Origin: a virus
Length of the DNA: 47,704 nucleotides
Strand: one strand, 5' to 3'
IMG/VR virus record: IMGVR_UViG_3300025010_000017
Coordinates: 1-47,704 of that record
Shown here piece after piece: positions 1 to 47,704 of the stretch. Numbering within the stretch: position 1 is the first letter of the stretch; every line of letters starts with the position of its first letter. Both the position numbers and the translations under genes were made by a program. The notes beneath the pieces were generated by a model. It had not been told where the DNA came from. It searched no databases and was given only the letters and a program-made list of their open reading frames with translations.

Positions 1-103
1 TCATCTCGTCAAGCTGTTTTAGCACCTGCCGAAGCTCCGGGTCTGCCGTCTGAAGCAGCGGAGAGGTTAAGTCAGGCTTTTTGGTTGTCTGATACTTCTT
101 CAT
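1..103 (-). CDS. Tail fibre-like protein, N-terminal fragment (duplicate copy)
   Basis: This is the first 34 codons of the tail fibre-like gene that is complete at 45974-47680. The ATG is read from 103 on the minus strand, and the reading frame runs off the left end of the window. It is the same gene seen twice because the circle was cut here; it is not a second gene. Confidence 0.9.
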   Translation of the reverse strand, partial: MKKYQTTKKPDLTSPLLQTADPELRQVLKQLDEM

Positions 104-127
104 ATGAACCTTTCCAGAATCTCTACA
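1..127. repeat. Terminal direct repeat, left copy
   Basis: Bases 1-127 are identical to 47578-47704. The repeat lies inside the 5' end of a tail gene rather than at an intergenic boundary, and 127 is a common assembler k-mer length. It is most simply the overlap left when a circular or circularly permuted genome is written as a line. The unique genome would then be 47,577 bp. A genuine short terminal repeat is less likely but not excluded. Confidence 0.95.
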
Positions 128-172
128 GTGACCCCACGTTGACCGAGAAACCGCCTATGCCCCAAAAGTGGG

Positions 173-3100
173 CTAGTCCCCCTTGGCAGGCGTGTCAGCT
201 ATCTCAAAGCCGATATGGTGGATAGTCGGCGGAGTCGCCGTGTCCACGGATAGTTTGACCTGCACGGCGTTGCACATGAGGTTAAGCCCCACCTTGTAGG
301 TGGTCTTATCCGTCGATGTGGTCAGCGTCTTTGTGACAGGTGTAACCGTCTTCAGTCCATGCGTGTTGAATACCATCGTCAGCGTCACCGCAGAGGTTGA
401 TTCAACATCAATGACGAACTCACGCACGTTCACGTCTGCTCCCGGACTGCCGACCTGCACGAACTGAGTCCATACCTCACGGGTAGGGGTAGTATCGCCC
501 ATCTCGCTTGTGGCATGGGAAAACAGGTCGTACATCTTGCCAGCGGAGGATACCCCGTAGAGCTTGCCTCCGCTGCCCGTAGAGCAGATGCCGACAAGTG
601 TTGTTAAGAGCGAGGCGTGACGTATGCGCCATGCGCCTGTCTCAAGCTCGTATATCAACAGAGCCATAGCATCATCATACTCGCAGAGGCAGACATATCG
701 GTCTTTCCAATGGGCTGCCGAGTGCGGTTTTGTCCAATCTATTAGGCTTGAGTCCACCTTGTACCGGCTTATCGGTTGCGCAAGCCCACCTGCGTATCCG
801 TAGAAGTGCTGTCCGTCATGCCAGATGAGGGCTTTTCGGCAGTCCGCAACAGTTCGTCCAGATACGCACCCGATTGAGTCCAGACGGACAAATTTCCAGC
901 CTGATTGACAGTTATCTCCGCGTAGCAGGAAGAACTCGGTATCGAGAAAGACAAACTTCTCGTCGCCACGGGCGACCATTCTCCGTATCTCACTACCAGT
1001 GACCGCATAACCGTCAAGTTCGCCACCATCACTCGCAGGGCTATCTTCATTAGTAACCGTAGGATAAGCCCACGGCTTGCGGTAGCTAGATACCTCAATT
1101 GCTGTCCTCCTTTTCCATACCTCTGTCTCGCCGTCCCAGTCCAGGCAGCCTGCGTATACCCTGCCGTCTGCTATCATCACATGCTTTGCGCTTGATGCGT
1201 AATCGTTAGCTATTTCCATGATAAGCGGCACTTCACGCCCGTTCAGCATGGCAAGCTCGTCGTCTGCGCCTGAGTCTATGTACGCAGGAGAGCTTATCAC
1301 GCTTGCGCCAGCGTACCACCAATCGCTCCATGCTTTGCTTGTGCCTTCGTACTTCTGCCTGTAGTAGAGCACGTGGGTCAGATACGCCCCGTATTCGGTC
1401 GCAACGGGCATAGCCGTGACGTCGAACTTCGCGCCTGTGCCTGTCCCGCCTGTCACACCAGAACCCGCCGCCGATTCGGTCACATAGCCTGTACCGGACT
1501 CTGCCAGCCTGAACGTGGTAATCGCCCCTGCCGTGACTGTTAAGACCTCTATCTTGCAGTCGTCGCCGCCTGTGCCTTGCGTGGTGTCGTCGGAGAGCGT
1601 CAGCATATCGCCTGCCGTGTAGCCAGTGCCGGCAGATGCGGCATGTAGCGTGACGGCTGTAACCGGACCGCCCAAAAGCGAAGGCGTTACCGTGAACGTG
1701 CGCCAGGGGTCAGCGAACACCCAATCGTTCGGGCTGCCGTCTTCATGGTCGGGGTCAGACGGGTTGCTTATCATAAGCTGCCAATCGTCGTTTGCAAGCC
1801 GGTCTTTCCCGGCGAAGCAGTACCGCCATCTGAAGGCCGGGTCTGCCGGGGTCTTGCCCGTACCGCCTTCGGCAAACCGCTGAAGCACGAACGCAGAGCC
1901 GCCGCCCATCGAATCGGTAGGATAGAAAGCCAGATCGTCTATGCGAAACGCCTGGTGGAAATTGTCGGAGTCGCTGTCAAGCTCCGCCTCGATATGCACC
2001 GCAAACTTGGCCGCAGTCGCAGGCGCAACGGCTGTGACCTGCTTCAGCCGATAGTCTTTGCTCATGTCCTCGTAGTACGGAGTCGCCGCAGTCGGGCCGG
2101 GTGAATAGACCGTGGATATGAGCGCGTCTGCCGCTGTGTACCACCGGATCTCACTTCGCCATGAAGCCGCGTGCGCCCCGCCCTCGTCGGGTGAGTAGTA
2201 CCATACATCGAAGGTGTAGCTCCTGCCGGCTGTTATCCCTGCCGTAATAGCCGATGTGACCGCCTCGTTTGCGTTGTCCAGCCTCATGCAGTAGTTATCC
2301 GTGCGCTGTGCGTCGCTTCGCCTTGTCGCCGCCCCTGTGGTAGTCCATGAGCCGGATAGCGCAGACTCAAAGCCGCCGTTTGCAAGTATGCTTGTGCCTC
2401 TTGGTACGATTCGGGTTATGCCCTCTGTGCTTTCGGTCGTGGTCAAGATGTCGTACCAGGGTGACTTGGACGATGCCTGAAGCTCAGGGAGAAACCAGTT
2501 GCCCGCGTTGCTCCACCTGTCGTTCATGGCATAGCTGTATAGCTTGAGCGTCGCAGTCTTGCCCGTCTCGGGTGCTTCATAGAAGGAGGCAGTCTCTACG
2601 GCCACACCCTCTATGCTCACACCTACCGATGCCTGCGGGAGCCTGAAGGCTATCCTGTGTACCTGCCCGAGCGGTTCTATCCGTGGTATGCTCACCTTTG
2701 TAACAAGCGTGGTGCAGGCGGTATCCGAGTATAGCCCTATCTCGTAGCCAGAAGGCTGCAACGTCGGGTCATTTGCAAACGTGCCGAACGCCTCATAGCC
2801 TTGAGGATCGTCGGCAAGGTATATGTCCAGTAATAGCCATTCCTTTGTGAGAACAGCAGGGATACCCGCTGTGAAAGCCTGCTCACCGGCAAGCGCGGTA
2901 TCCGTGAAGACGAACGTGCCTGTCGAGGTTGCCTCCGAATAGGTGTATGAAGCGTCCTTTGCGGTAAAGAGTGTGCCTGTTATGTCGAACCCCTGCACGG
3001 CAGGACTCGTGGAGAGCGCGACCACCGGCCTTGCCTTGCGCCTGTAATCGTCAGGGCTTTTGAGCGAGAGAGGGCGCATGATGGTTGCGCCGAGTGATTC

Positions 3101-3496
3101 AGGCTCGTATGCCATGAGCTTGGCGTCAGGCCCGTCAGATGCGAATATCGCCTGAGTGCCGTAGCGCACGGGAACGGCGTCAGTCACCAGCGGAGGGGTC
3201 TGCGTGCTTGGCGTAGACCATGCAGGAGTGCCTATGTCGAAGCTTGCCACGTGCTCCGAGGCGTCACGAGATAGCACAAGCTGGCTGCCGTCTGCCTTCA
3301 GGAACGGTATTGGCGTATTGGCAGGGGTAACACCGGAGAGAGCCGCCGTGCCTACCTGCAAGCCTAGCAGTTCAGGCGTCATGCTCCCGCCCGTCCCGTC
3401 ATAGCCCGACTGCCGAGCGAGTATTGCCTTTGCGCCTGAAGCTATTCTGCGAATGGTAGTTATCCCACCGCTGAAATCCTGTTTGCCGACCAGCAT
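173..3496 (-). CDS. Large tail nozzle/stabilization-like protein with a carbohydrate-binding-like insert
   Basis: 1107 aa. The N-terminus (LVGKQDFSGGITTI) and the C-terminal third resemble the beta-propeller tail proteins that close the podovirus portal (T7 gp12 nozzle or P22 gp10 class). The C-terminal part has repeated short strands with LDTEFFLLRG and LIWHDGQHFYGYAGG. Around residues 370-530 there is a segment typical of carbohydrate-binding jelly rolls: NGGFESALSGSW, then a YTFDVWYYSPDEGG strand and an FRIDDLAFYP ending. It follows the endolysin and is the last gene before the tail fibre gene across the circle junction. The nozzle role is inferred from fold-like features and context, not from a clear motif. 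The start is the ATG at 3496. Confidence 0.5.
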   Translation of the reverse strand: MLVGKQDFSGGITTIRRIASGAKAILARQSGYDGTGGSMTPELLGLQVGTAALSGVTPANTPIPFLKADGSQLVLSRDASEHVASFDIGTPAWSTPSTQTPPLVTDAVPVRYGTQAIFASDGPDAKLMAYEPESLGATIMRPLSLKSPDDYRRKARPVVALSTSPAVQGFDITGTLFTAKDASYTYSEATSTGTFVFTDTALAGEQAFTAGIPAVLTKEWLLLDIYLADDPQGYEAFGTFANDPTLQPSGYEIGLYSDTACTTLVTKVSIPRIEPLGQVHRIAFRLPQASVGVSIEGVAVETASFYEAPETGKTATLKLYSYAMNDRWSNAGNWFLPELQASSKSPWYDILTTTESTEGITRIVPRGTSILANGGFESALSGSWTTTGAATRRSDAQRTDNYCMRLDNANEAVTSAITAGITAGRSYTFDVWYYSPDEGGAHAASWRSEIRWYTAADALISTVYSPGPTAATPYYEDMSKDYRLKQVTAVAPATAAKFAVHIEAELDSDSDNFHQAFRIDDLAFYPTDSMGGGSAFVLQRFAEGGTGKTPADPAFRWRYCFAGKDRLANDDWQLMISNPSDPDHEDGSPNDWVFADPWRTFTVTPSLLGGPVTAVTLHAASAGTGYTAGDMLTLSDDTTQGTGGDDCKIEVLTVTAGAITTFRLAESGTGYVTESAAGSGVTGGTGTGAKFDVTAMPVATEYGAYLTHVLYYRQKYEGTSKAWSDWWYAGASVISSPAYIDSGADDELAMLNGREVPLIMEIANDYASSAKHVMIADGRVYAGCLDWDGETEVWKRRTAIEVSSYRKPWAYPTVTNEDSPASDGGELDGYAVTGSEIRRMVARGDEKFVFLDTEFFLLRGDNCQSGWKFVRLDSIGCVSGRTVADCRKALIWHDGQHFYGYAGGLAQPISRYKVDSSLIDWTKPHSAAHWKDRYVCLCEYDDAMALLIYELETGAWRIRHASLLTTLVGICSTGSGGKLYGVSSAGKMYDLFSHATSEMGDTTPTREVWTQFVQVGSPGADVNVREFVIDVESTSAVTLTMVFNTHGLKTVTPVTKTLTTSTDKTTYKVGLNLMCNAVQVKLSVDTATPPTIHHIGFEIADTPAKGD

Positions 3497-3562
3497 TGTT
3501 CACCCCTTAAAAGATGTTACAAAAATGCCCGCACTTGTCGATAAGTACAGGCGGTTCGTAAC

Positions 3563-4090
3563 TCAAAGTTTGGTATATTCAAAGTGCATCGGGTCAGGCC
3601 GTTTCCAGTTACCGCCCCAGTCGAACCCGTTGGTCTCGAAGCAGCCAACGAACCAATCGGGCAGACTGCCCTTCGTGCCCATGCCGTTGCGCCGAGGGTC
3701 TATGTCTATCGCCGCCCCGAACGCGTGTGTGGAAAGCGTGTGGCCGCCTCGTATCACGCGGTAGGAGTAGATGCCCCCGAACACGTCAAGGCCAAGCCAG
3801 CGAAGGTATACGAGTGTCTTCTTGTCGTAGAAGTCGGGTGACTGTGTGTAGCCGTATTTGCGCTTTATCTCAGCCCTTGCGATTGCATACACGTCTTCAA
3901 GAGCAAGGACAAGAGAATCCTCCATATCCTTATGTACTCTGCACACAGAGACGCGTCTGCCGTCCCATGACGCACGCATCCGATATGGCAGTTCTACATA
4001 CACGAGGTTGGCGTCCTCCCATCCCGGGTTAGCCTTGGCGAATTTGCCTCTTGGATCTCCGAAGCGTTTTATAAGCTCACTTTGGGTCAT
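3563..4090 (-). CDS. M15-family peptidase endolysin
   Basis: 175 aa. Predicted zinc peptidase of the M15 (VanY / L-alanyl-D-glutamate peptidase) family that cleaves peptidoglycan cross-links at lysis. The zinc motif SxHxxGxAxD reads STHAFGAAID (H122, D129) and the second half is DPMHFEY (H169). The start is ATG 4090, preceded by GGAGG five bases upstream, in preference to an in-frame GTG at 4102. It overlaps the end of the upstream gene by 4 bases. No signal peptide is visible, so release should depend on a holin; several small membrane proteins lie just upstream. It could instead be virion-associated, but the neighbours favour an endolysin. Confidence 0.85.
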   Translation of the reverse strand: MTQSELIKRFGDPRGKFAKANPGWEDANLVYVELPYRMRASWDGRRVSVCRVHKDMEDSLVLALEDVYAIARAEIKRKYGYTQSPDFYDKKTLVYLRWLGLDVFGGIYSYRVIRGGHTLSTHAFGAAIDIDPRRNGMGTKGSLPDWFVGCFETNGFDWGGNWKRPDPMHFEYTKL

Positions 4091-4509
4091 CTGTTCCTCC
4101 ACAACCGCTCGTATTCAGCGGCCTTGTCGGAAACCTCTTGCTGTATGGAGTTGCGTATCGCAATCCTCAAATCTCTGTTGCATGCGCCGTTAAACTTCTC
4201 GTTGTCTCTCATCAAGTAGCACTCGTCTACCCACAGGGTTGTTTCGTACTTTGCATCTTGGAATCCATGCTCTTTGACCAGCACGGCAATAACATCGTCC
4301 CATATTTCCGTAGAATAAGAACACGTGCGAAGACCACGAACGTCTTTTGCGGCTATGAATTTCTCTACGTTGTGGATAATCACCTTTGCCGATGCCTCAG
4401 CGAACATAGCCGTTAGTTGGTCGCGGGTAAACGTGTCCTCATGCAGAAGGATAGTGTATCTTTGCGCTTCCTCTTGATACTCGCTGCACTCCAAACGGTA
4501 TAAGTACAT
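4087..4509 (-). CDS. Hypothetical protein, lysis region
   Basis: 140 aa, acidic and predicted mostly helical, with no recognised domain or membrane segment. It begins MYLYRLECSEYQEEAQRY and ends AAEYERLWRNR. It overlaps the small membrane gene upstream (stop at 4509) and the endolysin downstream by 4 bases, so the three are probably translationally coupled. Its position between a membrane protein and the endolysin suggests a lysis-related or regulatory role, but nothing in the sequence shows it. Confidence 0.7.
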   Translation of the reverse strand: MYLYRLECSEYQEEAQRYTILLHEDTFTRDQLTAMFAEASAKVIIHNVEKFIAAKDVRGLRTCSYSTEIWDDVIAVLVKEHGFQDAKYETTLWVDECYLMRDNEKFNGACNRDLRIAIRNSIQQEVSDKAAEYERLWRNR

Positions 4510-4652
4510 CAGTCCTCGCCCTCCATCTCACCGACCATTCCGGTGTCCTCTCGCAGTCGCCGTTCCATGCGCTCTATCTCACGGTCTGCGTACCACATGC
4601 AGGCAAATGGCAGCCCTGCCACAACGAACGCTCCAACTGCAAGCCACCACAT
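4509..4652 (-). CDS. Small membrane protein A (holin- or spanin-like)
   Basis: 47 aa. One hydrophobic segment at about residues 2-20 (WWLAVGAFVVAGLPFACMWY), then a charged, helical, acidic tail. The start at ATG 4652 is preceded by AGGGGGC. A longer in-frame version from 4739 is possible but would begin inside the upstream gene with no ribosome site. Its start resembles that of the 30-aa protein at 4755-4847 (MWWLAVGAFV versus MGWLVVGAFV), suggesting duplication. It overlaps a different-frame gene (4574-4753). Holin, spanin subunit or pinholin are all possible. Confidence 0.65.
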   Translation of the reverse strand: MWWLAVGAFVVAGLPFACMWYADREIERMERRLREDTGMVGEMEGED

Positions 4653-4753
4653 AATAGCCCCCTGTCTTCGTCTCTCAAATCGCGAAGTATCATTACCACC
4701 AAGACAAACACTATCACTGATGATATTACTCCTATCCATTCAAACCAGACCAT
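4574..4753 (-). CDS. Small membrane protein B, overlapping in another frame
   Basis: 59 aa. N-terminal membrane segment (IGVISSVIVFVLVVMIL, residues 7-23), then an Arg/Asp-rich stretch and a Cys-containing tail. The start ATG 4753 lies two bases after the stop of the 30-aa gene and has AAGGAAGGG upstream. Its last 79 bases overlap the next gene in a different frame. Overlapping frames of small membrane proteins beside an endolysin recall two-component spanins, but no lipobox is visible. The gene could also end functionally where the downstream gene starts, with the tail merely tolerated. Confidence 0.55.
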   Translation of the reverse strand: MVWFEWIGVISSVIVFVLVVMILRDLRDEDRGLLCGGLQLERSLWQGCHLPACGTQTVR

Positions 4754-4754
4754 A

Positions 4755-4847
4755 TCAGCCCTTCCTTAAATACTCAACGAGTAGTATTGCCCCGAAGATA
4801 ATCACTACCATATCTAATACAAATGCGCCAACTACAAGCCAGCCCAT
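4755..4847 (-). CDS. 30-aa membrane peptide
   Basis: 30 aa, almost entirely one hydrophobic helix (WLVVGAFVLDMVVIIFGAILLV) with a positively charged end (EYLRKG). ATG 4847 is preceded by AAGGGGGCTAAT, nearly the same ribosome site as that of the 47-aa protein downstream. It begins just before the metallophosphoesterase gene ends (stop at 4849-4851). Size and topology fit a small holin-like or lysis-regulating peptide. Function is not shown. Confidence 0.55.
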   Translation of the reverse strand: MGWLVVGAFVLDMVVIIFGAILLVEYLRKG

Positions 4848-4848
4848 A

Positions 4849-5928
4849 TTAGCCCCCTTGCCCTGCTATGTAGCACTCTGCGTCTCCTATCGACCAGAAG
4901 GCAGACATCTGCTTCTTGTCAGGGTGGAAAACTATGCAAGGAGCGGCAAAGTACCCCTGCTTGAAGTGCCGCTGGCTGAAGTCGTCGTCTGTCTTGAACG
5001 TGCCGCACTTTACGGCGATCCATCTGCCGTGATCGTCCATGCCCTGCGCCATCTCCGGATTGTGCGTGTGAGCGTCTACCATCACGTCTACCACATCACG
5101 CCCGACTCTTGCTGTCTGCCTCGATGAGTGCGTTGCGTTGAAAGATGAGTTGTACCTGTTCTGGTGGTTCAGTGTGTACGTATACTCTACCGCCCCTACC
5201 TTGAGCGTCAGATGCCCTGCGCCCCGGAAGTAGGGTATATCCTTGGCCTTTATGTCTTCGATGGGTGAGAAGCCGAATACCTTCTCATGCTGAGATTCAG
5301 TATGGTTGCCCCAGGTACAGCAGATGAGCTTTCCTGCGTCCACCAATTCTCGCCAAAGGTTCTCAAAGAACCACTTCTGTTCATGCGGGTCTAAACTCTG
5401 CCAGAGTGTCGGCTTGACGCTCTTGAACTGCCCTCGCTGCTCTAACTCATCACCGCAGCTTATGACGTACAGCCCGTCTGTGGTCAGCACCTTCTCTATC
5501 CAGCCCTCAAGCATGTCAATATCGGTCGCAAGTGAGCCGAAGTGCCAGTCCGCCGAGTGCGTCACCATGATTGGCTTGTCTGTGGCAAGCGAGACGTAAG
5601 CCCTGTCCTGCCAATAGACGCTCTTTTCCTTCTGCTCTCCAATGGCTTTTGCGCGAACCAGGAGGCTTCGCCAATCGGTATCGGCGTGAACCTTGTCCTC
5701 GAAGACGGGTGTTACTGAGTTTGGCGTAGTGACAAGTGCTCTCGATGCTCGCATGACCGATTTTCTGATGGAGTCACCGACAACGTAATTGCCCGTAGCC
5801 TCTGTTATCTGCCTTGCCACAGCGTCCCAACTCTGCCCCTGGTCTCTTAGATGCTTTGCGTAATCTCGCATTGTGCCATAGGGAGCGTACTCCGTATCCC
5901 ACGGCATATTCGTCGGACTGCACCGCAT
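4849..5928 (-). CDS. Metallophosphoesterase (calcineurin-like)
   Basis: 359 aa. The two-metal phosphoesterase signature is complete: DxH at D127/H129 (SADWHFGS), GD at 159-160 (SCGDELEQ), GNHT at 207-210, H255 (LNHQNR) and HTH at 287-289. The N-terminal ~60 residues look like a helix-turn-helix (WDAVARQITEATGNYV). Such enzymes hydrolyse phosphomono- or diesters. The substrate is unknown; phage relatives are often annotated as DNA or nucleotide phosphoesterases. ATG 5928 with AGGAGG upstream is preferred over an in-frame upstream start that would overlap the neighbouring gene. Its position in the late operon, before lysis, is odd for a replication protein. Confidence 0.8.
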   Translation of the reverse strand: MRCSPTNMPWDTEYAPYGTMRDYAKHLRDQGQSWDAVARQITEATGNYVVGDSIRKSVMRASRALVTTPNSVTPVFEDKVHADTDWRSLLVRAKAIGEQKEKSVYWQDRAYVSLATDKPIMVTHSADWHFGSLATDIDMLEGWIEKVLTTDGLYVISCGDELEQRGQFKSVKPTLWQSLDPHEQKWFFENLWRELVDAGKLICCTWGNHTESQHEKVFGFSPIEDIKAKDIPYFRGAGHLTLKVGAVEYTYTLNHQNRYNSSFNATHSSRQTARVGRDVVDVMVDAHTHNPEMAQGMDDHGRWIAVKCGTFKTDDDFSQRHFKQGYFAAPCIVFHPDKKQMSAFWSIGDAECYIAGQGG

Positions 5929-5936
5929 AAAGCCTC

Positions 5937-6266
5937 CTAGCTTGGTATCTCTGACAGGCGGTAGTAAATCGGCAGCCCCATAGCCTCTGCCTTCGCCTTC
6001 TCTGCCAACGTCCCTTTTGAGTTCTGCCAGCCCAAGAGCAGCAGCACGCACTCGCAGGACTCCAGCCAGTTTAGCCCTAACTCAAGCCACTGGTCATCTG
6101 TTATGTCTGATGCGTATATCTCGCCCTCGCCCGTCATGGTATGAGGGCAAAAGGGCGTATGTCCCGCCCTGATAAGGTCGAACATGGCATACCTGGCGTT
6201 GACTATGTTTATCTGAACGCCCTGCGGCGTGCTTGCCCTGTACGGCCCTGCTATGTAAACCTTCAA
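5937..6266 (-). CDS. Nucleoside 2-deoxyribosyltransferase-like / DUF4406 protein
   Basis: 109 aa. It opens with MKVYIAGPYRA, the nucleotide-binding start typical of nucleoside 2-deoxyribosyltransferase-like proteins. The family's usual later features follow: a D near 61 (DQWLELGLNWLESCECVLLL) and a strand plus GWQNSKGTLAEKAKAEAMGLPIYY, where SKGTxxE matches the catalytic Glu region. Members swap bases on deoxynucleosides or hydrolyse nucleotides. In a phage it may serve nucleotide salvage or turnover of a nucleotide signal. It sits eight bases from the metallophosphoesterase, so the two may act on related nucleotides, which is inference. Confidence 0.75.
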   Translation of the reverse strand: MKVYIAGPYRASTPQGVQINIVNARYAMFDLIRAGHTPFCPHTMTGEGEIYASDITDDQWLELGLNWLESCECVLLLLGWQNSKGTLAEKAKAEAMGLPIYYRLSEIPS

Positions 6267-6267
6267 A

Positions 6268-6594
6268 TCAAGCCTCCGGTATCTCTGTGCAAATCTTCAT
6301 TTCGATTGCAAGATTGACGAACTCCTGCGCCGTGGTCGGTATCGGGTGATTGCACCCATGCTTCAGGTTGAGGTAGTTGATGAAGTAGGTGAAGCACTCC
6401 TTGTCAGTCCAATCGCCCTTGCCGTCAACGTCCAACGCTTCTTTGGCCTGCCGGTACTTCTTGCCGAGGAATCCGGGTATCTTCCCTGCCACATGGTTTC
6501 TGAGCTTCTCTATCTCGATCTCCGGCGTCTCTCCGAGCGTGACGGTGTTTATGTTCAGCCCGTCGATGCTGAGCTTCCACCTATGCGCCATCAT
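6268..6594 (-). CDS. Hypothetical late protein
   Basis: 108 aa, mixed charge, no membrane segment. It starts MMAHRWKLSIDGLNINTVTLGE and contains DVDGKGDWTDKECFTYFINYLNLKHGC, which has the spacing of a small helical domain. The start overlaps the upstream stop as ATGATGG (6594 or 6591). No family is recognised. It sits between a membrane protein gene and the deoxyribosyltransferase-like gene in one apparent operon. Confidence 0.65.
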   Translation of the reverse strand: MMAHRWKLSIDGLNINTVTLGETPEIEIEKLRNHVAGKIPGFLGKKYRQAKEALDVDGKGDWTDKECFTYFINYLNLKHGCNHPIPTTAQEFVNLAIEMKICTEIPEA

Positions 6595-6854
6595 TTCACG
6601 CCCCACGCATTGATGAACGCCTGCGCTTCAGGCCGAAGGTCTTTGTACGGGTCATAGTTGCCGATAAGCACCCTTGAGAGGAATACCAGCGGCCTCTTTG
6701 CCATGTCGTTTAGGATTATGACCGTGAGCGCAACAAAGGCAGAGGCGATTACCAGACCGCCCCTCAGAGCGTCCATGTCGCCCTCGACAGCGCACCTTGT
6801 CAGCCCCTTGCTGAACTGGCTTACTTCTTTTGCTGCATCGCTAATCTTGCTCAT
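6591..6854 (-). CDS. Putative membrane protein (holin candidate)
   Basis: 87 aa. Residues about 31-50 form one hydrophobic span (GLVIASAFVALTVIILNDMA), followed by a second moderately hydrophobic part (PLVFLSRVLIG) and a soluble C-terminus. It is the second of three consecutive membrane-protein genes. Size and position upstream of the endolysin suit a holin or holin partner, but no holin family is recognised by eye. Confidence 0.6.
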   Translation of the reverse strand: MSKISDAAKEVSQFSKGLTRCAVEGDMDALRGGLVIASAFVALTVIILNDMAKRPLVFLSRVLIGNYDPYKDLRPEAQAFINAWGVK

Positions 6855-6857
6855 TAC

Positions 6858-7064
6858 TTAAGCCTTCCTTTCACGGATATACTTCTGCACAAACTCAATC
6901 AGGAAGTAGACCATCGGCAGCCAGCTTGCGGCCTCCGGGTGTCCTTCGCCAGCCGCCTTCAGCCAGCCGGTCGCCTCGTTTGCGGCATACGCCAGAAGCG
7001 CAGTCGCCGCGATTACCAGGAATCTGCGAAGCACCGCATAAGCGGCCTTCTTAAATGCGTTCAT
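6858..7064 (-). CDS. Putative small holin-like membrane protein
   Basis: 68 aa. It starts MNAFKKAAYAVLRRF, then has a hydrophobic stretch at about 15-30 (LVIAATALLAYAA), a middle turn and a second weaker span (WLPMVYFLIEFVQKYI), ending RERKA. A two-span small protein with a charged C-terminus is the usual holin plan. ATG 7064 is chosen over GTG 7079, because the GTG lacks a ribosome site while GTGAGG lies at suitable distance from the ATG. The downstream ATG of the next gene follows within a few bases. Confidence 0.6.
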   Translation of the reverse strand: MNAFKKAAYAVLRRFLVIAATALLAYAANEATGWLKAAGEGHPEAASWLPMVYFLIEFVQKYIRERKA

Positions 7065-7086
7065 GGGTTTTATCCTCACTATTCTT

Positions 7087-7380
7087 TCAAGTTTTACGGC
7101 GCATAGCCTCCTCAGCTAAGTATATTTCATATGCCGTTATAGGTTGCCAGCCTGTTGGTCTAGACTCGTTGCCACAACATATAATATCTGGTTGGAAATA
7201 TATGTTGGCACACCTAGCGGAGCAGTAGTCGTATACTTTTTTTTCTTGAGGAACGCCGTTTATCGCATCTGGCTTATGTACGACATAGTACCAGCCCTCC
7301 GGTATCGCTTTGCCTGGTGAAACCTCTGCCTTGCGCCCGCACGTGTCGCACGTTACTATCGTCACTTCTTTTGTAGACAT
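7087..7380 (-). CDS. Small zinc-finger protein
   Basis: 97 aa. It has two CxxC-type pairs (CDTCGR near 11-14, then CSARCANIY near 53-57) and a late CC pair (IICCGNES). This arrangement suggests a zinc-ribbon fold. No enzyme motif is visible. The gene lies between the XhlA-like gene and the holin candidates. Small zinc proteins are frequent in phages with no defined role. Confidence 0.65.
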   Translation of the reverse strand: MSTKEVTIVTCDTCGRKAEVSPGKAIPEGWYYVVHKPDAINGVPQEKKVYDYCSARCANIYFQPDIICCGNESRPTGWQPITAYEIYLAEEAMRRKT

Positions 7381-7445
7381 TTTTGTATCCTCCTACAACT
7401 ATTCTACCGCCCATACAGTTAGCGGTATACGGCATGCATGCCGTG

Positions 7446-7664
7446 TTACTTTGTGATTGCAAACCAACCCTTTGCCATTATCACAAGCGTGCCTGTGATG
7501 ACTGCCGATAATATGCCGACTAGCCATCTGCTTGCTGACTCTATCGTGGACAACCGCCGTTCGTGGTCGTCTACATGGGTGGTCAACCCCGGCAGGCACT
7601 CAAGCCTCGCTATGATGTTCTCCATGTGGACTTCCATCCGTGCCATTCGTTCGTCTTCAACCAT
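7446..7664 (-). CDS. XhlA-like membrane protein (lysis)
   Basis: 72 aa. N-terminal helical, charged coiled-coil segment (ERMARMEVHMENIIARLECL through HERRLSTIESA), then one C-terminal transmembrane helix (WLVGILSAVITGTLVIMAKGWF). This is the plan of haemolysin XhlA-like proteins, which act with holins in cell lysis. ATG 7664 is likely; a TTG nine bases upstream is closer to AGGAG and cannot be excluded. It is the first membrane protein of the lysis stretch that ends with the M15 endolysin. Confidence 0.7.
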   Translation of the reverse strand: MVEDERMARMEVHMENIIARLECLPGLTTHVDDHERRLSTIESASRWLVGILSAVITGTLVIMAKGWFAITK

Positions 7665-7681
7665 TGAAGTCAACGCTCCTC

Positions 7682-9025
7682 TCAGCTTTTGATGCTGCCT
7701 GTTATTAGCTGTAGCCAGCTATTCCAACTCTGCATAAGTGCCGTGTATAGCGCACTGTTATTAGCGTATGTACTCCTCATCTTTCGGGCTTCTGCCTCTG
7801 CCCTGTCGAGGATAGATGAAGCCGCATAGCCTATCGGTATGGCCGATGGGTAGTCCGTGTCGTTCACCATGTCAGCGGCTATCCCGTATCCGTGGACTGT
7901 AAGCGTAGCCCCTGCCGCCGGTGTGGGATACACCCTGATGTATGAGCCTTGCAGCATGAGCCACTTGGTCGGCGTTGAGGCTGCCGTCTCGTTCCATGAC
8001 TGAAGCGAGTACCCAAGATCGCCCATCGTGGACTTCTTCAACACCGATGTACCGATGCTTGCTTCAAGCGGTTCGAATATGTCATCCGTGAAGTAGGTGT
8101 GCTGGTCAGAGAGCAGCGTCACGTCTGTGGTCTTCCTGTAGCACTTGGTCGCCATCTGCGTTTCCCGATATGCTATGTTCAGGCAGTAGTCTATGTCATC
8201 GTCTGAGTAGTTGCCCTGTGAGTCATAGTCGTTCAGCCTGCGTCTAAGTTGGTTCTGGAGGTCAAGGAAGCTCGGCCCTTGCCCGATTGTGCTTGCCGTC
8301 ATGGTCAGGATATACGGCGAGAGCGCAGTACCAAGCCCCGCAAGGCTGCCCGTCCCCGCGTCTCCTGCGACAAATGACACAGGCGAATCAAGGTGCGCGT
8401 CTGAGGTGTTCGCCCACATGTAATAGGTGTTGCCAGCGTCCAGGTAGACCCCGTTTGCGCCGTTGACATACCCATCGGTATCCGTGAGGTACAGCCCTGC
8501 CACAACCGCAGTAGGATCGTCGGTGTTGGTGAACCAGACTTTGACATGGTCAAGCGGCACGGTCGCCTCGTTCAGCACCTTGAAGAAGTACTGCGTAGCC
8601 CCCGGCCCTGTAATAGCCCCGTAGATGTTGTTGACGGTGTTGTTTATGGTGGTCACAGAGCCGTCCACTTGCTTCAGGTACTTAGCAACAGAGCCTTCAA
8701 TCTCATGGTCTGGCGCGGTTATCACATGGTCTAGGATATCGGCCGCGGTTATAACCGCTGGTGAGACGTACTCAACCGCCGGTATATCGTCTACGTCCGC
8801 TGTGCCTGCGGTCGTGAACATACAGCGGTAGTAGCCTGCCGCGTCCACGTTTGCGCCTGCCGACACAGCGGAGTACAGCCCGTCGCCCAGGTCACTGACC
8901 GCGCCGATGGTCAAGGCAGAACCGTCAGGCTTCTTTGCGGCTGCCGTGACTGTCAGCCCTGCCGCGCCTGAGCCTGAAGCCGTGAACATACCGAAGAATG
9001 TAATGGAATCTCCAATTTGTGGCAT
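7682..9025 (-). CDS. Tail protein: Ig-like N-terminus fused to a connector-like C-terminus
   Basis: 447 aa. Residues 1-95 are a small beta domain of the BppU/Ig-like kind (GDSITFFGMFTASGSGAAG to AAGYYRCMFTTAGTAD). A central beta segment follows. From about 250 there is a helical domain (FLDLQNQLRRRLNDYDSQGNYSDDDIDYCLNIAYRETQMATKCYR ending in an ASSILDRAEAEARKM helix) resembling head-tail adaptor proteins of the T7 gp11 class. It starts at 9025, two bases beyond the stop of the large glycosidase. A fused baseplate-connector role is inferred from domain order. Confidence 0.5.
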   Translation of the reverse strand: MPQIGDSITFFGMFTASGSGAAGLTVTAAAKKPDGSALTIGAVSDLGDGLYSAVSAGANVDAAGYYRCMFTTAGTADVDDIPAVEYVSPAVITAADILDHVITAPDHEIEGSVAKYLKQVDGSVTTINNTVNNIYGAITGPGATQYFFKVLNEATVPLDHVKVWFTNTDDPTAVVAGLYLTDTDGYVNGANGVYLDAGNTYYMWANTSDAHLDSPVSFVAGDAGTGSLAGLGTALSPYILTMTASTIGQGPSFLDLQNQLRRRLNDYDSQGNYSDDDIDYCLNIAYRETQMATKCYRKTTDVTLLSDQHTYFTDDIFEPLEASIGTSVLKKSTMGDLGYSLQSWNETAASTPTKWLMLQGSYIRVYPTPAAGATLTVHGYGIAADMVNDTDYPSAIPIGYAASSILDRAEAEARKMRSTYANNSALYTALMQSWNSWLQLITGSIKS

Positions 9026-9026
9026 C

Positions 9027-12000
9027 TTATATCCCCAATCTTCTGCGCGGCCCTGGTATCATCGAACCGAGCGCACTCGCAGACCACATCGGCCTGCCCG
9101 TTGTTCCTTCGTAGACCGTGATGCTGACGTAATAGACACGCTCGGTATAGGCAACCTGCGTCCACTGTGAAAGGTAGTGTGCCTGTATGTCTACTCCGAA
9201 GCCTGGGTCTTTTATATCGTCCACCGTCCAAGCCGCACCCCAAAGGTCATGGTCACCCCCGAAGCTTCTTGTCTCTACAGTCTGGGCCCATGTGTGCGCG
9301 GCGTCGGCCTTGTTATCTCCCGTCGGAGTGCCGGCCTTGAGCAGCCTTATGGTATGGTCATGCACCGTAGGTTGTGCCGGCGGGTTTGCTGTAGCCCAAC
9401 GAGCCTTTAGCGTGACCGATATGCCGCTTATCTCCGTTACCTCAACAGGAGGGTTAAAGCCGAAGTTCTGAAACCTCAGCACCGGCGTCACATAGTCCAG
9501 CACGTTGAACGCCTCGCCGTAGTAGGCATACTGGTCGTTGTCCGTGCCTGCATACTGCGGGTTCAACCATGCCTCATCACCAACGCTCGTCACATCGGAC
9601 AGCGGTGTCGTGACCCCGTTGGTATCGCTCCAGGGTGGCACTACCGGCTCAGGGTCGGGCACAGGGTCTTCTACGGGTGGGTCGACCACAGGAGGACCTA
9701 CAACCGGCGGGTCGACCACGGGCGGATCTACCACTGGTGGGTCGACAACCGGAGGCTCAACTGGCGGCTCTACGGGTGGGTCTACCGGTGGGTCAGGGTC
9801 TGGTATCGGGTCTTCCGGGTCTGGCGGGTCAGGTGGCGTTGTGGCGGTTGCTGTGACTATCACAGCGGCGTCTGTTGCGACCATCTCTGAGTCCAGCCGA
9901 AGCACCCCGTCCGTCACCCAGACCTGCTCCGCTGCAGATGCTATGCCAGTCCATGTGTTGTACCGGGTCACATCGTAGCAGCCGATAGCAAAGCCCTCTA
10001 TGGCAAGGTCTGTACTCTTTGCCGTTGGCGTCACGCCATCCCGCACCACGTTAGCCCAAGTCGCCTCAGAGTTGGAGAGCCAGAAGTAAGCCTCGCTCCC
10101 CTTCTTCACGCCGAGCAGCCGAATGTATGCGTTCGATGAAGTGCAGTCCTCTGCTCCGAAGTCTGGGATATTTGAGCAGAGCCTAACCGCTCCGTTTGGG
10201 TCATGGAAGGGCAGGTCAGCGCAGAACGCAGAAAGCCCGTCCCAGATGCCGTAGAGCAAGCGAGGGATGATGTAGTCCTTCGTCCACCAGTAGGCTGGCG
10301 TGTGCAAGCCCTTCGTCGCCATGAGCGTAGCCCAGAAGCCGTTGTGGGCGTGTATGCCTGTGCTGTCATGCCGTGACTTTGTGGTATCGTCGGGGTCTGC
10401 GTAGAGTGACAGGTCGCCGCCTGCTCCCATCAGTCCAAACTCACCGTGAATGTAGGGCTTCGGCAAGCCAAGCGTCCCTGCGGCATAGGTGGACTCTGAG
10501 GTGTGCGCCATGCAAGCAGCCCACTCTTGTTCGTCCTCTCCGAGCGTGTCTAACTCGAAACCGCTGTTGAATATGAGGTTTCTGCCGTCTGCCGCGTCTA
10601 TCCTGAAGTTGTCTATCCAGACCGAACCCGTTGTACCCGTGAGCTTGAAGGTGAGCAGCATATAGTAGCAGTTGGCGGGCGTGGTCAGGTTCAAGGTTTT
10701 GAGTGACCATGAGACGCTGCCGTTGGTCACCGTGTTATAGACCGAGCCTGAGCAGGCCGTGCCGTCACTCTTGTAATACTGATACTGCACCGTAAACTGA
10801 CCGTTGAAGCCGTAAGAGCGTATGCGGTAGGTGTTGGTGTACGCCGATGCCGCCTTGCAAGGCACCTCTATGCTCCATTGGCGTGTTGTGCCGTTGGGAG
10901 TGCACTTCATACACTTGGAGCCTGCATAGCAGTTGGCCTGCGTGGTCTCAAGCGAGTACCCGGAGGCGAAGTTGCCCCAGAACGGGACGCCTCTTGGAGT
11001 AGTGCGCTCCTCTGTGTTCAGGTAGTAATGCACCTGGTTCGCGTCCATGCCAGAGAGCGCGGCATAGCCCACATCGCCGGGTGAGTACCAGGTAGAGTTA
11101 GTTACAATCCTCCCTGTAGGGTCGCTTGCTGCCAGAGCCGCAGATAGCCGTGTTATCCATGCACCTCTGACTGCCGTATAAGTCGGGTCAAGCTCGTTAG
11201 AGAGTTCCCACGCAAAGAGCGAGTCATAGCAAGCCCACCTTGCGGCCATCGAGCGCAGGTGGTACTCCTGCTGTAGCAGGCTTTCCTCTGTTGAGAAGAA
11301 GTCTGCGTAATAATCGAGGTACATACCATCGACTTCGGGCATATAGAGCCTGTAGTCGAATACGGCAGGCTGAAGCGTGATGCCGTAGCCGCTTGCCACG
11401 GATAGCAGATGCTCAAACCGCCACATTCTGCCACGGTCAAGCTCTGTGGTGTTCCACGCCTCAAAGCCAGGACGGAACAGGTAATCGACATAGCCGAGGT
11501 CGGTGTATCCCGAGTCGCACTCCACAAGCGTTGCGTCATCTACCCACACGCTCCCGGCTGTGCTGGAGGCGTCGACCACAACGTTCCATGAGATCCATTC
11601 GGCCGACTTGGTCGCCGATACCGTCGATACCGTCGCTGTGACAGCCGTCCAATCGGCGTTGCCCTCTACCCCATCGGAATAGGCGGTTGTCTCTGAGCCG
11701 TCAGCCCACTTCAGCCTGAGTTTGAGCTTCGCTGTGCCGTTGAAGGTGGAGTTGGTCTTGATGTAGCAGGTCGCCTTGTAATAAGTGCTTGGCCTCACGC
11801 CTATAAAAGTCTGCTCGATTACCTTGCGTTCGGTAGAGCCGCTTGTGACGGTAGCCCTGAGCGACTGTGCCCCTGTCCGCTTGACGCTCGTGTCATAGGC
11901 CGTTGTGAATGCAGAGCCGCCCCAATCGGAGTAGTAACCCCGGTGGACGTCTTGAACGGAGGTGTTGACGATGCCACACCGTGAGAAGTTCATGCCGTGA

Positions 12001-12539
12001 GCGTACATCTCGTCAAGGAAGTCTAGTGCATCGTCGGTGTCGGTCGGGAGCATCGCCCCGATCGGCACATACGGATCGCCGTTAGCCCTGCTGAACCCAC
12101 CTGAGCCTGTGACAATCTGCCCCTTGTTGCTAGACGCAACGCAGGTAAACGTCACCGCGTCTGCCGTAACTGTGCCTGTCTGGTCTGTGAAGGAGACTAC
12201 CGCGGAGTGCGCTCCTGCCGTCTGAGGCATGTATCTGATATGCCAGTAGGGTACGTTCGTCGGGCAGAATCTATCATGGCCGGTGAAGCCTGTGCATTGG
12301 CCGAGGTATTCAAAGTCCGAGTCGTAGAACCCCGGCACTGTCACCGTAGAGGCGTCAGGGAGCGTTATAACAGCCTGGCAGACCACTCCTGCCTTTGAGA
12401 GCGCAGAGGAGGTCACGGCAGGCCGCCAGGGGTTGTAATCGGCAGGCGATATGCCGGACACAGCAAAGCCTAGCTCATATATGGAGTATTTGCCGGGAGT
12501 CGCCGTATTCGCTGTTATTGCCCCAATCGCAAGTGCCAT
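9027..12539 (-). CDS. Tail glycosidase (GH5-like) with carbohydrate-binding inserts; probable depolymerase
   Basis: 1170 aa. Residues 1-135 form a beta domain like those preceding putative cellulase barrels. A TIM-barrel glycosidase follows with the clan GH-A signatures: acid/base Glu449 in WELSNE and nucleophile Glu700 in IHGEFG. The barrel seems split by two jelly-roll carbohydrate-binding-like inserts at about 205-340 and 525-650, both ending in the usual VWVDDATL or VWIDNFRI strand. A Pro-rich stalk (901-975) and a C-terminal domain (980-1170) complete it. It probably degrades host surface polysaccharide during adsorption; the substrate is unknown. Most phage depolymerases are beta-helices, so a GH5-like one is unusual. 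Confidence 0.75.
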   Translation of the reverse strand: MALAIGAITANTATPGKYSIYELGFAVSGISPADYNPWRPAVTSSALSKAGVVCQAVITLPDASTVTVPGFYDSDFEYLGQCTGFTGHDRFCPTNVPYWHIRYMPQTAGAHSAVVSFTDQTGTVTADAVTFTCVASSNKGQIVTGSGGFSRANGDPYVPIGAMLPTDTDDALDFLDEMYAHGMNFSRCGIVNTSVQDVHRGYYSDWGGSAFTTAYDTSVKRTGAQSLRATVTSGSTERKVIEQTFIGVRPSTYYKATCYIKTNSTFNGTAKLKLRLKWADGSETTAYSDGVEGNADWTAVTATVSTVSATKSAEWISWNVVVDASSTAGSVWVDDATLVECDSGYTDLGYVDYLFRPGFEAWNTTELDRGRMWRFEHLLSVASGYGITLQPAVFDYRLYMPEVDGMYLDYYADFFSTEESLLQQEYHLRSMAARWACYDSLFAWELSNELDPTYTAVRGAWITRLSAALAASDPTGRIVTNSTWYSPGDVGYAALSGMDANQVHYYLNTEERTTPRGVPFWGNFASGYSLETTQANCYAGSKCMKCTPNGTTRQWSIEVPCKAASAYTNTYRIRSYGFNGQFTVQYQYYKSDGTACSGSVYNTVTNGSVSWSLKTLNLTTPANCYYMLLTFKLTGTTGSVWIDNFRIDAADGRNLIFNSGFELDTLGEDEQEWAACMAHTSESTYAAGTLGLPKPYIHGEFGLMGAGGDLSLYADPDDTTKSRHDSTGIHAHNGFWATLMATKGLHTPAYWWTKDYIIPRLLYGIWDGLSAFCADLPFHDPNGAVRLCSNIPDFGAEDCTSSNAYIRLLGVKKGSEAYFWLSNSEATWANVVRDGVTPTAKSTDLAIEGFAIGCYDVTRYNTWTGIASAAEQVWVTDGVLRLDSEMVATDAAVIVTATATTPPDPPDPEDPIPDPDPPVDPPVEPPVEPPVVDPPVVDPPVVDPPVVGPPVVDPPVEDPVPDPEPVVPPWSDTNGVTTPLSDVTSVGDEAWLNPQYAGTDNDQYAYYGEAFNVLDYVTPVLRFQNFGFNPPVEVTEISGISVTLKARWATANPPAQPTVHDHTIRLLKAGTPTGDNKADAAHTWAQTVETRSFGGDHDLWGAAWTVDDIKDPGFGVDIQAHYLSQWTQVAYTERVYYVSITVYEGTTGRPMWSASALGSMIPGPRRRLGI
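9620..9839 (-). repeat. Degenerate tandem repeats encoding a Pro-rich stalk
   Basis: Imperfect short repeats encoding PPVVDPPVVDPP-type sequence inside the glycosidase gene, with related units of 15 bases repeated many times. They separate the catalytic part from the C-terminal domain. Such repeats are prone to slippage, so stalk length may vary between relatives. Confidence 0.8.
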
Positions 12540-12551
12540 TATGTGTTATCC

Positions 12552-12872
12552 TTATCGGTCAACCTGCAAGTGTCGGTAAGAAGAAACTGCTGTGCCGACT
12601 GCTTTCCAAATCACCAGGCCCTCCGGCCTTACTTCACACTGTTTCGGTTCTTCGCCTTCAGCCGGAGCGGGTTCTACGAGTTCTATTACAGGATCTTGAA
12701 TCACGTACGTGTTGGCATGGCCAGGTATTGGCGGTCTGTCCTGCCGGACGAGTTTCCAGACTTCCTTGCGGTCGCTCTCAGCCAGAAGTACCAGATCGCC
12801 AATACCTAGTGGCATTCCGTTGTAATCGTCGCCTACGTACTTGCGTGGTGTCGGTAAAAGTGTCTCATTCAT
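12552..12872 (-). CDS. Hypothetical structural-region protein
   Basis: 106 aa, no recognised family. The N-terminal half (GDDYNGMPLGIGDLVLLAESDRKE) looks like a small beta barrel, as in SH3-like domains. It is followed by an acidic Pro/Glu stretch (PAPAEGEEPKQ). ATG 12872 has a clear AAGGAGAG site. It lies between the connector and the glycosidase, so it may be a minor virion or assembly protein. Confidence 0.65.
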   Translation of the reverse strand: MNETLLPTPRKYVGDDYNGMPLGIGDLVLLAESDRKEVWKLVRQDRPPIPGHANTYVIQDPVIELVEPAPAEGEEPKQCEVRPEGLVIWKAVGTAVSSYRHLQVDR

Positions 12873-12885
12873 TGTTTTCTCTCCT

Positions 12886-13527
12886 TTAGTAGCTGAACCT
12901 TTCGTAACGTCTGGTGTTCATCGCCCCACTGAGTGCCTGAAGCTCGTTTGACCACATGGCGGAGTACTTCTCCCACCTCATGCGCTCTATCGGCTTCTCA
13001 GGGTCAAACGGCAGTTCGGCAAGGATGTAGTAGGCGGGTGCTATCTGAAAATGGCTTGGGAAGTACGCCAATGGGTTTGTCGCCCCAACGCTGTCCGAGA
13101 AGTCTGCGGGTAACGCTCTGCCCCGTACTACAAGCAGGCCTGCGGTTGTGACCGTTGGGTTCGTGTCGAACACCAGCGCGTCACCTGTGGCTACGAAGTA
13201 GGTGGGCGTCCCTGTGGCCGTCCTCCAGCCGTCGATGTTCTCATCAAGCCAATCGAAGGTAGTGCGCTCTAAGAGAACCCCGTCCCATTCCACGGAGTCC
13301 ACGCCGAGGCAGTCGATGGGTAGTGACGCCCTGTTGGTCGTGATAGGGAATACGGTGGTGGAGTTCGTCCAGATAGTGCCTGAGAGCATATCCGTCCTGT
13401 CGGCCATGATGCCGAGTGCCTTGTTGCCGAGCATACGGACGGTAGAGGCGTTCGGCCTTGCGCCTTCTTTCTCCAAGACATCGGAGACAAACTCGATTAT
13501 GTTAGACCATGTGTATTGCGTGCTCAT
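12886..13527 (-). CDS. Head-tail connector (adaptor)-like protein
   Basis: 213 aa. It starts with a helical region (SNIIEFVSDVLEKEGARPNASTVRMLGNKALGIMADRTDML), then beta strands with DCLGVDSVEWDGVLLE. It ends in a helix pair (FDPEKPIERMRWEKYSAMWSNELQAL). This helix-strand-helix plan is that of podoviral adaptors such as T7 gp11. A ring of such subunits would bind the portal and carry the nozzle. It lies downstream of the coat gene and before the tail enzymes, as expected. A related helical domain is fused in the protein at 7682-9025. Confidence 0.6.
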   Translation of the reverse strand: MSTQYTWSNIIEFVSDVLEKEGARPNASTVRMLGNKALGIMADRTDMLSGTIWTNSTTVFPITTNRASLPIDCLGVDSVEWDGVLLERTTFDWLDENIDGWRTATGTPTYFVATGDALVFDTNPTVTTAGLLVVRGRALPADFSDSVGATNPLAYFPSHFQIAPAYYILAELPFDPEKPIERMRWEKYSAMWSNELQALSGAMNTRRYERFSY

Positions 13528-13530
13528 GTG

Positions 13531-13872
13531 TTAATACCTCTTTGTTGTGCTAGATTCAATAAGACCTGAGTACCAATCGAAGGCGTCAGGATTATCAATC
13601 CAAAACATGGTCATACCATCGCCAGCGACACTAGCGGATTGTTCGGGAGTTATCTTGTTGAAGCACTGCATGTGGTCGGCCAGGGCATGGTATATCTCAT
13701 GAATGAATACACAGGCCATTCTATCCGGCTGTAATCGCTCTGATAGTCGAATGACCTGAAAGGACGGGACGCATTGACCGAGCAAACGGTTTGTGTCTTC
13801 CCAATCCTGCCCCTTCCACTCAATCGTATATACAAGCGGCCCTATTTTAACTCTGTCTGGTCTGTTGCTCAT
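13531..13872 (-). CDS. Putative zinc metallopeptidase (HExxH)
   Basis: 113 aa. Contains FIHEIYHALADH at about 56-67, an HExxH zinc motif like those of SprT or ImmA-like zincins, followed by a Glu/Gly-containing helix. The N-terminus (VKIGPLVYTIEW) is a beta-hairpin. Small phage zincins of this plan occur widely with unknown targets. It is three bases downstream of the connector's start region and next to the tRNA. Whether it is catalytically active is not shown by sequence alone. Confidence 0.65.
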   Translation of the reverse strand: MSNRPDRVKIGPLVYTIEWKGQDWEDTNRLLGQCVPSFQVIRLSERLQPDRMACVFIHEIYHALADHMQCFNKITPEQSASVAGDGMTMFWIDNPDAFDWYSGLIESSTTKRY

Positions 13873-13902
13873 GTGTGCCTCTCAAACTTGTGTGGTGTAG
13901 GT

Positions 13903-13962
13903 GGCCCGGTATGGTCGTGTAGGAGGTCACGGCAGAGGGTTATAACGCCCCCGCACCGGGCC
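13903..13962 (-). other. tRNA-like stem-loop downstream of tRNA-Thr
   Basis: An 8-bp inverted repeat (GGCCCGGT and ACCGGGCC) encloses 44 bases and starts five bases after the encoded CCA of tRNA-Thr, on the same strand. The stem is as long as an acceptor stem, but I cannot fold convincing D, anticodon and T arms inside it. It may be a processing or termination structure, or a degenerate second tRNA. Confidence 0.35.
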
Positions 13963-13967
13963 ATGTT

Positions 13968-14043
13968 TGGAGCTTCCACGAGGACTCGAACCCCGAACAA
14001 GCTACTTACAAAGTAGCGGCTCTGCCAGTTGAGCTATAGAAGC
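13968..14043 (-). tRNA. tRNA-Thr (anticodon UGU), CCA encoded
   Basis: A full cloverleaf is readable on the minus strand. Acceptor GCTTCTA pairs with TGGAAGC (one G-T); D arm GCTC/GAGC; anticodon stem GCTAC/GTAGC with loop TTTGTAA giving anticodon TGT; T arm CGGGG/CCTCG with loop TTCGAGT. The 3' CCA is encoded at 13968-13970. It lies in the late operon and may help translate ACA codons or resist host tRNA cleavage. Confidence 0.93.
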
Positions 14044-14048
14044 ACGAA

Positions 14049-14076
14049 GCCGGTCTCTCCCGGCTGTCACGTCTGT
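14049..14076 (-). repeat. 28-bp hairpin repeat, copy 1
   Basis: Identical to 14319-14346. On the minus strand it contains GCCGG-gagaga-CCGGC, a 5-bp hairpin. It follows the Acb2-like gene by 2 bases and precedes the tRNA by 5. No T-run follows, so it looks like a processing or stabilising hairpin rather than a terminator. Confidence 0.8.
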
Positions 14077-14078
14077 AT

Positions 14079-14288
14079 CTATTCGTTACGGGCGATGCTT
14101 GCGTTGGCCCACATGGAGCATTCTTCGAGTGCAGTAAACGCAAGGCTCTGCTCTCTGCTTGCGGGAGTCAGTTCGTTTATCAGTTCCGCAAGCTCTTTTG
14201 CCTTGGCCCGCAATCGAGCGTATCGTTCGGGCTGGTTGTCTTTCGGTGAATGGTAAGTGAATCTTTTTTCAATGTCTGACTGTTCCAT
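14079..14288 (-). CDS. acb2: Acb2/Tad1-hairpin family protein (anti-CBASS cyclic-nucleotide sponge)
   Basis: 69 aa, nearly all helical. It matches the short Acb2-type family closely: RFTYHSPKDNQPERYARLRAKAKELAELI, then SREQSLAFTALEECSMWANASIARNE. Acb2 (T4 Vs.4 and Pseudomonas phage homologues) forms hexamers that bind cyclic di- and trinucleotides, blocking CBASS. The same hairpin fold occurs in Tad1 proteins that bind Thoeris signals. Which signal this one binds is unknown. It has its own ribosome site (GGAG) and is flanked by two copies of a 28-bp hairpin repeat, suggesting acquisition as a small cassette in the late operon. Confidence 0.82.
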   Translation of the reverse strand: MEQSDIEKRFTYHSPKDNQPERYARLRAKAKELAELINELTPASREQSLAFTALEECSMWANASIARNE

Positions 14289-14318
14289 TGTGGAAATCTC
14301 CTTGATTATGTAAGTTAT

Positions 14319-14346
14319 GCCGGTCTCTCCCGGCTGTCACGTCTGT
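14319..14346 (-). repeat. 28-bp hairpin repeat, copy 2
   Basis: Identical to 14049-14076. It lies 56 bases after the stop of the signal-peptide repeat protein and 30 bases before the Acb2-like start. The two copies thus bracket the Acb2-like gene. Confidence 0.8.
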
Positions 14347-14402
14347 TTGGGCCAGATATAAGCTATCAAGCATTGCCCCGGCTGACGTTCGCCGTAACTT
14401 GG

Positions 14403-15590
14403 TCAGTCTTCGGCTTCTACTGTGAGTGTGGCCGAACCTATCGCAAAGGCCGCCCATTGTGTGGCTGATATGCCGACAATGCGGATGCCCCCGCCTATCT
14501 TCTCGCTTGCGGTCGCCAGACTCACCTTGTCGGAAGTCGGCACTCCAAGAGCGACGAAGCCGTCACTGTCTGCGGTAGTGCATACAACCTCAAGTGCCTG
14601 GTCCGCCGTCTGCATTACCTCAAACGAGACGCCGATAATAGCCGCCGATGGGTCAGGCAGTGTTATCGTGGTAGCCCCGTCAGATTTGGTGCTGACTACC
14701 AGGTATCCCGATTGCGTTACGGCAAGCGTCTCTGAGCCGTCTGTGTTGGTTATAACAGCGGCGGTGGCGAGTGCCTGCCCTTTGAGCGTGGTCATGGCCG
14801 ATATGGTCACAGGCGATGCTGAGGTAATGCCTGTGTCCCAACCTGCGCCGATGTTCACGGCTGTCTCTACCGCTTCAGCGTCACCTGTGATAGCTGCTAT
14901 GTCCACGGCCTGCACGGTGTTGCTTCCTGTATGGTTGGCGTTGGTGATGTTCACGTCAAAGAGCGTGAAGTCGTCCGAGCCGTTCATTATCCCAAGCGTT
15001 GCCGTGTAGTCGTAGGGGTTGGCAGACCCGCCAGCCGCGTTTGTGAGCGTCTGCGAGATAGTGCCGGCAGTTGCCACGTTGCCTGTGGTGTCAGCAACGG
15101 TGAAGGCAGATGTATCCACGGTGATTCCTGCGTTAAGAGCGGATACGCCGCCTACTGTGAGTGTGCCTGTAGTCCCAACATTACCTGTGGTGTCGGCAAC
15201 CGTGAAGGCAGTCGTGTCAACCGTGATGCCTGCGTTGAGCGCAGATACCCCGGCTACTGTCAGCGTTCCAGCCGTCCCCACGTTGCCGCTTGTGTTTGCG
15301 ACTGTGAAGGCGGTTGAATCACAGGTAAGCCCGCCAGCAAACGCAGCCGCCCCGGTCAGGGTAAGCGTGCCTGCTATGACGGTGTTGCCTGTAGCATCGT
15401 CCACAGAGAGCTTGGTGGTGCCACCGGAGGACTTAACAGCGAAGTCGCCCCCCTTAGCAGTCAAGCCCCCTGAGCCTGTGGTCAGGCTCGTGTATGTCGT
15501 GCCTCTGCCGTACTGCGCGAGTGATACGCCCGAGAAGGCAAGTACCATCGCCAATACGACAAGGACGGTAACTATCCGTATTCTCATCAT
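14403..15590 (-). CDS. Repeat-rich exported/virion protein with signal peptide
   Basis: 395 aa. Residues 1-26 look like a Sec signal peptide: MMRIRIVTVL, a hydrophobic core and cleavage near GVSLA-Q. The mature protein is rich in Thr/Gly/Ala. It contains about two and a half copies of a 34-aa repeat (TAFTVADTTGNVGTTGTLTV-GGVSALNAGITVDT) at about 93-177, then a beta-rich C-terminal domain. It overlaps the upstream gene's stop and sits right after the coat gene. A decoration or fibre-like protein is likely from position, but a signal peptide on a head-region protein is odd; it could instead be secreted by lysogens or infected cells. Confidence 0.6.
   Translation of the reverse strand: MMRIRIVTVLVVLAMVLAFSGVSLAQYGRGTTYTSLTTGSGGLTAKGGDFAVKSSGGTTKLSVDDATGNTVIAGTLTLTGAAAFAGGLTCDSTAFTVANTSGNVGTAGTLTVAGVSALNAGITVDTTAFTVADTTGNVGTTGTLTVGGVSALNAGITVDTSAFTVADTTGNVATAGTISQTLTNAAGGSANPYDYTATLGIMNGSDDFTLFDVNITNANHTGSNTVQAVDIAAITGDAEAVETAVNIGAGWDTGITSASPVTISAMTTLKGQALATAAVITNTDGSETLAVTQSGYLVVSTKSDGATTITLPDPSAAIIGVSFEVMQTADQALEVVCTTADSDGFVALGVPTSDKVSLATASEKIGGGIRIVGISATQWAAFAIGSATLTVEAED
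15060..15314 (-). repeat. 102-bp tandem repeats in the signal-peptide protein gene
   Basis: About two and a half diverged copies of a 102-base unit (34 codons) encode the TAFTVADTTGNVG-type repeats. The copies differ mostly at third positions, so the repeat is old enough to be under protein-level selection. Confidence 0.8.
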
Positions 15591-15895
15591 TTTCTCTTTC
15601 TGGAAACCGGGATCTCCGGCTTCGGGTCTTCGCCGACGTCCTCCGCGTCTACGCTGAACGGGTCAGGCATGGCTTCCTCTGCTATGGCCTCTTCCTCGAA
15701 GACGTCTATAGGCTTTGGCGTGGTCTCTCGGTCTATGACCTTGCCCTGAAGCTTGCGCCAACCTCTAAGGTAGACATCACGCGGTATCGTGGACTCGCCG
15801 GGTTCGATGTGATACTCTCCGTACACTGGGTCACGGAGCGTTATCACGCTCCCGGTGATGTTTGCTATCGGCTTTCTTGAAGGTAGTCCGTACAT
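15587..15895 (-). CDS. Hypothetical protein next to coat gene
   Basis: 102 aa from ATG 15895, which is preceded by AGGAG at seven bases; a TTG two codons upstream is too close. The first 50 residues are beta-rich (ITGSVITLRDPVYGEYHIEPGE), and the C-terminal half is acidic and low in complexity, ending in PVSRKRK. This is a plan seen in small head accessory proteins. It is separated from the coat gene by two hairpins that may limit its expression relative to coat protein. Confidence 0.65.
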   Translation of the reverse strand: MYGLPSRKPIANITGSVITLRDPVYGEYHIEPGESTIPRDVYLRGWRKLQGKVIDRETTPKPIDVFEEEAIAEEAMPDPFSVDAEDVGEDPKPEIPVSRKRK

Positions 15896-15915
15896 TGTCA
15901 ACTCCTATCAGCACA

Positions 15916-15960
15916 AGGGGGGACTAAGCCCCCCTCTATGCTATCCAACCTAGAGGTTGG
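15916..15960 (-). terminator. Tandem hairpins after the coat gene
   Basis: Two stems lie at the coat gene's end: CCAACC-tcta-GGTTGG at 15945-15960, which includes the stop codon, and AGGGGGG-cttagt-CCCCCCT at 15916-15935 (minus-strand reading). No U-run follows. They may slow RNA decay or partly terminate, giving more coat than downstream message. Confidence 0.5.
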
Positions 15961-17353
15961 TCTTCAGGTCGCAGGCCACGAAGCAGCCGTCAAGACGCTC
16001 TGCGGTGAAGTTGTAGTATCCACCGTAAGGAGCCTCGAACTGTGCGTAGCTGTCGCCCTTGGTCGGCCCCCATACGTCTCCGTAGAGTCGCAGGAAGTCA
16101 GGCTCTTTCCTCTGGCTAAACGACAAGTGCTCGGAGCAGATGCCGTAGACAACGTTATCAGGCACCGACTGCGAGATAACGATGTCAGCAAAGCCGCCGT
16201 CAGGCCGCAGGAACTTGCTTGCGTACATGCCGCCTGTGGAGGTCATCTTCGCGCCGGACACGGGGTCAGTTGCGTTGATGACATACGGCTGCAATCTCTG
16301 CATACACGCGGCCATCTTGCTGGACGCGAATATAACATCGACGTATGCGCCGGATGCCTTGTAGCCGTCGATCATCAGGTCAGTGATTACCGACAAGTCC
16401 CACTCGCCAGGGACGTTTATCGTGCCTGAGTTGATGTCAGACCCGTTAATGACCTTGGCATAGAACTGCGGATAGTCCGCTCTTGTCAGCCCCTGGAAGG
16501 TAGACAGCTTGTAGTCTATGCCGCCGTCAATCAGGTGGTCTGCGCTTGCGTCCTGGAGCAGTCCCAAGAGTCCTACGGGCATACAGATGTTGTCTGTGCC
16601 TGCGGCTGCGTAGTATGTGGACTCGTTTACACCGGAGCTATGGGAGCCTCTGATATAAACGACGTCGCCGTTTGCCACGCCGTCGTTGTTGTCAGCATCG
16701 GCATAGGTGAACGTGCCGGTTGTGGCCGCGCCGTTGCCACGGTTGCCGAATGTAACGCCGGTCACGACCGCATAGCCTACGCCGTTCAGGTTCCGAAGCG
16801 TGCCGTCTGCCGCGTATATCTCGATCTGAGACCCGGCCTTGAGTGCCTGGACGTTCTCTATACCGAAATCGATATAGGTGTTGTCGCAGGTCACTGTGGT
16901 AACGCCTGTGCCGTTGGCCACGCTTGCCACTCTTGCGAGTCTGCCTGTGCCGTCTCCGTGAGAGATCATCTCGCAGAGGTATTCCCAGTCGGTCTTGAGT
17001 TCCCTTAAGGCCATCTGGATGCCGTTTATCTCAGACCCCGGCATACCTGTGGCCTTGTCCATCGTCTGCTTGTCTATCCAAGCCGTGGCGATGGTCTCAA
17101 ACTCGCAGGCTCTCCACTTGCCGAGAGTAGGAGTCCCACCCTGCGGAAGCGCGATACCTGCGCCGAACGTGCGGCCAGTGAACGGGTGGTTGGTCTGTAT
17201 CAGACCCGTAACCTCTGAGCCGTTGAAGTTATGCTTGTTGAACCGCTTCCTGAGCGCGCCCTGAAGCGTGCCGTCTACCCAATCCTTAACTGTGTATTTG
17301 CCACTAGGCAACGCTCTCATGGCGTCGTTTATGGCGGTTACTGTCCATGCCAT
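15950..17353 (-). CDS. Major capsid (coat) protein
   Basis: 467 aa. It follows the scaffold gene by about 40 bases and portal and terminase beyond it, the standard head-gene order. The sequence is that of a soluble, abundant beta/alpha protein, with an early N-arm (KYTVKDWVDGTLQGALRKRF), a middle insertion rich in Gly/Thr/Ala (around 170-260) and a C-terminal part naming a substrate-free beta core (DVIFASSKMAACMQRLQPYV). It likely adopts the HK97 fold as all tailed-phage coats do. The insertion may be an I-domain. Assignment rests mainly on context and size. Confidence 0.8.
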   Translation of the reverse strand: MAWTVTAINDAMRALPSGKYTVKDWVDGTLQGALRKRFNKHNFNGSEVTGLIQTNHPFTGRTFGAGIALPQGGTPTLGKWRACEFETIATAWIDKQTMDKATGMPGSEINGIQMALRELKTDWEYLCEMISHGDGTGRLARVASVANGTGVTTVTCDNTYIDFGIENVQALKAGSQIEIYAADGTLRNLNGVGYAVVTGVTFGNRGNGAATTGTFTYADADNNDGVANGDVVYIRGSHSSGVNESTYYAAAGTDNICMPVGLLGLLQDASADHLIDGGIDYKLSTFQGLTRADYPQFYAKVINGSDINSGTINVPGEWDLSVITDLMIDGYKASGAYVDVIFASSKMAACMQRLQPYVINATDPVSGAKMTSTGGMYASKFLRPDGGFADIVISQSVPDNVVYGICSEHLSFSQRKEPDFLRLYGDVWGPTKGDSYAQFEAPYGGYYNFTAERLDGCFVACDLKTNL

Positions 17354-17394
17354 TTTGATACTCCTCTAAAAATCCAGAGGGGTGTCATGCAAGG

Positions 17395-18252
17395 CTAACC
17401 CGGCCATCGTTTCTTTGCCTCGTTCCAATCGTCTGTGCTGAGTCCAAATAGCGACTTTGCGCCAGGTACGCCAGCCGCGCCCCCTGGTTTGATTTGCTGT
17501 GGTTTCTGCTGGTTGTGCTCCAGCTGCTTCGAGCCGTAGATGCCGAACAATAGCTTGGCCTCTTCAAACGCCTGTTTTGCTGCGTTCTCTATGACCTCGC
17601 CCGTCAACTGCTCTACTGGTATCTGCCCAATGATTACGTCAGCCTGTTGCAGAACGTACTTGTCAACAAGCGGTGCGTATTCTTTCGGGAGGTTGGGAAA
17701 CGCCTGCTCTCGCATCTCGGTAACGTTCCCCTGCACGGTAGCCGCGACTGCTTCCCACGCTTTCTGGATCTGCGCGTTCTGCTCCGCCTCTGCCTTGGCC
17801 TCGCGTTCGCCCTGCACTAGCTCCTTTAGCTGAGTTAGTGTCTGCTTGTCTTCGTACCGATCGATCACGTCTTCAACATGAACCCATCGGCTGCCGACCT
17901 TGGCGAACGGCTCTCCATCCTCGTTCACGTCTACCGTCAGCCCCTTTAACGCCGGGTGCTCTGCGACTTCTTTAGGTAGTCCGTCAGGTATGGAGTGCTT
18001 GAGCTTTGCGGATACGTCAACGTCCTTGCTCTCACGCTCGGCCTTGAGCCTGGCGTTCTCTTTCTGGAGGTTGGCAAGTGCCTGCGTAGTCCGCTGAAAC
18101 TCCTTGTGCCAGTCTTTTGCGGGCTTCCCTTCAGCCTGCTCCGTGCTCTGAGGTTCGGGTGCTTCGCCGTCTTCAGCGGGTGTCTCCACCTCTGGTGCGG
18201 TCTCTGCTACCTCGACGTCCTCAGTCTCCACCGTAGTGGTAAGGTCTTCCAT
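17395..18252 (-). CDS. Scaffolding protein
   Basis: 285 aa. Very acidic N-terminus (TTTVETEDVEVAETAPEVET), long coiled-coil region (FQRTTQALANLQKENARLKAERESK and LKELVQGEREAKAEAEQNAQIQKAWEAVA) and a short C-terminal helix (STDDWNEAKKRWPG). This is the composition of phage scaffolds that guide coat assembly and are then lost. It lies between portal and coat, as expected, and starts at ATG 18252 after GGAG. Confidence 0.8.
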   Translation of the reverse strand: MEDLTTTVETEDVEVAETAPEVETPAEDGEAPEPQSTEQAEGKPAKDWHKEFQRTTQALANLQKENARLKAERESKDVDVSAKLKHSIPDGLPKEVAEHPALKGLTVDVNEDGEPFAKVGSRWVHVEDVIDRYEDKQTLTQLKELVQGEREAKAEAEQNAQIQKAWEAVAATVQGNVTEMREQAFPNLPKEYAPLVDKYVLQQADVIIGQIPVEQLTGEVIENAAKQAFEEAKLLFGIYGSKQLEHNQQKPQQIKPGGAAGVPGAKSLFGLSTDDWNEAKKRWPG

Positions 18253-18314
18253 TGGTCTCCTCGTAACCCTGAGTAGGGAGTGCTGCTTAACGGATACAGC
18301 GACCCGTATTATGC

Positions 18315-18342
18315 AAAAGGCCCACCCCCGAAGGGATGAGCC
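18315..18342 (-). terminator. Rho-independent terminator between portal and scaffold
   Basis: On the minus strand, GGCTCATCCC-ttcg-GGGGTGGGCC forms a 10-bp stem (two G-T pairs) with a UUCG loop, followed by TTTT. It separates packaging genes from head genes, so scaffold and coat should depend on readthrough, antitermination or their own promoter. Confidence 0.8.
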
Positions 18343-18375
18343 TGTACATCGTGTTTATTCGCGTTTGTTCGTGTT

Positions 18376-18407
18376 TACCGTGCAGTACCGTGCAAGTACC
18401 GTGCAAG
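18376..18407. repeat. Three phased TACCGTGCA repeats
   Basis: TACCGTGCA occurs at 18376, 18386 and 18397 (the last two extended to TACCGTGCAAG), spaced 10 and 11 bases, about one helical turn. They lie between the portal stop and the terminator and could be a protein-binding site. Confidence 0.6.
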
Positions 18408-18424
18408 TAATGAATATCCATTAC

Positions 18425-20236
18425 TTACCGCAGTAACTGCTCCTGCATCGGCTGCTCCATCGGTACTTCGTTACCGAACTGGTCTACGCCAGCCGCCCCG
18501 CCCATCTCCTGTGGTGCTTGGAACTGCATTAGTTGTGCCTGCATCGTCTTGACTTGCAGCTCGGTCGCCAGCATGTCTATCTCTGCGACGAGCTTCCTTA
18601 AGTCCTCTATCTTGATCTGCCCTAGCAGTTGGTCAACCTCGTCCTCGATGCCCGGTATGCCCGTGTTGAGCAGGCTTGTGAGCTTGGCGAGCTTGTCGCC
18701 GGCGGAAGCATAAGGCCCAAATAACCCCTGCTCGGCTGCCCTTGAGCGCATCTCCGCCTGCATCGCCTGGGTCAGTATCGGCGCAGTCCTCGGCCTCACG
18801 TCCTCCGTATTGCGAAGGTCTGAGCCGAAGAACGACTGTGCGCTAACTGAGTTAGCCTCGCCTACGCTCCGTAGCATCCTTGGCATATCGTAGTTGTCTC
18901 TGGCAAGGAGCAGCTTCTGAGCGTCGATCTCGCAATAGCGCATATCGAAGTTCGCCCTGAACATGGAAAGCCCTGTCATGTCGCTCTCTTTGCTCATGGC
19001 AAGCTCGGTCGCCGTCACAGCCTTTGCTACTTGCCCACCCTGCGCAGGCTCGTGGATGCCGGAGATTTTCATCTCCTCGTTCCAATATCTATCAAGCATG
19101 ACGTTGCTATCGCTGGTGTTCATGTTATACTGCATGAACTCCCATTTTGGCGTCTGCATCGGCACTCTGATTATCTTACTGCCGTTTGCAAGCGTCTCTT
19201 GCCGAATGTCGCCGTCACCCTGCACTACAAGGTCGCCCCGTAGTTGGCGGTTGACTACTTCCTCAAGCTGCGAGTACCGAATGTTGACGTGCCGCTGAAC
19301 GTCTCTGATGGGTGTAATCATGGCCATCGGATAGCTTCGCCCTGGCACCCAGAACCAATCCAGCGGTACATACGGGAAATGGCCGTCAGGAAGGTTGCCC
19401 TTCTCTAACAGCGTACTGCCCGCCCATACGAAATACTTGCCTTTCGGCTGGTCTAGCGTCGGCCTCATGTATAGCCGTCTGAGGTGGCAAGCCGCCTGCT
19501 TCTTGGGCGCGGTGTCGATGCTCTTGCCGGTCAGCCAACCCGTGAGCTTGTCCATGAGTCCGCTGTCATCGACGTTTTCGGGGAGGACTTCGACGCCGAA
19601 CATATCCTTGACCTCGTCGACTGAGCGTATGTCGGCCTCGATGATCCAGCCTGTGTCATCCCATGTGTCACGCCCTGGCTCTTGCCAGAAGCGGAACGGG
19701 TTTAGCGTCATGGTGTCTATATCGCCAGCACGCTCTACGCGCCCTGTAGGGAGCAAACTAGCCTTGTTGCTGTCCCATGTGGTTCTACGCAGTACTCTGC
19801 CGAACGCCATAGCCTGCACTAACTCTGCTGTCCTAAGCTCTTCTTCGCCGTCCTCATCCCACCGAAAGCGCAGGAAGTCGGTCGCAAGCTCGGCCGCCTG
19901 AAGGTCTGCCGGGTCTGACGTAGCGGCCACAGCAACCTGCTTCGCCATGTTCTGCCGTATTGCGCTGACTGCCTGCCGTACCAATGGGTAGATATGGTTG
20001 ACCGTCACCTTGGCTTTGGTGTTGGGAGCGAACGCCTTGACTTTGCGGCTTCTGAGCAGCCTGTCCTCTTGGACGTCCTCCCATTGCTGGCCTGTCAGGT
20101 ACAGAATATTGGCTATCCAATCGCATTCAGCGGGCTTGCGTGCTGTATCGGCAGCAGCGAACAGGCTGTTTAGCCATGTTGCAACTGCCGCATCGTCCGT
20201 GGTGGATACCTGGTCGCCGTAGAAAGGTACTCTCAT
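18425..20236 (-). CDS. Portal protein (P22-like)
   Basis: 603 aa, the usual length for podoviral P22-type portals. The N-terminal half has characteristic helices and beta strands (CDWIANILYLTGQQWEDVQED; KVTVNHIYPLVRQAVSAIRQNMAKQ), a central part with VPLDWFWVPGRSYPMAMITPIRDVQRHVN, and a long C-terminal Gln/Met-rich coiled-coil tail that could form a barrel. Twelve copies would form the DNA channel that docks the terminase. It follows the large terminase with a small membrane protein gene between. Start ATG 20236 overlaps the stop of that gene. Confidence 0.85.
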   Translation of the reverse strand: MRVPFYGDQVSTTDDAAVATWLNSLFAAADTARKPAECDWIANILYLTGQQWEDVQEDRLLRSRKVKAFAPNTKAKVTVNHIYPLVRQAVSAIRQNMAKQVAVAATSDPADLQAAELATDFLRFRWDEDGEEELRTAELVQAMAFGRVLRRTTWDSNKASLLPTGRVERAGDIDTMTLNPFRFWQEPGRDTWDDTGWIIEADIRSVDEVKDMFGVEVLPENVDDSGLMDKLTGWLTGKSIDTAPKKQAACHLRRLYMRPTLDQPKGKYFVWAGSTLLEKGNLPDGHFPYVPLDWFWVPGRSYPMAMITPIRDVQRHVNIRYSQLEEVVNRQLRGDLVVQGDGDIRQETLANGSKIIRVPMQTPKWEFMQYNMNTSDSNVMLDRYWNEEMKISGIHEPAQGGQVAKAVTATELAMSKESDMTGLSMFRANFDMRYCEIDAQKLLLARDNYDMPRMLRSVGEANSVSAQSFFGSDLRNTEDVRPRTAPILTQAMQAEMRSRAAEQGLFGPYASAGDKLAKLTSLLNTGIPGIEDEVDQLLGQIKIEDLRKLVAEIDMLATELQVKTMQAQLMQFQAPQEMGGAAGVDQFGNEVPMEQPMQEQLLR

Positions 20237-20478
20237 AATCGCCTCAATGCTGCGGCCATGTCGCGAACCGCCGTCATGTCAATATCGTCCTCTAAGGTCT
20301 GGTAGTCCTCGTCTGCACGCTCTCGCCTCGGCTCTGGCTCGTATTCCTGCTCATACTCAGGCTCCGCGTACTGCACTGATACCTCCGGCCTGTCAACGAA
20401 CAAAGCCACGGCTATCATCAGCAACGCTATATCGCCGACTGCTAAGACAAGCAAGAGCAGAATGCTAAACATACTCAT
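20233..20478 (-). CDS. Small single-span membrane protein between terminase and portal
   Basis: 81 aa from ATG 20478 (or 20472). Residues 4-28 form a strong transmembrane helix (SILLLLVLAVGDIALLMIAVALFV), followed by an acidic tail (EPEYEQEYEPEPRRERADED). It overlaps the end of terminase and the start of portal. It has no recognised family. A membrane protein between these genes is unexpected and could be a superinfection or assembly factor. Confidence 0.65.
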   Translation of the reverse strand: MSMFSILLLLVLAVGDIALLMIAVALFVDRPEVSVQYAEPEYEQEYEPEPRRERADEDYQTLEDDIDMTAVRDMAAALRRL

Positions 20479-21856
20479 CGGTCTCTGTTTCCTCTCCCCA
20501 AACCTCGCGGATATGGGCCTCGATGCCCTCTCTGGTGCGATCGTGCGGGTCATACTGCTTGGGCTTGACCCTGCTAGGACTCGGCCTGCTCATCACGCCG
20601 TAGCGTATCGCTTCGGGCATATGCGTCAGTTCGTGCGGTTCGCTTGCCACGTCTTCAGGGTTGCGCTCGTCTGTTGTGATAGATGAGAGAGTCCTGATAG
20701 CGTTACGGCATGAGCTAAATATCTTGAGTTGAGCCGTCTTGACGCTCTCTCCGTCATCGGTCGGTATCTCATACGGCTGAAGGTACTCTCTCAGATGACG
20801 CCAACCCGGTATGCGGCGGTTGTCTGCCTTGACAATATCAGTAAGCCCCGCCTTTATCAGTGTCTCCATCTCAGGCACGCCCGTCTCTTTGTTGCGATTC
20901 CAGAGATCCGGCGCGGTGCTTGTATACATCACGTCCTCGCCCTTTGGCGTCATGTCCTGTATGCGCCTTGCGGCCTGCTTGAGCGTCAGCCCCGGCTCGT
21001 ATAACTCACGGTAGATGTAGAGGTTGGCCTGTGTGTCGATGGCAAACCACGGCACAGCCAGCATATCGAAGCCGTAATCCATCGCCCGGAACCGCTTCCA
21101 CTCCTCTGGTATCTCAAACGGCGCGACAACGTGTATATCGCGCCTGAACTCCTCGTAGTACACGCCCCCAGGTAGTCCGTACTCACCCAGGCCGACAACC
21201 AGAAACCTGTCAGGGTTGGTGGTCTCAAGGTCTGCGATCTTCTTCCGGTCTTGCTCATCAAGCCATTCGTTGCACTTGTAGGTAGTGGTCAGCGTGAAGG
21301 TGTCAGGGTTCTCTCGGTCAAAGTACCTGGTCTTAGTCCAGTGGCTATCTATCCACGGGTTGAAGGTGAGCGTTATCTGCTTCCAGAGTCCCGGTGGCAT
21401 CTCGCCTCTAATAGACTCATCGAGCGTGTCAAACTCATGCTCATCGTCTATCTCGAACGCTTCTTCTACCCAGACCCAGCACAACACGCCAACCGGCACG
21501 GTCATTGATGTGAGCTTGAGCGGATCGTCAAACCCTCGAAAGAGGATACGCTGCCCCGTTGGCCTGTATACGCACTCCATCGGGTTGACTTTGAACTCCC
21601 AGAGGCCATATACGCCTAACCTGTGAGCCGCCCACTTGAGCTGCGCGAAGGTGCTGTCCTTGTGCGTGTTGTAGGTTCGGCGGACCACCAGGGCGTTTGA
21701 TTTCTGGTGCTTCATAACGTGGTATATAAGCCACAGGGCCATCGTCGCGGACTTCTTGCTACCTCTGCCGCCCTTGACAACCCTGTACCTGTTGCGGCTG
21801 TGCCAAAAGGATGCGTACCCACGGCCTACCACGTCCGGCAGGCTGATATTACTCAT
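20465..21856 (-). CDS. terL: Terminase large subunit
   Basis: 463 aa, ATPase-nuclease motor that packages DNA. Walker A-like loop at 29-36 (GGRGSKKS), Walker B around 126-132 ending in Glu pair (WVWVEEA), coupling motif LTFNP at 163-167, and the RNase H-like nuclease starting with FRAMDYGFD (Asp260), with later acidic residues. This is the PBSX/Terminase_3-type layout. Headful packaging is common in this group but is not proved here. Start ATG 21856 overlaps the small subunit's stop. Confidence 0.93.
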   Translation of the reverse strand: MSNISLPDVVGRGYASFWHSRNRYRVVKGGRGSKKSATMALWLIYHVMKHQKSNALVVRRTYNTHKDSTFAQLKWAAHRLGVYGLWEFKVNPMECVYRPTGQRILFRGFDDPLKLTSMTVPVGVLCWVWVEEAFEIDDEHEFDTLDESIRGEMPPGLWKQITLTFNPWIDSHWTKTRYFDRENPDTFTLTTTYKCNEWLDEQDRKKIADLETTNPDRFLVVGLGEYGLPGGVYYEEFRRDIHVVAPFEIPEEWKRFRAMDYGFDMLAVPWFAIDTQANLYIYRELYEPGLTLKQAARRIQDMTPKGEDVMYTSTAPDLWNRNKETGVPEMETLIKAGLTDIVKADNRRIPGWRHLREYLQPYEIPTDDGESVKTAQLKIFSSCRNAIRTLSSITTDERNPEDVASEPHELTHMPEAIRYGVMSRPSPSRVKPKQYDPHDRTREGIEAHIREVWGEETETDEYV

Positions 21857-22223
21857 CGGTAAGCTGGTCCTCGCCGCCGAATACTATGTTTACGGTGCTG
21901 TCCTGTTTGGATCGCTCCACGAACATACCGATATGCTTGCCTCTAAGCTCTGCCGCTCGTATAGCCGCTGTGTATTGCCCGTCAGCCAGTGCGGAGAGCT
22001 GCATCTGCTCTAACTCGCGCATGATTGTGAGCGCGGAGGTCTCGGCTTTTTCGGCAAGCACTTCCCTGGTCGCAGCGACAGCCTCCCGTATTGCGGGGTT
22101 CTTCATAAGCCGGTCTGACACAACGTCAGCGTTCTTCTGGCTATATCCTGCTCTCCTGGCCGCTTCTGAAGCGTTCGCGGAGGTCGCAAAATTATCAACG
22201 AACCTCTGTTGTTTTTTGGTCAT
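21849..22223 (-). CDS. terS: Terminase small subunit
   Basis: 124 aa. It opens MTKKQQRFVDNFATSANASEAARRAGYSQKNADVVSDRLMKNPAIREAV, the conserved helix-turn-helix start of Terminase_2 small subunits, which recognise the packaging site. A helical middle (TIMRELEQMQLSALADGQ) would oligomerise. It overlaps terL by eight bases. Confidence 0.92.
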   Translation of the reverse strand: MTKKQQRFVDNFATSANASEAARRAGYSQKNADVVSDRLMKNPAIREAVAATREVLAEKAETSALTIMRELEQMQLSALADGQYTAAIRAAELRGKHIGMFVERSKQDSTVNIVFGGEDQLTDE

Positions 22224-22268
22224 AATTATTATCTCACGCTCAACTGATGTCAGAAGTACCGTATTATG

Positions 22269-22460
22269 TTAACTTTCAAGTTGATACACCTTGGGGATTA
22301 AGCTCTTTGAGATGTACCTTAGGGCACTCTCTTGCTCAACCATATCTAGGATCAGTACCAGCACACGCTCCCCAGGGCAGGTTCGACAGATCGGATACAG
22401 AACGGCGGTTTTCTTGAGCCACGCCATTACACGCTCAACTGCCTTTCGGCAGCATCTCAT
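22269..22460 (-). CDS. Hypothetical small basic protein
   Basis: 63 aa, Cys- and Arg-rich N-terminus (MRCCRKAVERVMAWLKK), a CRTCPGERV motif and a hydrophobic stretch (VLVLILDMVEQ). No family recognised. Its start overlaps the stop of a 30-codon frame at 22457-22549 as ATGA, which supports both as real. No strong ribosome site is visible, so coupling is likely. Confidence 0.5.
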   Translation of the reverse strand: MRCCRKAVERVMAWLKKTAVLYPICRTCPGERVLVLILDMVEQESALRYISKSLIPKVYQLES

Positions 22461-22549
22461 TGGTCAGCCTTGCCCCTACCGATAGCCCAACTAGGCATCT
22501 CGGCCCTTATCCCCTTCAGCTCATCGAGGTGTGTGTCGTTCACGTCCAT
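22457..22549 (-). CDS. Possible 30-aa protein at the head of the late operon
   Basis: 30 aa (MDVNDTHLDELKGIRAEMPS-WAIGRGKADQ). It ends with an ATGA overlap onto the next small gene. No Shine-Dalgarno is evident, so support is limited to the overlap and plausible composition. Confidence 0.35.
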   Translation of the reverse strand: MDVNDTHLDELKGIRAEMPSWAIGRGKADQ

Positions 22550-22690
22550 TATGTGAATGAAGTGTGTACCAATGGTTACCAACAGTTCACTTCATTGTTC
22601 GGGAAATCGCTCTTACATATATACATAAAGCTCACGCTCAGCATGAAACTTTTCCCTCGCAAAATAGTTTGATTATTTTTGGGAATAGGG
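22550..22690. promoter_or_regulatory. Divergent control region upstream of terminase genes
   Basis: No gene. It holds a loose inverted repeat (AATGAAGTG near 22556 and CACTTCATT near 22586-22595), a TTGGTA direct repeat in the same stretch, and an A+T-rich segment (CTTACATATATACATAAAG around 22612-22630). The leftward late promoter should lie here, but I see no good -35/-10 pair for it. An activator-dependent promoter would fit. Confidence 0.4.
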
Positions 22691-22719
22691 TTGACATATG
22701 GGGTTTAGGGTGATATTAT
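22691..22719 (+). promoter_or_regulatory. Near-consensus sigma-70 promoter for the accessory operon
   Basis: TTGACA at 22691-22696, exactly 17 bases, then TATTAT at 22714-22719. This should start transcription near 22726 and drive the plus-strand genes 22774-24204. It carries no copy of the repressor palindrome, so these genes may be expressed in the lysogen. Confidence 0.8.
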
Positions 22720-22773
22720 ATGGGTATAAGAGTGATAGAGCAGTCCACTTAATCAAGAAAAGGAGAAACTAAA

Positions 22774-22959
22774 ATGGCAAGATGCAGAATCGACAGACGG
22801 ACGGCCGAAATCGGCGGCAAGCCATATGTATGGAACACAAAGGGCGAATGTCAGCAGTGCCGCAGAGAAAATGTATTCGTTGCACTGGTACGGCAGGAAG
22901 ACGACAGCATCAAACTCAACTGTTCACCGTGCAGCAAGGGTAAGAGTATAGTTGGATAA
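22774..22959 (+). CDS. Small Cys-rich protein
   Basis: 61 aa, first gene behind the strong promoter, with AAAAGGAG upstream. Two CxxC pairs (CQQC near 27-30 and CSPC near 51-54) suggest a single zinc ribbon; the middle (NVFVALVRQEDDSIKLN) is a beta-hairpin. No family recognised. It may be a nucleic-acid-binding or host-modifying protein. Confidence 0.65.
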   Translation: MARCRIDRRTAEIGGKPYVWNTKGECQQCRRENVFVALVRQEDDSIKLNCSPCSKGKSIVG

Positions 22960-23098
22960 CACAAGCCGAAACCCTCCGCTTGGAGGGTCTGACCGGGGAT
23001 AACCTCCCGGCACTGACGAGGCAGGTATTAGTTTCCACTTATGATGTGTTTTCCGGATTTGGAAAATATCGAAAACCGTAAAAAGGAGAGTAGTTCAG
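22960..23098 (+). ncRNA. Structured intergenic leader with three hairpins
   Basis: Between two genes of one operon are ACCCTCC-gctt-GGAGGGT (22971-22988), CCGGG-8nt-CCCGG (22993-23010) and TTTTCC-ggattt-GGAAAA (23049-23066), the last close to the next ribosome site. There is no U-run. It may be a regulatory leader, an attenuator, or a separate small RNA. Confidence 0.4.
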
Positions 23099-23404
23099 AT
23101 GAACGAACAAGTGCAGACTATGATTAACCAGTTAGGCGGAGCGGGCAGACTCCACGCCATGATAGGCGCAAAGAACTTCGTGTATGACAACGGTATGGCG
23201 TCCATTGCTTTCCAGCACATGCGCGGGGACAAGGGCATAAACAAAACTATGGTGATATACGATCCCGACAGCGACACGTACATAATCACCTATTTCAAGG
23301 TTGGGCGCACTTCCTGCACTTGCAAGGCGGGTGCAAGTGGGGTCTACGCAGACCAGTTAGTATCTACAATAGAGCAGGACACCGGACTTACACTAAGAAT
23401 GTAA
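23099..23404 (+). CDS. Hypothetical accessory protein
   Basis: 101 aa. It starts MNEQVQTMINQLGGAGRLHAMIGAKNFVY, then has beta strands with a CTCKAG motif (about 78-83) and VYADQLVSTIEQDTGLTLRM at the end. Compact alpha/beta proteins of this form occur in many phages and mobile elements without known function. An AAGGAGAG site precedes ATG 23099. Confidence 0.7.
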   Translation: MNEQVQTMINQLGGAGRLHAMIGAKNFVYDNGMASIAFQHMRGDKGINKTMVIYDPDSDTYIITYFKVGRTSCTCKAGASGVYADQLVSTIEQDTGLTLRM

Positions 23405-23463
23405 CACCATCACACCGAGCCGGGGCGGTTTCCCCGGCATTTGCACAAGGAGAGATGAGAGAG

Positions 23464-23874
23464 ATGAATAACGCAAATATCGAGAAAGCAAACCACCTAG
23501 CCGGGGTTCCGTGTTATTGCAGTTCGGTCTCGGAACAGTCCAGGTGCGATTTTTGTACTGGATTAGCCAGGGTCAGCGGTGCAAGATGGGAAGACGGAAT
23601 CAAGGAAATCAAACAATCGAACCAGGAGAAAAAACCCAAGATGAAGACTTATATGGCGTTCGCAGAGATTACGGAGGCAAGCTGTCTTCACGGAACACCG
23701 GCCGGCCGATATGCGATAATGTCGCCGAGTTTTTCGGTAGCGCGGCAAGCCGTTCAGTGTTGGTTAGACGTTGACCACGAGCGCAAAGACCACAAGGCGA
23801 AACGTGCACCGAGGGGTGCCGGCCAGAAGGTCACAGATGGAGACTGGACGTATTGGATAGAGGAGAAGAACTAA
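23464..23874 (+). CDS. Accessory protein with CYC...CDFC motif (paralogue 1)
   Basis: 136 aa. N-terminal part (ANHLAGVPCYCSSVSEQSRC-DFCTGLARVSGARWEDGIKEI) has four Cys that could bind zinc and is closely related to the 58-aa protein at 24028-24204. The C-terminal part (MKTYMAFAEITEASCLHGTPAGRY to GDWTYWIEEKN) is a separate small domain. An internal ATG at 23641 could start it alone. It may be a fusion of two small proteins. ATG 23464 has AGGAGAG upstream. Confidence 0.65.
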   Translation: MNNANIEKANHLAGVPCYCSSVSEQSRCDFCTGLARVSGARWEDGIKEIKQSNQEKKPKMKTYMAFAEITEASCLHGTPAGRYAIMSPSFSVARQAVQCWLDVDHERKDHKAKRAPRGAGQKVTDGDWTYWIEEKN

Positions 23875-23875
23875 A

Positions 23876-24031
23876 ATGTCAGACCGAGAGCTTAGGACAC
23901 ACAGCCTAAAGATAATGCTGACCGAGAGCGAATACGAGCAGCTTAAAGCCGACGCAGAAAAGCGAGGGCTTGCCATAGCCCCATACCTGCGAATGTTGGC
24001 GGCTGGCCAGAGAGAAGAGGCGCGGAAATGA
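23876..24031 (+). CDS. Ribbon-helix-helix DNA-binding protein
   Basis: 51 aa. It has the ribbon-helix-helix plan: a strand (THSLKIMLTESEYEQL), then helix A (ESEYEQLKADAEKRG) and helix B (AIAPYLRMLAAGQ), as in CopG/Arc and MobC-like repressors. Probably an autoregulator of the accessory operon. It lies between the two paralogous Cys-motif genes, and its stop overlaps the next ATG (ATGATGA). Confidence 0.7.
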   Translation: MSDRELRTHSLKIMLTESEYEQLKADAEKRGLAIAPYLRMLAAGQREEARK

Positions 24032-24204
24032 TGAATGAAGCACTGACCAACACCGAAAGGGAGTCTATCAACCACTTGCAAGGGAAGCCTTGCTACTGCG
24101 GGGCGCTTGTTGGGTCTCTGTGTGACTTCTGCTCCGGTCTGGCTGCACCTGATGGCGCAAGGTGGGAGGACGCACTAAAGGACGCAGTGGAACAAGCGCA
24201 ATAG
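24028..24204 (+). CDS. Small Cys-motif protein (paralogue 2)
   Basis: 58 aa. INHLQGKPCYCGALVGSLCDFCSGLAAPDGARWEDALKD parallels the N-terminal domain of the 23464-23874 protein with the same CYC-x8-CDFC spacing and ARWED ending. So the operon holds two copies of one small domain, separated by the ribbon-helix-helix gene. Function unknown. The terminator at 24218 follows. Confidence 0.65.
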   Translation: MMNEALTNTERESINHLQGKPCYCGALVGSLCDFCSGLAAPDGARWEDALKDAVEQAQ

Positions 24205-24217
24205 TAACTGACGCAAC

Positions 24218-24254
24218 AAAGCCCCCGTGTCGATGATATGACACGGGGGCTTTT
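24218..24254. terminator. Strong bidirectional terminator
   Basis: AAAGCCCCCGTGTC (24218-24231), eight-base loop, GACACGGGGGCTTT (24240-24253), then T. Perfect 14-bp stem with A and T runs on both sides. It ends the accessory operon and would also stop leftward transcripts from integrase. Confidence 0.92.
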
Positions 24255-24481
24255 GACATTATCCATGACATTATACCGGGGACAATGCCGAACCACTCTA
24301 TGCTATTATATGCGATTGTGTGAGAGGGGGTAGGGTGCTGGAGACTATGCAAAACCACTTAAAATACCTCTTGTGGCGCATTTCAAGACCGCTCCCTTAA
24401 ACCACTCGGGCACCCCTCCTAAGCTCATTTCAGGCCTGTTTCATGCTCCAACTATGCCCTTTGACATTATTTTGACATTAT
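24254..24481. other. attP: phage attachment site with arm-type repeats
   Basis: TGACATTAT occurs four times as direct-repeat pairs: 24254 and 24266 on one side, 24462 and 24473 on the other (spacings 12 and 11). Between them is a tRNA-Ser half (24381-24419). This is the arrangement of integrase arm-binding sites flanking a core. The last repeat overlaps the integrase stop codon. The core crossover is likely in or next to the CTTGAAA anticodon-loop sequence. Confidence 0.8.
24381..24419 (-). other. 5' half of a tRNA-Ser(UGA) gene (attP core identity)
   Basis: The minus strand reads GGAGGGG, TG, CCCG, AGTGGTTTAAG, GGAG, C, then GGTCTTGAAA: acceptor 5' strand, D arm and the anticodon loop (anticodon TGA) of a normal bacterial tRNA-Ser. 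Identity stops right after the anticodon loop, where the stem no longer pairs and no T arm follows. The phage therefore carries a 5' half that would restore a host tRNA gene after integration at its anticodon loop. Confidence 0.85.
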
Positions 24482-25632
24482 AGCTCATCTAAGTACCCCG
24501 GAATCCGATCAGCCGCCGCCTTCTGGATGGACGGTACCACATGGCTGTATCGGTTCATCGTAATAGCAATCGACGCATGGCCTAACCGCTCCTGCACCAC
24601 TTTCGGATGCACCCCCTGGGTCAGCAGTTCGCTTGCATGGGTATGCCTGAAAGCATGGAACGGCACTCTGTCCACACCGGCGCGAGTGAGCAGGCCAACA
24701 AATCTGGTGGAGAAGCCGTCAGGAACGATAGGGCGACCGTCTTCATAGCAACATACCAGATCGCCGTTATCCACGTTCGTCACAGTCGCCGCGCCTTTGC
24801 GCTCCTCTGCCTGTGATATTCTATGTTTTTGCAACGCCTCTGTCAAATCCTGCGGTACGTCGATCTGTCTGCCGCGTCCTGATTTCGGCTGCTTGAACGC
24901 CAGCCCCTTCGCCGTCTGAGAGAGTGAGCGTCTGACGTAGACAACACCCGATTCAATGTCCACATCAGTCCAGCGCAGGGCCAGTATCTCTCCGCGCCTC
25001 ATGCCGGTGTAGAGCGCGAGAAGGCAGGGCATATACCAGATGCTACCAGCGGCTGCGGCAAGTATTCGGTTTATCTCGTCTCTGGTGAATATCCTCATCT
25101 CGGCATCCTCCACCTTCGGTGGGTCAACAGCATCGCAGGGGTTTCGGGGGACTAACTGCCAGCGGAGAGCCGTCTGCAACGCCCGGCGAAGGACTCTATG
25201 CAGATGAAGGACGGTGCGCGGAGAGAGTCCCGGCTTGCCCTCTACGGCCTGTCTCCTGCCCGTCAGCAGGCACGCGGAATAGAACTGCTGTATGTGCCTT
25301 GGCCTCAGCCCCTTGAGCGTGTGATGGCCGAGTGCGGGGATGATGTGCAGGTTCACCAGCTCGCCGTAACGCTCATGTGTTTTCGCGGCTACGGTGGGTT
25401 CGATGGCGGCCAGCCAATCAAGGAGGAACAAGCGGAGCGGCACAGCCGACGGGTTGACATGCTCTCCTCGCTGAATGTCCGTGATGATCTCAGATAGCCG
25501 TGTCTGGGCGTCTCGTTTGTTGCCGTGGAACGTCTCGCTGCTGTAGGCGGGTTTTCCCGTGGTGGAATCTCTGCCGGTGTACCATTGCAGCGTCCAACTG
25601 CCTTTAGCGCGTGAGCGGAGCGTGCCTCTCAT
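24478..25632 (-). CDS. int: Tyrosine integrase
   Basis: 384 aa. The C-terminal catalytic residues are complete: R212 in TGMRRGEILAL, K250 in PKSGRGR, HxxR at H326/R329 (HAFRH), H352 in LGHAS and Y362 in NRYSH. The N-terminal part has the AP2-like arm-binding domain (SWTLQWYTGRDSTTGKPAYS) and a core-binding helical domain at about 65-165. It recombines attP with the host tRNA-Ser. It is transcribed away from the repressor region; its ATG overlaps the ImmA stop, so both are co-translated. Confidence 0.95.
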   Translation of the reverse strand: MRGTLRSRAKGSWTLQWYTGRDSTTGKPAYSSETFHGNKRDAQTRLSEIITDIQRGEHVNPSAVPLRLFLLDWLAAIEPTVAAKTHERYGELVNLHIIPALGHHTLKGLRPRHIQQFYSACLLTGRRQAVEGKPGLSPRTVLHLHRVLRRALQTALRWQLVPRNPCDAVDPPKVEDAEMRIFTRDEINRILAAAAGSIWYMPCLLALYTGMRRGEILALRWTDVDIESGVVYVRRSLSQTAKGLAFKQPKSGRGRQIDVPQDLTEALQKHRISQAEERKGAATVTNVDNGDLVCCYEDGRPIVPDGFSTRFVGLLTRAGVDRVPFHAFRHTHASELLTQGVHPKVVQERLGHASIAITMNRYSHVVPSIQKAAADRIPGYLDEL

Positions 25633-26168
25633 GTGCCTACCATGCGGAGCAGGTCAGTTTCAACAGGCTGACACAGCCCGAGGTGATCGAGTTTGACGGA
25701 TAGCGCACGCTGGGACACTTCGCACCGGGCCGCCAGTATCGAAATACGGCTTGGGATATGCGCCTCAAGCTCGTTCCACCAGTGCAGTACCCAATCATCA
25801 GGCATGAGCAGTTCAGCCGCGCCGATGTTGCAAGCGCGTTCGATGCCGGAGGCGTTTTCACTGTGGTTCGCCAGGAACAGGCTGCCAGAGGCCGCGCCAG
25901 CTTGCACTAGCCGAACGTGCATCAGCTCATGAGCCAGGCTGTAGCGCACGCGCGGCCAGGGGATGTGGATGTTACTATTTATGTAGCAAATCCACCCTGA
26001 GCACGTCTTATGTACGAAGGCATCAGGCTCACACCGGGCGAACCTGTGCCGCCTCACCTCTACGCCAATATACTCTGCGATTCTTTCCAGCGACACAGGC
26101 GGCTCCTCGTGTAGTTCCATGAGCAGCGCGCGTGCTTGACCCATTGCCACTCTCGCGAGTCGTTCCAT
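25629..26168 (-). CDS. ImmA/IrrE-family metallopeptidase
   Basis: 179 aa from ATG 26168 (AAGGGGGC upstream; an in-frame GTG 15 bases earlier has no ribosome site). The zinc motif HELMH lies at 80-84 (RYSLAHELMHVRL), followed by a helical segment with ERACNIGAAELLMPDDWV that supplies the third ligand. ImmA of ICEBs1 and IrrE-like proteins cleave or inactivate HTH repressors. Its gene lies next to the repressor and before integrase, so it is the probable inducer of the prophage. It starts about 20 bases after the repressor gene stop. Confidence 0.88.
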   Translation of the reverse strand: MERLARVAMGQARALLMELHEEPPVSLERIAEYIGVEVRRHRFARCEPDAFVHKTCSGWICYINSNIHIPWPRVRYSLAHELMHVRLVQAGAASGSLFLANHSENASGIERACNIGAAELLMPDDWVLHWWNELEAHIPSRISILAARCEVSQRALSVKLDHLGLCQPVETDLLRMVGT

Positions 26169-26189
26169 TATGCCCCCTTGCACTTCGTA

Positions 26190-26510
26190 CTACCGCCGCT
26201 GTTTATTCGCGGCTTCCTTGTCCCGGTTTATCAGATCCAGAATCTCAGCTATAGTATCGTCCGACAAATCGCCCTGCGCACGCAAATATACCTCACTGCT
26301 GTATAGTTGCGCTCTCCTTTCCAGCGCATCAGGATCTACGCCGACCGCTTTGGCGTATTTGCGAACAGTCTCCATGCTTTCCGGGATTCTTCCCCGCCAC
26401 ATGTTCTGCACCAGAGTCGGCGACATTTCCATTTCCGAGGCTATCTGTAATTGCGACTTCTTCCCAGCCAACCCCTTCACATACATTCCCCATTGCGTGC
26501 TATACGGCAT
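26190..26510 (-). CDS. Phage repressor (XRE-family)
   Basis: 106 aa. N-terminal XRE helix-turn-helix (QLQIASEMEMSPTLVQNMWRGR) and a hydrophilic C-terminal tail (SDDTIAEILDLINRDKEAANKQRR). The tail is short and lacks a LexA-type self-cleavage domain, which fits an ImmR-type repressor cut by ImmA. The start is ATG 26510 with GGAGGG upstream; the longer frame to 26609 would overlap the promoter. It probably binds the ACACCAACGTTGGTGT palindromes at 26608-26661. Confidence 0.85.
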   Translation of the reverse strand: MPYSTQWGMYVKGLAGKKSQLQIASEMEMSPTLVQNMWRGRIPESMETVRKYAKAVGVDPDALERRAQLYSSEVYLRAQGDLSDDTIAEILDLINRDKEAANKQRR

Positions 26511-26554
26511 ATCATCCCTCCACCGTGGTTCGACATAACAACACCACCAATATG

Positions 26555-26583
26555 ATTGTAGCAATGCGCGTAAAAAAAATCTA
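26555..26583 (-). promoter_or_regulatory. Possible promoter for the repressor-ImmA-integrase operon
   Basis: On the minus strand TAGATT (26583-26578), 17 bases, TACAAT (26560-26555). The -10 is good and the -35 is weak. Transcription would start near 26548 with a 38-base leader. It does not overlap the palindromes, so repression of this operon is unlikely by simple occlusion, but weak activation is possible. Confidence 0.4.
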
Positions 26584-26602
26584 CGGTTTATTAAAATAAT
26601 GT

Positions 26603-26631
26603 TTGACACACCAACGTTGGTGTGGTATACT
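26603..26631 (+). promoter_or_regulatory. Rightward early promoter
   Basis: TTGACA at 26603-26608, 17 bases, TATACT at 26626-26631. The spacer is occupied by a perfect palindrome (26608-26623), so repressor binding there should exclude RNA polymerase. This is the probable lytic early promoter. Confidence 0.9.
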
Positions 26632-26661
26632 CTTGTTAGATTACACCAACATCGCTGGTGT
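26608..26661. promoter_or_regulatory. Repressor operators (two palindromes)
   Basis: O1: ACACCAACGTTGGTGT at 26608-26623, a perfect 16-bp palindrome between -35 and -10. O2: ACACCAACATCGCTGGTGT at 26643-26661, same half-sites with a three-base longer, imperfect centre, at or after the transcription start. The second spacing suggests a different, weaker or cooperative site. A related half-site TTGGTGGTGT (minus strand) is seen near 26541-26550. Confidence 0.85.
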
Positions 26662-26682
26662 TTATGAAGGAGGTGAACCCAT

Positions 26683-26886
26683 TTGGTTAGAGAGAGTTAC
26701 ACAGACGAGATAGACCTTGTTCGCAAAGTAGACAAGGCTCTCCGCATAGGGCTCAAACTGGGCGTTGTCGCCCGAAACTATGGGCTCAGTTATTTGGACT
26801 TGGTGTCCATTCTCGAAAAACATAGCGTTCGTATCGAACGCATTCACAGACTCGTACTGCCCGAAAACTTCGGACAGAATGCCTAG
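26683..26886 (+). CDS. Small early protein (Cro-like position)
   Basis: 67 aa. TTG start at 26683, with a near-perfect AAGGAGGTGA six bases upstream, which makes the unusual TTG convincing. It is helical, with a possible helix-turn-helix (LGVVARNYGLSYLDLVSILE). Being the first gene after the early promoter, it sits where Cro or an antirepressor would be, but no family is recognised. Confidence 0.65.
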   Translation: MVRESYTDEIDLVRKVDKALRIGLKLGVVARNYGLSYLDLVSILEKHSVRIERIHRLVLPENFGQNA

Positions 26887-26917
26887 TTTCTATACCCCAC
26901 AGGGGGTTGGAGTAACC

Positions 26918-27124
26918 ATGAACGAGACAGCAAAAATAGACGTGCAGCCAGTTCCGAGAATCAGCCTCTCCGTAGCAGAAGCAGCGGAGGCGTTGGGCAT
27001 CGGGAGCAAAATGGCTTACGAACTTGTGGCGCAGGGTGTCATTCCCTCGTTCTGCCTTCGTGGCCGGCGGCTCGTGCCGGTGGCGGGGCTTGCGGAATGC
27101 GTTGAGAGACTGACAGGAGGCTAA
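26918..27124 (+). CDS. Helix-turn-helix protein (excisionase/MerR-like)
   Basis: 68 aa. SVAEAAEALGIGSKMAYELVAQGVIPSFCLRGRRLVPVAGLAECVERL is the winged helix-turn-helix plan of excisionase-like proteins. It could be an excisionase or a second early regulator. ATG 26918 is the only start with a suitable upstream G-rich site; the longer frame from 26765 overlaps the preceding gene. Confidence 0.75.
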   Translation: MNETAKIDVQPVPRISLSVAEAAEALGIGSKMAYELVAQGVIPSFCLRGRRLVPVAGLAECVERLTGG

Positions 27125-27126
27125 AA

Positions 27127-27288
27127 GTGTGGTGGGCAGTATCGGCGGCGGTTGCAATAACGGTGTTCATCATGTGTCTGCTGAACGCATCAGCAACGGC
27201 AGACCTGAGAATGGAGCTGGAGCTAATGCGGGTGGAGCGAAACATCTGGAGACAGCGCGTCATCGGCGCAATCGAAGGGAGACAGTGA
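27127..27288 (+). CDS. Small membrane protein
   Basis: 53 aa, GTG start with AGGAGG six bases upstream. Residues 2-22 are a membrane helix (WWAVSAAVAITVFIMCLLNA), then an amphipathic charged helix (RMELELMRVERNIWRQRV). Early small membrane proteins often act on host defence or entry exclusion, but this is not shown. Confidence 0.6.
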   Translation: MWWAVSAAVAITVFIMCLLNASATADLRMELELMRVERNIWRQRVIGAIEGRQ

Positions 27289-27289
27289 G

Positions 27290-27409
27290 ATGAGAAGCTA
27301 CTTTGAAGTCAAAGACAGCGACATCGAGGAAGATTCAATCTGGTGGGAAATCGCCCTGATAGCAACGTCAGCGGCATTGGTGGTAATTCTCCCGTTCTGC
27401 GTGAGGTAG
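27290..27409 (+). CDS. 39-aa membrane peptide
   Basis: 39 aa, ATG overlapping the preceding TGA region. Acidic N-terminus (KDSDIEEDSIWWE) and C-terminal membrane helix (IALIATSAALVVILPFCV). No family recognised. Confidence 0.5.
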   Translation: MRSYFEVKDSDIEEDSIWWEIALIATSAALVVILPFCVR

Positions 27410-27413
27410 AGAT

Positions 27414-27548
27414 ATGACGATGATGCAGCTTGCAGAAAAATGGTTTGCGCAGTGCAAGGAATGTGCCGGCCAGAAAGCCAGCAGTGAGCCACGCGCAAAC
27501 AAATGCAAAGGTTGTTGGGAGCGGTTCAAGGAGGCTCACAATGCTTAG
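27414..27548 (+). CDS. Small Cys-rich protein
   Basis: 44 aa with CKEC and CKGC pairs (about 14-17 and 32-35), a minimal zinc-binding pattern, ending in WERFKEAHNA. It overlaps the next gene's ribosome site and start (stop 27546-27548, next ATG 27541). Confidence 0.55.
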   Translation: MTMMQLAEKWFAQCKECAGQKASSEPRANKCKGCWERFKEAHNA

Positions 27549-27933
27549 GTGTGACAGGTGCAAGAACGAGTACGACGAAATGGACGCAGAGGAATACAGG
27601 GAGGCGGAGACAGGCTACAGGGCGGCCAAGTGTCCGAACTGCGGCTGTCTCGACTCTGACCCGTTGGCGAAGTGCGAGGGGTGCGAAGAGTATTTCATGC
27701 CCTTCGAGATGCACAACGAAGGCGGGAAGCTGTTCTGCCCGCCGTGCTGGATTGTCCTTACCGATGAAGAAGCAGACACCCGCTGCCCCAAATGCCGGGA
27801 GGAGCTAAAGACAGTCTGGCATTACACCGGGGGACACGGCTACAGACCCTACGACGTATGCCCTAACCACACTATGGCGACAGCAGAGGGTGAGCAGCAT
27901 ACGTTCCGAGTGCAGGAGGCGGCAGCGGTATGA
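27541..27933 (+). CDS. Multi-zinc-ribbon protein
   Basis: 130 aa with several CxxC pairs: CDRC (4-7), CPNCGC (about 33-38), CEGCEEYF, CPPC and CPKC. These could form three zinc ribbons. Functionally undefined; such proteins bind nucleic acids or partners. It starts ATG 27541 after AAGGAGG, and its stop overlaps the next ATG. Confidence 0.65.
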   Translation: MLRCDRCKNEYDEMDAEEYREAETGYRAAKCPNCGCLDSDPLAKCEGCEEYFMPFEMHNEGGKLFCPPCWIVLTDEEADTRCPKCREELKTVWHYTGGHGYRPYDVCPNHTMATAEGEQHTFRVQEAAAV

Positions 27934-28298
27934 AATGCCTACGGTGTGGCCGAACCATCAGGGATCGCAAATCAGTTATCAGGGGCTTAGGCAACTGCTG
28001 CTTCAAGGCTGAGCTTGCAGAACTCCCTGAGCATGAGCGCAACCTGCGCTCGATGGTCGGCTACTCCAATTTTATCAGGAAAGACGGCTCTTGTGTTGTG
28101 ACCACACCGGAGAGGCAAGCCTACCACGTTGACCCGAAGGCTCGTACCTGCGATTGCGTTGCGTGGAACATGAAGCGCACCTGCAAACACCTGGAATATG
28201 TACTCAGGGACCTGGGAGAGGTGGTAGAGCCAGCGCCAAAGATGAGCGACAGTGAACGCAAACGCATAGAGGCAGAGATTGCCTTTGATTTTGGTTAA
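27930..28298 (+). CDS. SWIM zinc-finger protein
   Basis: 122 aa. It opens with a CxxC pair (CLRC) and has CxC...CxH at C74, C76, C85 and H87 (TCDCVAWNMKRTCKH), the SWIM finger, which binds DNA or proteins. In phages SWIM proteins often lie near recombination genes, as here before the Rad52-like gene. Start overlaps the preceding stop as ATGA. Confidence 0.8.
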   Translation: MKCLRCGRTIRDRKSVIRGLGNCCFKAELAELPEHERNLRSMVGYSNFIRKDGSCVVTTPERQAYHVDPKARTCDCVAWNMKRTCKHLEYVLRDLGEVVEPAPKMSDSERKRIEAEIAFDFG

Positions 28299-28316
28299 AG
28301 GAAGGAAACAGGGCAA

Positions 28317-28646
28317 ATGTTAGCGGTCAAAATATTCGAGGTTCGAGACGAAGGGACGTGCATGCCCGTAATCGCCGTCAAGGTGCGTGCGGACAACCCG
28401 GCTTTTGGATTGCGCAGGCAAAACAAACTGATACAGCGGGCAGGCTGGGGTTTTGGTGAAGGCGTGTACTTCGTCCCAATGTGCGGCGGCGAAGCTCAGC
28501 GCGACCCGTACAGCTGGAAAAACTCACGAACCAAACGTGTCGCCCACCAGTACATTGCCAACTGCTTTGACGCACTGGAAGACGGCGCAATGATCGACGT
28601 TAAGAAGATTCTCGGTGAAGGCGAGATGCAATCAGACTTACGGTAA
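28317..28646 (+). CDS. Hypothetical early protein
   Basis: 109 aa, alpha/beta, starting MLAVKIFEVRDEGTCMPVIAVKV and containing NKLIQRAGWGFGEGVYFVPMCGG. Many phages carry related small proteins near single-strand annealing genes; function unknown. AAGGAAGG lies upstream. Confidence 0.7.
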   Translation: MLAVKIFEVRDEGTCMPVIAVKVRADNPAFGLRRQNKLIQRAGWGFGEGVYFVPMCGGEAQRDPYSWKNSRTKRVAHQYIANCFDALEDGAMIDVKKILGEGEMQSDLR

Positions 28647-28670
28647 CACTTTTCACTAGGAGGTAGAGAT

Positions 28671-29294
28671 ATGACAGACGCGACCCCAATTGTAGATACC
28701 GCAACATTGACTAAGCCGTTCCCGAAGAACGCCATCAAACAGCGTCAGGGCGGCGGCGGCAAGATGCTTGACTATGTAGAAACTCATTCGGTCATACACA
28801 GACTGAATGAGGCCACGGCGAACTGTTGGGACTTCAAGGTAACACGCTTTGAGCAGACGGGGGATCTGATTATAGCCCTCGGTGAACTCACCATACCGGG
28901 GCTTGGCACACGAACAGGCACAGGAGTCCAGAAAGTGACCGAGAGGGGCGGTGAAGACCTCGTGAAAGGGGCTGTGAGCGACTGCTTGAAGAAGGCGGCT
29001 ACCCTGTTCGGTGTTGGGCTGGAACTCTACGGCATCGACTACGAGAACCTTGCGCCGAAACCTTCAGGCGATCTGTTGGAGCGAGTCCATGAGAAGGCAG
29101 AACAAGCCAAAGGCAACGGCGAGTCATACGGGGTCTGCGTAGACTGCGGTTCTCCCATTGTCGGCAAGACCACCGGGGCTGGCAAGGTCTACACAGCAGA
29201 ACAGATCCATGACTACAGCGTGAAAGACCACGGCAGGCCGCTGTGTAACAAATGCGGGTGGGCTGCTAAGAAGGCGAAGGAGGCCACACAATGA
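28671..29294 (+). CDS. Rad52/Rad22-family single-strand annealing protein
   Basis: 207 aa. Residues 10-125 have the conserved Rad52-like pattern: KQRQGGGGKMLDYVETHSVIHRLNEATANCWDFKVTRF, then TRTGTGVQKVTERGGEDLVKGAVSDCLKKAATLFGVGLELY. This family anneals complementary DNA during phage recombination. The C-terminal part carries a zinc-ribbon-like CVDCG...CNKCG segment at about 148-197, an unusual addition. ATG 28671 has an AGGAGG site. Confidence 0.9.
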   Translation: MTDATPIVDTATLTKPFPKNAIKQRQGGGGKMLDYVETHSVIHRLNEATANCWDFKVTRFEQTGDLIIALGELTIPGLGTRTGTGVQKVTERGGEDLVKGAVSDCLKKAATLFGVGLELYGIDYENLAPKPSGDLLERVHEKAEQAKGNGESYGVCVDCGSPIVGKTTGAGKVYTAEQIHDYSVKDHGRPLCNKCGWAAKKAKEATQ

Positions 29295-29416
29295 CCTGCA
29301 AGGGGTGTAATACCAAACTGACGGCTGATGAGGTCTACTGGTACGGTGATGAGGCGTACTGCGTGCTGTGCGTCCCCGACAAGGACGATGAACCAGAGTT
29401 AGAGGAAGACCAATGA
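29291..29416 (+). CDS. Small zinc-ribbon-like peptide
   Basis: 41 aa with CKGC and CVLC pairs and an acidic tail. Coupled by an ATGA overlap at each end with the annealing protein and the next gene. Confidence 0.5.
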   Translation: MTCKGCNTKLTADEVYWYGDEAYCVLCVPDKDDEPELEEDQ

Positions 29417-29592
29417 ATAAGTTTGACGGGACATGTATGTGGTGTGTTTTCAATAAGAGCTTAATCACGTGTGACTGCTGCGTTATAACTAACCGACGCA
29501 TATACGATTACCGCACCTGCGATTGCTCCGCCGAGCGGATCGAGGCACTCCAGGCGCAATTTTTAGTGGAAACGGAGGAGGAAGACCAATGA
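29413..29592 (+). CDS. Small Cys-rich protein
   Basis: 59 aa with CMWC, CDCC and CDC motifs, probably zinc-binding. ATGA overlap with both neighbours. Its acidic tail (ETEEEDQ) ends the same way as the preceding gene (ELEEDQ), suggesting a duplication of the translational junction. Confidence 0.5.
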   Translation: MNKFDGTCMWCVFNKSLITCDCCVITNRRIYDYRTCDCSAERIEALQAQFLVETEEEDQ

Positions 29593-30116
29593 TAGCAGAG
29601 ACCGAACTAACACCCATCGACAACATGGCTGATGAGTTTACCGATATGCCAGCGGTAGACATGACTATCAGCCACAAGGAAGCCAACTATATCCTTCGGA
29701 GGATAGCCGGTGAGCGCAGACAGCTTGCGCTCATAGCAGAACAGGCAGCCGACGAGATCGGCAGGATTCAGGCCAGGGCTAACGAGCTAAAGCAGGCTGT
29801 GGCGGCCCGTGAGGAATGGTTAGTAGCGAACTACGGCCATATCCTTGAGGACTTCGCTAGGCAGGAACTAGAAGGCCAGAAAGCCCGTTCGGTAAGCCTG
29901 CTGGCAGGCAAGGTGGGATTCCGCAAGTCTCCCGCATCTGTGGAGATCGTAGACGCAGACGCTGCACTGGTATGGGCTAAAACCAACTGCGAAGATGCCA
30001 TCAAGGAAAGTATCCTGAAGACCCCGATAAAGAAGTACATCGAGGAGACGGGCGAAGTACCAACGGGCGTTGAGTACCTGTTGGGTGAAGACAAGTTCTA
30101 TATGGACATGGCGTAG
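29589..30116 (+). CDS. Gam/Gp157-like host-nuclease inhibitor
   Basis: 175 aa from ATG 29589. A long helical coiled coil (ANYILRRIAGERRQLALIAEQAADEIGRIQARANELKQ) is followed by a short beta end (GKVGFRKSPASVEIVDADAALVWAK, then TPIKKYIEETGEVPTGVEYL). This is the shared plan of Mu Gam and Gp157 families, which bind DNA ends against host nucleases. It stands beside the annealing protein, as in many recombination modules. Which of the two families it belongs to is not certain. Confidence 0.75.
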   Translation: MIAETELTPIDNMADEFTDMPAVDMTISHKEANYILRRIAGERRQLALIAEQAADEIGRIQARANELKQAVAAREEWLVANYGHILEDFARQELEGQKARSVSLLAGKVGFRKSPASVEIVDADAALVWAKTNCEDAIKESILKTPIKKYIEETGEVPTGVEYLLGEDKFYMDMA

Positions 30117-30176
30117 ACAACTCGGGCGGGTGTGGGGTTTGTTGCACCCGCCAACCTTTTACCGTGGCTTGCTTGA

Positions 30177-31055
30177 ATGAAGAGGATGGGCTTGGAATAC
30201 ACAGGCTGGATAAAACTACATAGGAAGATACTGGGGGATAGCAAGTTTAAGCACATGTCGCCGACCAAGCGAAGTGTCTTTATCATCTACCTGCTGTTGG
30301 CGAAACGCGCCGGCAAATGGAGGGGCTATCTGGTAGATGAAGACGGTCTTCCGTTGACCCAATCAGCTCGTGCTGAGTGCTGCGGGATAGACCGGAGCGG
30401 ACTCAGTAGACATGACAAAGAGCTTGTCAAACTAGGGGTACTTGAGGCACACCCTAACGGTAGATTAAAGGTCAAAAACTACGACAAATACCAGGGTGGA
30501 GAGTGTGCAAAAACGCACACTGAAGACAACCAATTTTTAGGCGAGTGTGCAGAACAGCGTGCAATTGACCGTGCGAAAACGCACAATCGCCACGAGGGGG
30601 AGTGTGCAATTGACCGTGCGAAAACGCACACTTCAAGCACGAAAAGTATCCCCCTAAGAAGAGAAGTAAAGAAGATAAGAAATATAGATATAGGAGATAC
30701 GTTAGGTAGTAGGTGGAGCGAGTGTTTGGAAATCTTAAAAACCATCGCCAACTACCCATGCAATCCGGTGATAGATAACCAACTGCTGGATAACATTGAA
30801 ACCGATTTCCCGGCGATCAACGTGCTGGAGCAACTGAAGGCGTGGCGGGTCTACAAACTGGACAAGCCGCTGGACAAGAAATCCAATTCACGGAATCAGT
30901 TCCGCAACTGGTGCAAGATCGCCAGTGAGCGTAAATCAGAGAGGCAATACGATGGACGCGATACGAGACATACAGCTAGACCTCGGACGCTTTCCGGGGA
31001 CGCATACGACGCCCAAATCAGAGCCTTTGCTTTGGAGTTTGACGCCAAGGAATGA
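30177..31055 (+). CDS. Replication initiator, winged-helix type, containing the origin
   Basis: 292 aa. The N-terminal 110 residues form a winged-helix/DnaD-like domain (GWIKLHRKILGDSKFKHMSPTKRSVFIIYLLLAKRAGKW, then GLSRHDKELVKLGVLEAHPNGRLKVKNYDKYQ). A low-conservation middle region encodes repeated AIDRAKTH, which is the iteron DNA seen from the protein side. A helical C-terminus follows. This resembles lambda O-type initiators, whose genes hold their own origin. The start is uncertain: 30177, 30186 (ATG) or 30192 (TTG, which has the best-placed ribosome site). Confidence 0.8.
   Translation: MKRMGLEYTGWIKLHRKILGDSKFKHMSPTKRSVFIIYLLLAKRAGKWRGYLVDEDGLPLTQSARAECCGIDRSGLSRHDKELVKLGVLEAHPNGRLKVKNYDKYQGGECAKTHTEDNQFLGECAEQRAIDRAKTHNRHEGECAIDRAKTHTSSTKSIPLRREVKKIRNIDIGDTLGSRWSECLEILKTIANYPCNPVIDNQLLDNIETDFPAINVLEQLKAWRVYKLDKPLDKKSNSRNQFRNWCKIASERKSERQYDGRDTRHTARPRTLSGDAYDAQIRAFALEFDAKE
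30501..30710. other. Probable replication origin: iterons and A+T-rich region
   Basis: GTGC(A/G)AAAACGCAC occurs three times, at 30505-30518, 30571-30584 and 30616-30629, each an inverted repeat. A 27-base unit containing the last two copies is exact at 30559 and 30604. Half-sites GAGTGTGC occur at 30501, 30543 and 30600. An A+T-rich purine-biased stretch follows (30655-30710), as in lambda, where it opens. It lies inside the initiator gene. Confidence 0.8.
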
Positions 31056-31833
31056 GCCTGGTCCAAGTCCGTACACCTGCCCTGAGTGTGGCGAAGAACA
31101 CGAATGGACGGTGCTAGGCCCGGTCGGGAGCAACCTGCTGCACAAACGCACCCAATGCGCCTGTGACATCCAGAGGGAGGAAGCACGACAGAGCGAGTAT
31201 CGCAAGGCGTTGACCCTGGACACATACCGGGGCGCGTCAGGCATGACCTCGCTGATGCTGGCCTGCACCCTTGCAGACCTTGAGGACAAGCCGCTGACCG
31301 AGACCAAGATAAAGCGGTCTATCACGATCAAGGAGGCGGTCGCAAAGGCATATCGGTACATAGCTGAGTTCCCCGCATCGGGCAGCCTGGTGCTGTCAGG
31401 GCCGGTGGGGACGGGCAAGACGCATATCGCCTGTGCAATCGGCAACGCGCTCATAGAGCGGTTCTACCTGGTCAGGCTGGTGAACCTGCCCGATCTGTTT
31501 GCCGAGTCTAAAGCACTCATCGGCTACAAAGGCGACGAAGTGCCGTGTGACCCGATACCCAAGCTCTTGGCCTCTGACCTGCTGATACTAGATGAGCTTG
31601 CGGAGTGCAGCGAGTACGACAGGAAGACGCTGTACCGCATCATCAACAGGCGGTATGAGGCTAACGCAGGAATCATAATGACCACAAACCTGCGGACGTT
31701 GGACGAGCTAAAAGCGCAGGTCGGCGACAGGTGCATGGATAGACTGCTGCACAAGAGCCAGTGGATAGACATAGACGCGCCGTCGCACCGCGTCGAGGAG
31801 TTCAAGACGAACCACAAGCGGGCGAACCAATGA
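30952..31833 (+). CDS. DnaC/IstB-like helicase loader
   Basis: 293 aa from ATG 30952 (AGAGAGG upstream). An N-terminal zinc-like knot (CPECGEEH, CACD) precedes an AAA+ domain: Walker A GPVGTGKTH at 150-158, Walker B LLILDELA at 210-217, sensor-like TTN at 244-246 and GDRCMDRL arginine-finger region. It would load the host replicative helicase on the melted origin. Its start overlaps the initiator's last 104 bases in another frame. Confidence 0.88.
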   Translation: MDAIRDIQLDLGRFPGTHTTPKSEPLLWSLTPRNEPGPSPYTCPECGEEHEWTVLGPVGSNLLHKRTQCACDIQREEARQSEYRKALTLDTYRGASGMTSLMLACTLADLEDKPLTETKIKRSITIKEAVAKAYRYIAEFPASGSLVLSGPVGTGKTHIACAIGNALIERFYLVRLVNLPDLFAESKALIGYKGDEVPCDPIPKLLASDLLILDELAECSEYDRKTLYRIINRRYEANAGIIMTTNLRTLDELKAQVGDRCMDRLLHKSQWIDIDAPSHRVEEFKTNHKRANQ

Positions 31834-32012
31834 GACTGCCCTGCCAATCGTGCAAGCAGCCGGTGGAGACGCAGTTTGCCGACTTCCCGGTGACGGAGCG
31901 GGCGGGTCGGTGGATAGAGTACCAGTGCCAGGCGTGTGGGCGCCATGCGTACATCTGCGAGAGGGATTACCGCATCTGGCAGAAGCATCAGCAAAAGGAG
32001 GAGAGACGATGA
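31830..32012 (+). CDS. Small zinc-ribbon protein
   Basis: 60 aa with CQSC near 5-8 and CQAC near 34-37, then a helical basic tail (ICERDYRIWQKHQQKEERR). ATGA overlap with the loader stop. Confidence 0.65.
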   Translation: MRLPCQSCKQPVETQFADFPVTERAGRWIEYQCQACGRHAYICERDYRIWQKHQQKEERR

Positions 32013-32299
32013 ACAGGTTGAGTAAAGACGCATCATTTAGGGGTGTGATTCGCGCAAAACGAATGGACGCGGAGGCACAGGCTAAGGGCTTTGGGGGCGC
32101 ACTGGACGAGTTAACCCATCTGCGACACCTCAAGGCCATGCTGGACTCATTGCCGGACGAATCAGCCATCGTGAAGGGTGTGGGTGCTTGGCGCGTCTTG
32201 ATAGGCGATATGACGATCAAGGGCAGCGGGTTGATGGTCAGTGATTATGAACTGAGTGACGCACTGAAAGCCGCACTAGCCGAGAAGAAGGCAGACTAA
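32009..32299 (+). CDS. Hypothetical early protein
   Basis: 96 aa, helical and charged (RLSKDASFRGVIRAKRMDAEAQAKG), ending in a helix (ELSDALKAALAEKKAD). Its stop codon lies in the first copy of a 35-bp direct repeat. No family recognised. Confidence 0.6.
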   Translation: MNRLSKDASFRGVIRAKRMDAEAQAKGFGGALDELTHLRHLKAMLDSLPDESAIVKGVGAWRVLIGDMTIKGSGLMVSDYELSDALKAALAEKKAD

Positions 32300-32328
32300 C
32301 ACACCCTTGCCGGGCCGCACGTCCGCGA
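32294..32328. repeat. 35-bp direct repeat, copy 1
   Basis: Identical to 33111-33145 (both start GACTAACACACCCTTGCCGG). Each copy begins with a gene's last Asp codon and stop. The two bracket the PAPS-reductase-like gene with a period of 817 bp. Confidence 0.9.
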
Positions 32329-32342
32329 TTGGAGAGAGACTT

Positions 32343-33116
32343 TTGCACAACCTATTTGGCGATCAGTTCTACAGAGAAAAGGTCAATATGGCCGTGAGGC
32401 GCATACGGGAGTTTGCGCCGCCGAACGAGCCGTACTACCTCGCATTCAGCGGAGGGAAGGACTCTGTGGCTCTGCTCCGACTGGCGCAGATGGCCGGAGT
32501 ATCCTACGAGGCAGTATACCACCTTACCACGGTTGATCCGCCTGAGTTGGTATGGTTTATTCGTCGTGCATACCCGGAGTGTTTGATAGTACGGCCTGAG
32601 AAAACGATGAGACAACTCATTGTAGATAACGGTGTTCCACCCCTCCGCACAATAAGGTACTGTTGTCGCATTCTAAAAGAGCACGGCGGTGATGGCCGAA
32701 CCGTTCTGACCGGGGTACGGTGGCTTGAATCGAACGGTCGCAAAATTAACAGGCGCATTGTTGAATTACAGACCAAGCAGACGGTTGTGAACCCTATCAT
32801 AGATTGGTCTGACGCAGATGTATGGCAGTTCATACGAGACGAGAATATACCCTACTGCGAACTCTACGATGAGGGGTTCAAGCGGTTAGGTTGCGTCATG
32901 TGCCCGAACGGCGGCACAAAGGGGATGGTCAAGCAACTGCACCGCTGGCCGTTGATAGCAAATATGTACCTTAACGCTTGTCACGGAGCGTATGCCAAAC
33001 GAGCGTTGGAAGGTGATGAAATGACTTGGCGGAGCGGGTTCGATATGTTCGAGTGGTGGATATTCAACGAGGCTAACAACAAGCCCACGGAGACGACCTG
33101 CTCACTATTTGACTAA
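32343..33116 (+). CDS. Phosphoadenosine-phosphosulfate-reductase-like PP-loop protein
   Basis: 257 aa. PP-loop SGGKDSVALL is near residue 37, with a Cys-rich C-terminal part (RYCCRILKEHGGDGRTVLTGVRW and LGCVMCPNGG) that could hold an iron-sulfur cluster. Family members activate sulfate or ATP-adenylate substrates, and some act in phosphorothioate DNA modification. No dnd partners are near, so a role in DNA modification is speculative. The TTG at 32343 has GGAGAGAG upstream; a TTG at 32307 and an ATG at 32388 are alternatives. It lies between two exact 35-bp repeats. Confidence 0.8.
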   Translation: MHNLFGDQFYREKVNMAVRRIREFAPPNEPYYLAFSGGKDSVALLRLAQMAGVSYEAVYHLTTVDPPELVWFIRRAYPECLIVRPEKTMRQLIVDNGVPPLRTIRYCCRILKEHGGDGRTVLTGVRWLESNGRKINRRIVELQTKQTVVNPIIDWSDADVWQFIRDENIPYCELYDEGFKRLGCVMCPNGGTKGMVKQLHRWPLIANMYLNACHGAYAKRALEGDEMTWRSGFDMFEWWIFNEANNKPTETTCSLFD

Positions 33117-33145
33117 CACACCCTTGCCGGGCCGCACGTCCGCGA
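33111..33145. repeat. 35-bp direct repeat, copy 2
   Basis: Identical to 32294-32328. A 10-base inverted segment (GCCGGGCCGC at 33126-33135 and GCGGCCCGGC at 33197-33206) adds potential RNA structure before the next gene. Confidence 0.9.
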
Positions 33146-33233
33146 GGCTATGAAACCCCGCGAGACGGAGATGTGGTTATCCCAAGCCTGTATAGCGCGG
33201 CCCGGCGGGATTTTAGAGGGAGGGAGAGGGAAG

Positions 33234-33956
33234 ATGAACAAGGCGCATCCAATACTATTTTCAGCACCGATGGTTCGTGCAATATTGGCCCTGGAGAAGT
33301 CCGTCACACGTCGGGTAGTCAAACCCCAACCGCCAGAGTCGATACTCTACGACCCCGAGATGGGTTACGAGGGCTTCATCCAAGAGTTGGGAGAGTATCG
33401 AAGTGAACCATGCTGGATATACGGTGCTCACTGGGGCACTCAGCCGCGCCCGGAAGTGCCAGTGCCGACATGCCCATACGGTGGGCCGGGGGATACCTTG
33501 TGGGTCAGGGAGACGTTCGCGATCCACCAGAAGGGCAGCCTCACACCCTACAAGGGCAAAGTGCCAGAAGTGCCGACACCGGAGTTCTGGGAGCGGTACG
33601 ACCTGCTCTATCGGGCAACAGCTAAGATTGACCCGGACTTTCCGATATTCTGGAGGCCGTCGATCTTTATACGACGATGGGCCTCAAGAATCACCCTGCG
33701 CGTTGTGTCGGTGAGGGTGGAGAGATTGCAGGATATCACGGAGGAAGACGCGATCAGGGAGGGATGTAGTTTCGACGGACGATACTACCTCGGCGGGTTA
33801 CACGCAATCAAGCCCAGCCGCAAGGTATTTGCAAATGCAACACTGGCGTTCGGTGACATATGGGACTCCATCAACGGCAAAAAGTATCCGTGGGCGTCTT
33901 CGCCCTGGGTGTGGCGAGTGGAGTTTGAGAGAGTAGAAGGAGGGCTGAGACCATGA
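33234..33956 (+). CDS. ASCH-superfamily-like phage protein
   Basis: 240 aa from ATG 33234 with AGGGAGGGAGAGG upstream. It contains the conserved phage pattern: ILFSAPMVRAILALEKSVTRRVVKPQPP, CPYGGPGDTLWVRETF, PSIFIRRWASRITLRVVSVRVERLQDITEEDAIREG and PWVWRVEFERV. ASCH domains resemble RNA-binding PUA domains. Function in phages is unknown. An in-frame upstream ATG at 33150 lacks a good ribosome site. Confidence 0.8.
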   Translation: MNKAHPILFSAPMVRAILALEKSVTRRVVKPQPPESILYDPEMGYEGFIQELGEYRSEPCWIYGAHWGTQPRPEVPVPTCPYGGPGDTLWVRETFAIHQKGSLTPYKGKVPEVPTPEFWERYDLLYRATAKIDPDFPIFWRPSIFIRRWASRITLRVVSVRVERLQDITEEDAIREGCSFDGRYYLGGLHAIKPSRKVFANATLAFGDIWDSINGKKYPWASSPWVWRVEFERVEGGLRP

Positions 33957-34201
33957 CCGAAGACAGAGCAGGCAACTGGAAGGATCATAGCGATCCCTGT
34001 AAACAGGAGTTGGAGAAAGCATTGGCAGGCGCGTACAAATGCCTAGACACCGCGCTTACCGTCCGGATCAACATGGATCTGCCAAATATAGAGGCAGACG
34101 ATTTTTCCCAGAACCTGATTGACGCATTTGCAAACTGTGCCTTAGCTTTAAACCGCCTTCGTATGGAGCGTGGTGGCAACAGACTGGATGGTACAAAATG
34201 A
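33953..34201 (+). CDS. Hypothetical early protein
   Basis: 82 aa, helical, mid-acidic. It begins MTEDRAGNWKDHSDPCKQEL. Its first 18 bases are identical to the start of the next gene, although the rest is unrelated. ATGA overlaps join it to both neighbours. Confidence 0.6.
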   Translation: MTEDRAGNWKDHSDPCKQELEKALAGAYKCLDTALTVRINMDLPNIEADDFSQNLIDAFANCALALNRLRMERGGNRLDGTK

Positions 34202-34452
34202 CCGAAGACAGAGCAACCTACGCCACCGAAGACGAGCGACTGCGGGAGGAGTCACGCAGCATGACCGACCGCAAGCTGGACGAGGTGCTGGCGGTGGTGA
34301 GGGCGATAGCCGTGCAGGTGGGTGCTGAGGTGGAGGCTGAGGTGGAGAAGACGTGCTACAACTGCGCTGACCAAAACGACCGGCCGTGCCGTGGGTGCTA
34401 CTTGTTTGGCTACAGAAACTGGCGACCGCGAACCACGGAGGCGCAGCCGTGA
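34198..34452 (+). CDS. Hypothetical early protein with a Cys-rich C-terminus
   Basis: 84 aa. The N-terminus shares MTEDRA (18 identical bases) with the preceding gene. A helical middle (DRKLDEVLAVVRAIAVQVGAE) is followed by CYNCADQNDRPCRGCYLFGY, probably a zinc site. No family recognised. Confidence 0.6.
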   Translation: MTEDRATYATEDERLREESRSMTDRKLDEVLAVVRAIAVQVGAEVEAEVEKTCYNCADQNDRPCRGCYLFGYRNWRPRTTEAQP

Positions 34453-34814
34453 AGCAGGCGACCATGACCGGCGACCAGCTCAAGCGGGGTAGCGTGCTGG
34501 AGGAGCTGCTTGCCGCCCAAATCCACCTTGCGGGCTTGCCTGAGCCGGTGCGGGAGTATCGCTTCTGCCCTAGCCGCAGATTCCGCGCCGATTTCGCATG
34601 GCCTGAGAGACGGCTACTCTGCGAGGTGGAGGGTGGGACGTGGACGAACGGCAGGCACAGCAGGGGCGCAGGGTTCGCTGGCGACTGCGTGAAGTACAAC
34701 CTTGCGGCACTAGACCGCTGGCTTGTGGTGCGGTTCACAGGCGGCATGGTAAACGACGGCACGGCCATTGCTGTGCTGAGGGCGATGTTCGAGGAGGGGA
34801 AGGAAGCGCAATGA
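34449..34814 (+). CDS. PD-(D/E)xK / Vsr-like endonuclease
   Basis: 121 aa with GTG 34449 overlapping the preceding TGA. Nuclease core: FRADFAWPERRLLCEVEGGTW (D48, E59, E61), then RHSRGAGFAGDCVKYNLAALDRWLVVRFT. This is the short Vsr/MutH-like phage nuclease family (DUF559-like), which may act in recombination, junction processing or host DNA turnover. Upstream in-frame codons belong to the previous gene. Confidence 0.8.
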   Translation: MKQATMTGDQLKRGSVLEELLAAQIHLAGLPEPVREYRFCPSRRFRADFAWPERRLLCEVEGGTWTNGRHSRGAGFAGDCVKYNLAALDRWLVVRFTGGMVNDGTAIAVLRAMFEEGKEAQ

Positions 34815-35170
34815 GAATATCCGATAAGTACATGAAATTGATTAGAGAGCACGGGAATGCTGCCATAGATGCCGGAATATCGTACGCAAGTGTCACTAAC
34901 ACACTAGCTGACCTCATAACCGCAATCGAGGAGCTTGAGGCGAAGGTCACGGCGCAGGAGGCCGAGATAGCCGCGCTCAAGGCAGAGGTAGAGTTGTGGC
35001 AAGGGGCGTTTGTGGATACCGATTGCCCTAGTGATTACGACCTGGTAAAGACATTCCATTGCGAGTTCTACCACGTAAAGGAAGATTCGCAATGTGCGAA
35101 ATGTTGGTTGACCGCACTAAAAGCAAGGGCCGAGGGGCTGGGCGAAGGGAAGGAGAAGGAAGCGATATGA
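34811..35170 (+). CDS. Hypothetical coiled-coil protein
   Basis: 119 aa. A central coiled coil (ITAIEELEAKVTAQEAEIAALKAEVE) separates an N-terminal helix from a C-terminal region with CEFYHVKEDSQCAKCWL. Functions not recognised. ATGA overlap with the nuclease and with the next gene. Confidence 0.6.
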   Translation: MRISDKYMKLIREHGNAAIDAGISYASVTNTLADLITAIEELEAKVTAQEAEIAALKAEVELWQGAFVDTDCPSDYDLVKTFHCEFYHVKEDSQCAKCWLTALKARAEGLGEGKEKEAI

Positions 35171-35523
35171 GCAACTGGTTCACAACAACAGACGGCATGC
35201 TGACCATCGACCTGGACGAAGTGATAGCGGTCGAAAAAGCACCCGAAGGCTGCGAAGGCCCATGCGGGTACATTGTATTCCGCAGCGGCAGGGTTTCCGA
35301 GGTCTGGCGTAAGGATACTGACGAGGTGGTCGAGGCGTTGCGGGGGCTGGTGCGCCCGACTGCGGAGGTTGAGGTTGAGATATGCGGCGACTATGCTGCC
35401 CCCAAAGTGGTGAAGAACTGTGGAACTTGCGTTTTTGGTATCTTACAAACCGGCAGTGAGTTTTGTCAGGATTGCAGGGCTTATTCCTACTGGCGGCCTG
35501 CACAACTAAAGGCAAAGCTGTGA
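35167..35523 (+). CDS. Hypothetical protein, beta N-terminus and Cys C-terminus
   Basis: 118 aa. It starts MSNWFTTTDGMLTIDLDEVIAVEK, a small beta domain, and ends with NCGTCVFG...CQDCRAYSYWRPAQL, a zinc-binding pattern shared with the 34198-34452 protein. GTGA overlap with the next gene. Confidence 0.6.
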   Translation: MSNWFTTTDGMLTIDLDEVIAVEKAPEGCEGPCGYIVFRSGRVSEVWRKDTDEVVEALRGLVRPTAEVEVEICGDYAAPKVVKNCGTCVFGILQTGSEFCQDCRAYSYWRPAQLKAKL

Positions 35524-35630
35524 CCACCTACATCTGCCCTAAGTGCGGTCACACCGTCAGCGTGGAGGGGCGCGTTGAGTCTGTGGAGTGTACCGCCTGT
35601 GGTCGGAAGATGAGGAAGGTGGAGGACTGA
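35520..35630 (+). CDS. Small zinc-ribbon peptide
   Basis: 36 aa with CPKCG and CTACGRK (spacing about 20), a minimal zinc ribbon. Start is GTG overlapping the preceding stop; its own stop overlaps the next ATG. Confidence 0.6.
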   Translation: MTTYICPKCGHTVSVEGRVESVECTACGRKMRKVED

Positions 35631-36379
35631 TGCAGGAGTACGTCACCGCAACCGAGCTTGCCGATATGTTAGGCATAAGCCGTGACCGCGTGTTCAACTA
35701 CATGCAAAACTTCGAGACAAAGGCGATCGGAAGGAGGTTTCGAAAGATAAACCTGGCCTCAGCGACAGAATGGTTTGCGGCGCACCCGGACGCGCTCACG
35801 GGTGACGGCAAGAAGAGGAAAGCGGCAGAGCGCAATCGGCACTCATCACGGCTAAACCAGCGAGGCCAGGGGATGCGCGATATCCTGCACCTGTGGTATC
35901 GGCGTGACGGAGGGCTTAGGAGACTGCCTGAGATATGGGCGATCCTCACCGCCGAACTGCCAGACATAACCGCGCAGGACATCTACGCCTGCGACGAACT
36001 GCCTGCCGCGCTCTATGAGGCTATAGTCGAATCCAGCCTGATAGAGCGTCACAGAAGCGACCTTGAGAGTGCGGAGGGCATGGCCTCTGCCGTGGACGTG
36101 ACCCGTTGGGAGCGGTTCATCTGCGCTTCTGTGCCTGATGATTACGTCGAGAGGGAGGAAGGGCCAATGGTCAACCAGCGGATACGCGACCGCAGAATAG
36201 AGCTAGGCTTGACTCAGAGTGAAGTGGCAGACTCAGCAGGGATTAACATGAGGACGTACCAGCGGATAGAGTGCGGGGACAGCATTCCCAAGTCCGATAC
36301 ACTAATGGCGATAGCAGACGCTCTCTCTGTGAGCATGGACGCGCTGATCGAACACGGCATGCACGCCGTATACCGCTAA
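35630..36379 (+). CDS. Two-domain regulator: N-terminal HTH plus C-terminal XRE domain
   Basis: 249 aa from ATG 35630. Residues 1-60 form a MerR/excisionase-like HTH (ATELADMLGISRDRVFNYMQNF). The middle is helical, and residues 180-240 are an XRE HTH (RIRDRRIELGLTQSEVADSAGINMRTYQRIECGDSIPKSDTLMAIADAL). Such double HTH fusions are unusual and may link two operator types. It may control late or early gene switching. An internal ATG at the XRE start could also make the XRE domain alone. Confidence 0.7.
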   Translation: MQEYVTATELADMLGISRDRVFNYMQNFETKAIGRRFRKINLASATEWFAAHPDALTGDGKKRKAAERNRHSSRLNQRGQGMRDILHLWYRRDGGLRRLPEIWAILTAELPDITAQDIYACDELPAALYEAIVESSLIERHRSDLESAEGMASAVDVTRWERFICASVPDDYVEREEGPMVNQRIRDRRIELGLTQSEVADSAGINMRTYQRIECGDSIPKSDTLMAIADALSVSMDALIEHGMHAVYR

Positions 36380-36391
36380 CTTAGTAATCGT

Positions 36392-36397
36392 TATAAT
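36392..36397 (+). promoter_or_regulatory. Possible promoter -10 (TATAAT) immediately before a gene
   Basis: A perfect TATAAT at 36392-36397 lies six bases before the ATG at 36404. The -35 region (TATACC at 17 bases) is weak. A transcript would start at or near the ATG, giving a leaderless message. Confidence 0.45.
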
Positions 36398-36403
36398 GCT
36401 GGC

Positions 36404-36598
36404 ATGGGAACGCACTTTGACGATCAGCTTTGTACCGATGGTGAACTGCAACAGTTGCGTAAGATGGGCGAAAGGAGGGACATTCAGCACGGGCAGTTAC
36501 AGGTAGAGGCTACATTCGCAGGCGGGGTTCTGCAAAACTACCGAATCTGCACTGAGTATAGGGGCATCGTCAAGAGCGAGAACAGACGCAAGCTATAA
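36404..36598 (+). CDS. Small hypothetical protein, possibly leaderless
   Basis: 64 aa, alpha/beta. It begins MGTHFDDQLCTDGELQQLRK. No Shine-Dalgarno is present, and a TATAAT box lies just upstream, so translation of a leaderless message is plausible. No family recognised. Confidence 0.6.
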   Translation: MGTHFDDQLCTDGELQQLRKMGERRDIQHGQLQVEATFAGGVLQNYRICTEYRGIVKSENRRKL

Positions 36599-36647
36599 CA
36601 CAGCCAAACAACCAAACATATTGACGCTATTGTAGCGAGTAGCTACA

Positions 36648-36682
36648 GGGCGGTCTTCCTTCGGGGAGGCTGCCCTTTTTTT
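36648..36682 (+). terminator. Rho-independent terminator
   Basis: GGGCGGTCTTCC-ttcg-GGGAGGCTGCCC is a 12-bp stem with three G-T pairs and a UUCG loop, followed by seven T. It ends the early operon before the sigma-like gene, so that gene needs readthrough or antitermination. Confidence 0.9.
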
Positions 36683-36697
36683 GTGCCGTGGAGAACA

Positions 36698-37228
36698 ATG
36701 ATGGAAGACCTAGAGGAACAATCTGACGCTCTGTTAGCTGAGGCAGGGGCGTTGTCGAAGGGCATCTACCGTGAGCGTGACCTGATAAGCCAGAACAGGC
36801 GAGTCCTGCCGCTGAGGGAGAAGTACCACAGGCAACCGCCTGAGCTAGAAAAGCTCGACGTTCAGCGGTTTCTTCTCTCGCTCACCGCCTGCCAACGGCG
36901 CACCGTCGAGGCCGTGGTACACGCCAAGAGCCGCAGGAAAGCCGCCGAGGTAATGGGCGTGAGCGTCCAGACGGTCGGCTGCGTGCTTCGGCGTGCGTTA
37001 AGCAAATGGGAAGCCTACCGCAAAAACCCCGCAAGTTTCATCACCACCGATGACGCTCATTGGGCGTACAAGGCCGAGCAGATAACCAAACACCGACTCA
37101 TCTACCGCCACACCACGCACCCGCTGAAATCCAAGTGGCGAACCCCCAGGGTAGAGCCGGACTCCCTGGCCGTCCCAATCGCCAACAGCAAGCGCAAAAG
37201 CGGCAGAAGGCATAAGTGTCGGTTCTAG
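36698..37228 (+). CDS. Sigma-70 region-4-like regulator (late activator candidate)
   Basis: 176 aa from ATG 36698 (GGAG upstream). A helix-turn-helix of the sigma region-4 type (LSLTACQRRTVEAVVHAKSRRKAAEVMGVSVQTVGCVLRRALSKWEAY) occupies about 60-110, and the tail is basic. It resembles ArpU-like late transcription regulators, which often lie last in the early region and are read before late genes. It is separated from the early genes by a terminator. Function as a late activator is inferred from position. Confidence 0.65.
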   Translation: MMEDLEEQSDALLAEAGALSKGIYRERDLISQNRRVLPLREKYHRQPPELEKLDVQRFLLSLTACQRRTVEAVVHAKSRRKAAEVMGVSVQTVGCVLRRALSKWEAYRKNPASFITTDDAHWAYKAEQITKHRLIYRHTTHPLKSKWRTPRVEPDSLAVPIANSKRKSGRRHKCRF

Positions 37229-37290
37229 CCCTGCAAGCGGCTGACGGGCAAGCTAGAGGGGTTTGTCGTGATTCTGTAGACATAGAGATA

Positions 37291-37318
37291 AGCCCCGGCC
37301 AATAGTTGCACCGGGGCT
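37291..37318. terminator. Convergent stem-loop
   Basis: AGCCCCGG (37291-37298) and CCGGGGCT (37311-37318) form a perfect 8-bp stem with a 12-base loop, between two convergent genes. T-runs are poor, so termination strength is uncertain. Confidence 0.55.
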
Positions 37319-37324
37319 GAGTAG

Positions 37325-40300
37325 TTACCGTCGTGTCGGCCTGGTCGGAGGCTTCGGGCGAGATGGTGGTCCCGTCCTGCCCTTTGGCTTTTTCCTTTTC
37401 TTCGGCCTGTCTGCGTAGGTGTTTACGCCAACGCCTCCCAGAGACAGCACACCCGCTGCCGCCGCCGCGCCCGTCCCCATGCTCTCGTAAGCCTCAAGGA
37501 TACTCTCCCAGACCATCGGCGCGGTATCTTCAAAGAGCCTTCGCATCGGCTTCTCTTTGTAAGCCTTCTTTATGTCTTCGCCTTTGAAGTCCTTGCCTGT
37601 CTTCAGCGTCCATATTAGGCCCGCAAGCGGAGAGAGCTTTGACCGCACGAACCGCGTACCCTGCATATCGTTGTCGTAGGAAGTCATGGGCTTGTACTTG
37701 CCGTCGATCTTCCTTGAGTTCATTAGGAACTGCATCAGGTTTCGTGTCAGGCTGCCGTTACCCGCTGTCAGGTCTATTCGCATATCGCCGTAGCGTGCCT
37801 GTCCGAACTGCGAGGATAGATAATCGGTCTCTACCTGCAACCCGGATAGTTTAGCCATCGCAAGCAGAGAGGCTGTCCATGCCGCCTCTGCCACAAGCGT
37901 CTCTGCCGCAACTCGCCGCACAAACGGGTCATTGGAAAGAATCGCAAGCGGGCCTTGCACCTTCCCTGCCAGCCTTCGCGGAGAGAAGATAGCCACGTTC
38001 AGGTCAGTCGCCGCCTGCTCAAACGAGCCGAGAGAGCCACGGTCTGAGAAGGCGTTGATAACATGACCAATCTTCTTCTCAAGCTGCACCGTGTCTATGC
38101 CTAACTTCTCCATCTGAGCAAGGCGTATCTCGAACGCGCCGAGTCTAAGGTTGTTCAAGTATGTGCTATAAGCCCTTGAACTGCCGCGTATCCCCCATAT
38201 CTTATCTACCGCACCGCCGACAAAGGTTTCTTCCCGCTGCGATGAGCCGACAGGCGCGTCAGGTTCGGTAAAGGCGATACCTGCGCGTTTTGCCCTCAAG
38301 TAAGCGGGGTTTGCCTTCAGCCGTTCGTGTTCGATGAGGTATTGCTTCTCGCTGACCAACGCCTTCATCTGCGGAACCCACGCCTTCAACCAGACAATCG
38401 GGTGTCTTGCGCCGAGCGCGAACCCCTGCCTGCCCGGTGCTGACACGTCCATACTTGCCTTTGCGGACTTGTAGCCGCCTGCAACCTCGAACAACACGCG
38501 CCTTGATACGTTCTCTACCGTCAGCGGCTTCGGCGCGGCAACAGACTCCTTGAGTTTGGTTCGCGCCTGTTCAAGCTCTGCCCTGAGACTGAGTGCTTCG
38601 GTATCATCCATGATGCTAGGCATACGCGGCTTCGGGCCTTGACCTCTGCCGAGCCGTTCGTTCGTCTCCTGGATTTCGTTGACCAACCGCTTCTTGATAG
38701 CCTCAAGGCGAGCCTCACCCGTCAGGTTGGTGTGTACCTCAGCGAACGTAGCCTCATCAATCCCCGGAATGTCTTCCTTCGCCTTTGCGTAGAGAGCCGC
38801 ATAAGATCGAACCCCACGCTCGATATGCCAGCCGACTATATCGACAGCCGCCGCCATAAGCTCAGGGTCTATGCCGACATTCGCCCGTGGGTTTGCGTAC
38901 CTGTCAGCCCATATCCTCTTTGCCGCCTCGTACTTCTCATCTGTGAACAGGGTATTTTTGACCGCAACACGCGGCTTTGGTGTGGCCTTCGTTCCGGGTC
39001 TGCTGGACTCCTTTGCCCTAAGCTCTCTTAACTGCTTGTCGAGTGCTTCTATCTCCTGAGCCAGCCCGTGATTCTTCGCCTCATACTCGCTGGACTTCTG
39101 CAAGGCGCGATCGTACTGCTCTTTGAGTGCCGTAAGTTCGGCCTTTTCTTCTGGTGTCAAATCGCGCACGGTTTTCCTGCCCGTATTCACGGATCTTCGC
39201 TTTTGAGCCAGCAAGCCCTCCATTGAGTAGTCTTCGCGCAGTATCACCTTACGGGCATACATACCCTGAGCGTTCTCTGTGCCTGAGTAACTGAGCGCGG
39301 CATCGTTGTCATCAAAGGCGCGTTCAGTTTTCTTTATTTGGGTGCTTATAGAGTCTGCCTTTGCCGAATCCCCTGCGTTCAGCGCATCGTCGGCCTGCCG
39401 CCTGAGTACAGTCAGTTCGTTGTTTAACTTCTGCCTGTTGTAAGCAAGCGCGGCCACTTCGTCACCTGTGAGCGGTCTTGGCTTGTCGATAATCTCGCTT
39501 GCCAGTGCGTTCGGGTTCACGGCGTTATCGTCCACCAGCCGCTTGCCGTTGTCCAGCAGTTCACCTACCGTCTGCGCTTCCTGTTTTGCAACAGGAGCAA
39601 GCCCACGGTCTGCACGGTTGGCGTTGATTCTCTCAATGCTTGCGCCGGTCTGTCCCTTCTCCATGACGGGTACAGTCTTAGTCTTCGGGGTAATCGGCTG
39701 ACTCTCCCGGTCTATCTCAGCCCACATCTTGGAGATATGCGGCTTCACGGAGTCCCAGGTTTCCTCGAATGACTCACGCATGGCCGCAATCCAGGCTTCA
39801 GCGTCACCGGCGAACTGCCCGTAGTAATGCCGTCCAACCGTCTTCACATCGGCCATGAACTGCTTCTGTGTCGTGTCGTCTGCGTCCTTCAGCGAGAACG
39901 AGCCTCGCTCAGACTTCGCCACACCCCGAACAGTCTGCTTGATTCGGGAGAGTGCCTCTGCCACATCATCTGGAAGCTCACCCTTCGGTGCAGTCGGCTT
40001 AGGCGTCTTTGGCAACTTGGGCTTTACGACCTTCGGCGCAACAGGTTTCTCTACAACCGGGGTTTCCGGCTTTGGCGCAACCACAGGCTCAGGTTTCACG
40101 GCAGGCGCAAGGTCTGGATAGTCTGCCAGCACTTCGGGAGGCACAGGTTTGCCTTCGGCGAGTGCGCTTTCGACTTGCGTTCTGTGCGACAATTCTGTGT
40201 CAGCCTGTTCGCTCAATGACTGTAGTCGTGCATCAATCTCTGCATGTCGTTGCTTAAGTTCCATCGGAACCTTGTTGGCGCCACGGTAGTTCTTCTTCAG

Positions 40301-41878
40301 TGCGTCTTCGATGCCAGTCCCAGACCATTCATGTGCTGCCCCGATTGTGCTTCTTCTCGTCTCGACATCGGCAAAGTTTGTCTTCTGCCATTTCGGTGCA
40401 ATATCAAGTATCTGTTTCTCTATTGCTTTCTTCTCGTTGTTCAACTCATATGTTTCATTGCGAATCGGGTGGCCGTCTGGAAGTCCCACGCCTTTCTGTT
40501 CGTAAGCAGCTTTACTCATCTCCCACGGCTCTTTAGCCACTTGCTCAGGCACAACCACAGTCTCAGGCTGAACAGTTCGGGATTTCCGAACAGTTGGCAC
40601 GGGTTCGGGCGTAGGCACTGGCTCAACCTTCGGCGTAGCAACCTGCTCTAGCTTGACTATCTCAGCCTTGACCTCTGGCGCAACATGGCCTTGTGCGGTC
40701 AACGCTTCGTCCAGGCTCTTGAGCTGCTTGAGTTGCGCTTCGGGAGCTATGCTCTTTGCCCCGCCAGCGGCCTTCTGCCCCGCCTTGCCGAGCCCTCCTG
40801 CAACGCCTTCCATGAGTCCACGCATACCAGCACCAACCGCCAGCGATGTAATATCCCGCTTTCGCTGTTCGGCAGGCGTGAGGTTTTCTCCGCTGGTCAA
40901 TACTCTGTCAAATGCCAGGTTGCCAAGTGCGGATTCACCTATCTTCGCCGCCTTGCCACCAACGCCAAGCGCCTTCGCCCCTGCGCCGATAGTAGAGTCA
41001 ACGACTCCAAGCGGTTTGGCTAGTGCGAAGTATGTACCCTGCTGGCCTGCTATCCTGCCGACCTTGCCCTCAGTAGTGCCGAGTGCTCGTTTCAGAGTCT
41101 TCGGCTGCCGTCTTTCTTCTACTGTAGCCAACCTCTCTGCCGCTTCTTCCGCGCCTTTGAAGTTGCCCTTTGAGGTGATAGCCTTGACAAGCCCTCCGGT
41201 TGTCTCATATATTCCGTGAGCAGTAGCGACAACAGCGTTCTCCACCCTCTCGCCAACGCTGGGCTTCTTCCTGAGCTTGCTTATATATCCATCAGGCGCA
41301 ACTGCGCTTATGGTAGAAGGCGGCCTTTTGGAAGGTGTCTGACTCCAATAAGACTTTGGCCTGGGCTTTGCCTTAGCCGGTTTTTCGGCCTTCTTGGAGG
41401 AATGGGAAGACACGGCCGCCGTTGGTGCTTCAGCCTGCATCTTCTTCAGATCCGCCTTGTCATACTTTTGCGGTCTGCCGTCCTTCTGTGAGCGCAGGCG
41501 GTTGACCTCTTTGTCATCGGCCTTGTCGGGGTCTGCTAGGTGGATATGGTTCACATAGATGTTCCTTTGGCCTTTGTACCGCACCCTTGGAACATATCCA
41601 AGCTCGGATAGCTTTGCCGCCGCCTTCTCCATGCTGCCGTACTTCGCCTTAGCCTCAGCCTCGGTTATGTCGTAGACCCCTGGCCCGTCATGGCTGCCGA
41701 AGTGGACGCTGCCCTTCGACTGAGCCGCCACTATCTTCATGCCGCCTATCTTGTCACCCTTGTTAGCGGGAGACGTGTCGATATAAGCCCACGCACCCTT
41801 GCCCTTTTTGCCTTGAGGTTTCGGTTGTGCGGTTGGTTTAGAGTCAGTTTCTATGTAATCCCATGCGCCCATACTCAT
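37325..41878 (-). CDS. Very large ejection (internal virion) protein
   Basis: 1517 aa from ATG 41878, overlapping the upstream stop as TAATG. Its N-terminal region has two DYI-type repeats (MGAWDYIETD and GAWAYIDTS) and HFGSHDGPGVYD...NIYVNHIHL, then Pro/Lys-rich linkers, long coiled coils (about 640-1000) and a helical C-terminal third with NAFSDRGSLGSFEQAATDL and amphipathic or membrane-active spans (LVAEAAWTASLLAMA), plus a basic Arg/Pro tail. This is the plan of the largest podoviral internal proteins, which enter the cell ahead of DNA. No enzyme motif recognised with confidence; it may include a peptidase domain near the HIHL motif. Confidence 0.65.
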   Translation of the reverse strand: MSMGAWDYIETDSKPTAQPKPQGKKGKGAWAYIDTSPANKGDKIGGMKIVAAQSKGSVHFGSHDGPGVYDITEAEAKAKYGSMEKAAAKLSELGYVPRVRYKGQRNIYVNHIHLADPDKADDKEVNRLRSQKDGRPQKYDKADLKKMQAEAPTAAVSSHSSKKAEKPAKAKPRPKSYWSQTPSKRPPSTISAVAPDGYISKLRKKPSVGERVENAVVATAHGIYETTGGLVKAITSKGNFKGAEEAAERLATVEERRQPKTLKRALGTTEGKVGRIAGQQGTYFALAKPLGVVDSTIGAGAKALGVGGKAAKIGESALGNLAFDRVLTSGENLTPAEQRKRDITSLAVGAGMRGLMEGVAGGLGKAGQKAAGGAKSIAPEAQLKQLKSLDEALTAQGHVAPEVKAEIVKLEQVATPKVEPVPTPEPVPTVRKSRTVQPETVVVPEQVAKEPWEMSKAAYEQKGVGLPDGHPIRNETYELNNEKKAIEKQILDIAPKWQKTNFADVETRRSTIGAAHEWSGTGIEDALKKNYRGANKVPMELKQRHAEIDARLQSLSEQADTELSHRTQVESALAEGKPVPPEVLADYPDLAPAVKPEPVVAPKPETPVVEKPVAPKVVKPKLPKTPKPTAPKGELPDDVAEALSRIKQTVRGVAKSERGSFSLKDADDTTQKQFMADVKTVGRHYYGQFAGDAEAWIAAMRESFEETWDSVKPHISKMWAEIDRESQPITPKTKTVPVMEKGQTGASIERINANRADRGLAPVAKQEAQTVGELLDNGKRLVDDNAVNPNALASEIIDKPRPLTGDEVAALAYNRQKLNNELTVLRRQADDALNAGDSAKADSISTQIKKTERAFDDNDAALSYSGTENAQGMYARKVILREDYSMEGLLAQKRRSVNTGRKTVRDLTPEEKAELTALKEQYDRALQKSSEYEAKNHGLAQEIEALDKQLRELRAKESSRPGTKATPKPRVAVKNTLFTDEKYEAAKRIWADRYANPRANVGIDPELMAAAVDIVGWHIERGVRSYAALYAKAKEDIPGIDEATFAEVHTNLTGEARLEAIKKRLVNEIQETNERLGRGQGPKPRMPSIMDDTEALSLRAELEQARTKLKESVAAPKPLTVENVSRRVLFEVAGGYKSAKASMDVSAPGRQGFALGARHPIVWLKAWVPQMKALVSEKQYLIEHERLKANPAYLRAKRAGIAFTEPDAPVGSSQREETFVGGAVDKIWGIRGSSRAYSTYLNNLRLGAFEIRLAQMEKLGIDTVQLEKKIGHVINAFSDRGSLGSFEQAATDLNVAIFSPRRLAGKVQGPLAILSNDPFVRRVAAETLVAEAAWTASLLAMAKLSGLQVETDYLSSQFGQARYGDMRIDLTAGNGSLTRNLMQFLMNSRKIDGKYKPMTSYDNDMQGTRFVRSKLSPLAGLIWTLKTGKDFKGEDIKKAYKEKPMRRLFEDTAPMVWESILEAYESMGTGAAAAAGVLSLGGVGVNTYADRPKKRKKPKGRTGPPSRPKPPTRPTRR

Positions 41879-43569
41879 TACCCCTTTTGGTGAACGTCGT
41901 CCCATATCTTCCTGAGTTCGGTTCCCTTGCCGTCTTTGCCCCGCCACTTTTTTGGAGAACCTGCAAGGAAGTGTTCCCATGTCTCGTTTTCACCATTGGC
42001 TATCGCTATGCGTATACCCCTGGCTATTATGTGCTGAGTCTCCGGCCTAAACTCCGTCTTCAACCACTTGCCGCTTGGCGTCTTGGTTGTTCCTGTGACT
42101 GAGCCTGAGCCTGAACCCATTATGTCTAGTGCTTTGTTCTGCGTGTTGGTCAAGACAAACTGCTCATCTTTGAGTGCCTGAATCATCTCATCGTCAAACG
42201 GTTCAAGCTTGCCGTCCACGTCATAGCCGCCGTATGCAAGAAGCTCCGATATCTCTGTCAGCCGCTTGGACGTCTGCCGTACCTGCGACATCATGGACGC
42301 GCTTGCCTGCGGTGTTATCTGCTTGCCCTTGCTCTCTGCCGTGGCCTCTTGTATCTTGAGGTGCGCTGCCCAAGCGTTAGCCCTAAACCTGCTTGTCTTC
42401 GCGTTCTCTCCCGCTGTATTCGCCATGCTGGTTTGATAACGAACGGTAGAGTCTGCAAGCATACGCTTGATTCCCTCGCCCGCCTTGTTAGCCCTCTCTG
42501 TCTCAGTGATCCGTCTAGCACCCTGGTTGATTGTTGCTACCTTCTGCCTCCCGGGTGAAAGCGCAAAGGCGTCTTCGGGACTCATGTTCATGTACTGGGC
42601 GTGGAGCGCAGGTTGACTGTCAGCCGGGTACAGGCTGTTCACCGCAGCGAACCGTTCAGCGTCTCCACTCTTTGGGTTCGCCAAGACTGCTATCATGGCC
42701 GCATAACTGCGCTCACCCTCTTTTTGGAGTGCTATCTGCGCTTGTCTCTGCTGCCTCATGTTTTCGGCTGTATACGCTATCTGGGCGCGTGCCGCCATCT
42801 GGTCGTCTGTCTCTCCTGGCTCTCTTGTTATGCCGAGCCTCGCAAAAGTCGCGCCCTTCCACTTGTCCACCGCATCGGGATATACCCCGCCGTATGTTGA
42901 GGCAGTCGAAAAGGCGTTCTGCGGATCTGAGTCTATGGCCTTCAGGAACGTATTCGCAACCGTCGCTTCCTTCGTCGGAGAATAGTCCGGCATGAGTATC
43001 GACGCTTCTAGTTCTTCGTCGCTCATCTTGCGCGGTTCAGTAACCGGCGCGTTCGGGTCTGCCGGCTTTCCTGGTTCGCCGTTCCTGCTTGCGTTATATG
43101 CCTCTTGTTTGGTCTGATGCTCTAGCTTCTTTGCCTCTCTTATCTCCAGGGGGATAAAGGATTCCTTAAGTTCGGTCTCCCAGTTCGGAATACGCCTCAC
43201 AACGGAATACAACTGCATGGGTGTGATGTTCGGGTTCAGTCGGCGTTGTTCGGCTATGATGTTCTCAACGGTCGGCACGCCAAGGTTCTGCACATTCACA
43301 TTCTGGATGCCTTCTTCGGCGTACAATTTCTTGTACTCGTTCTCCATAAGTGCGCGTTCAGTTTTAGGCGTGGTTAGCCATGTCTGCCCGTCCTGCAACT
43401 GCTTTTCAAGATAGCCTATCTTGTATCGCCGTTCCTCCCGCTGCTTCTGCTCGTCGTACTCCTGCTTCCTGGCGTATGCCTCAGCGACTCGCCCGAACTC
43501 TTCGTCAAGCCGCTGCTGCCTGTTTAGCCTTGTGTCTCTTGCCTGCCTGAACGCATTTGACATGCTCAT
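41878..43569 (-). CDS. Ejection (internal virion) protein, coiled-coil
   Basis: 563 aa. N-terminal coiled coil (AFRQARDTRLNRQQRLDEEFGRVAEAYARKQEYDEQKQREERRY), Gln/Ala-rich middle, C-terminal WKTEFRPETQH-type helices. ATG 43569 is used; a longer frame to 43599 would overlap the upstream gene. It lies between a gp14-like and the largest ejection protein, so three ejection proteins are encoded consecutively as in T7 (gp14-15-16). Confidence 0.65.
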   Translation of the reverse strand: MSMSNAFRQARDTRLNRQQRLDEEFGRVAEAYARKQEYDEQKQREERRYKIGYLEKQLQDGQTWLTTPKTERALMENEYKKLYAEEGIQNVNVQNLGVPTVENIIAEQRRLNPNITPMQLYSVVRRIPNWETELKESFIPLEIREAKKLEHQTKQEAYNASRNGEPGKPADPNAPVTEPRKMSDEELEASILMPDYSPTKEATVANTFLKAIDSDPQNAFSTASTYGGVYPDAVDKWKGATFARLGITREPGETDDQMAARAQIAYTAENMRQQRQAQIALQKEGERSYAAMIAVLANPKSGDAERFAAVNSLYPADSQPALHAQYMNMSPEDAFALSPGRQKVATINQGARRITETERANKAGEGIKRMLADSTVRYQTSMANTAGENAKTSRFRANAWAAHLKIQEATAESKGKQITPQASASMMSQVRQTSKRLTEISELLAYGGYDVDGKLEPFDDEMIQALKDEQFVLTNTQNKALDIMGSGSGSVTGTTKTPSGKWLKTEFRPETQHIIARGIRIAIANGENETWEHFLAGSPKKWRGKDGKGTELRKIWDDVHQKG

Positions 43570-43583
43570 AATTTTGGATCTCC

Positions 43584-44285
43584 TTACGATTTGACCCACT
43601 TGCCGTTCACAAACCTAAGCCCGTTTGACGCGGCGTATAGGTTGCGGTTTGCGGCTGACCCCTGCCTGCCCTGTATACCGCCGAGGTAGTCGCCGGACGC
43701 GCCCATGAGGTTCTCATACCAGCTTTGCTCACCCTGAGCCGCCGTACCTGCCGCGCCCATGCGGGTGTTGAAGTAGTCGCTTGCCCCGCCTGAGAGCATC
43801 TGCGTGCCTGTCCTGCCGAGGTTCATCACGTTGCCGAGGGTGTTCGTGTACCTGCTCGTCGCCGCGTCACGCCAACTCTGCTGGTTCAATCCTGCCTGCA
43901 CGTTCTCCGCGGATACCGCCCGTTGCGCCCCCTGGTTTGCGGAGAGCGTCAGCCCACGGTTACGGCTGGTGTTGAACCTGTTCATCAGCCCTGTGTTCGC
44001 AAGCGTCCTCGCCCTGTTGCGCTCGATGCCCTCAAGGTTCTGCTCATGCGCCGCCGTCAGCAACCTGTTCGGCTGTGTCATCTCGCCGCCCTGCTGTTGA
44101 AGCAGAGCCGCAAACCTTGGCATGGCCGCCTCGCCCATCTCCTGATAAGGCTGTGCAAGCTGCTTCGTGTAGTTGAACTGCTCATTTGCAAGCCTGCCCT
44201 GCTGACGCGCCAGCTTCTTCGCCGCCTTAGCCTGCCCCCAACCGCCGATGAGTTGCGCCCCAAGTCCCAATGCTTCCATAATCAT
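43584..44285 (-). CDS. Ejection protein, T7 gp14-like
   Basis: 233 aa. The N-terminus (MEALGLGAQLIGGWGQAKAAKKLARQQGRLANEQFNYTKQL) is typical of internal virion proteins that cross the outer membrane: Gly/Ala-rich helix, then Lys/Arg/Gln-rich coiled coil. A Gly-rich tail follows. ATG 44285 has GGAGG seven bases upstream. Confidence 0.7.
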   Translation of the reverse strand: MIMEALGLGAQLIGGWGQAKAAKKLARQQGRLANEQFNYTKQLAQPYQEMGEAAMPRFAALLQQQGGEMTQPNRLLTAAHEQNLEGIERNRARTLANTGLMNRFNTSRNRGLTLSANQGAQRAVSAENVQAGLNQQSWRDAATSRYTNTLGNVMNLGRTGTQMLSGGASDYFNTRMGAAGTAAQGEQSWYENLMGASGDYLGGIQGRQGSAANRNLYAASNGLRFVNGKWVKS

Positions 44286-44298
44286 CTGTCTGCCTCCG

Positions 44299-44499
44299 TT
44301 AGTTTAGTCGTGCAATAATCTTTTTGATAACCTGCCACTGGTCTGCAGAATCCTCCAGCAGTCCTACAAGCGCGGTCTTCGCCTTCGCAAGCGACATTGT
44401 ACCTGTCGCCAGCGCAGATGCCGCCTGAGTGAGCTTCGCCTGCCGTGCCTCTATCCTCGCTATCAAGTCCTCCGGCCTGGGTACCGCAATCCTTGTCAT
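44299..44499 (-). CDS. Small helical protein
   Basis: 66 aa, helical (RPEDLIARIEARQAKLTQAASALATGTMSLAKAKTALVGLLEDSADQW). Start ATG 44499 with GGGGGAGG. Unknown function, in the ejection operon. Confidence 0.55.
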   Translation of the reverse strand: MTRIAVPRPEDLIARIEARQAKLTQAASALATGTMSLAKAKTALVGLLEDSADQWQVIKKIIARLN

Positions 44500-44738
44500 G
44501 CCTCCCCCTTCCACGCATCGTCATGCACAAGTTCATCAGTCGCCGGGTCATAGGCAAACGCCCCCGTCCTCTGCCAGAGTGCCTCCGTGAGTAGCATAGC
44601 CCCCGTGGGAGTCTGCACGGTCGCCGTGGTGGAGTCGTCTACCTCAAGGAAGGTCTGTGTCTCACCGTCCCACTTCGGGTTTCGTGTCTCCGCCACTACG
44701 TTGATTTGGTTGGTGAACCTGCTTATTGCCAAGTGCAT
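44496..44738 (-). CDS. Hypothetical virion-region protein
   Basis: 80 aa, beta-rich (RFTNQINVVAETRNPKWDGETQTFLEVDDSTTATVQTPTGAMLL). First gene leftward after the inserted membrane protein gene. ATGA overlap with the next gene. No family recognised. Confidence 0.55.
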   Translation of the reverse strand: MHLAISRFTNQINVVAETRNPKWDGETQTFLEVDDSTTATVQTPTGAMLLTEALWQRTGAFAYDPATDELVHDDAWKGEA

Positions 44739-44759
44739 GATTTATTTCTCCGTTTGCTG

Positions 44760-44788
44760 TTTACAACTATGTCCTTCGGTGGTACTAT
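44760..44788 (+). promoter_or_regulatory. Dedicated promoter for the inserted membrane protein gene
   Basis: TTTACA (44760-44765), 17 bases, TACTAT (44783-44788). Transcription would begin near 44795, giving a very short leader carrying the AGGAGG ribosome site at 44795-44800. It faces opposite to the surrounding late genes. Confidence 0.75.
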
Positions 44789-44806
44789 GGCTGTAGGAGG
44801 ACGGTT

Positions 44807-45973
44807 ATGAAAGACCGAAACTATTTGCCAATATTCGTTGTTGCTTTGGTAATCGGACTGCTCGGAATCTGTTATTTCTATTGGGCTTCCATGATGGAAC
44901 GCTCACTTGCCCTCAGTGTCAACAACGTCTTTTTCGGCGGAGACTCTTGCCGGGTTGTCACTGATATGACCGATGTGGATGCGGTGCATTATCGCGCCAA
45001 CGTCCACCCGATATTCATACTTATGACCTTGCCTCTTGGCCTCTCTCCTGCGCTTCTCGTTCCGCTTGCCGCTGTCCTTAGTCTGGTATTCTTCGCCCTC
45101 GCTATTCGCCGGTGGGGTGTTCCCGCTTGGCAAGTCCCTGTGTACGTCCTGCTTCTCGGTACGACCAGCACTTATATGTTCTGGGGTGCTGTCCCTGAGA
45201 CTCATATATTCGGTGGTTTAGGCGTTGCCCTTGCCTGTTTCACAGCGGCCTATTTCCCACGCAAATGGTGGGCGATGATCCCTGCCGGGCTTATCTCAGG
45301 AGGGGTCAATCTCCCTACGCTTGGCCCGATGATGGCACTTGCCCTCCACAGCCTAAAGCGTTGTCGATGGTGCGCTGTCCTGCTGGTTGTTATCGTCGTT
45401 GGGCTCGTCTATCTGGCTCAGGTTCAGCAGAGCCTTTACCCATCAGCGACACTCTGGTTTGACAGGGCTTCATACAACGGCGAGAGCAGGTATCTTGCCT
45501 TTGGTAATCCAAAGGTGGATTGGACGCTTCGCCCGTTCAACATACTCGCTCACTTCTTCGCCTTCAATCTGATACTGCCGTCATTCGCTACAAGCCATGT
45601 CGATTGGACGCCTTTGCCCATGTTCACCGTGAAGTCAGCCCTGACTCTGCCGTTCGTGTTGTGGATGGTCGTGTGGGCTTCAGCGGTCTACTCGTTCATC
45701 AGATACAAACTGCATCGTGATTCCCTGACCGTCTGCCTCTTGTTAGGGCTTGCCACCCAGTTGGTTTTCTACCTTGCGTACAGCGTCCAGAGCTTCATCT
45801 ATGTTGCAAACTGGACGGTCGTTATAATAGCCCTGCTCGGTCTGGTCTTGCGTCCTGCCTTAGAGCATCGCCCCCGCCTTCAGTTCGCTCAAATCGGAGC
45901 GTTGTCCATTCTCGCCGTGTTGCAGTTCGCTACCCATTGGCAACAGTTGTCGGGCATGATTAGGTTCTTCTGA
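44807..45973 (+). CDS. Polytopic membrane protein, GT-C glycosyltransferase-like moron
   Basis: 388 aa with about ten hydrophobic helices, beginning PIFVVALVIGLLGICYFYWAS. Early acidic loop (GGDSCRVVTDMTDVD) and ETHIFGG after a second helix block resemble the first-loop acidic residues of GT-C glycosyltransferases. It stands alone on the plus strand between late minus-strand genes, with its own promoter and perfect ribosome site, and its stop abuts the next gene's stop at 45973/45974. This is the pattern of a moron, perhaps altering host surface sugar in the lysogen. The enzyme assignment is tentative. Confidence 0.6.
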   Translation: MKDRNYLPIFVVALVIGLLGICYFYWASMMERSLALSVNNVFFGGDSCRVVTDMTDVDAVHYRANVHPIFILMTLPLGLSPALLVPLAAVLSLVFFALAIRRWGVPAWQVPVYVLLLGTTSTYMFWGAVPETHIFGGLGVALACFTAAYFPRKWWAMIPAGLISGGVNLPTLGPMMALALHSLKRCRWCAVLLVVIVVGLVYLAQVQQSLYPSATLWFDRASYNGESRYLAFGNPKVDWTLRPFNILAHFFAFNLILPSFATSHVDWTPLPMFTVKSALTLPFVLWMVVWASAVYSFIRYKLHRDSLTVCLLLGLATQLVFYLAYSVQSFIYVANWTVVIIALLGLVLRPALEHRPRLQFAQIGALSILAVLQFATHWQQLSGMIRFF

Positions 45974-47680
45974 CTACGGCAGTTTAAAGAAGTCGCAAGC
46001 CTGAGTCGTACTCGTGCTGATTGGGCTTGATATCACGTTCGCATTACTGCTGTTGCCCTGTAAACTGATTATCACCAATGCAATCTCTCCATCCGCAAAA
46101 GCAGACCCCGCCCCCGGCGTTACCTTTGCCAGAAACGCCATGAACAGTACCTTGCTTATTGCGGCGACCAGAGCGTATGACGCACTTGTAGCTATAACGT
46201 CAGCCGTATAAAGCAATCCCCGAGTCCCCGGTGTAGCCGAGAGAGTGAAGGATACCCCAGGCTTATGCAAGGGTCTTGAAGTAGTCGTTACTATGTGAGA
46301 CAGCACAGGGAAAGCCGTCAGTCCGGTAGCTCCGAGACTCACCGTTAACCCTGCGATTGCCCCCGAATCCCTGTTGACTCCAGTATCATCAAAGAGCGTT
46401 CCCATCGGCAACCTCGGAGTGATCGCCTCACCCATGAGTAGTTCATTGAACGTAGCCCCGTTGTCGGTCGCCCCAGTCCCTACGGTGCAAGTCCAAATCA
46501 ACCCCTGATTGTAGACTACCTGGGCAACGTCACCAGCAACGCCAACCCCCTGATATGGCAGATGGTAATACTGTATCGTGTTCAGGTACATCGTCGTGCC
46601 AGAACCAGCCGAGGTCACACGGATGGTATGAACCCCTGCCGTCACCCCCGAGAGGGTGTAGGTCTGAGTGGTCAGCTGATTCCATGTTCCATGAGCAGAG
46701 CCTTCCAGGGTCACCGTGCAGGCGTTCTTTCCGCCAGTTGATGTAGCTCCACGGTCAATGACGATATCGTGTGTGCCGTCCGTCCGAATGATGAACTCTT
46801 TGTATGCGCTTGCCGTGGTGCTCGAAATGTAACCAGCGGCCAGCGTCCATGAGCCTGACGTTGCTGAAATAATGCCGTTGTTCCCGGTGGCCGCATTGTT
46901 GAAGGTGTAAGTGACCGATACCTCTGTTGCATCCCCGGTGCTGAGTGTGCCTGACAGCAGAGCCTCAAGGTTCTTCTCTAAGAGCCATTGTGGATTGCTT
47001 GCCTCTGTGTCAAAGCTCCCACCGCCAGCAGCCAGCACTTCGGCTATGGTCTGCCCACCGTCTTTGATGAGCTTGCCTGTCGTGCTGTCAAACACGGCAA
47101 TGCGCCCGTCCACAGCACCGGCTGGGCCTACAACGTCACCTGCCCCTGCGGAAGCCGACTGCCAGCCTTTCACGCCTGAGCCGTCTGTGCCATAGACCTT
47201 GCTTGCGCCAGGCGTCGCAGAGTCGCCAGAGAGCTTCAGCCCCGATGCGTCTGCGTCTATGCTCATCTGCTTCTTCACTGCACCGGAGACAGCCTGACCT
47301 GTAAGCGTCAAGTCCAGCGTGTCGGTATCCGAGACCGTCACAGCGGCATGATGGTCGTTTGCGCCTATCCCCTTGAGACTGCCGTGATACAGAGAGCCGT
47401 CTGCCCCTATCGGGTTTGCGACAACCGTTGTCACTGGCTTGCTGACCGGAGCAGGAGCAGGAGCGGAGCCGACCACCTGAACCCACTTGCCCTTCGTGAA
47501 CGTCTCAAGCGTTGCACCGTTCATGCGAACCGCTTGCAGTCCGTCACCGCTTGTCGGCAGATGTGAGCCTACGCCGTTCATCTCGTCAAGCTGTTTTAGC
47601 ACCTGCCGAAGCTCCGGGTCTGCCGTCTGAAGCAGCGGAGAGGTTAAGTCAGGCTTTTTGGTTGTCTGATACTTCTTCAT
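45974..47680 (-). CDS. Tail fibre/appendage protein
   Basis: 568 aa. N-terminal Gln/Leu/Asp helix (TADPELRQVLKQLDEMNGV), a small conserved appendage module (RMNGATLETFTKGKWVQVVG), Ala/Pro linker, then repeating beta segments (GLKLSGDSATPGASKVYGTDGSGVKGWQ; GRIAVFDSTTGKLIKDGG) typical of fibre shafts, a jelly-roll-like insert (WTLAAGYISSTTASAYKEFIIRTDGTHDIVIDRG), and a C-terminal beta-rich tip. It should bind the host surface and hold or complement the glycosidase. Its first 34 codons recur at 1-103 because the circle is cut here. Confidence 0.7.
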   Translation of the reverse strand: MKKYQTTKKPDLTSPLLQTADPELRQVLKQLDEMNGVGSHLPTSGDGLQAVRMNGATLETFTKGKWVQVVGSAPAPAPVSKPVTTVVANPIGADGSLYHGSLKGIGANDHHAAVTVSDTDTLDLTLTGQAVSGAVKKQMSIDADASGLKLSGDSATPGASKVYGTDGSGVKGWQSASAGAGDVVGPAGAVDGRIAVFDSTTGKLIKDGGQTIAEVLAAGGGSFDTEASNPQWLLEKNLEALLSGTLSTGDATEVSVTYTFNNAATGNNGIISATSGSWTLAAGYISSTTASAYKEFIIRTDGTHDIVIDRGATSTGGKNACTVTLEGSAHGTWNQLTTQTYTLSGVTAGVHTIRVTSAGSGTTMYLNTIQYYHLPYQGVGVAGDVAQVVYNQGLIWTCTVGTGATDNGATFNELLMGEAITPRLPMGTLFDDTGVNRDSGAIAGLTVSLGATGLTAFPVLSHIVTTTSRPLHKPGVSFTLSATPGTRGLLYTADVIATSASYALVAAISKVLFMAFLAKVTPGAGSAFADGEIALVIISLQGNSSNANVISSPISTSTTQACDFFKLP

Positions 47681-47704
47681 ATGAACCTTTCCAGAATCTC
47701 TACA
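47578..47704. repeat. Terminal direct repeat, right copy
   Basis: 127 bases identical to 1-127. The two ends can be joined to a circle of 47,577 bp, which keeps the tail fibre gene intact. Confidence 0.95.

Follow-up and report, generated by a model that had tools for sequence, protein, structure and literature searches.

The window considered here, the whole stretch of DNA analyzed, has a length of 47,704 bases and corresponds to the whole virus record. Its ORF at positions 9027–12539 of the minus strand encodes a protein of 1170 aa, and this locus raises the question of which enzyme the protein represents, how it is built and from where a phage could have obtained it. Among the neighbors of the gene are a P22-type portal and a terminase, and two genes with SU10-type adaptor domains flank it; an integrase is also encoded in the window, away from the enzyme gene. 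The following features were delineated (residue numbers are those of the 1170 aa protein).

9027–12539, minus strand: whole gene; DUF5060, GH5-type barrel, beta-sandwich, Pro-rich stalk and phage module, 1170 aa
12120–12539, minus strand: residues 1–140, DUF5060-type beta-sandwich without a signal peptide at its start (Pfam PF16586, E 1e-4, under the gathering score; profile match 51–188; hydropathy)
11967–12119, minus strand: residues 141–191, barrel strands beta1 and beta2 with R187 (profile and model)
11454–11966, minus strand: residues 192–362, insert 1, jelly-roll-type, in the beta2-alpha2 loop (profile gap, paralogy with insert 2, cellular counterparts)
11016–11453, minus strand: residues 363–508, barrel alpha2 to beta6 (profile and model)
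11193–11195, minus strand: E449, putative acid/base (aligned with ManDH5 E303; Glu in 79/79 relatives covering the position)
10542–11015, minus strand: residues 509–666, insert 2, CBM4/CBM16-like jelly-roll, in the beta6-alpha6 loop (own model; structure and profile matches)
10200–10541, minus strand: residues 667–780, barrel alpha6 to alpha8 (profile and model)
10440–10442, minus strand: E700, putative nucleophile (Glu in 80/80 relatives)
9840–10199, minus strand: residues 781–900, C-terminal beta-sandwich of the GH family (profile match 794–898, E 1.7e-15)
9636–9839, minus strand: residues 901–968, Pro-rich stalk (composition, 31 Pro of 68)
9030–9635, minus strand: residues 969–1170, module common to many phage proteins (39 viral loci); may attach the enzyme to the virion or serve as an additional binding module
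12886–13527, minus strand: flanking SU10-type head-tail adaptor (PF24175, E 2.4e-11)
7682–9025, minus strand: second flanking gene product, also carrying an SU10-type adaptor domain (PF24175, E 2.1e-13)
3563–4102: nearby endolysin (phrog_17001)

According to the phmmer comparison with the PDB, the protein is similar to ManDH5 (9gmj, E 2e-15) over three collinear segments, 67–167, 403–508 and 693–781. A profile constructed from 26 cellular relatives aligned with it in four collinear pieces (51–188, 408–510, 693–780 and 794–898). These cover, respectively, DUF5060 through beta2, the stretch ending with beta6, the beta7–alpha8 part and the C-terminal beta-sandwich. The AlphaFold2 model of residues 1–900 (57 sequences, mean pLDDT 69.9, pTM 0.70, insert 1 poorly modelled) shows the barrel elements in order; beta2 and beta6 are each followed by a beta-rich insert. 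ManDH5 is the closest solved structure to this model (Z 34.9, 2.2 Å over 514 residues), followed by a GH140 apiosidase (Z 27.3) and, lower, by other GH5 mannanases (Z about 22). The earlier note had proposed from the sequence a GH5-like clan GH-A barrel and a link to DUF5060. Superposition of the model on the GH5 mannanase ManDH5, together with alignment of the DUF5060 region both with ManDH5 and with the profile of cellular relatives, confirms that the phage protein is a GH5-like clan GH-A barrel of the DUF5060-linked ManDH5 type. The Pfam Cellulase model PF00150 did not match the phage protein, either intact or with the inserts removed; four of the 9 relatives scanned matched it at E ≤ 0.1 and the ManDH5-like relative L013 did not, so this model does not define the ManDH5-type lineage. 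A beta-helical depolymerase was considered as well and rejected: the model contains no such fold, and its barrel aligns with GH5 structures.

The motifs WELSNE (E449) and HGEFG (E700), named in the earlier note as catalytic, were found as described there, 251 residues apart. The predicted structure contains a TIM barrel in which both residues align with the catalytic pair of ManDH5; E449 coincides with E303, which was mutated by the depositors (E303Q, according to the PDB titles). The clan GH-A pattern is present, with Asn-Glu after beta4 (E449) and Glu after beta7 (E700). Enzymes of this clan use a retaining mechanism, in which E449 would protonate the leaving group and E700 would attack the sugar. 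In 80 cellular relatives, which were selected through sequence motifs of the catalytic region and thus form a non-random sample, the nucleophile Glu is kept in 80/80 and the acid/base Glu in all 79 that reach its position. The two Glu of these relatives are separated by 79–101 residues, compared with 251 in the phage protein, and their largest barrel insertion is 22 residues, compared with 143 and 166. The long distance between E449 and E700 is explained by a jelly-roll module occupying the beta6-alpha6 loop, and the supposition that one insert interrupts the barrel between the catalytic residues and another one precedes them holds, the latter being located in the beta2-alpha2 loop.

GH5-type enzymes carry core residues in the form of Arg on beta2, His/Tyr on beta6 and Trp on beta8, and in the phage protein these positions are filled by R187, H504, Y506 and W751; W444, E445, N448, E449 and E700 are also retained. 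Comparison with 55 relatives showed replacements at near-invariant positions (N163M, Y430S, W753T and D754K) and loss of the Trp of the beta1 loop and of the Trp and Pro of the beta3 loop. Since the core residues are kept and near-invariant cleft residues are lost, catalysis is likely retained and specificity is likely altered. Judged from the sequence, this loss leaves the substrate, and even the efficiency, of the putative enzyme uncertain.

As for the inserts, in the AlphaFold2 strand order insert 1 lies between beta2 (185–189) and alpha2 (366–385), and insert 2 lies between beta6 (501–507) and alpha6 (670–686). The beta2 and beta6 loops of an eight-stranded barrel are on its catalytic face, opposite each other; by barrel topology, the two inserts are expected to flank the cleft from opposite sides. 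Folded alone (pLDDT 71), insert 2 showed structural similarity with CBM16 (Z 12.4), CBM4-2 (Z 11.7) and C-terminal domains of phage tailspikes (8iqe, Z 13.2), the latter being among its closest structures. The profile of both inserts matched 4mgq, a CBM construct listed as GH10, with E 8e-4. The jelly-roll fold is thus assigned to insert 2 by a medium-confidence model and to insert 1 by paralogy alone. BLASTP comparison of insert 1 with insert 2 gave 26.9 bits, a score reached in 0/500 shuffles, and hhalign comparison of their family profiles gave a probability of 97.9 (E 3.5e-13; probability of the reversed control, 0.1). On these sequence comparisons, the two inserts are paralogues. It is proposed that these sister jelly-rolls on the beta2 and beta6 loops could hold or orient a polymer over the cleft.

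The CBM family models did not match the inserts in native order. With its last strand moved to the front, insert 2 reached 20.4 bits against CBM_4_9 (cut-off 25.9); since the family cut-off is not reached, the inserts are named CBM-like and not CBM4. The inserts end with the similar strand motifs YLFRPGFE and NLIFNSGFE, of a type with which CenC/CBM4_9 domains start. Similar terminal motifs occur in the cellular relatives with two inserts described below, at the end of insert 1 in 9/9 and at the end of insert 2 in the 8/8 that reach it. The terminal motif and the match of rearranged insert 2 with CBM_4_9 speak for a permutation, and against it are the failure of insert 1 to match any CBM model after the same rearrangement and the low model confidence on that strand. 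The motif suggests that the inserts are permuted jelly-rolls; it may equally be the remnant of a second tandem module.

The tailspike match of insert 2 and the replaced cleft residues would also fit a barrel that catalyses little and serves for binding or as a scaffold, with the jelly-rolls as receptor-binding domains. This seems improbable: the catalytic Glu pair is kept together with the neighboring Arg, Asn, His, Tyr and Trp, and purifying selection acts on every segment of the gene (dN/dS 0.035–0.23, estimated against a single close viral relative). An active hydrolase is the preferred reading.

With the phage protein as a query at 1e-11, matches were obtained in 23 of the 291 genomes in the G001 phylum group (G001 being the L042 genome, Armatimonadetes) and in 6 of the 392 in the G002 phylum group (G002 being the L035 genome, Planctomycetales). 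Among the 21 loci examined from these two groups, nine contained both inserts, four insert 1 only, and eight neither; all nine double-insert loci (L173–L179, L181 and L184, of which L173 ends at a contig edge within insert 2) belong to the Armatimonadota group, and each group contributed two loci with insert 1 only. The L030 genome (Verrucomicrobia) holds a protein with insert 1 only. L129 used as a query at E ≤ 1e-20 matched 45 of the 387 genomes of the phylum group of L030; 30 loci examined from it comprised two with insert 1 only and 28 with neither insert. In total, six examined cellular proteins carry insert 1 only. No match at 1e-11 came from the phylum groups to which G007 (68 genomes), G003 (138) and G004 (7) belong; since the relatives known in these three genomes themselves score weaker than this cut-off, little can be concluded from this about relatives lacking the inserts. 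The earlier note had considered the architecture novel; the build is indeed unusual, but both inserts are present in the same loops in nine Armatimonadota-group proteins. That note had not recognized that the inserts are paralogous, that the loops carrying them (beta2 and beta6) lie topologically opposite each other, or that cellular kin are encoded in exopolysaccharide (EPS) clusters.

A quick phylogenetic tree was constructed from 48 rows and restricted to columns occupied in 60% or more of them, which left the inserts out. The two phage copies grouped with L173 (SH-aLRT 100). A split with SH-aLRT 97 set 28 insert-free rows apart from the insert-bearing ones, among which three insert-free rows were nested. 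The tree did not resolve how the two double-insert groups join, so insert 2 may have arisen once or more than once. In a first tree, without the insert-bearing relatives, the position of the phage was unsettled, and their addition settled it. The phage copy and L173 differ by about 2 changes per column, a distance too large for a donor to be named.

The flanks were readable for eight of the nine double-insert loci (one contig was too short), and all eight are located in exopolysaccharide clusters. A Wzy_C homologue (Wzy/ligase) was found in 8/8 of these clusters, a homologue of the GT2 adjoining the gene in L188 in 7/8 and a homologue of the exosortase EpsH in 5/8; EpsH, DUF3485, Wzy_C, GT families and SLBB were confirmed by Pfam in L188. 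Compared with the nine cellular regions, 41 other ORFs of the window had no homologue there, indicating no sign of a prophage there. All nine double-insert proteins start with a signal-peptide-like hydrophobic leader (maximal mean hydropathy of 2.08–2.81 over 15 residues), and the N-terminus of the phage protein has a corresponding maximum of 1.07 and no signal peptide. A signal peptide could be dispensable for the phage copy because it would be packed into virions in the cytoplasm.

This genomic setting also bears on the substrate. ManDH5 (9gmj, 9gpa, 9gpc, 9gpe and 9gpg), known here from PDB titles, is a GH5 beta-D-mannanase of Dictyoglomus thermophilum. Its DUF5060, barrel, C-terminal beta-sandwich and catalytic Glu all align with those of the phage protein; unlike the latter, it is cellular, has neither inserts nor a stalk, and differs in the cleft loops. 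A mannanase directed at environmental or plant mannan and not at the host coat would agree with ManDH5 being the best structural match and with the plain GH5 mannanases lower down. However, given the different cleft loops and the location of insert-bearing cellular kin in EPS-making clusters with no visible mannan-use genes, we regard it as the least probable of the readings considered. The expectation of the earlier note is upheld insofar as a polysaccharide is the likely target.

The C-terminal end of the protein relates it to phages. The proposed Pro-rich stalk was recovered at residues 901–968, and the module that follows is present at 39 viral loci, including the contig of L001, the close viral relative, which has 94% identity over residues 1–895 and whose enzyme gene directly follows an adaptor gene. 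Among the 38 other module loci and L006, 11/39 are short ORFs, no longer than 220 aa, with little else, and the rest have the module within larger proteins. In UOF77207 of the phage MW202473, the module is the N-terminal part, and the C-terminal part matches the tail protein phrog_394. Attachment of the enzyme to the virion by the terminal module is plausible on this sequence evidence; the stalk and the last module could anchor the enzyme to the neck or tail of the phage or supply an extra binding site. The phage enzyme combines a neighborhood of virion genes with the absence of a signal peptide. The gene position and the missing signal peptide make the suggested tail depolymerase plausible as well, but its location in the virion is what we infer.

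An enzyme outside the virion, made late, freed at lysis and clearing slime around neighboring cells for the progeny, would lack a signal peptide equally well; an endolysin gene is nearby, and the virion anchor is only putative. It appears unlikely in view of the gene position between two adaptor-domain genes and of the recurrence of the last module in phage proteins, once fused to a tail/adaptor protein.

Among viral contigs, searches with the whole protein, the catalytic part and the inserts, which were pattern-based and may miss distant copies, revealed one other carrier, and a family-wide profile confirmed no further one. Annotated phage records contained no carrier of the enzyme part (one phage matched, in the last module only), residues 1–900 gave only weak matches there at E 0.1–4, mostly in insert 2, and annotated plasmid records gave no match. 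The phage portal had no match in 291 Armatimonadota-group and 284 Planctomycetota-group genomes; such an empty result alone shows nothing, and any host assignment is therefore tentative.

Phage GH5 enzymes and GH barrels split by CBMs are each already known. The gp095 protein of Erwinia phage S6 is a podovirus GH5 enzyme active on model cellulose (PMC9544554); in the available portion of that source it has other N-terminal domains, its GH5 is described without inserts, and DUF5060 is not mentioned. GH10 Xyn10C-like xylanases (Pm25) contain CBM4 modules inserted in the GH barrel (PMC7848910). They resemble the phage protein in having a GH-A barrel split by CBM4-type modules, the insert profile matching 4mgq, and differ from it in being non-phage GH10 enzymes with tandem CBMs in the single beta3-alpha3 loop. 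WceF of Pantoea stewartii, an EPS-operon hydrolase, has been linked to phage depolymerases (PMC7949094); it differs in having a beta-helix tailspike fold, and there a cellular enzyme resembles a phage one. In the open-licence PMC literature no DUF5060-linked phage enzyme of this kind was found, DUF5060 appearing there in an unrelated context, and the enzyme terms searched are absent from the review PMC6116005. Closest to the phage protein are the double-insert proteins of the Armatimonadota group, which share its insert loops, catalytic residues and domain order. They differ in having a signal peptide and in being encoded in EPS clusters and not among phage tail genes; the eight complete ones end with another C-terminal domain (Ig-like by reading) instead of the stalk and phage module. 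The enzyme class of the phage protein is known and its build is unusual, and a path can be traced from secreted EPS-cluster hydrolases to a phage.

Given the computed fold, catalytic pair, insert positions and paralogy, double-insert kinship, EPS neighborhoods and absent signal peptide, this DUF5060-linked GH5 (ManDH5-type) protein rather probably acts as a polysaccharide depolymerase on the virion and descends from a secreted hydrolase like those encoded in Armatimonadota EPS clusters; its activity, substrate and host are proposed on the same footing. A bacterial enzyme may in this way serve a phage in passing the bacterial coat. More tentatively, the phage could have acquired the hydrolase from an EPS cluster of its own host, a member of the Armatimonadota, leaving the export signal behind; it would then have added the stalk and the virion module, and would use the enzyme for opening the polymer that the host enzyme trims. 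The jelly-roll would then have been duplicated into the opposite, half-barrel-equivalent loops (beta2-alpha2 and beta6-alpha6) as a clamp over the cleft, its modules possibly being circularly permuted CBM4-type ones.

These results tie a phage depolymerase to bacterial hydrolases in the exopolysaccharide clusters of a poorly studied phylum. The link with EPS clusters provides a concrete, testable guess at the substrate and host of a phage known from metagenomic data, and if the modules do clamp the polymer, a TIM barrel would here have been turned in a distinct way into an enzyme that is processive or specific for long chains.

L001, a viral contig with the same enzyme gene, shares pieces with the window at 80–96% DNA identity up to approximately 14.6 kb of the window, and beyond this point the two have almost nothing in common. 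Judging from nucleotide sequence comparison, their relationship is mosaic.

The C-terminal module of the enzyme (window 9030-9635, minus strand) is widespread among phages; no match to it was found in Pfam or PHROG. The window contains two adaptor-domain genes within a single phage, and in one of them (7682-9025, minus strand) about 250 residues of other sequence are located N-terminal to the adaptor-type domain. One tRNA-Thr (tgt) gene (13968-14043, minus strand) lies within the virion gene block. Part of a 1551 aa protein (37325-41980, minus strand) matches DarB-like antirestriction proteins (phrog_10089, E 2.5e-11).

Among the cellular relatives, a Coatesbacteria bin (L020:4786-8667) encodes a GlcNAc 2-epimerase-type domain fused to a DUF5060-GH protein. 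In the constructed tree, the insert-free proteins of three cellular loci (L139, L140, and L141) were nested inside the group carrying insert 1 only; their sequences may have lost this jelly-roll-type module.

Follow-up and report, generated by a model that had tools for sequence, protein, structure and literature searches.

The window, that is, the whole 47,704-nt virus record analysed here, very probably contains a λ-like temperate-phage attachment site (attP) that replaces the 5' half of a host tRNA-Ser(UGA) gene, with the rebuilt tRNA being transcribed from phage DNA. The features of this site are present in the DNA, are conserved in a sister phage and recur with the same architecture in relatives integrated in bacterial chromosomes, all of which supports the sequence-only reading that had proposed an attP restoring a tRNA 5' half, while the explanation also has predicted parts, namely the exact positions of cleavage, tRNA-Ser as the attB and the promoter. 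The mode itself is not new, and the window attP belongs with the 5' fragments of Islander and with the archaeal pTN3 integrases.

Organization of the integration module

The ends of the record share a 127-bp direct terminal repeat, indicating that it is probably a complete phage genome, and megablast with the window returned no match to close phage isolates. A tyrosine recombinase gene (int) adjoins attP, and its product also matches a PHROG integrase (4e-72). It belongs to a series of genes read in the same direction that begins with a repressor-like gene and continues with an M78/ImmA-like protease gene (Table 1); the match of the former to HTH_31 falls below the curated cut-off of that profile. 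A strong promoter-like site on the plus strand (26603-26631) diverges from these two genes (25629-26609, minus strand). Past the int stop codon, the minus strand carries, in order, an arm pair (24481–24462), a 42-bp leader and the tRNA half; a stretch of about 106 bp that does not resemble a tRNA then separates the half from the other arm pair (24274–24254), which is followed by a hairpin.

Table 1. Features of the integration module in the window and displaced tRNA halves in mapped integrated relatives (for the relatives, positions are tRNA bases)
Feature	Position	Strand	Evidence
HTH repressor-like gene, first in the repressor-protease-int series	26190..26609	-	Pfam HTH_31 1e-4
M78/ImmA-like protease gene, upstream of int, same direction	25629..26183	-	Pfam Peptidase_M78 1e-8
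Tyrosine integrase gene (int), 384 aa	24478..25632	-	Pfam Phage_integrase 8e-29, Phage_int_SAM_3 7e-10
Candidate promoter TTGACA-N17-TAGAAT within int, towards the tRNA half	24818..24846	-	11/12 matches
Arm-type repeat 1, ATAATGTCA in int direction, covers int stop codon	24473..24481	-	repeat count, relatives
Arm-type repeat 2, 11 bp from repeat 1	24462..24470	-	repeat count
5' half of tRNA-Ser(UGA), bases 1-39	24381..24419	-	exact match to L085 tRNA gene
Probable overlap (crossover) region, 7 bp, anticodon loop CTTGAAA	24381..24387	-	tRNA identity ends here
Arm-type repeat 3	24266..24274	-	repeat count
Arm-type repeat 4, 12 bp from repeat 3	24254..24262	-	repeat count
Perfect 14-bp hairpin flanked by A/T runs	24218..24253		fold -30.4 kcal/mol, z -7.6
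Displaced half in L131	tRNA-Arg 1-38
Displaced half in L147	tRNA-Trp 1-38
Displaced half in L114	tRNA-Pro 1-49
Displaced half in L220	tRNA-Arg 1-39
Displaced half in L277 (=L250)	tRNA-Thr 1-37
Displaced half in L279 (=L254)	tRNA-Leu 1-40
Displaced half in L282 (=L261)	tRNA-Arg 1-38
Displaced half in L283 (=L264)	tRNA-Arg 1-39
Displaced half in L286 (=L267)	tRNA-Thr 1-35

The tRNA-Ser half and the probable crossover core

The tRNA half, GGAGGGGTGCCCGAGTGGTTTAAGGGAGCGGTCTTGAAA, is identical in 39/39 bases to the beginning of an intact tRNA-Ser(UGA) gene in the Chloroflexi MAG casp150-mb.74 (L085), so the 39-base 5' half ending right after the anticodon loop that had been read from the phage DNA corresponds to a real tRNA gene. 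The two sequences agree from the 5' end of the tRNA up to the last base of the anticodon loop, and the identity ends there (GAAA is followed by ACCGC in the tRNA and by TGCGCC in the phage). ARAGORN detects no tRNA in attP alone, but once the 3' half of L085 or of the Clostridiales SIG263 gene (L084) is appended to the phage half, it predicts tRNA-Ser(UGA); the attP fragment hence completes a host-type tRNA at the anticodon loop. Specifically, CTTGAAA is flanked by the imperfect inverted core sites GCGGT and TGCGC and is probably the 7-bp overlap region, with exact cleavage points that can be placed tentatively, and the displaced halves of relatives end at the equivalent place of their anticodon loops.

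The extent of the shared stretch also bears on whether integration might break the host tRNA and a complete phage tRNA compensate for it, as in the tRNA-dependent lysogeny of actinobacteriophages, which resembles the window in the use of a tRNA gene as attB and in the arm pairs flanking the core. The phage does have one complete tRNA gene, located between late genes (13968-14043, minus strand), but this is a tRNA-Thr(TGT) and not a tRNA-Ser, and, whereas the window shares 39 bp, in the known mode the core is short (~10 bp), the tRNA is not rebuilt and the phage compensates with a complete, isotype-matched tRNA (PMC10865867), which makes this explanation extremely improbable.

The search for matching tRNA-Ser(UGA) genes suggested by the sequence-only reading was performed on 84,980 species genomes, with base 5 as G or A, and returned two exact matches, both complete tRNA-Ser(UGA) genes and from two different phyla (L085 and L084). 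The second corresponds to the sister phage L002 (IMGVR_UViG_3300025010_000198), which has 93% DNA identity to the window and retains the tRNA half, the putative terminator and all four arm repeats intact. Its half is a one-base variant (GGAGAGG...) equal to bases 1-39 of the L084 gene; base 5 is the sole difference from the half of the window, and the arms are identical. The leader and the stems of the hairpin show hardly any other change, and two of the three bases directly 5' of the half also differ. Since the 3' acceptor strand matches the variable base in each tRNA (GGAGGGG…CCCCTCC and GGAGAGG…CCTCTCC), the two phage halves look adapted to hosts with different acceptor stems.

Exact 39-mer scans of viral and genome contigs returned only the sister phage and the two ordinary tRNA genes, with no integrated copy of the window phage or its sister, and for this reason tRNA-Ser(UGA) is referred to as the predicted attB. 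This result, along with further short repeats in the flank at 24278-24359, would also fit a tRNA piece left as a relic of a past imprecise excision, with the working core elsewhere between the arms. Such a relic is improbable: in both phages the half extends intact over all 39 bases, the arms do not differ between them, the one change within the half (base 5) agrees with another real tRNA-Ser, and relatives break at the same point; a functional half replacing that of the host is the preferred reading.

Arm-type repeats

TGACATTAT occurs four times on both strands of the window (from 24254, 24266, 24462 and 24473) and in no other place, a count never reached in shuffled sequences (mean 0.21, maximum 3). 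As initially described, the four copies are direct and form two pairs, with spacings of 12 and 11, beside the integrase stop. The upstream pair has the layout ATAATGTCA-N2-ATAATGTCA, and the int stop codon (24478-24480) sits within the last TGACATTAT copy. Their assignment as arm sites around an attP core agrees with their conservation in the sister phage and with the same layout of paired repeats flanking the core in mapped relatives. It could be argued that a regulator uses the repeats as operator or promoter boxes, since ATAATGTCA includes a TATAAT-like sequence, two copies read TATAATGTCA and one overlaps the int stop, but the layout of two pairs, 11-12 bp, around a core recurs in relatives with unrelated repeat sequences, so that integrase arm sites are preferred and regulatory boxes are very improbable. 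Specifically, in the reconstructed attPs of L131, L147 and L220 the direct arm repeats, four in each, form two pairs with a spacing of 11 bp; they differ in sequence (GTTAGCAAA, TAACGCCAA and GTCGCCAA) but are placed almost exactly as in the window, for instance at -62, -51, +155 and +166 in L147 versus -62, -51, +145 and +157 in the window.

Integrated relatives in bacterial chromosomes

As no lysogen of the window phage was found, the relatives of its integrase in genomes were examined. The closest integrases with a known site are ~40% identical to that of the window, and most of them use the 3' half. Convergent int and tRNA genes are the canonical 3'-half arrangement; conversely, replacement of the 5' half predicts that the two are co-directional, as they are in the window. 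Among 67 relatives with a tRNA ≤400 bp from the int 3' end, 61 are convergent and 6 are co-directional, and a search at the order level with the L220 integrase led to a clade whose tRNAs are, with few exceptions, co-directional with int. Nine relatives were mapped that have an intact tRNA co-directional with int and a displaced 5' half at the far end (Table 1). In L131, L147, L114 and L220 this half lies 6.4–11.2 kb off in the same orientation, and rejoining the flanks yields an intact tRNA gene at attB, the shared stretch of L114 taking in the upstream promoter region as well; in L277, L279, L282, L283 and L286 the displaced halves, ending at base 35–40, were located using longer flanks. L213 (co-directional, with a 72-base second tRNA copy) and L281 (a 30-base fragment 1.1 kb away) were excluded from the mapped elements, and the available stretch of L088 contains no displaced half.

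In a tree of 63 integrases, the 5' type is scattered over separate branches (e.g., the 5'-type L131 beside the convergent L129), which argues that the carried tRNA half has switched more than once. The integrase relatives L134, L203 and L241 are convergent at tRNA-Ser(UGA), so this tRNA serves the ordinary 3'-half mode too. In L147, L220 and their kin, the int reading frame enters the rebuilt tRNA gene, by 22 bases in L220 and across the whole tRNA-Trp in L147, and the C-terminal tail of the integrase should consequently differ between the integrated and the free state.

Relation to known systems

The use of tRNA genes at the anticodon loop by integrases was described by Williams 2002 (as cited in PMC8371274). 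Restoration of the 5' half had been called the less common mode, in accordance with the 3760 islands with a 3' tDNA fragment versus 159 with a 5' fragment in Islander (PMC4383910; PMC8371274), which also counts 2083 islands with anticodon-centred sites (PMC4383910). The window resembles the lambda-type modules acting at this loop (PMC4383910) in the integrase beside attP, the paired arms flanking the core, the anticodon-loop crossover and the tRNA rebuilt upon integration; in contrast to the window, these mostly carry the 3' half, and the host promoter stays put. The archaeal pTN3 integrases likewise carry a 5' half (41 bp of tRNA-Leu), and their rebuilt tRNA, no longer linked to its promoter, is reported to rely on that of the integrase for expression (PMC5495485, PMC8371274); however, integration of pTN3 splits the integrase gene, whereas the window attP lies outside int save for the stop codon. 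The Chloroflexota 5'-half elements (L131, L147, L220, L277, L279 and others) share with the window the co-directional int and rebuilt tRNA, a half ending at bases 35-40 and arm pairs 11 bp apart, but their integrases are about 35-40% identical to that of the window, they use other tRNAs and, unlike the window, several have a promoter-like site in int <200 bp from the tRNA.

Expected transcription of the rebuilt tRNA

According to the proposed mechanism, the integrase N-terminal domain would bind the two ATAATGTCA arm-site pairs, and strand exchange would occur in the 7-bp anticodon loop of the host tRNA-Ser(UGA) gene. Integration would produce an intact tRNA beside int, made of the phage 5' half and the host 3' half, and would displace the host's own 5' half and promoter to the far end of the prophage, with int - ATAATGTCA pair - tRNA-Ser 5' half - ACCGC expected at attL and host - 5' half - TGCGCCACAAG at attR. 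Because the host promoter would stay with the displaced half, transcription of the rebuilt tRNA would need to start in phage DNA, the most likely sources being read-through of the repressor-protease-int series, a promoter inside int, or both; integration would also move to the other end the terminator that ends the int transcript of the free phage.

σ70-like sites were searched on the int strand ≤200 bp upstream of the tRNA (≥10/12 matches). They were found in 7/9 mapped 5'-half elements (L114, L131, L147, L220, L277, L279 and L286), which amount to about three independent cases since five are close kin, and were absent from L282 and L283. None was found in 65 convergent relatives (the 61 above and 4 further), with 1.1 sites expected from shuffles among the 61. 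In a clade of 16 members (L246-L260, L267), TTTACW-N17-TATAAT (TTCACA in L246) lies in the last ~60 int codons, encoded by the F-T-M-D-x-Y-S-H-I-I codons around the catalytic tyrosine. Among the 57 columns with a conserved residue and a synonymous choice, the sole invariant codons are CAT and ATA, spelling TATAAT, and the threonine codon at −35 is ACA or ACT alone, though ACC is the commonest elsewhere in the int genes of the clade; the invariance and the codon bias point to selection acting on DNA at these codons. By inference, the motif would be a promoter and would serve the tRNA; in a partial search of the literature, no earlier description was found of bacterial integrases whose catalytic codons contain a promoter.

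The window has no σ70-like site ≤200 bp upstream of its tRNA half. Its candidate promoter lies within int, 399–427 bp upstream, and 0/300 shuffles of the 450-bp region, a range chosen by the analyst, reach the score. The sister phage also has this site, a conservation of little power since its integrase is 97% identical; overall, the candidate is weaker than the sites of the relatives, and its function is putative. An equally plausible source is read-through from the repressor–M78 protease–int series, as the interval from int to the tRNA half contains no predicted terminator and a strong hairpin, probably a bidirectional terminator, is positioned on the far side of the crossover.

Evidence on the host and module exchange

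Contrary to what had been expected, the tRNA does not identify the host, as the 39-mer matches only two species genomes of two phyla and the other evidence is split. Members of the integrase family (E≤1e-45) are found in 116/400 Chloroflexota genomes versus about 28/391 of Clostridia, and the terminase (E≤1e-60) in 13/311 Clostridia versus 0/321 Chloroflexota, the former suggesting a Chloroflexota host and the latter a Clostridia one. The related phage L379 (IMGVR_UViG_3300025000_000143) has a terminase 79% identical and an integrase 33% identical to those of the window. At about 2580-2800 it contains five TTGCACACA repeats, which appear to be arm repeats unlike those of the window, and an apparent tRNA or tmRNA 3' end, judged by eye. 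The pairing of such a similar terminase with a different integrase, arms and tRNA/tmRNA end argues that related phages exchange their integration modules, whose history may differ from that of the structural genes.

Possible implications for lysogeny and tRNA control

In Chloroflexota and Bacillota, elements that replace the 5' half may be a recurrent class equipped with a promoter of their own, frequently located in the int 3' end, and may place the tRNA under prophage control, the window being a phage member driven by the int-internal promoter or the repressor series; this proposal is tentative and, in our judgement, somewhat short of an even chance. Capture of the 5' half is generally regarded as rare; here it characterizes an almost uniform clade and raises the question of the source of transcription for a rebuilt, usually essential tRNA. 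The comparison of promoters across relatives is the part that specialists may find surprising: if a promoter does reside within the integrase catalytic motif, lysogeny could place a host tRNA under the control of the element. An essential tRNA would then be controlled by the prophage as long as it is integrated and would return to its own promoter after excision.
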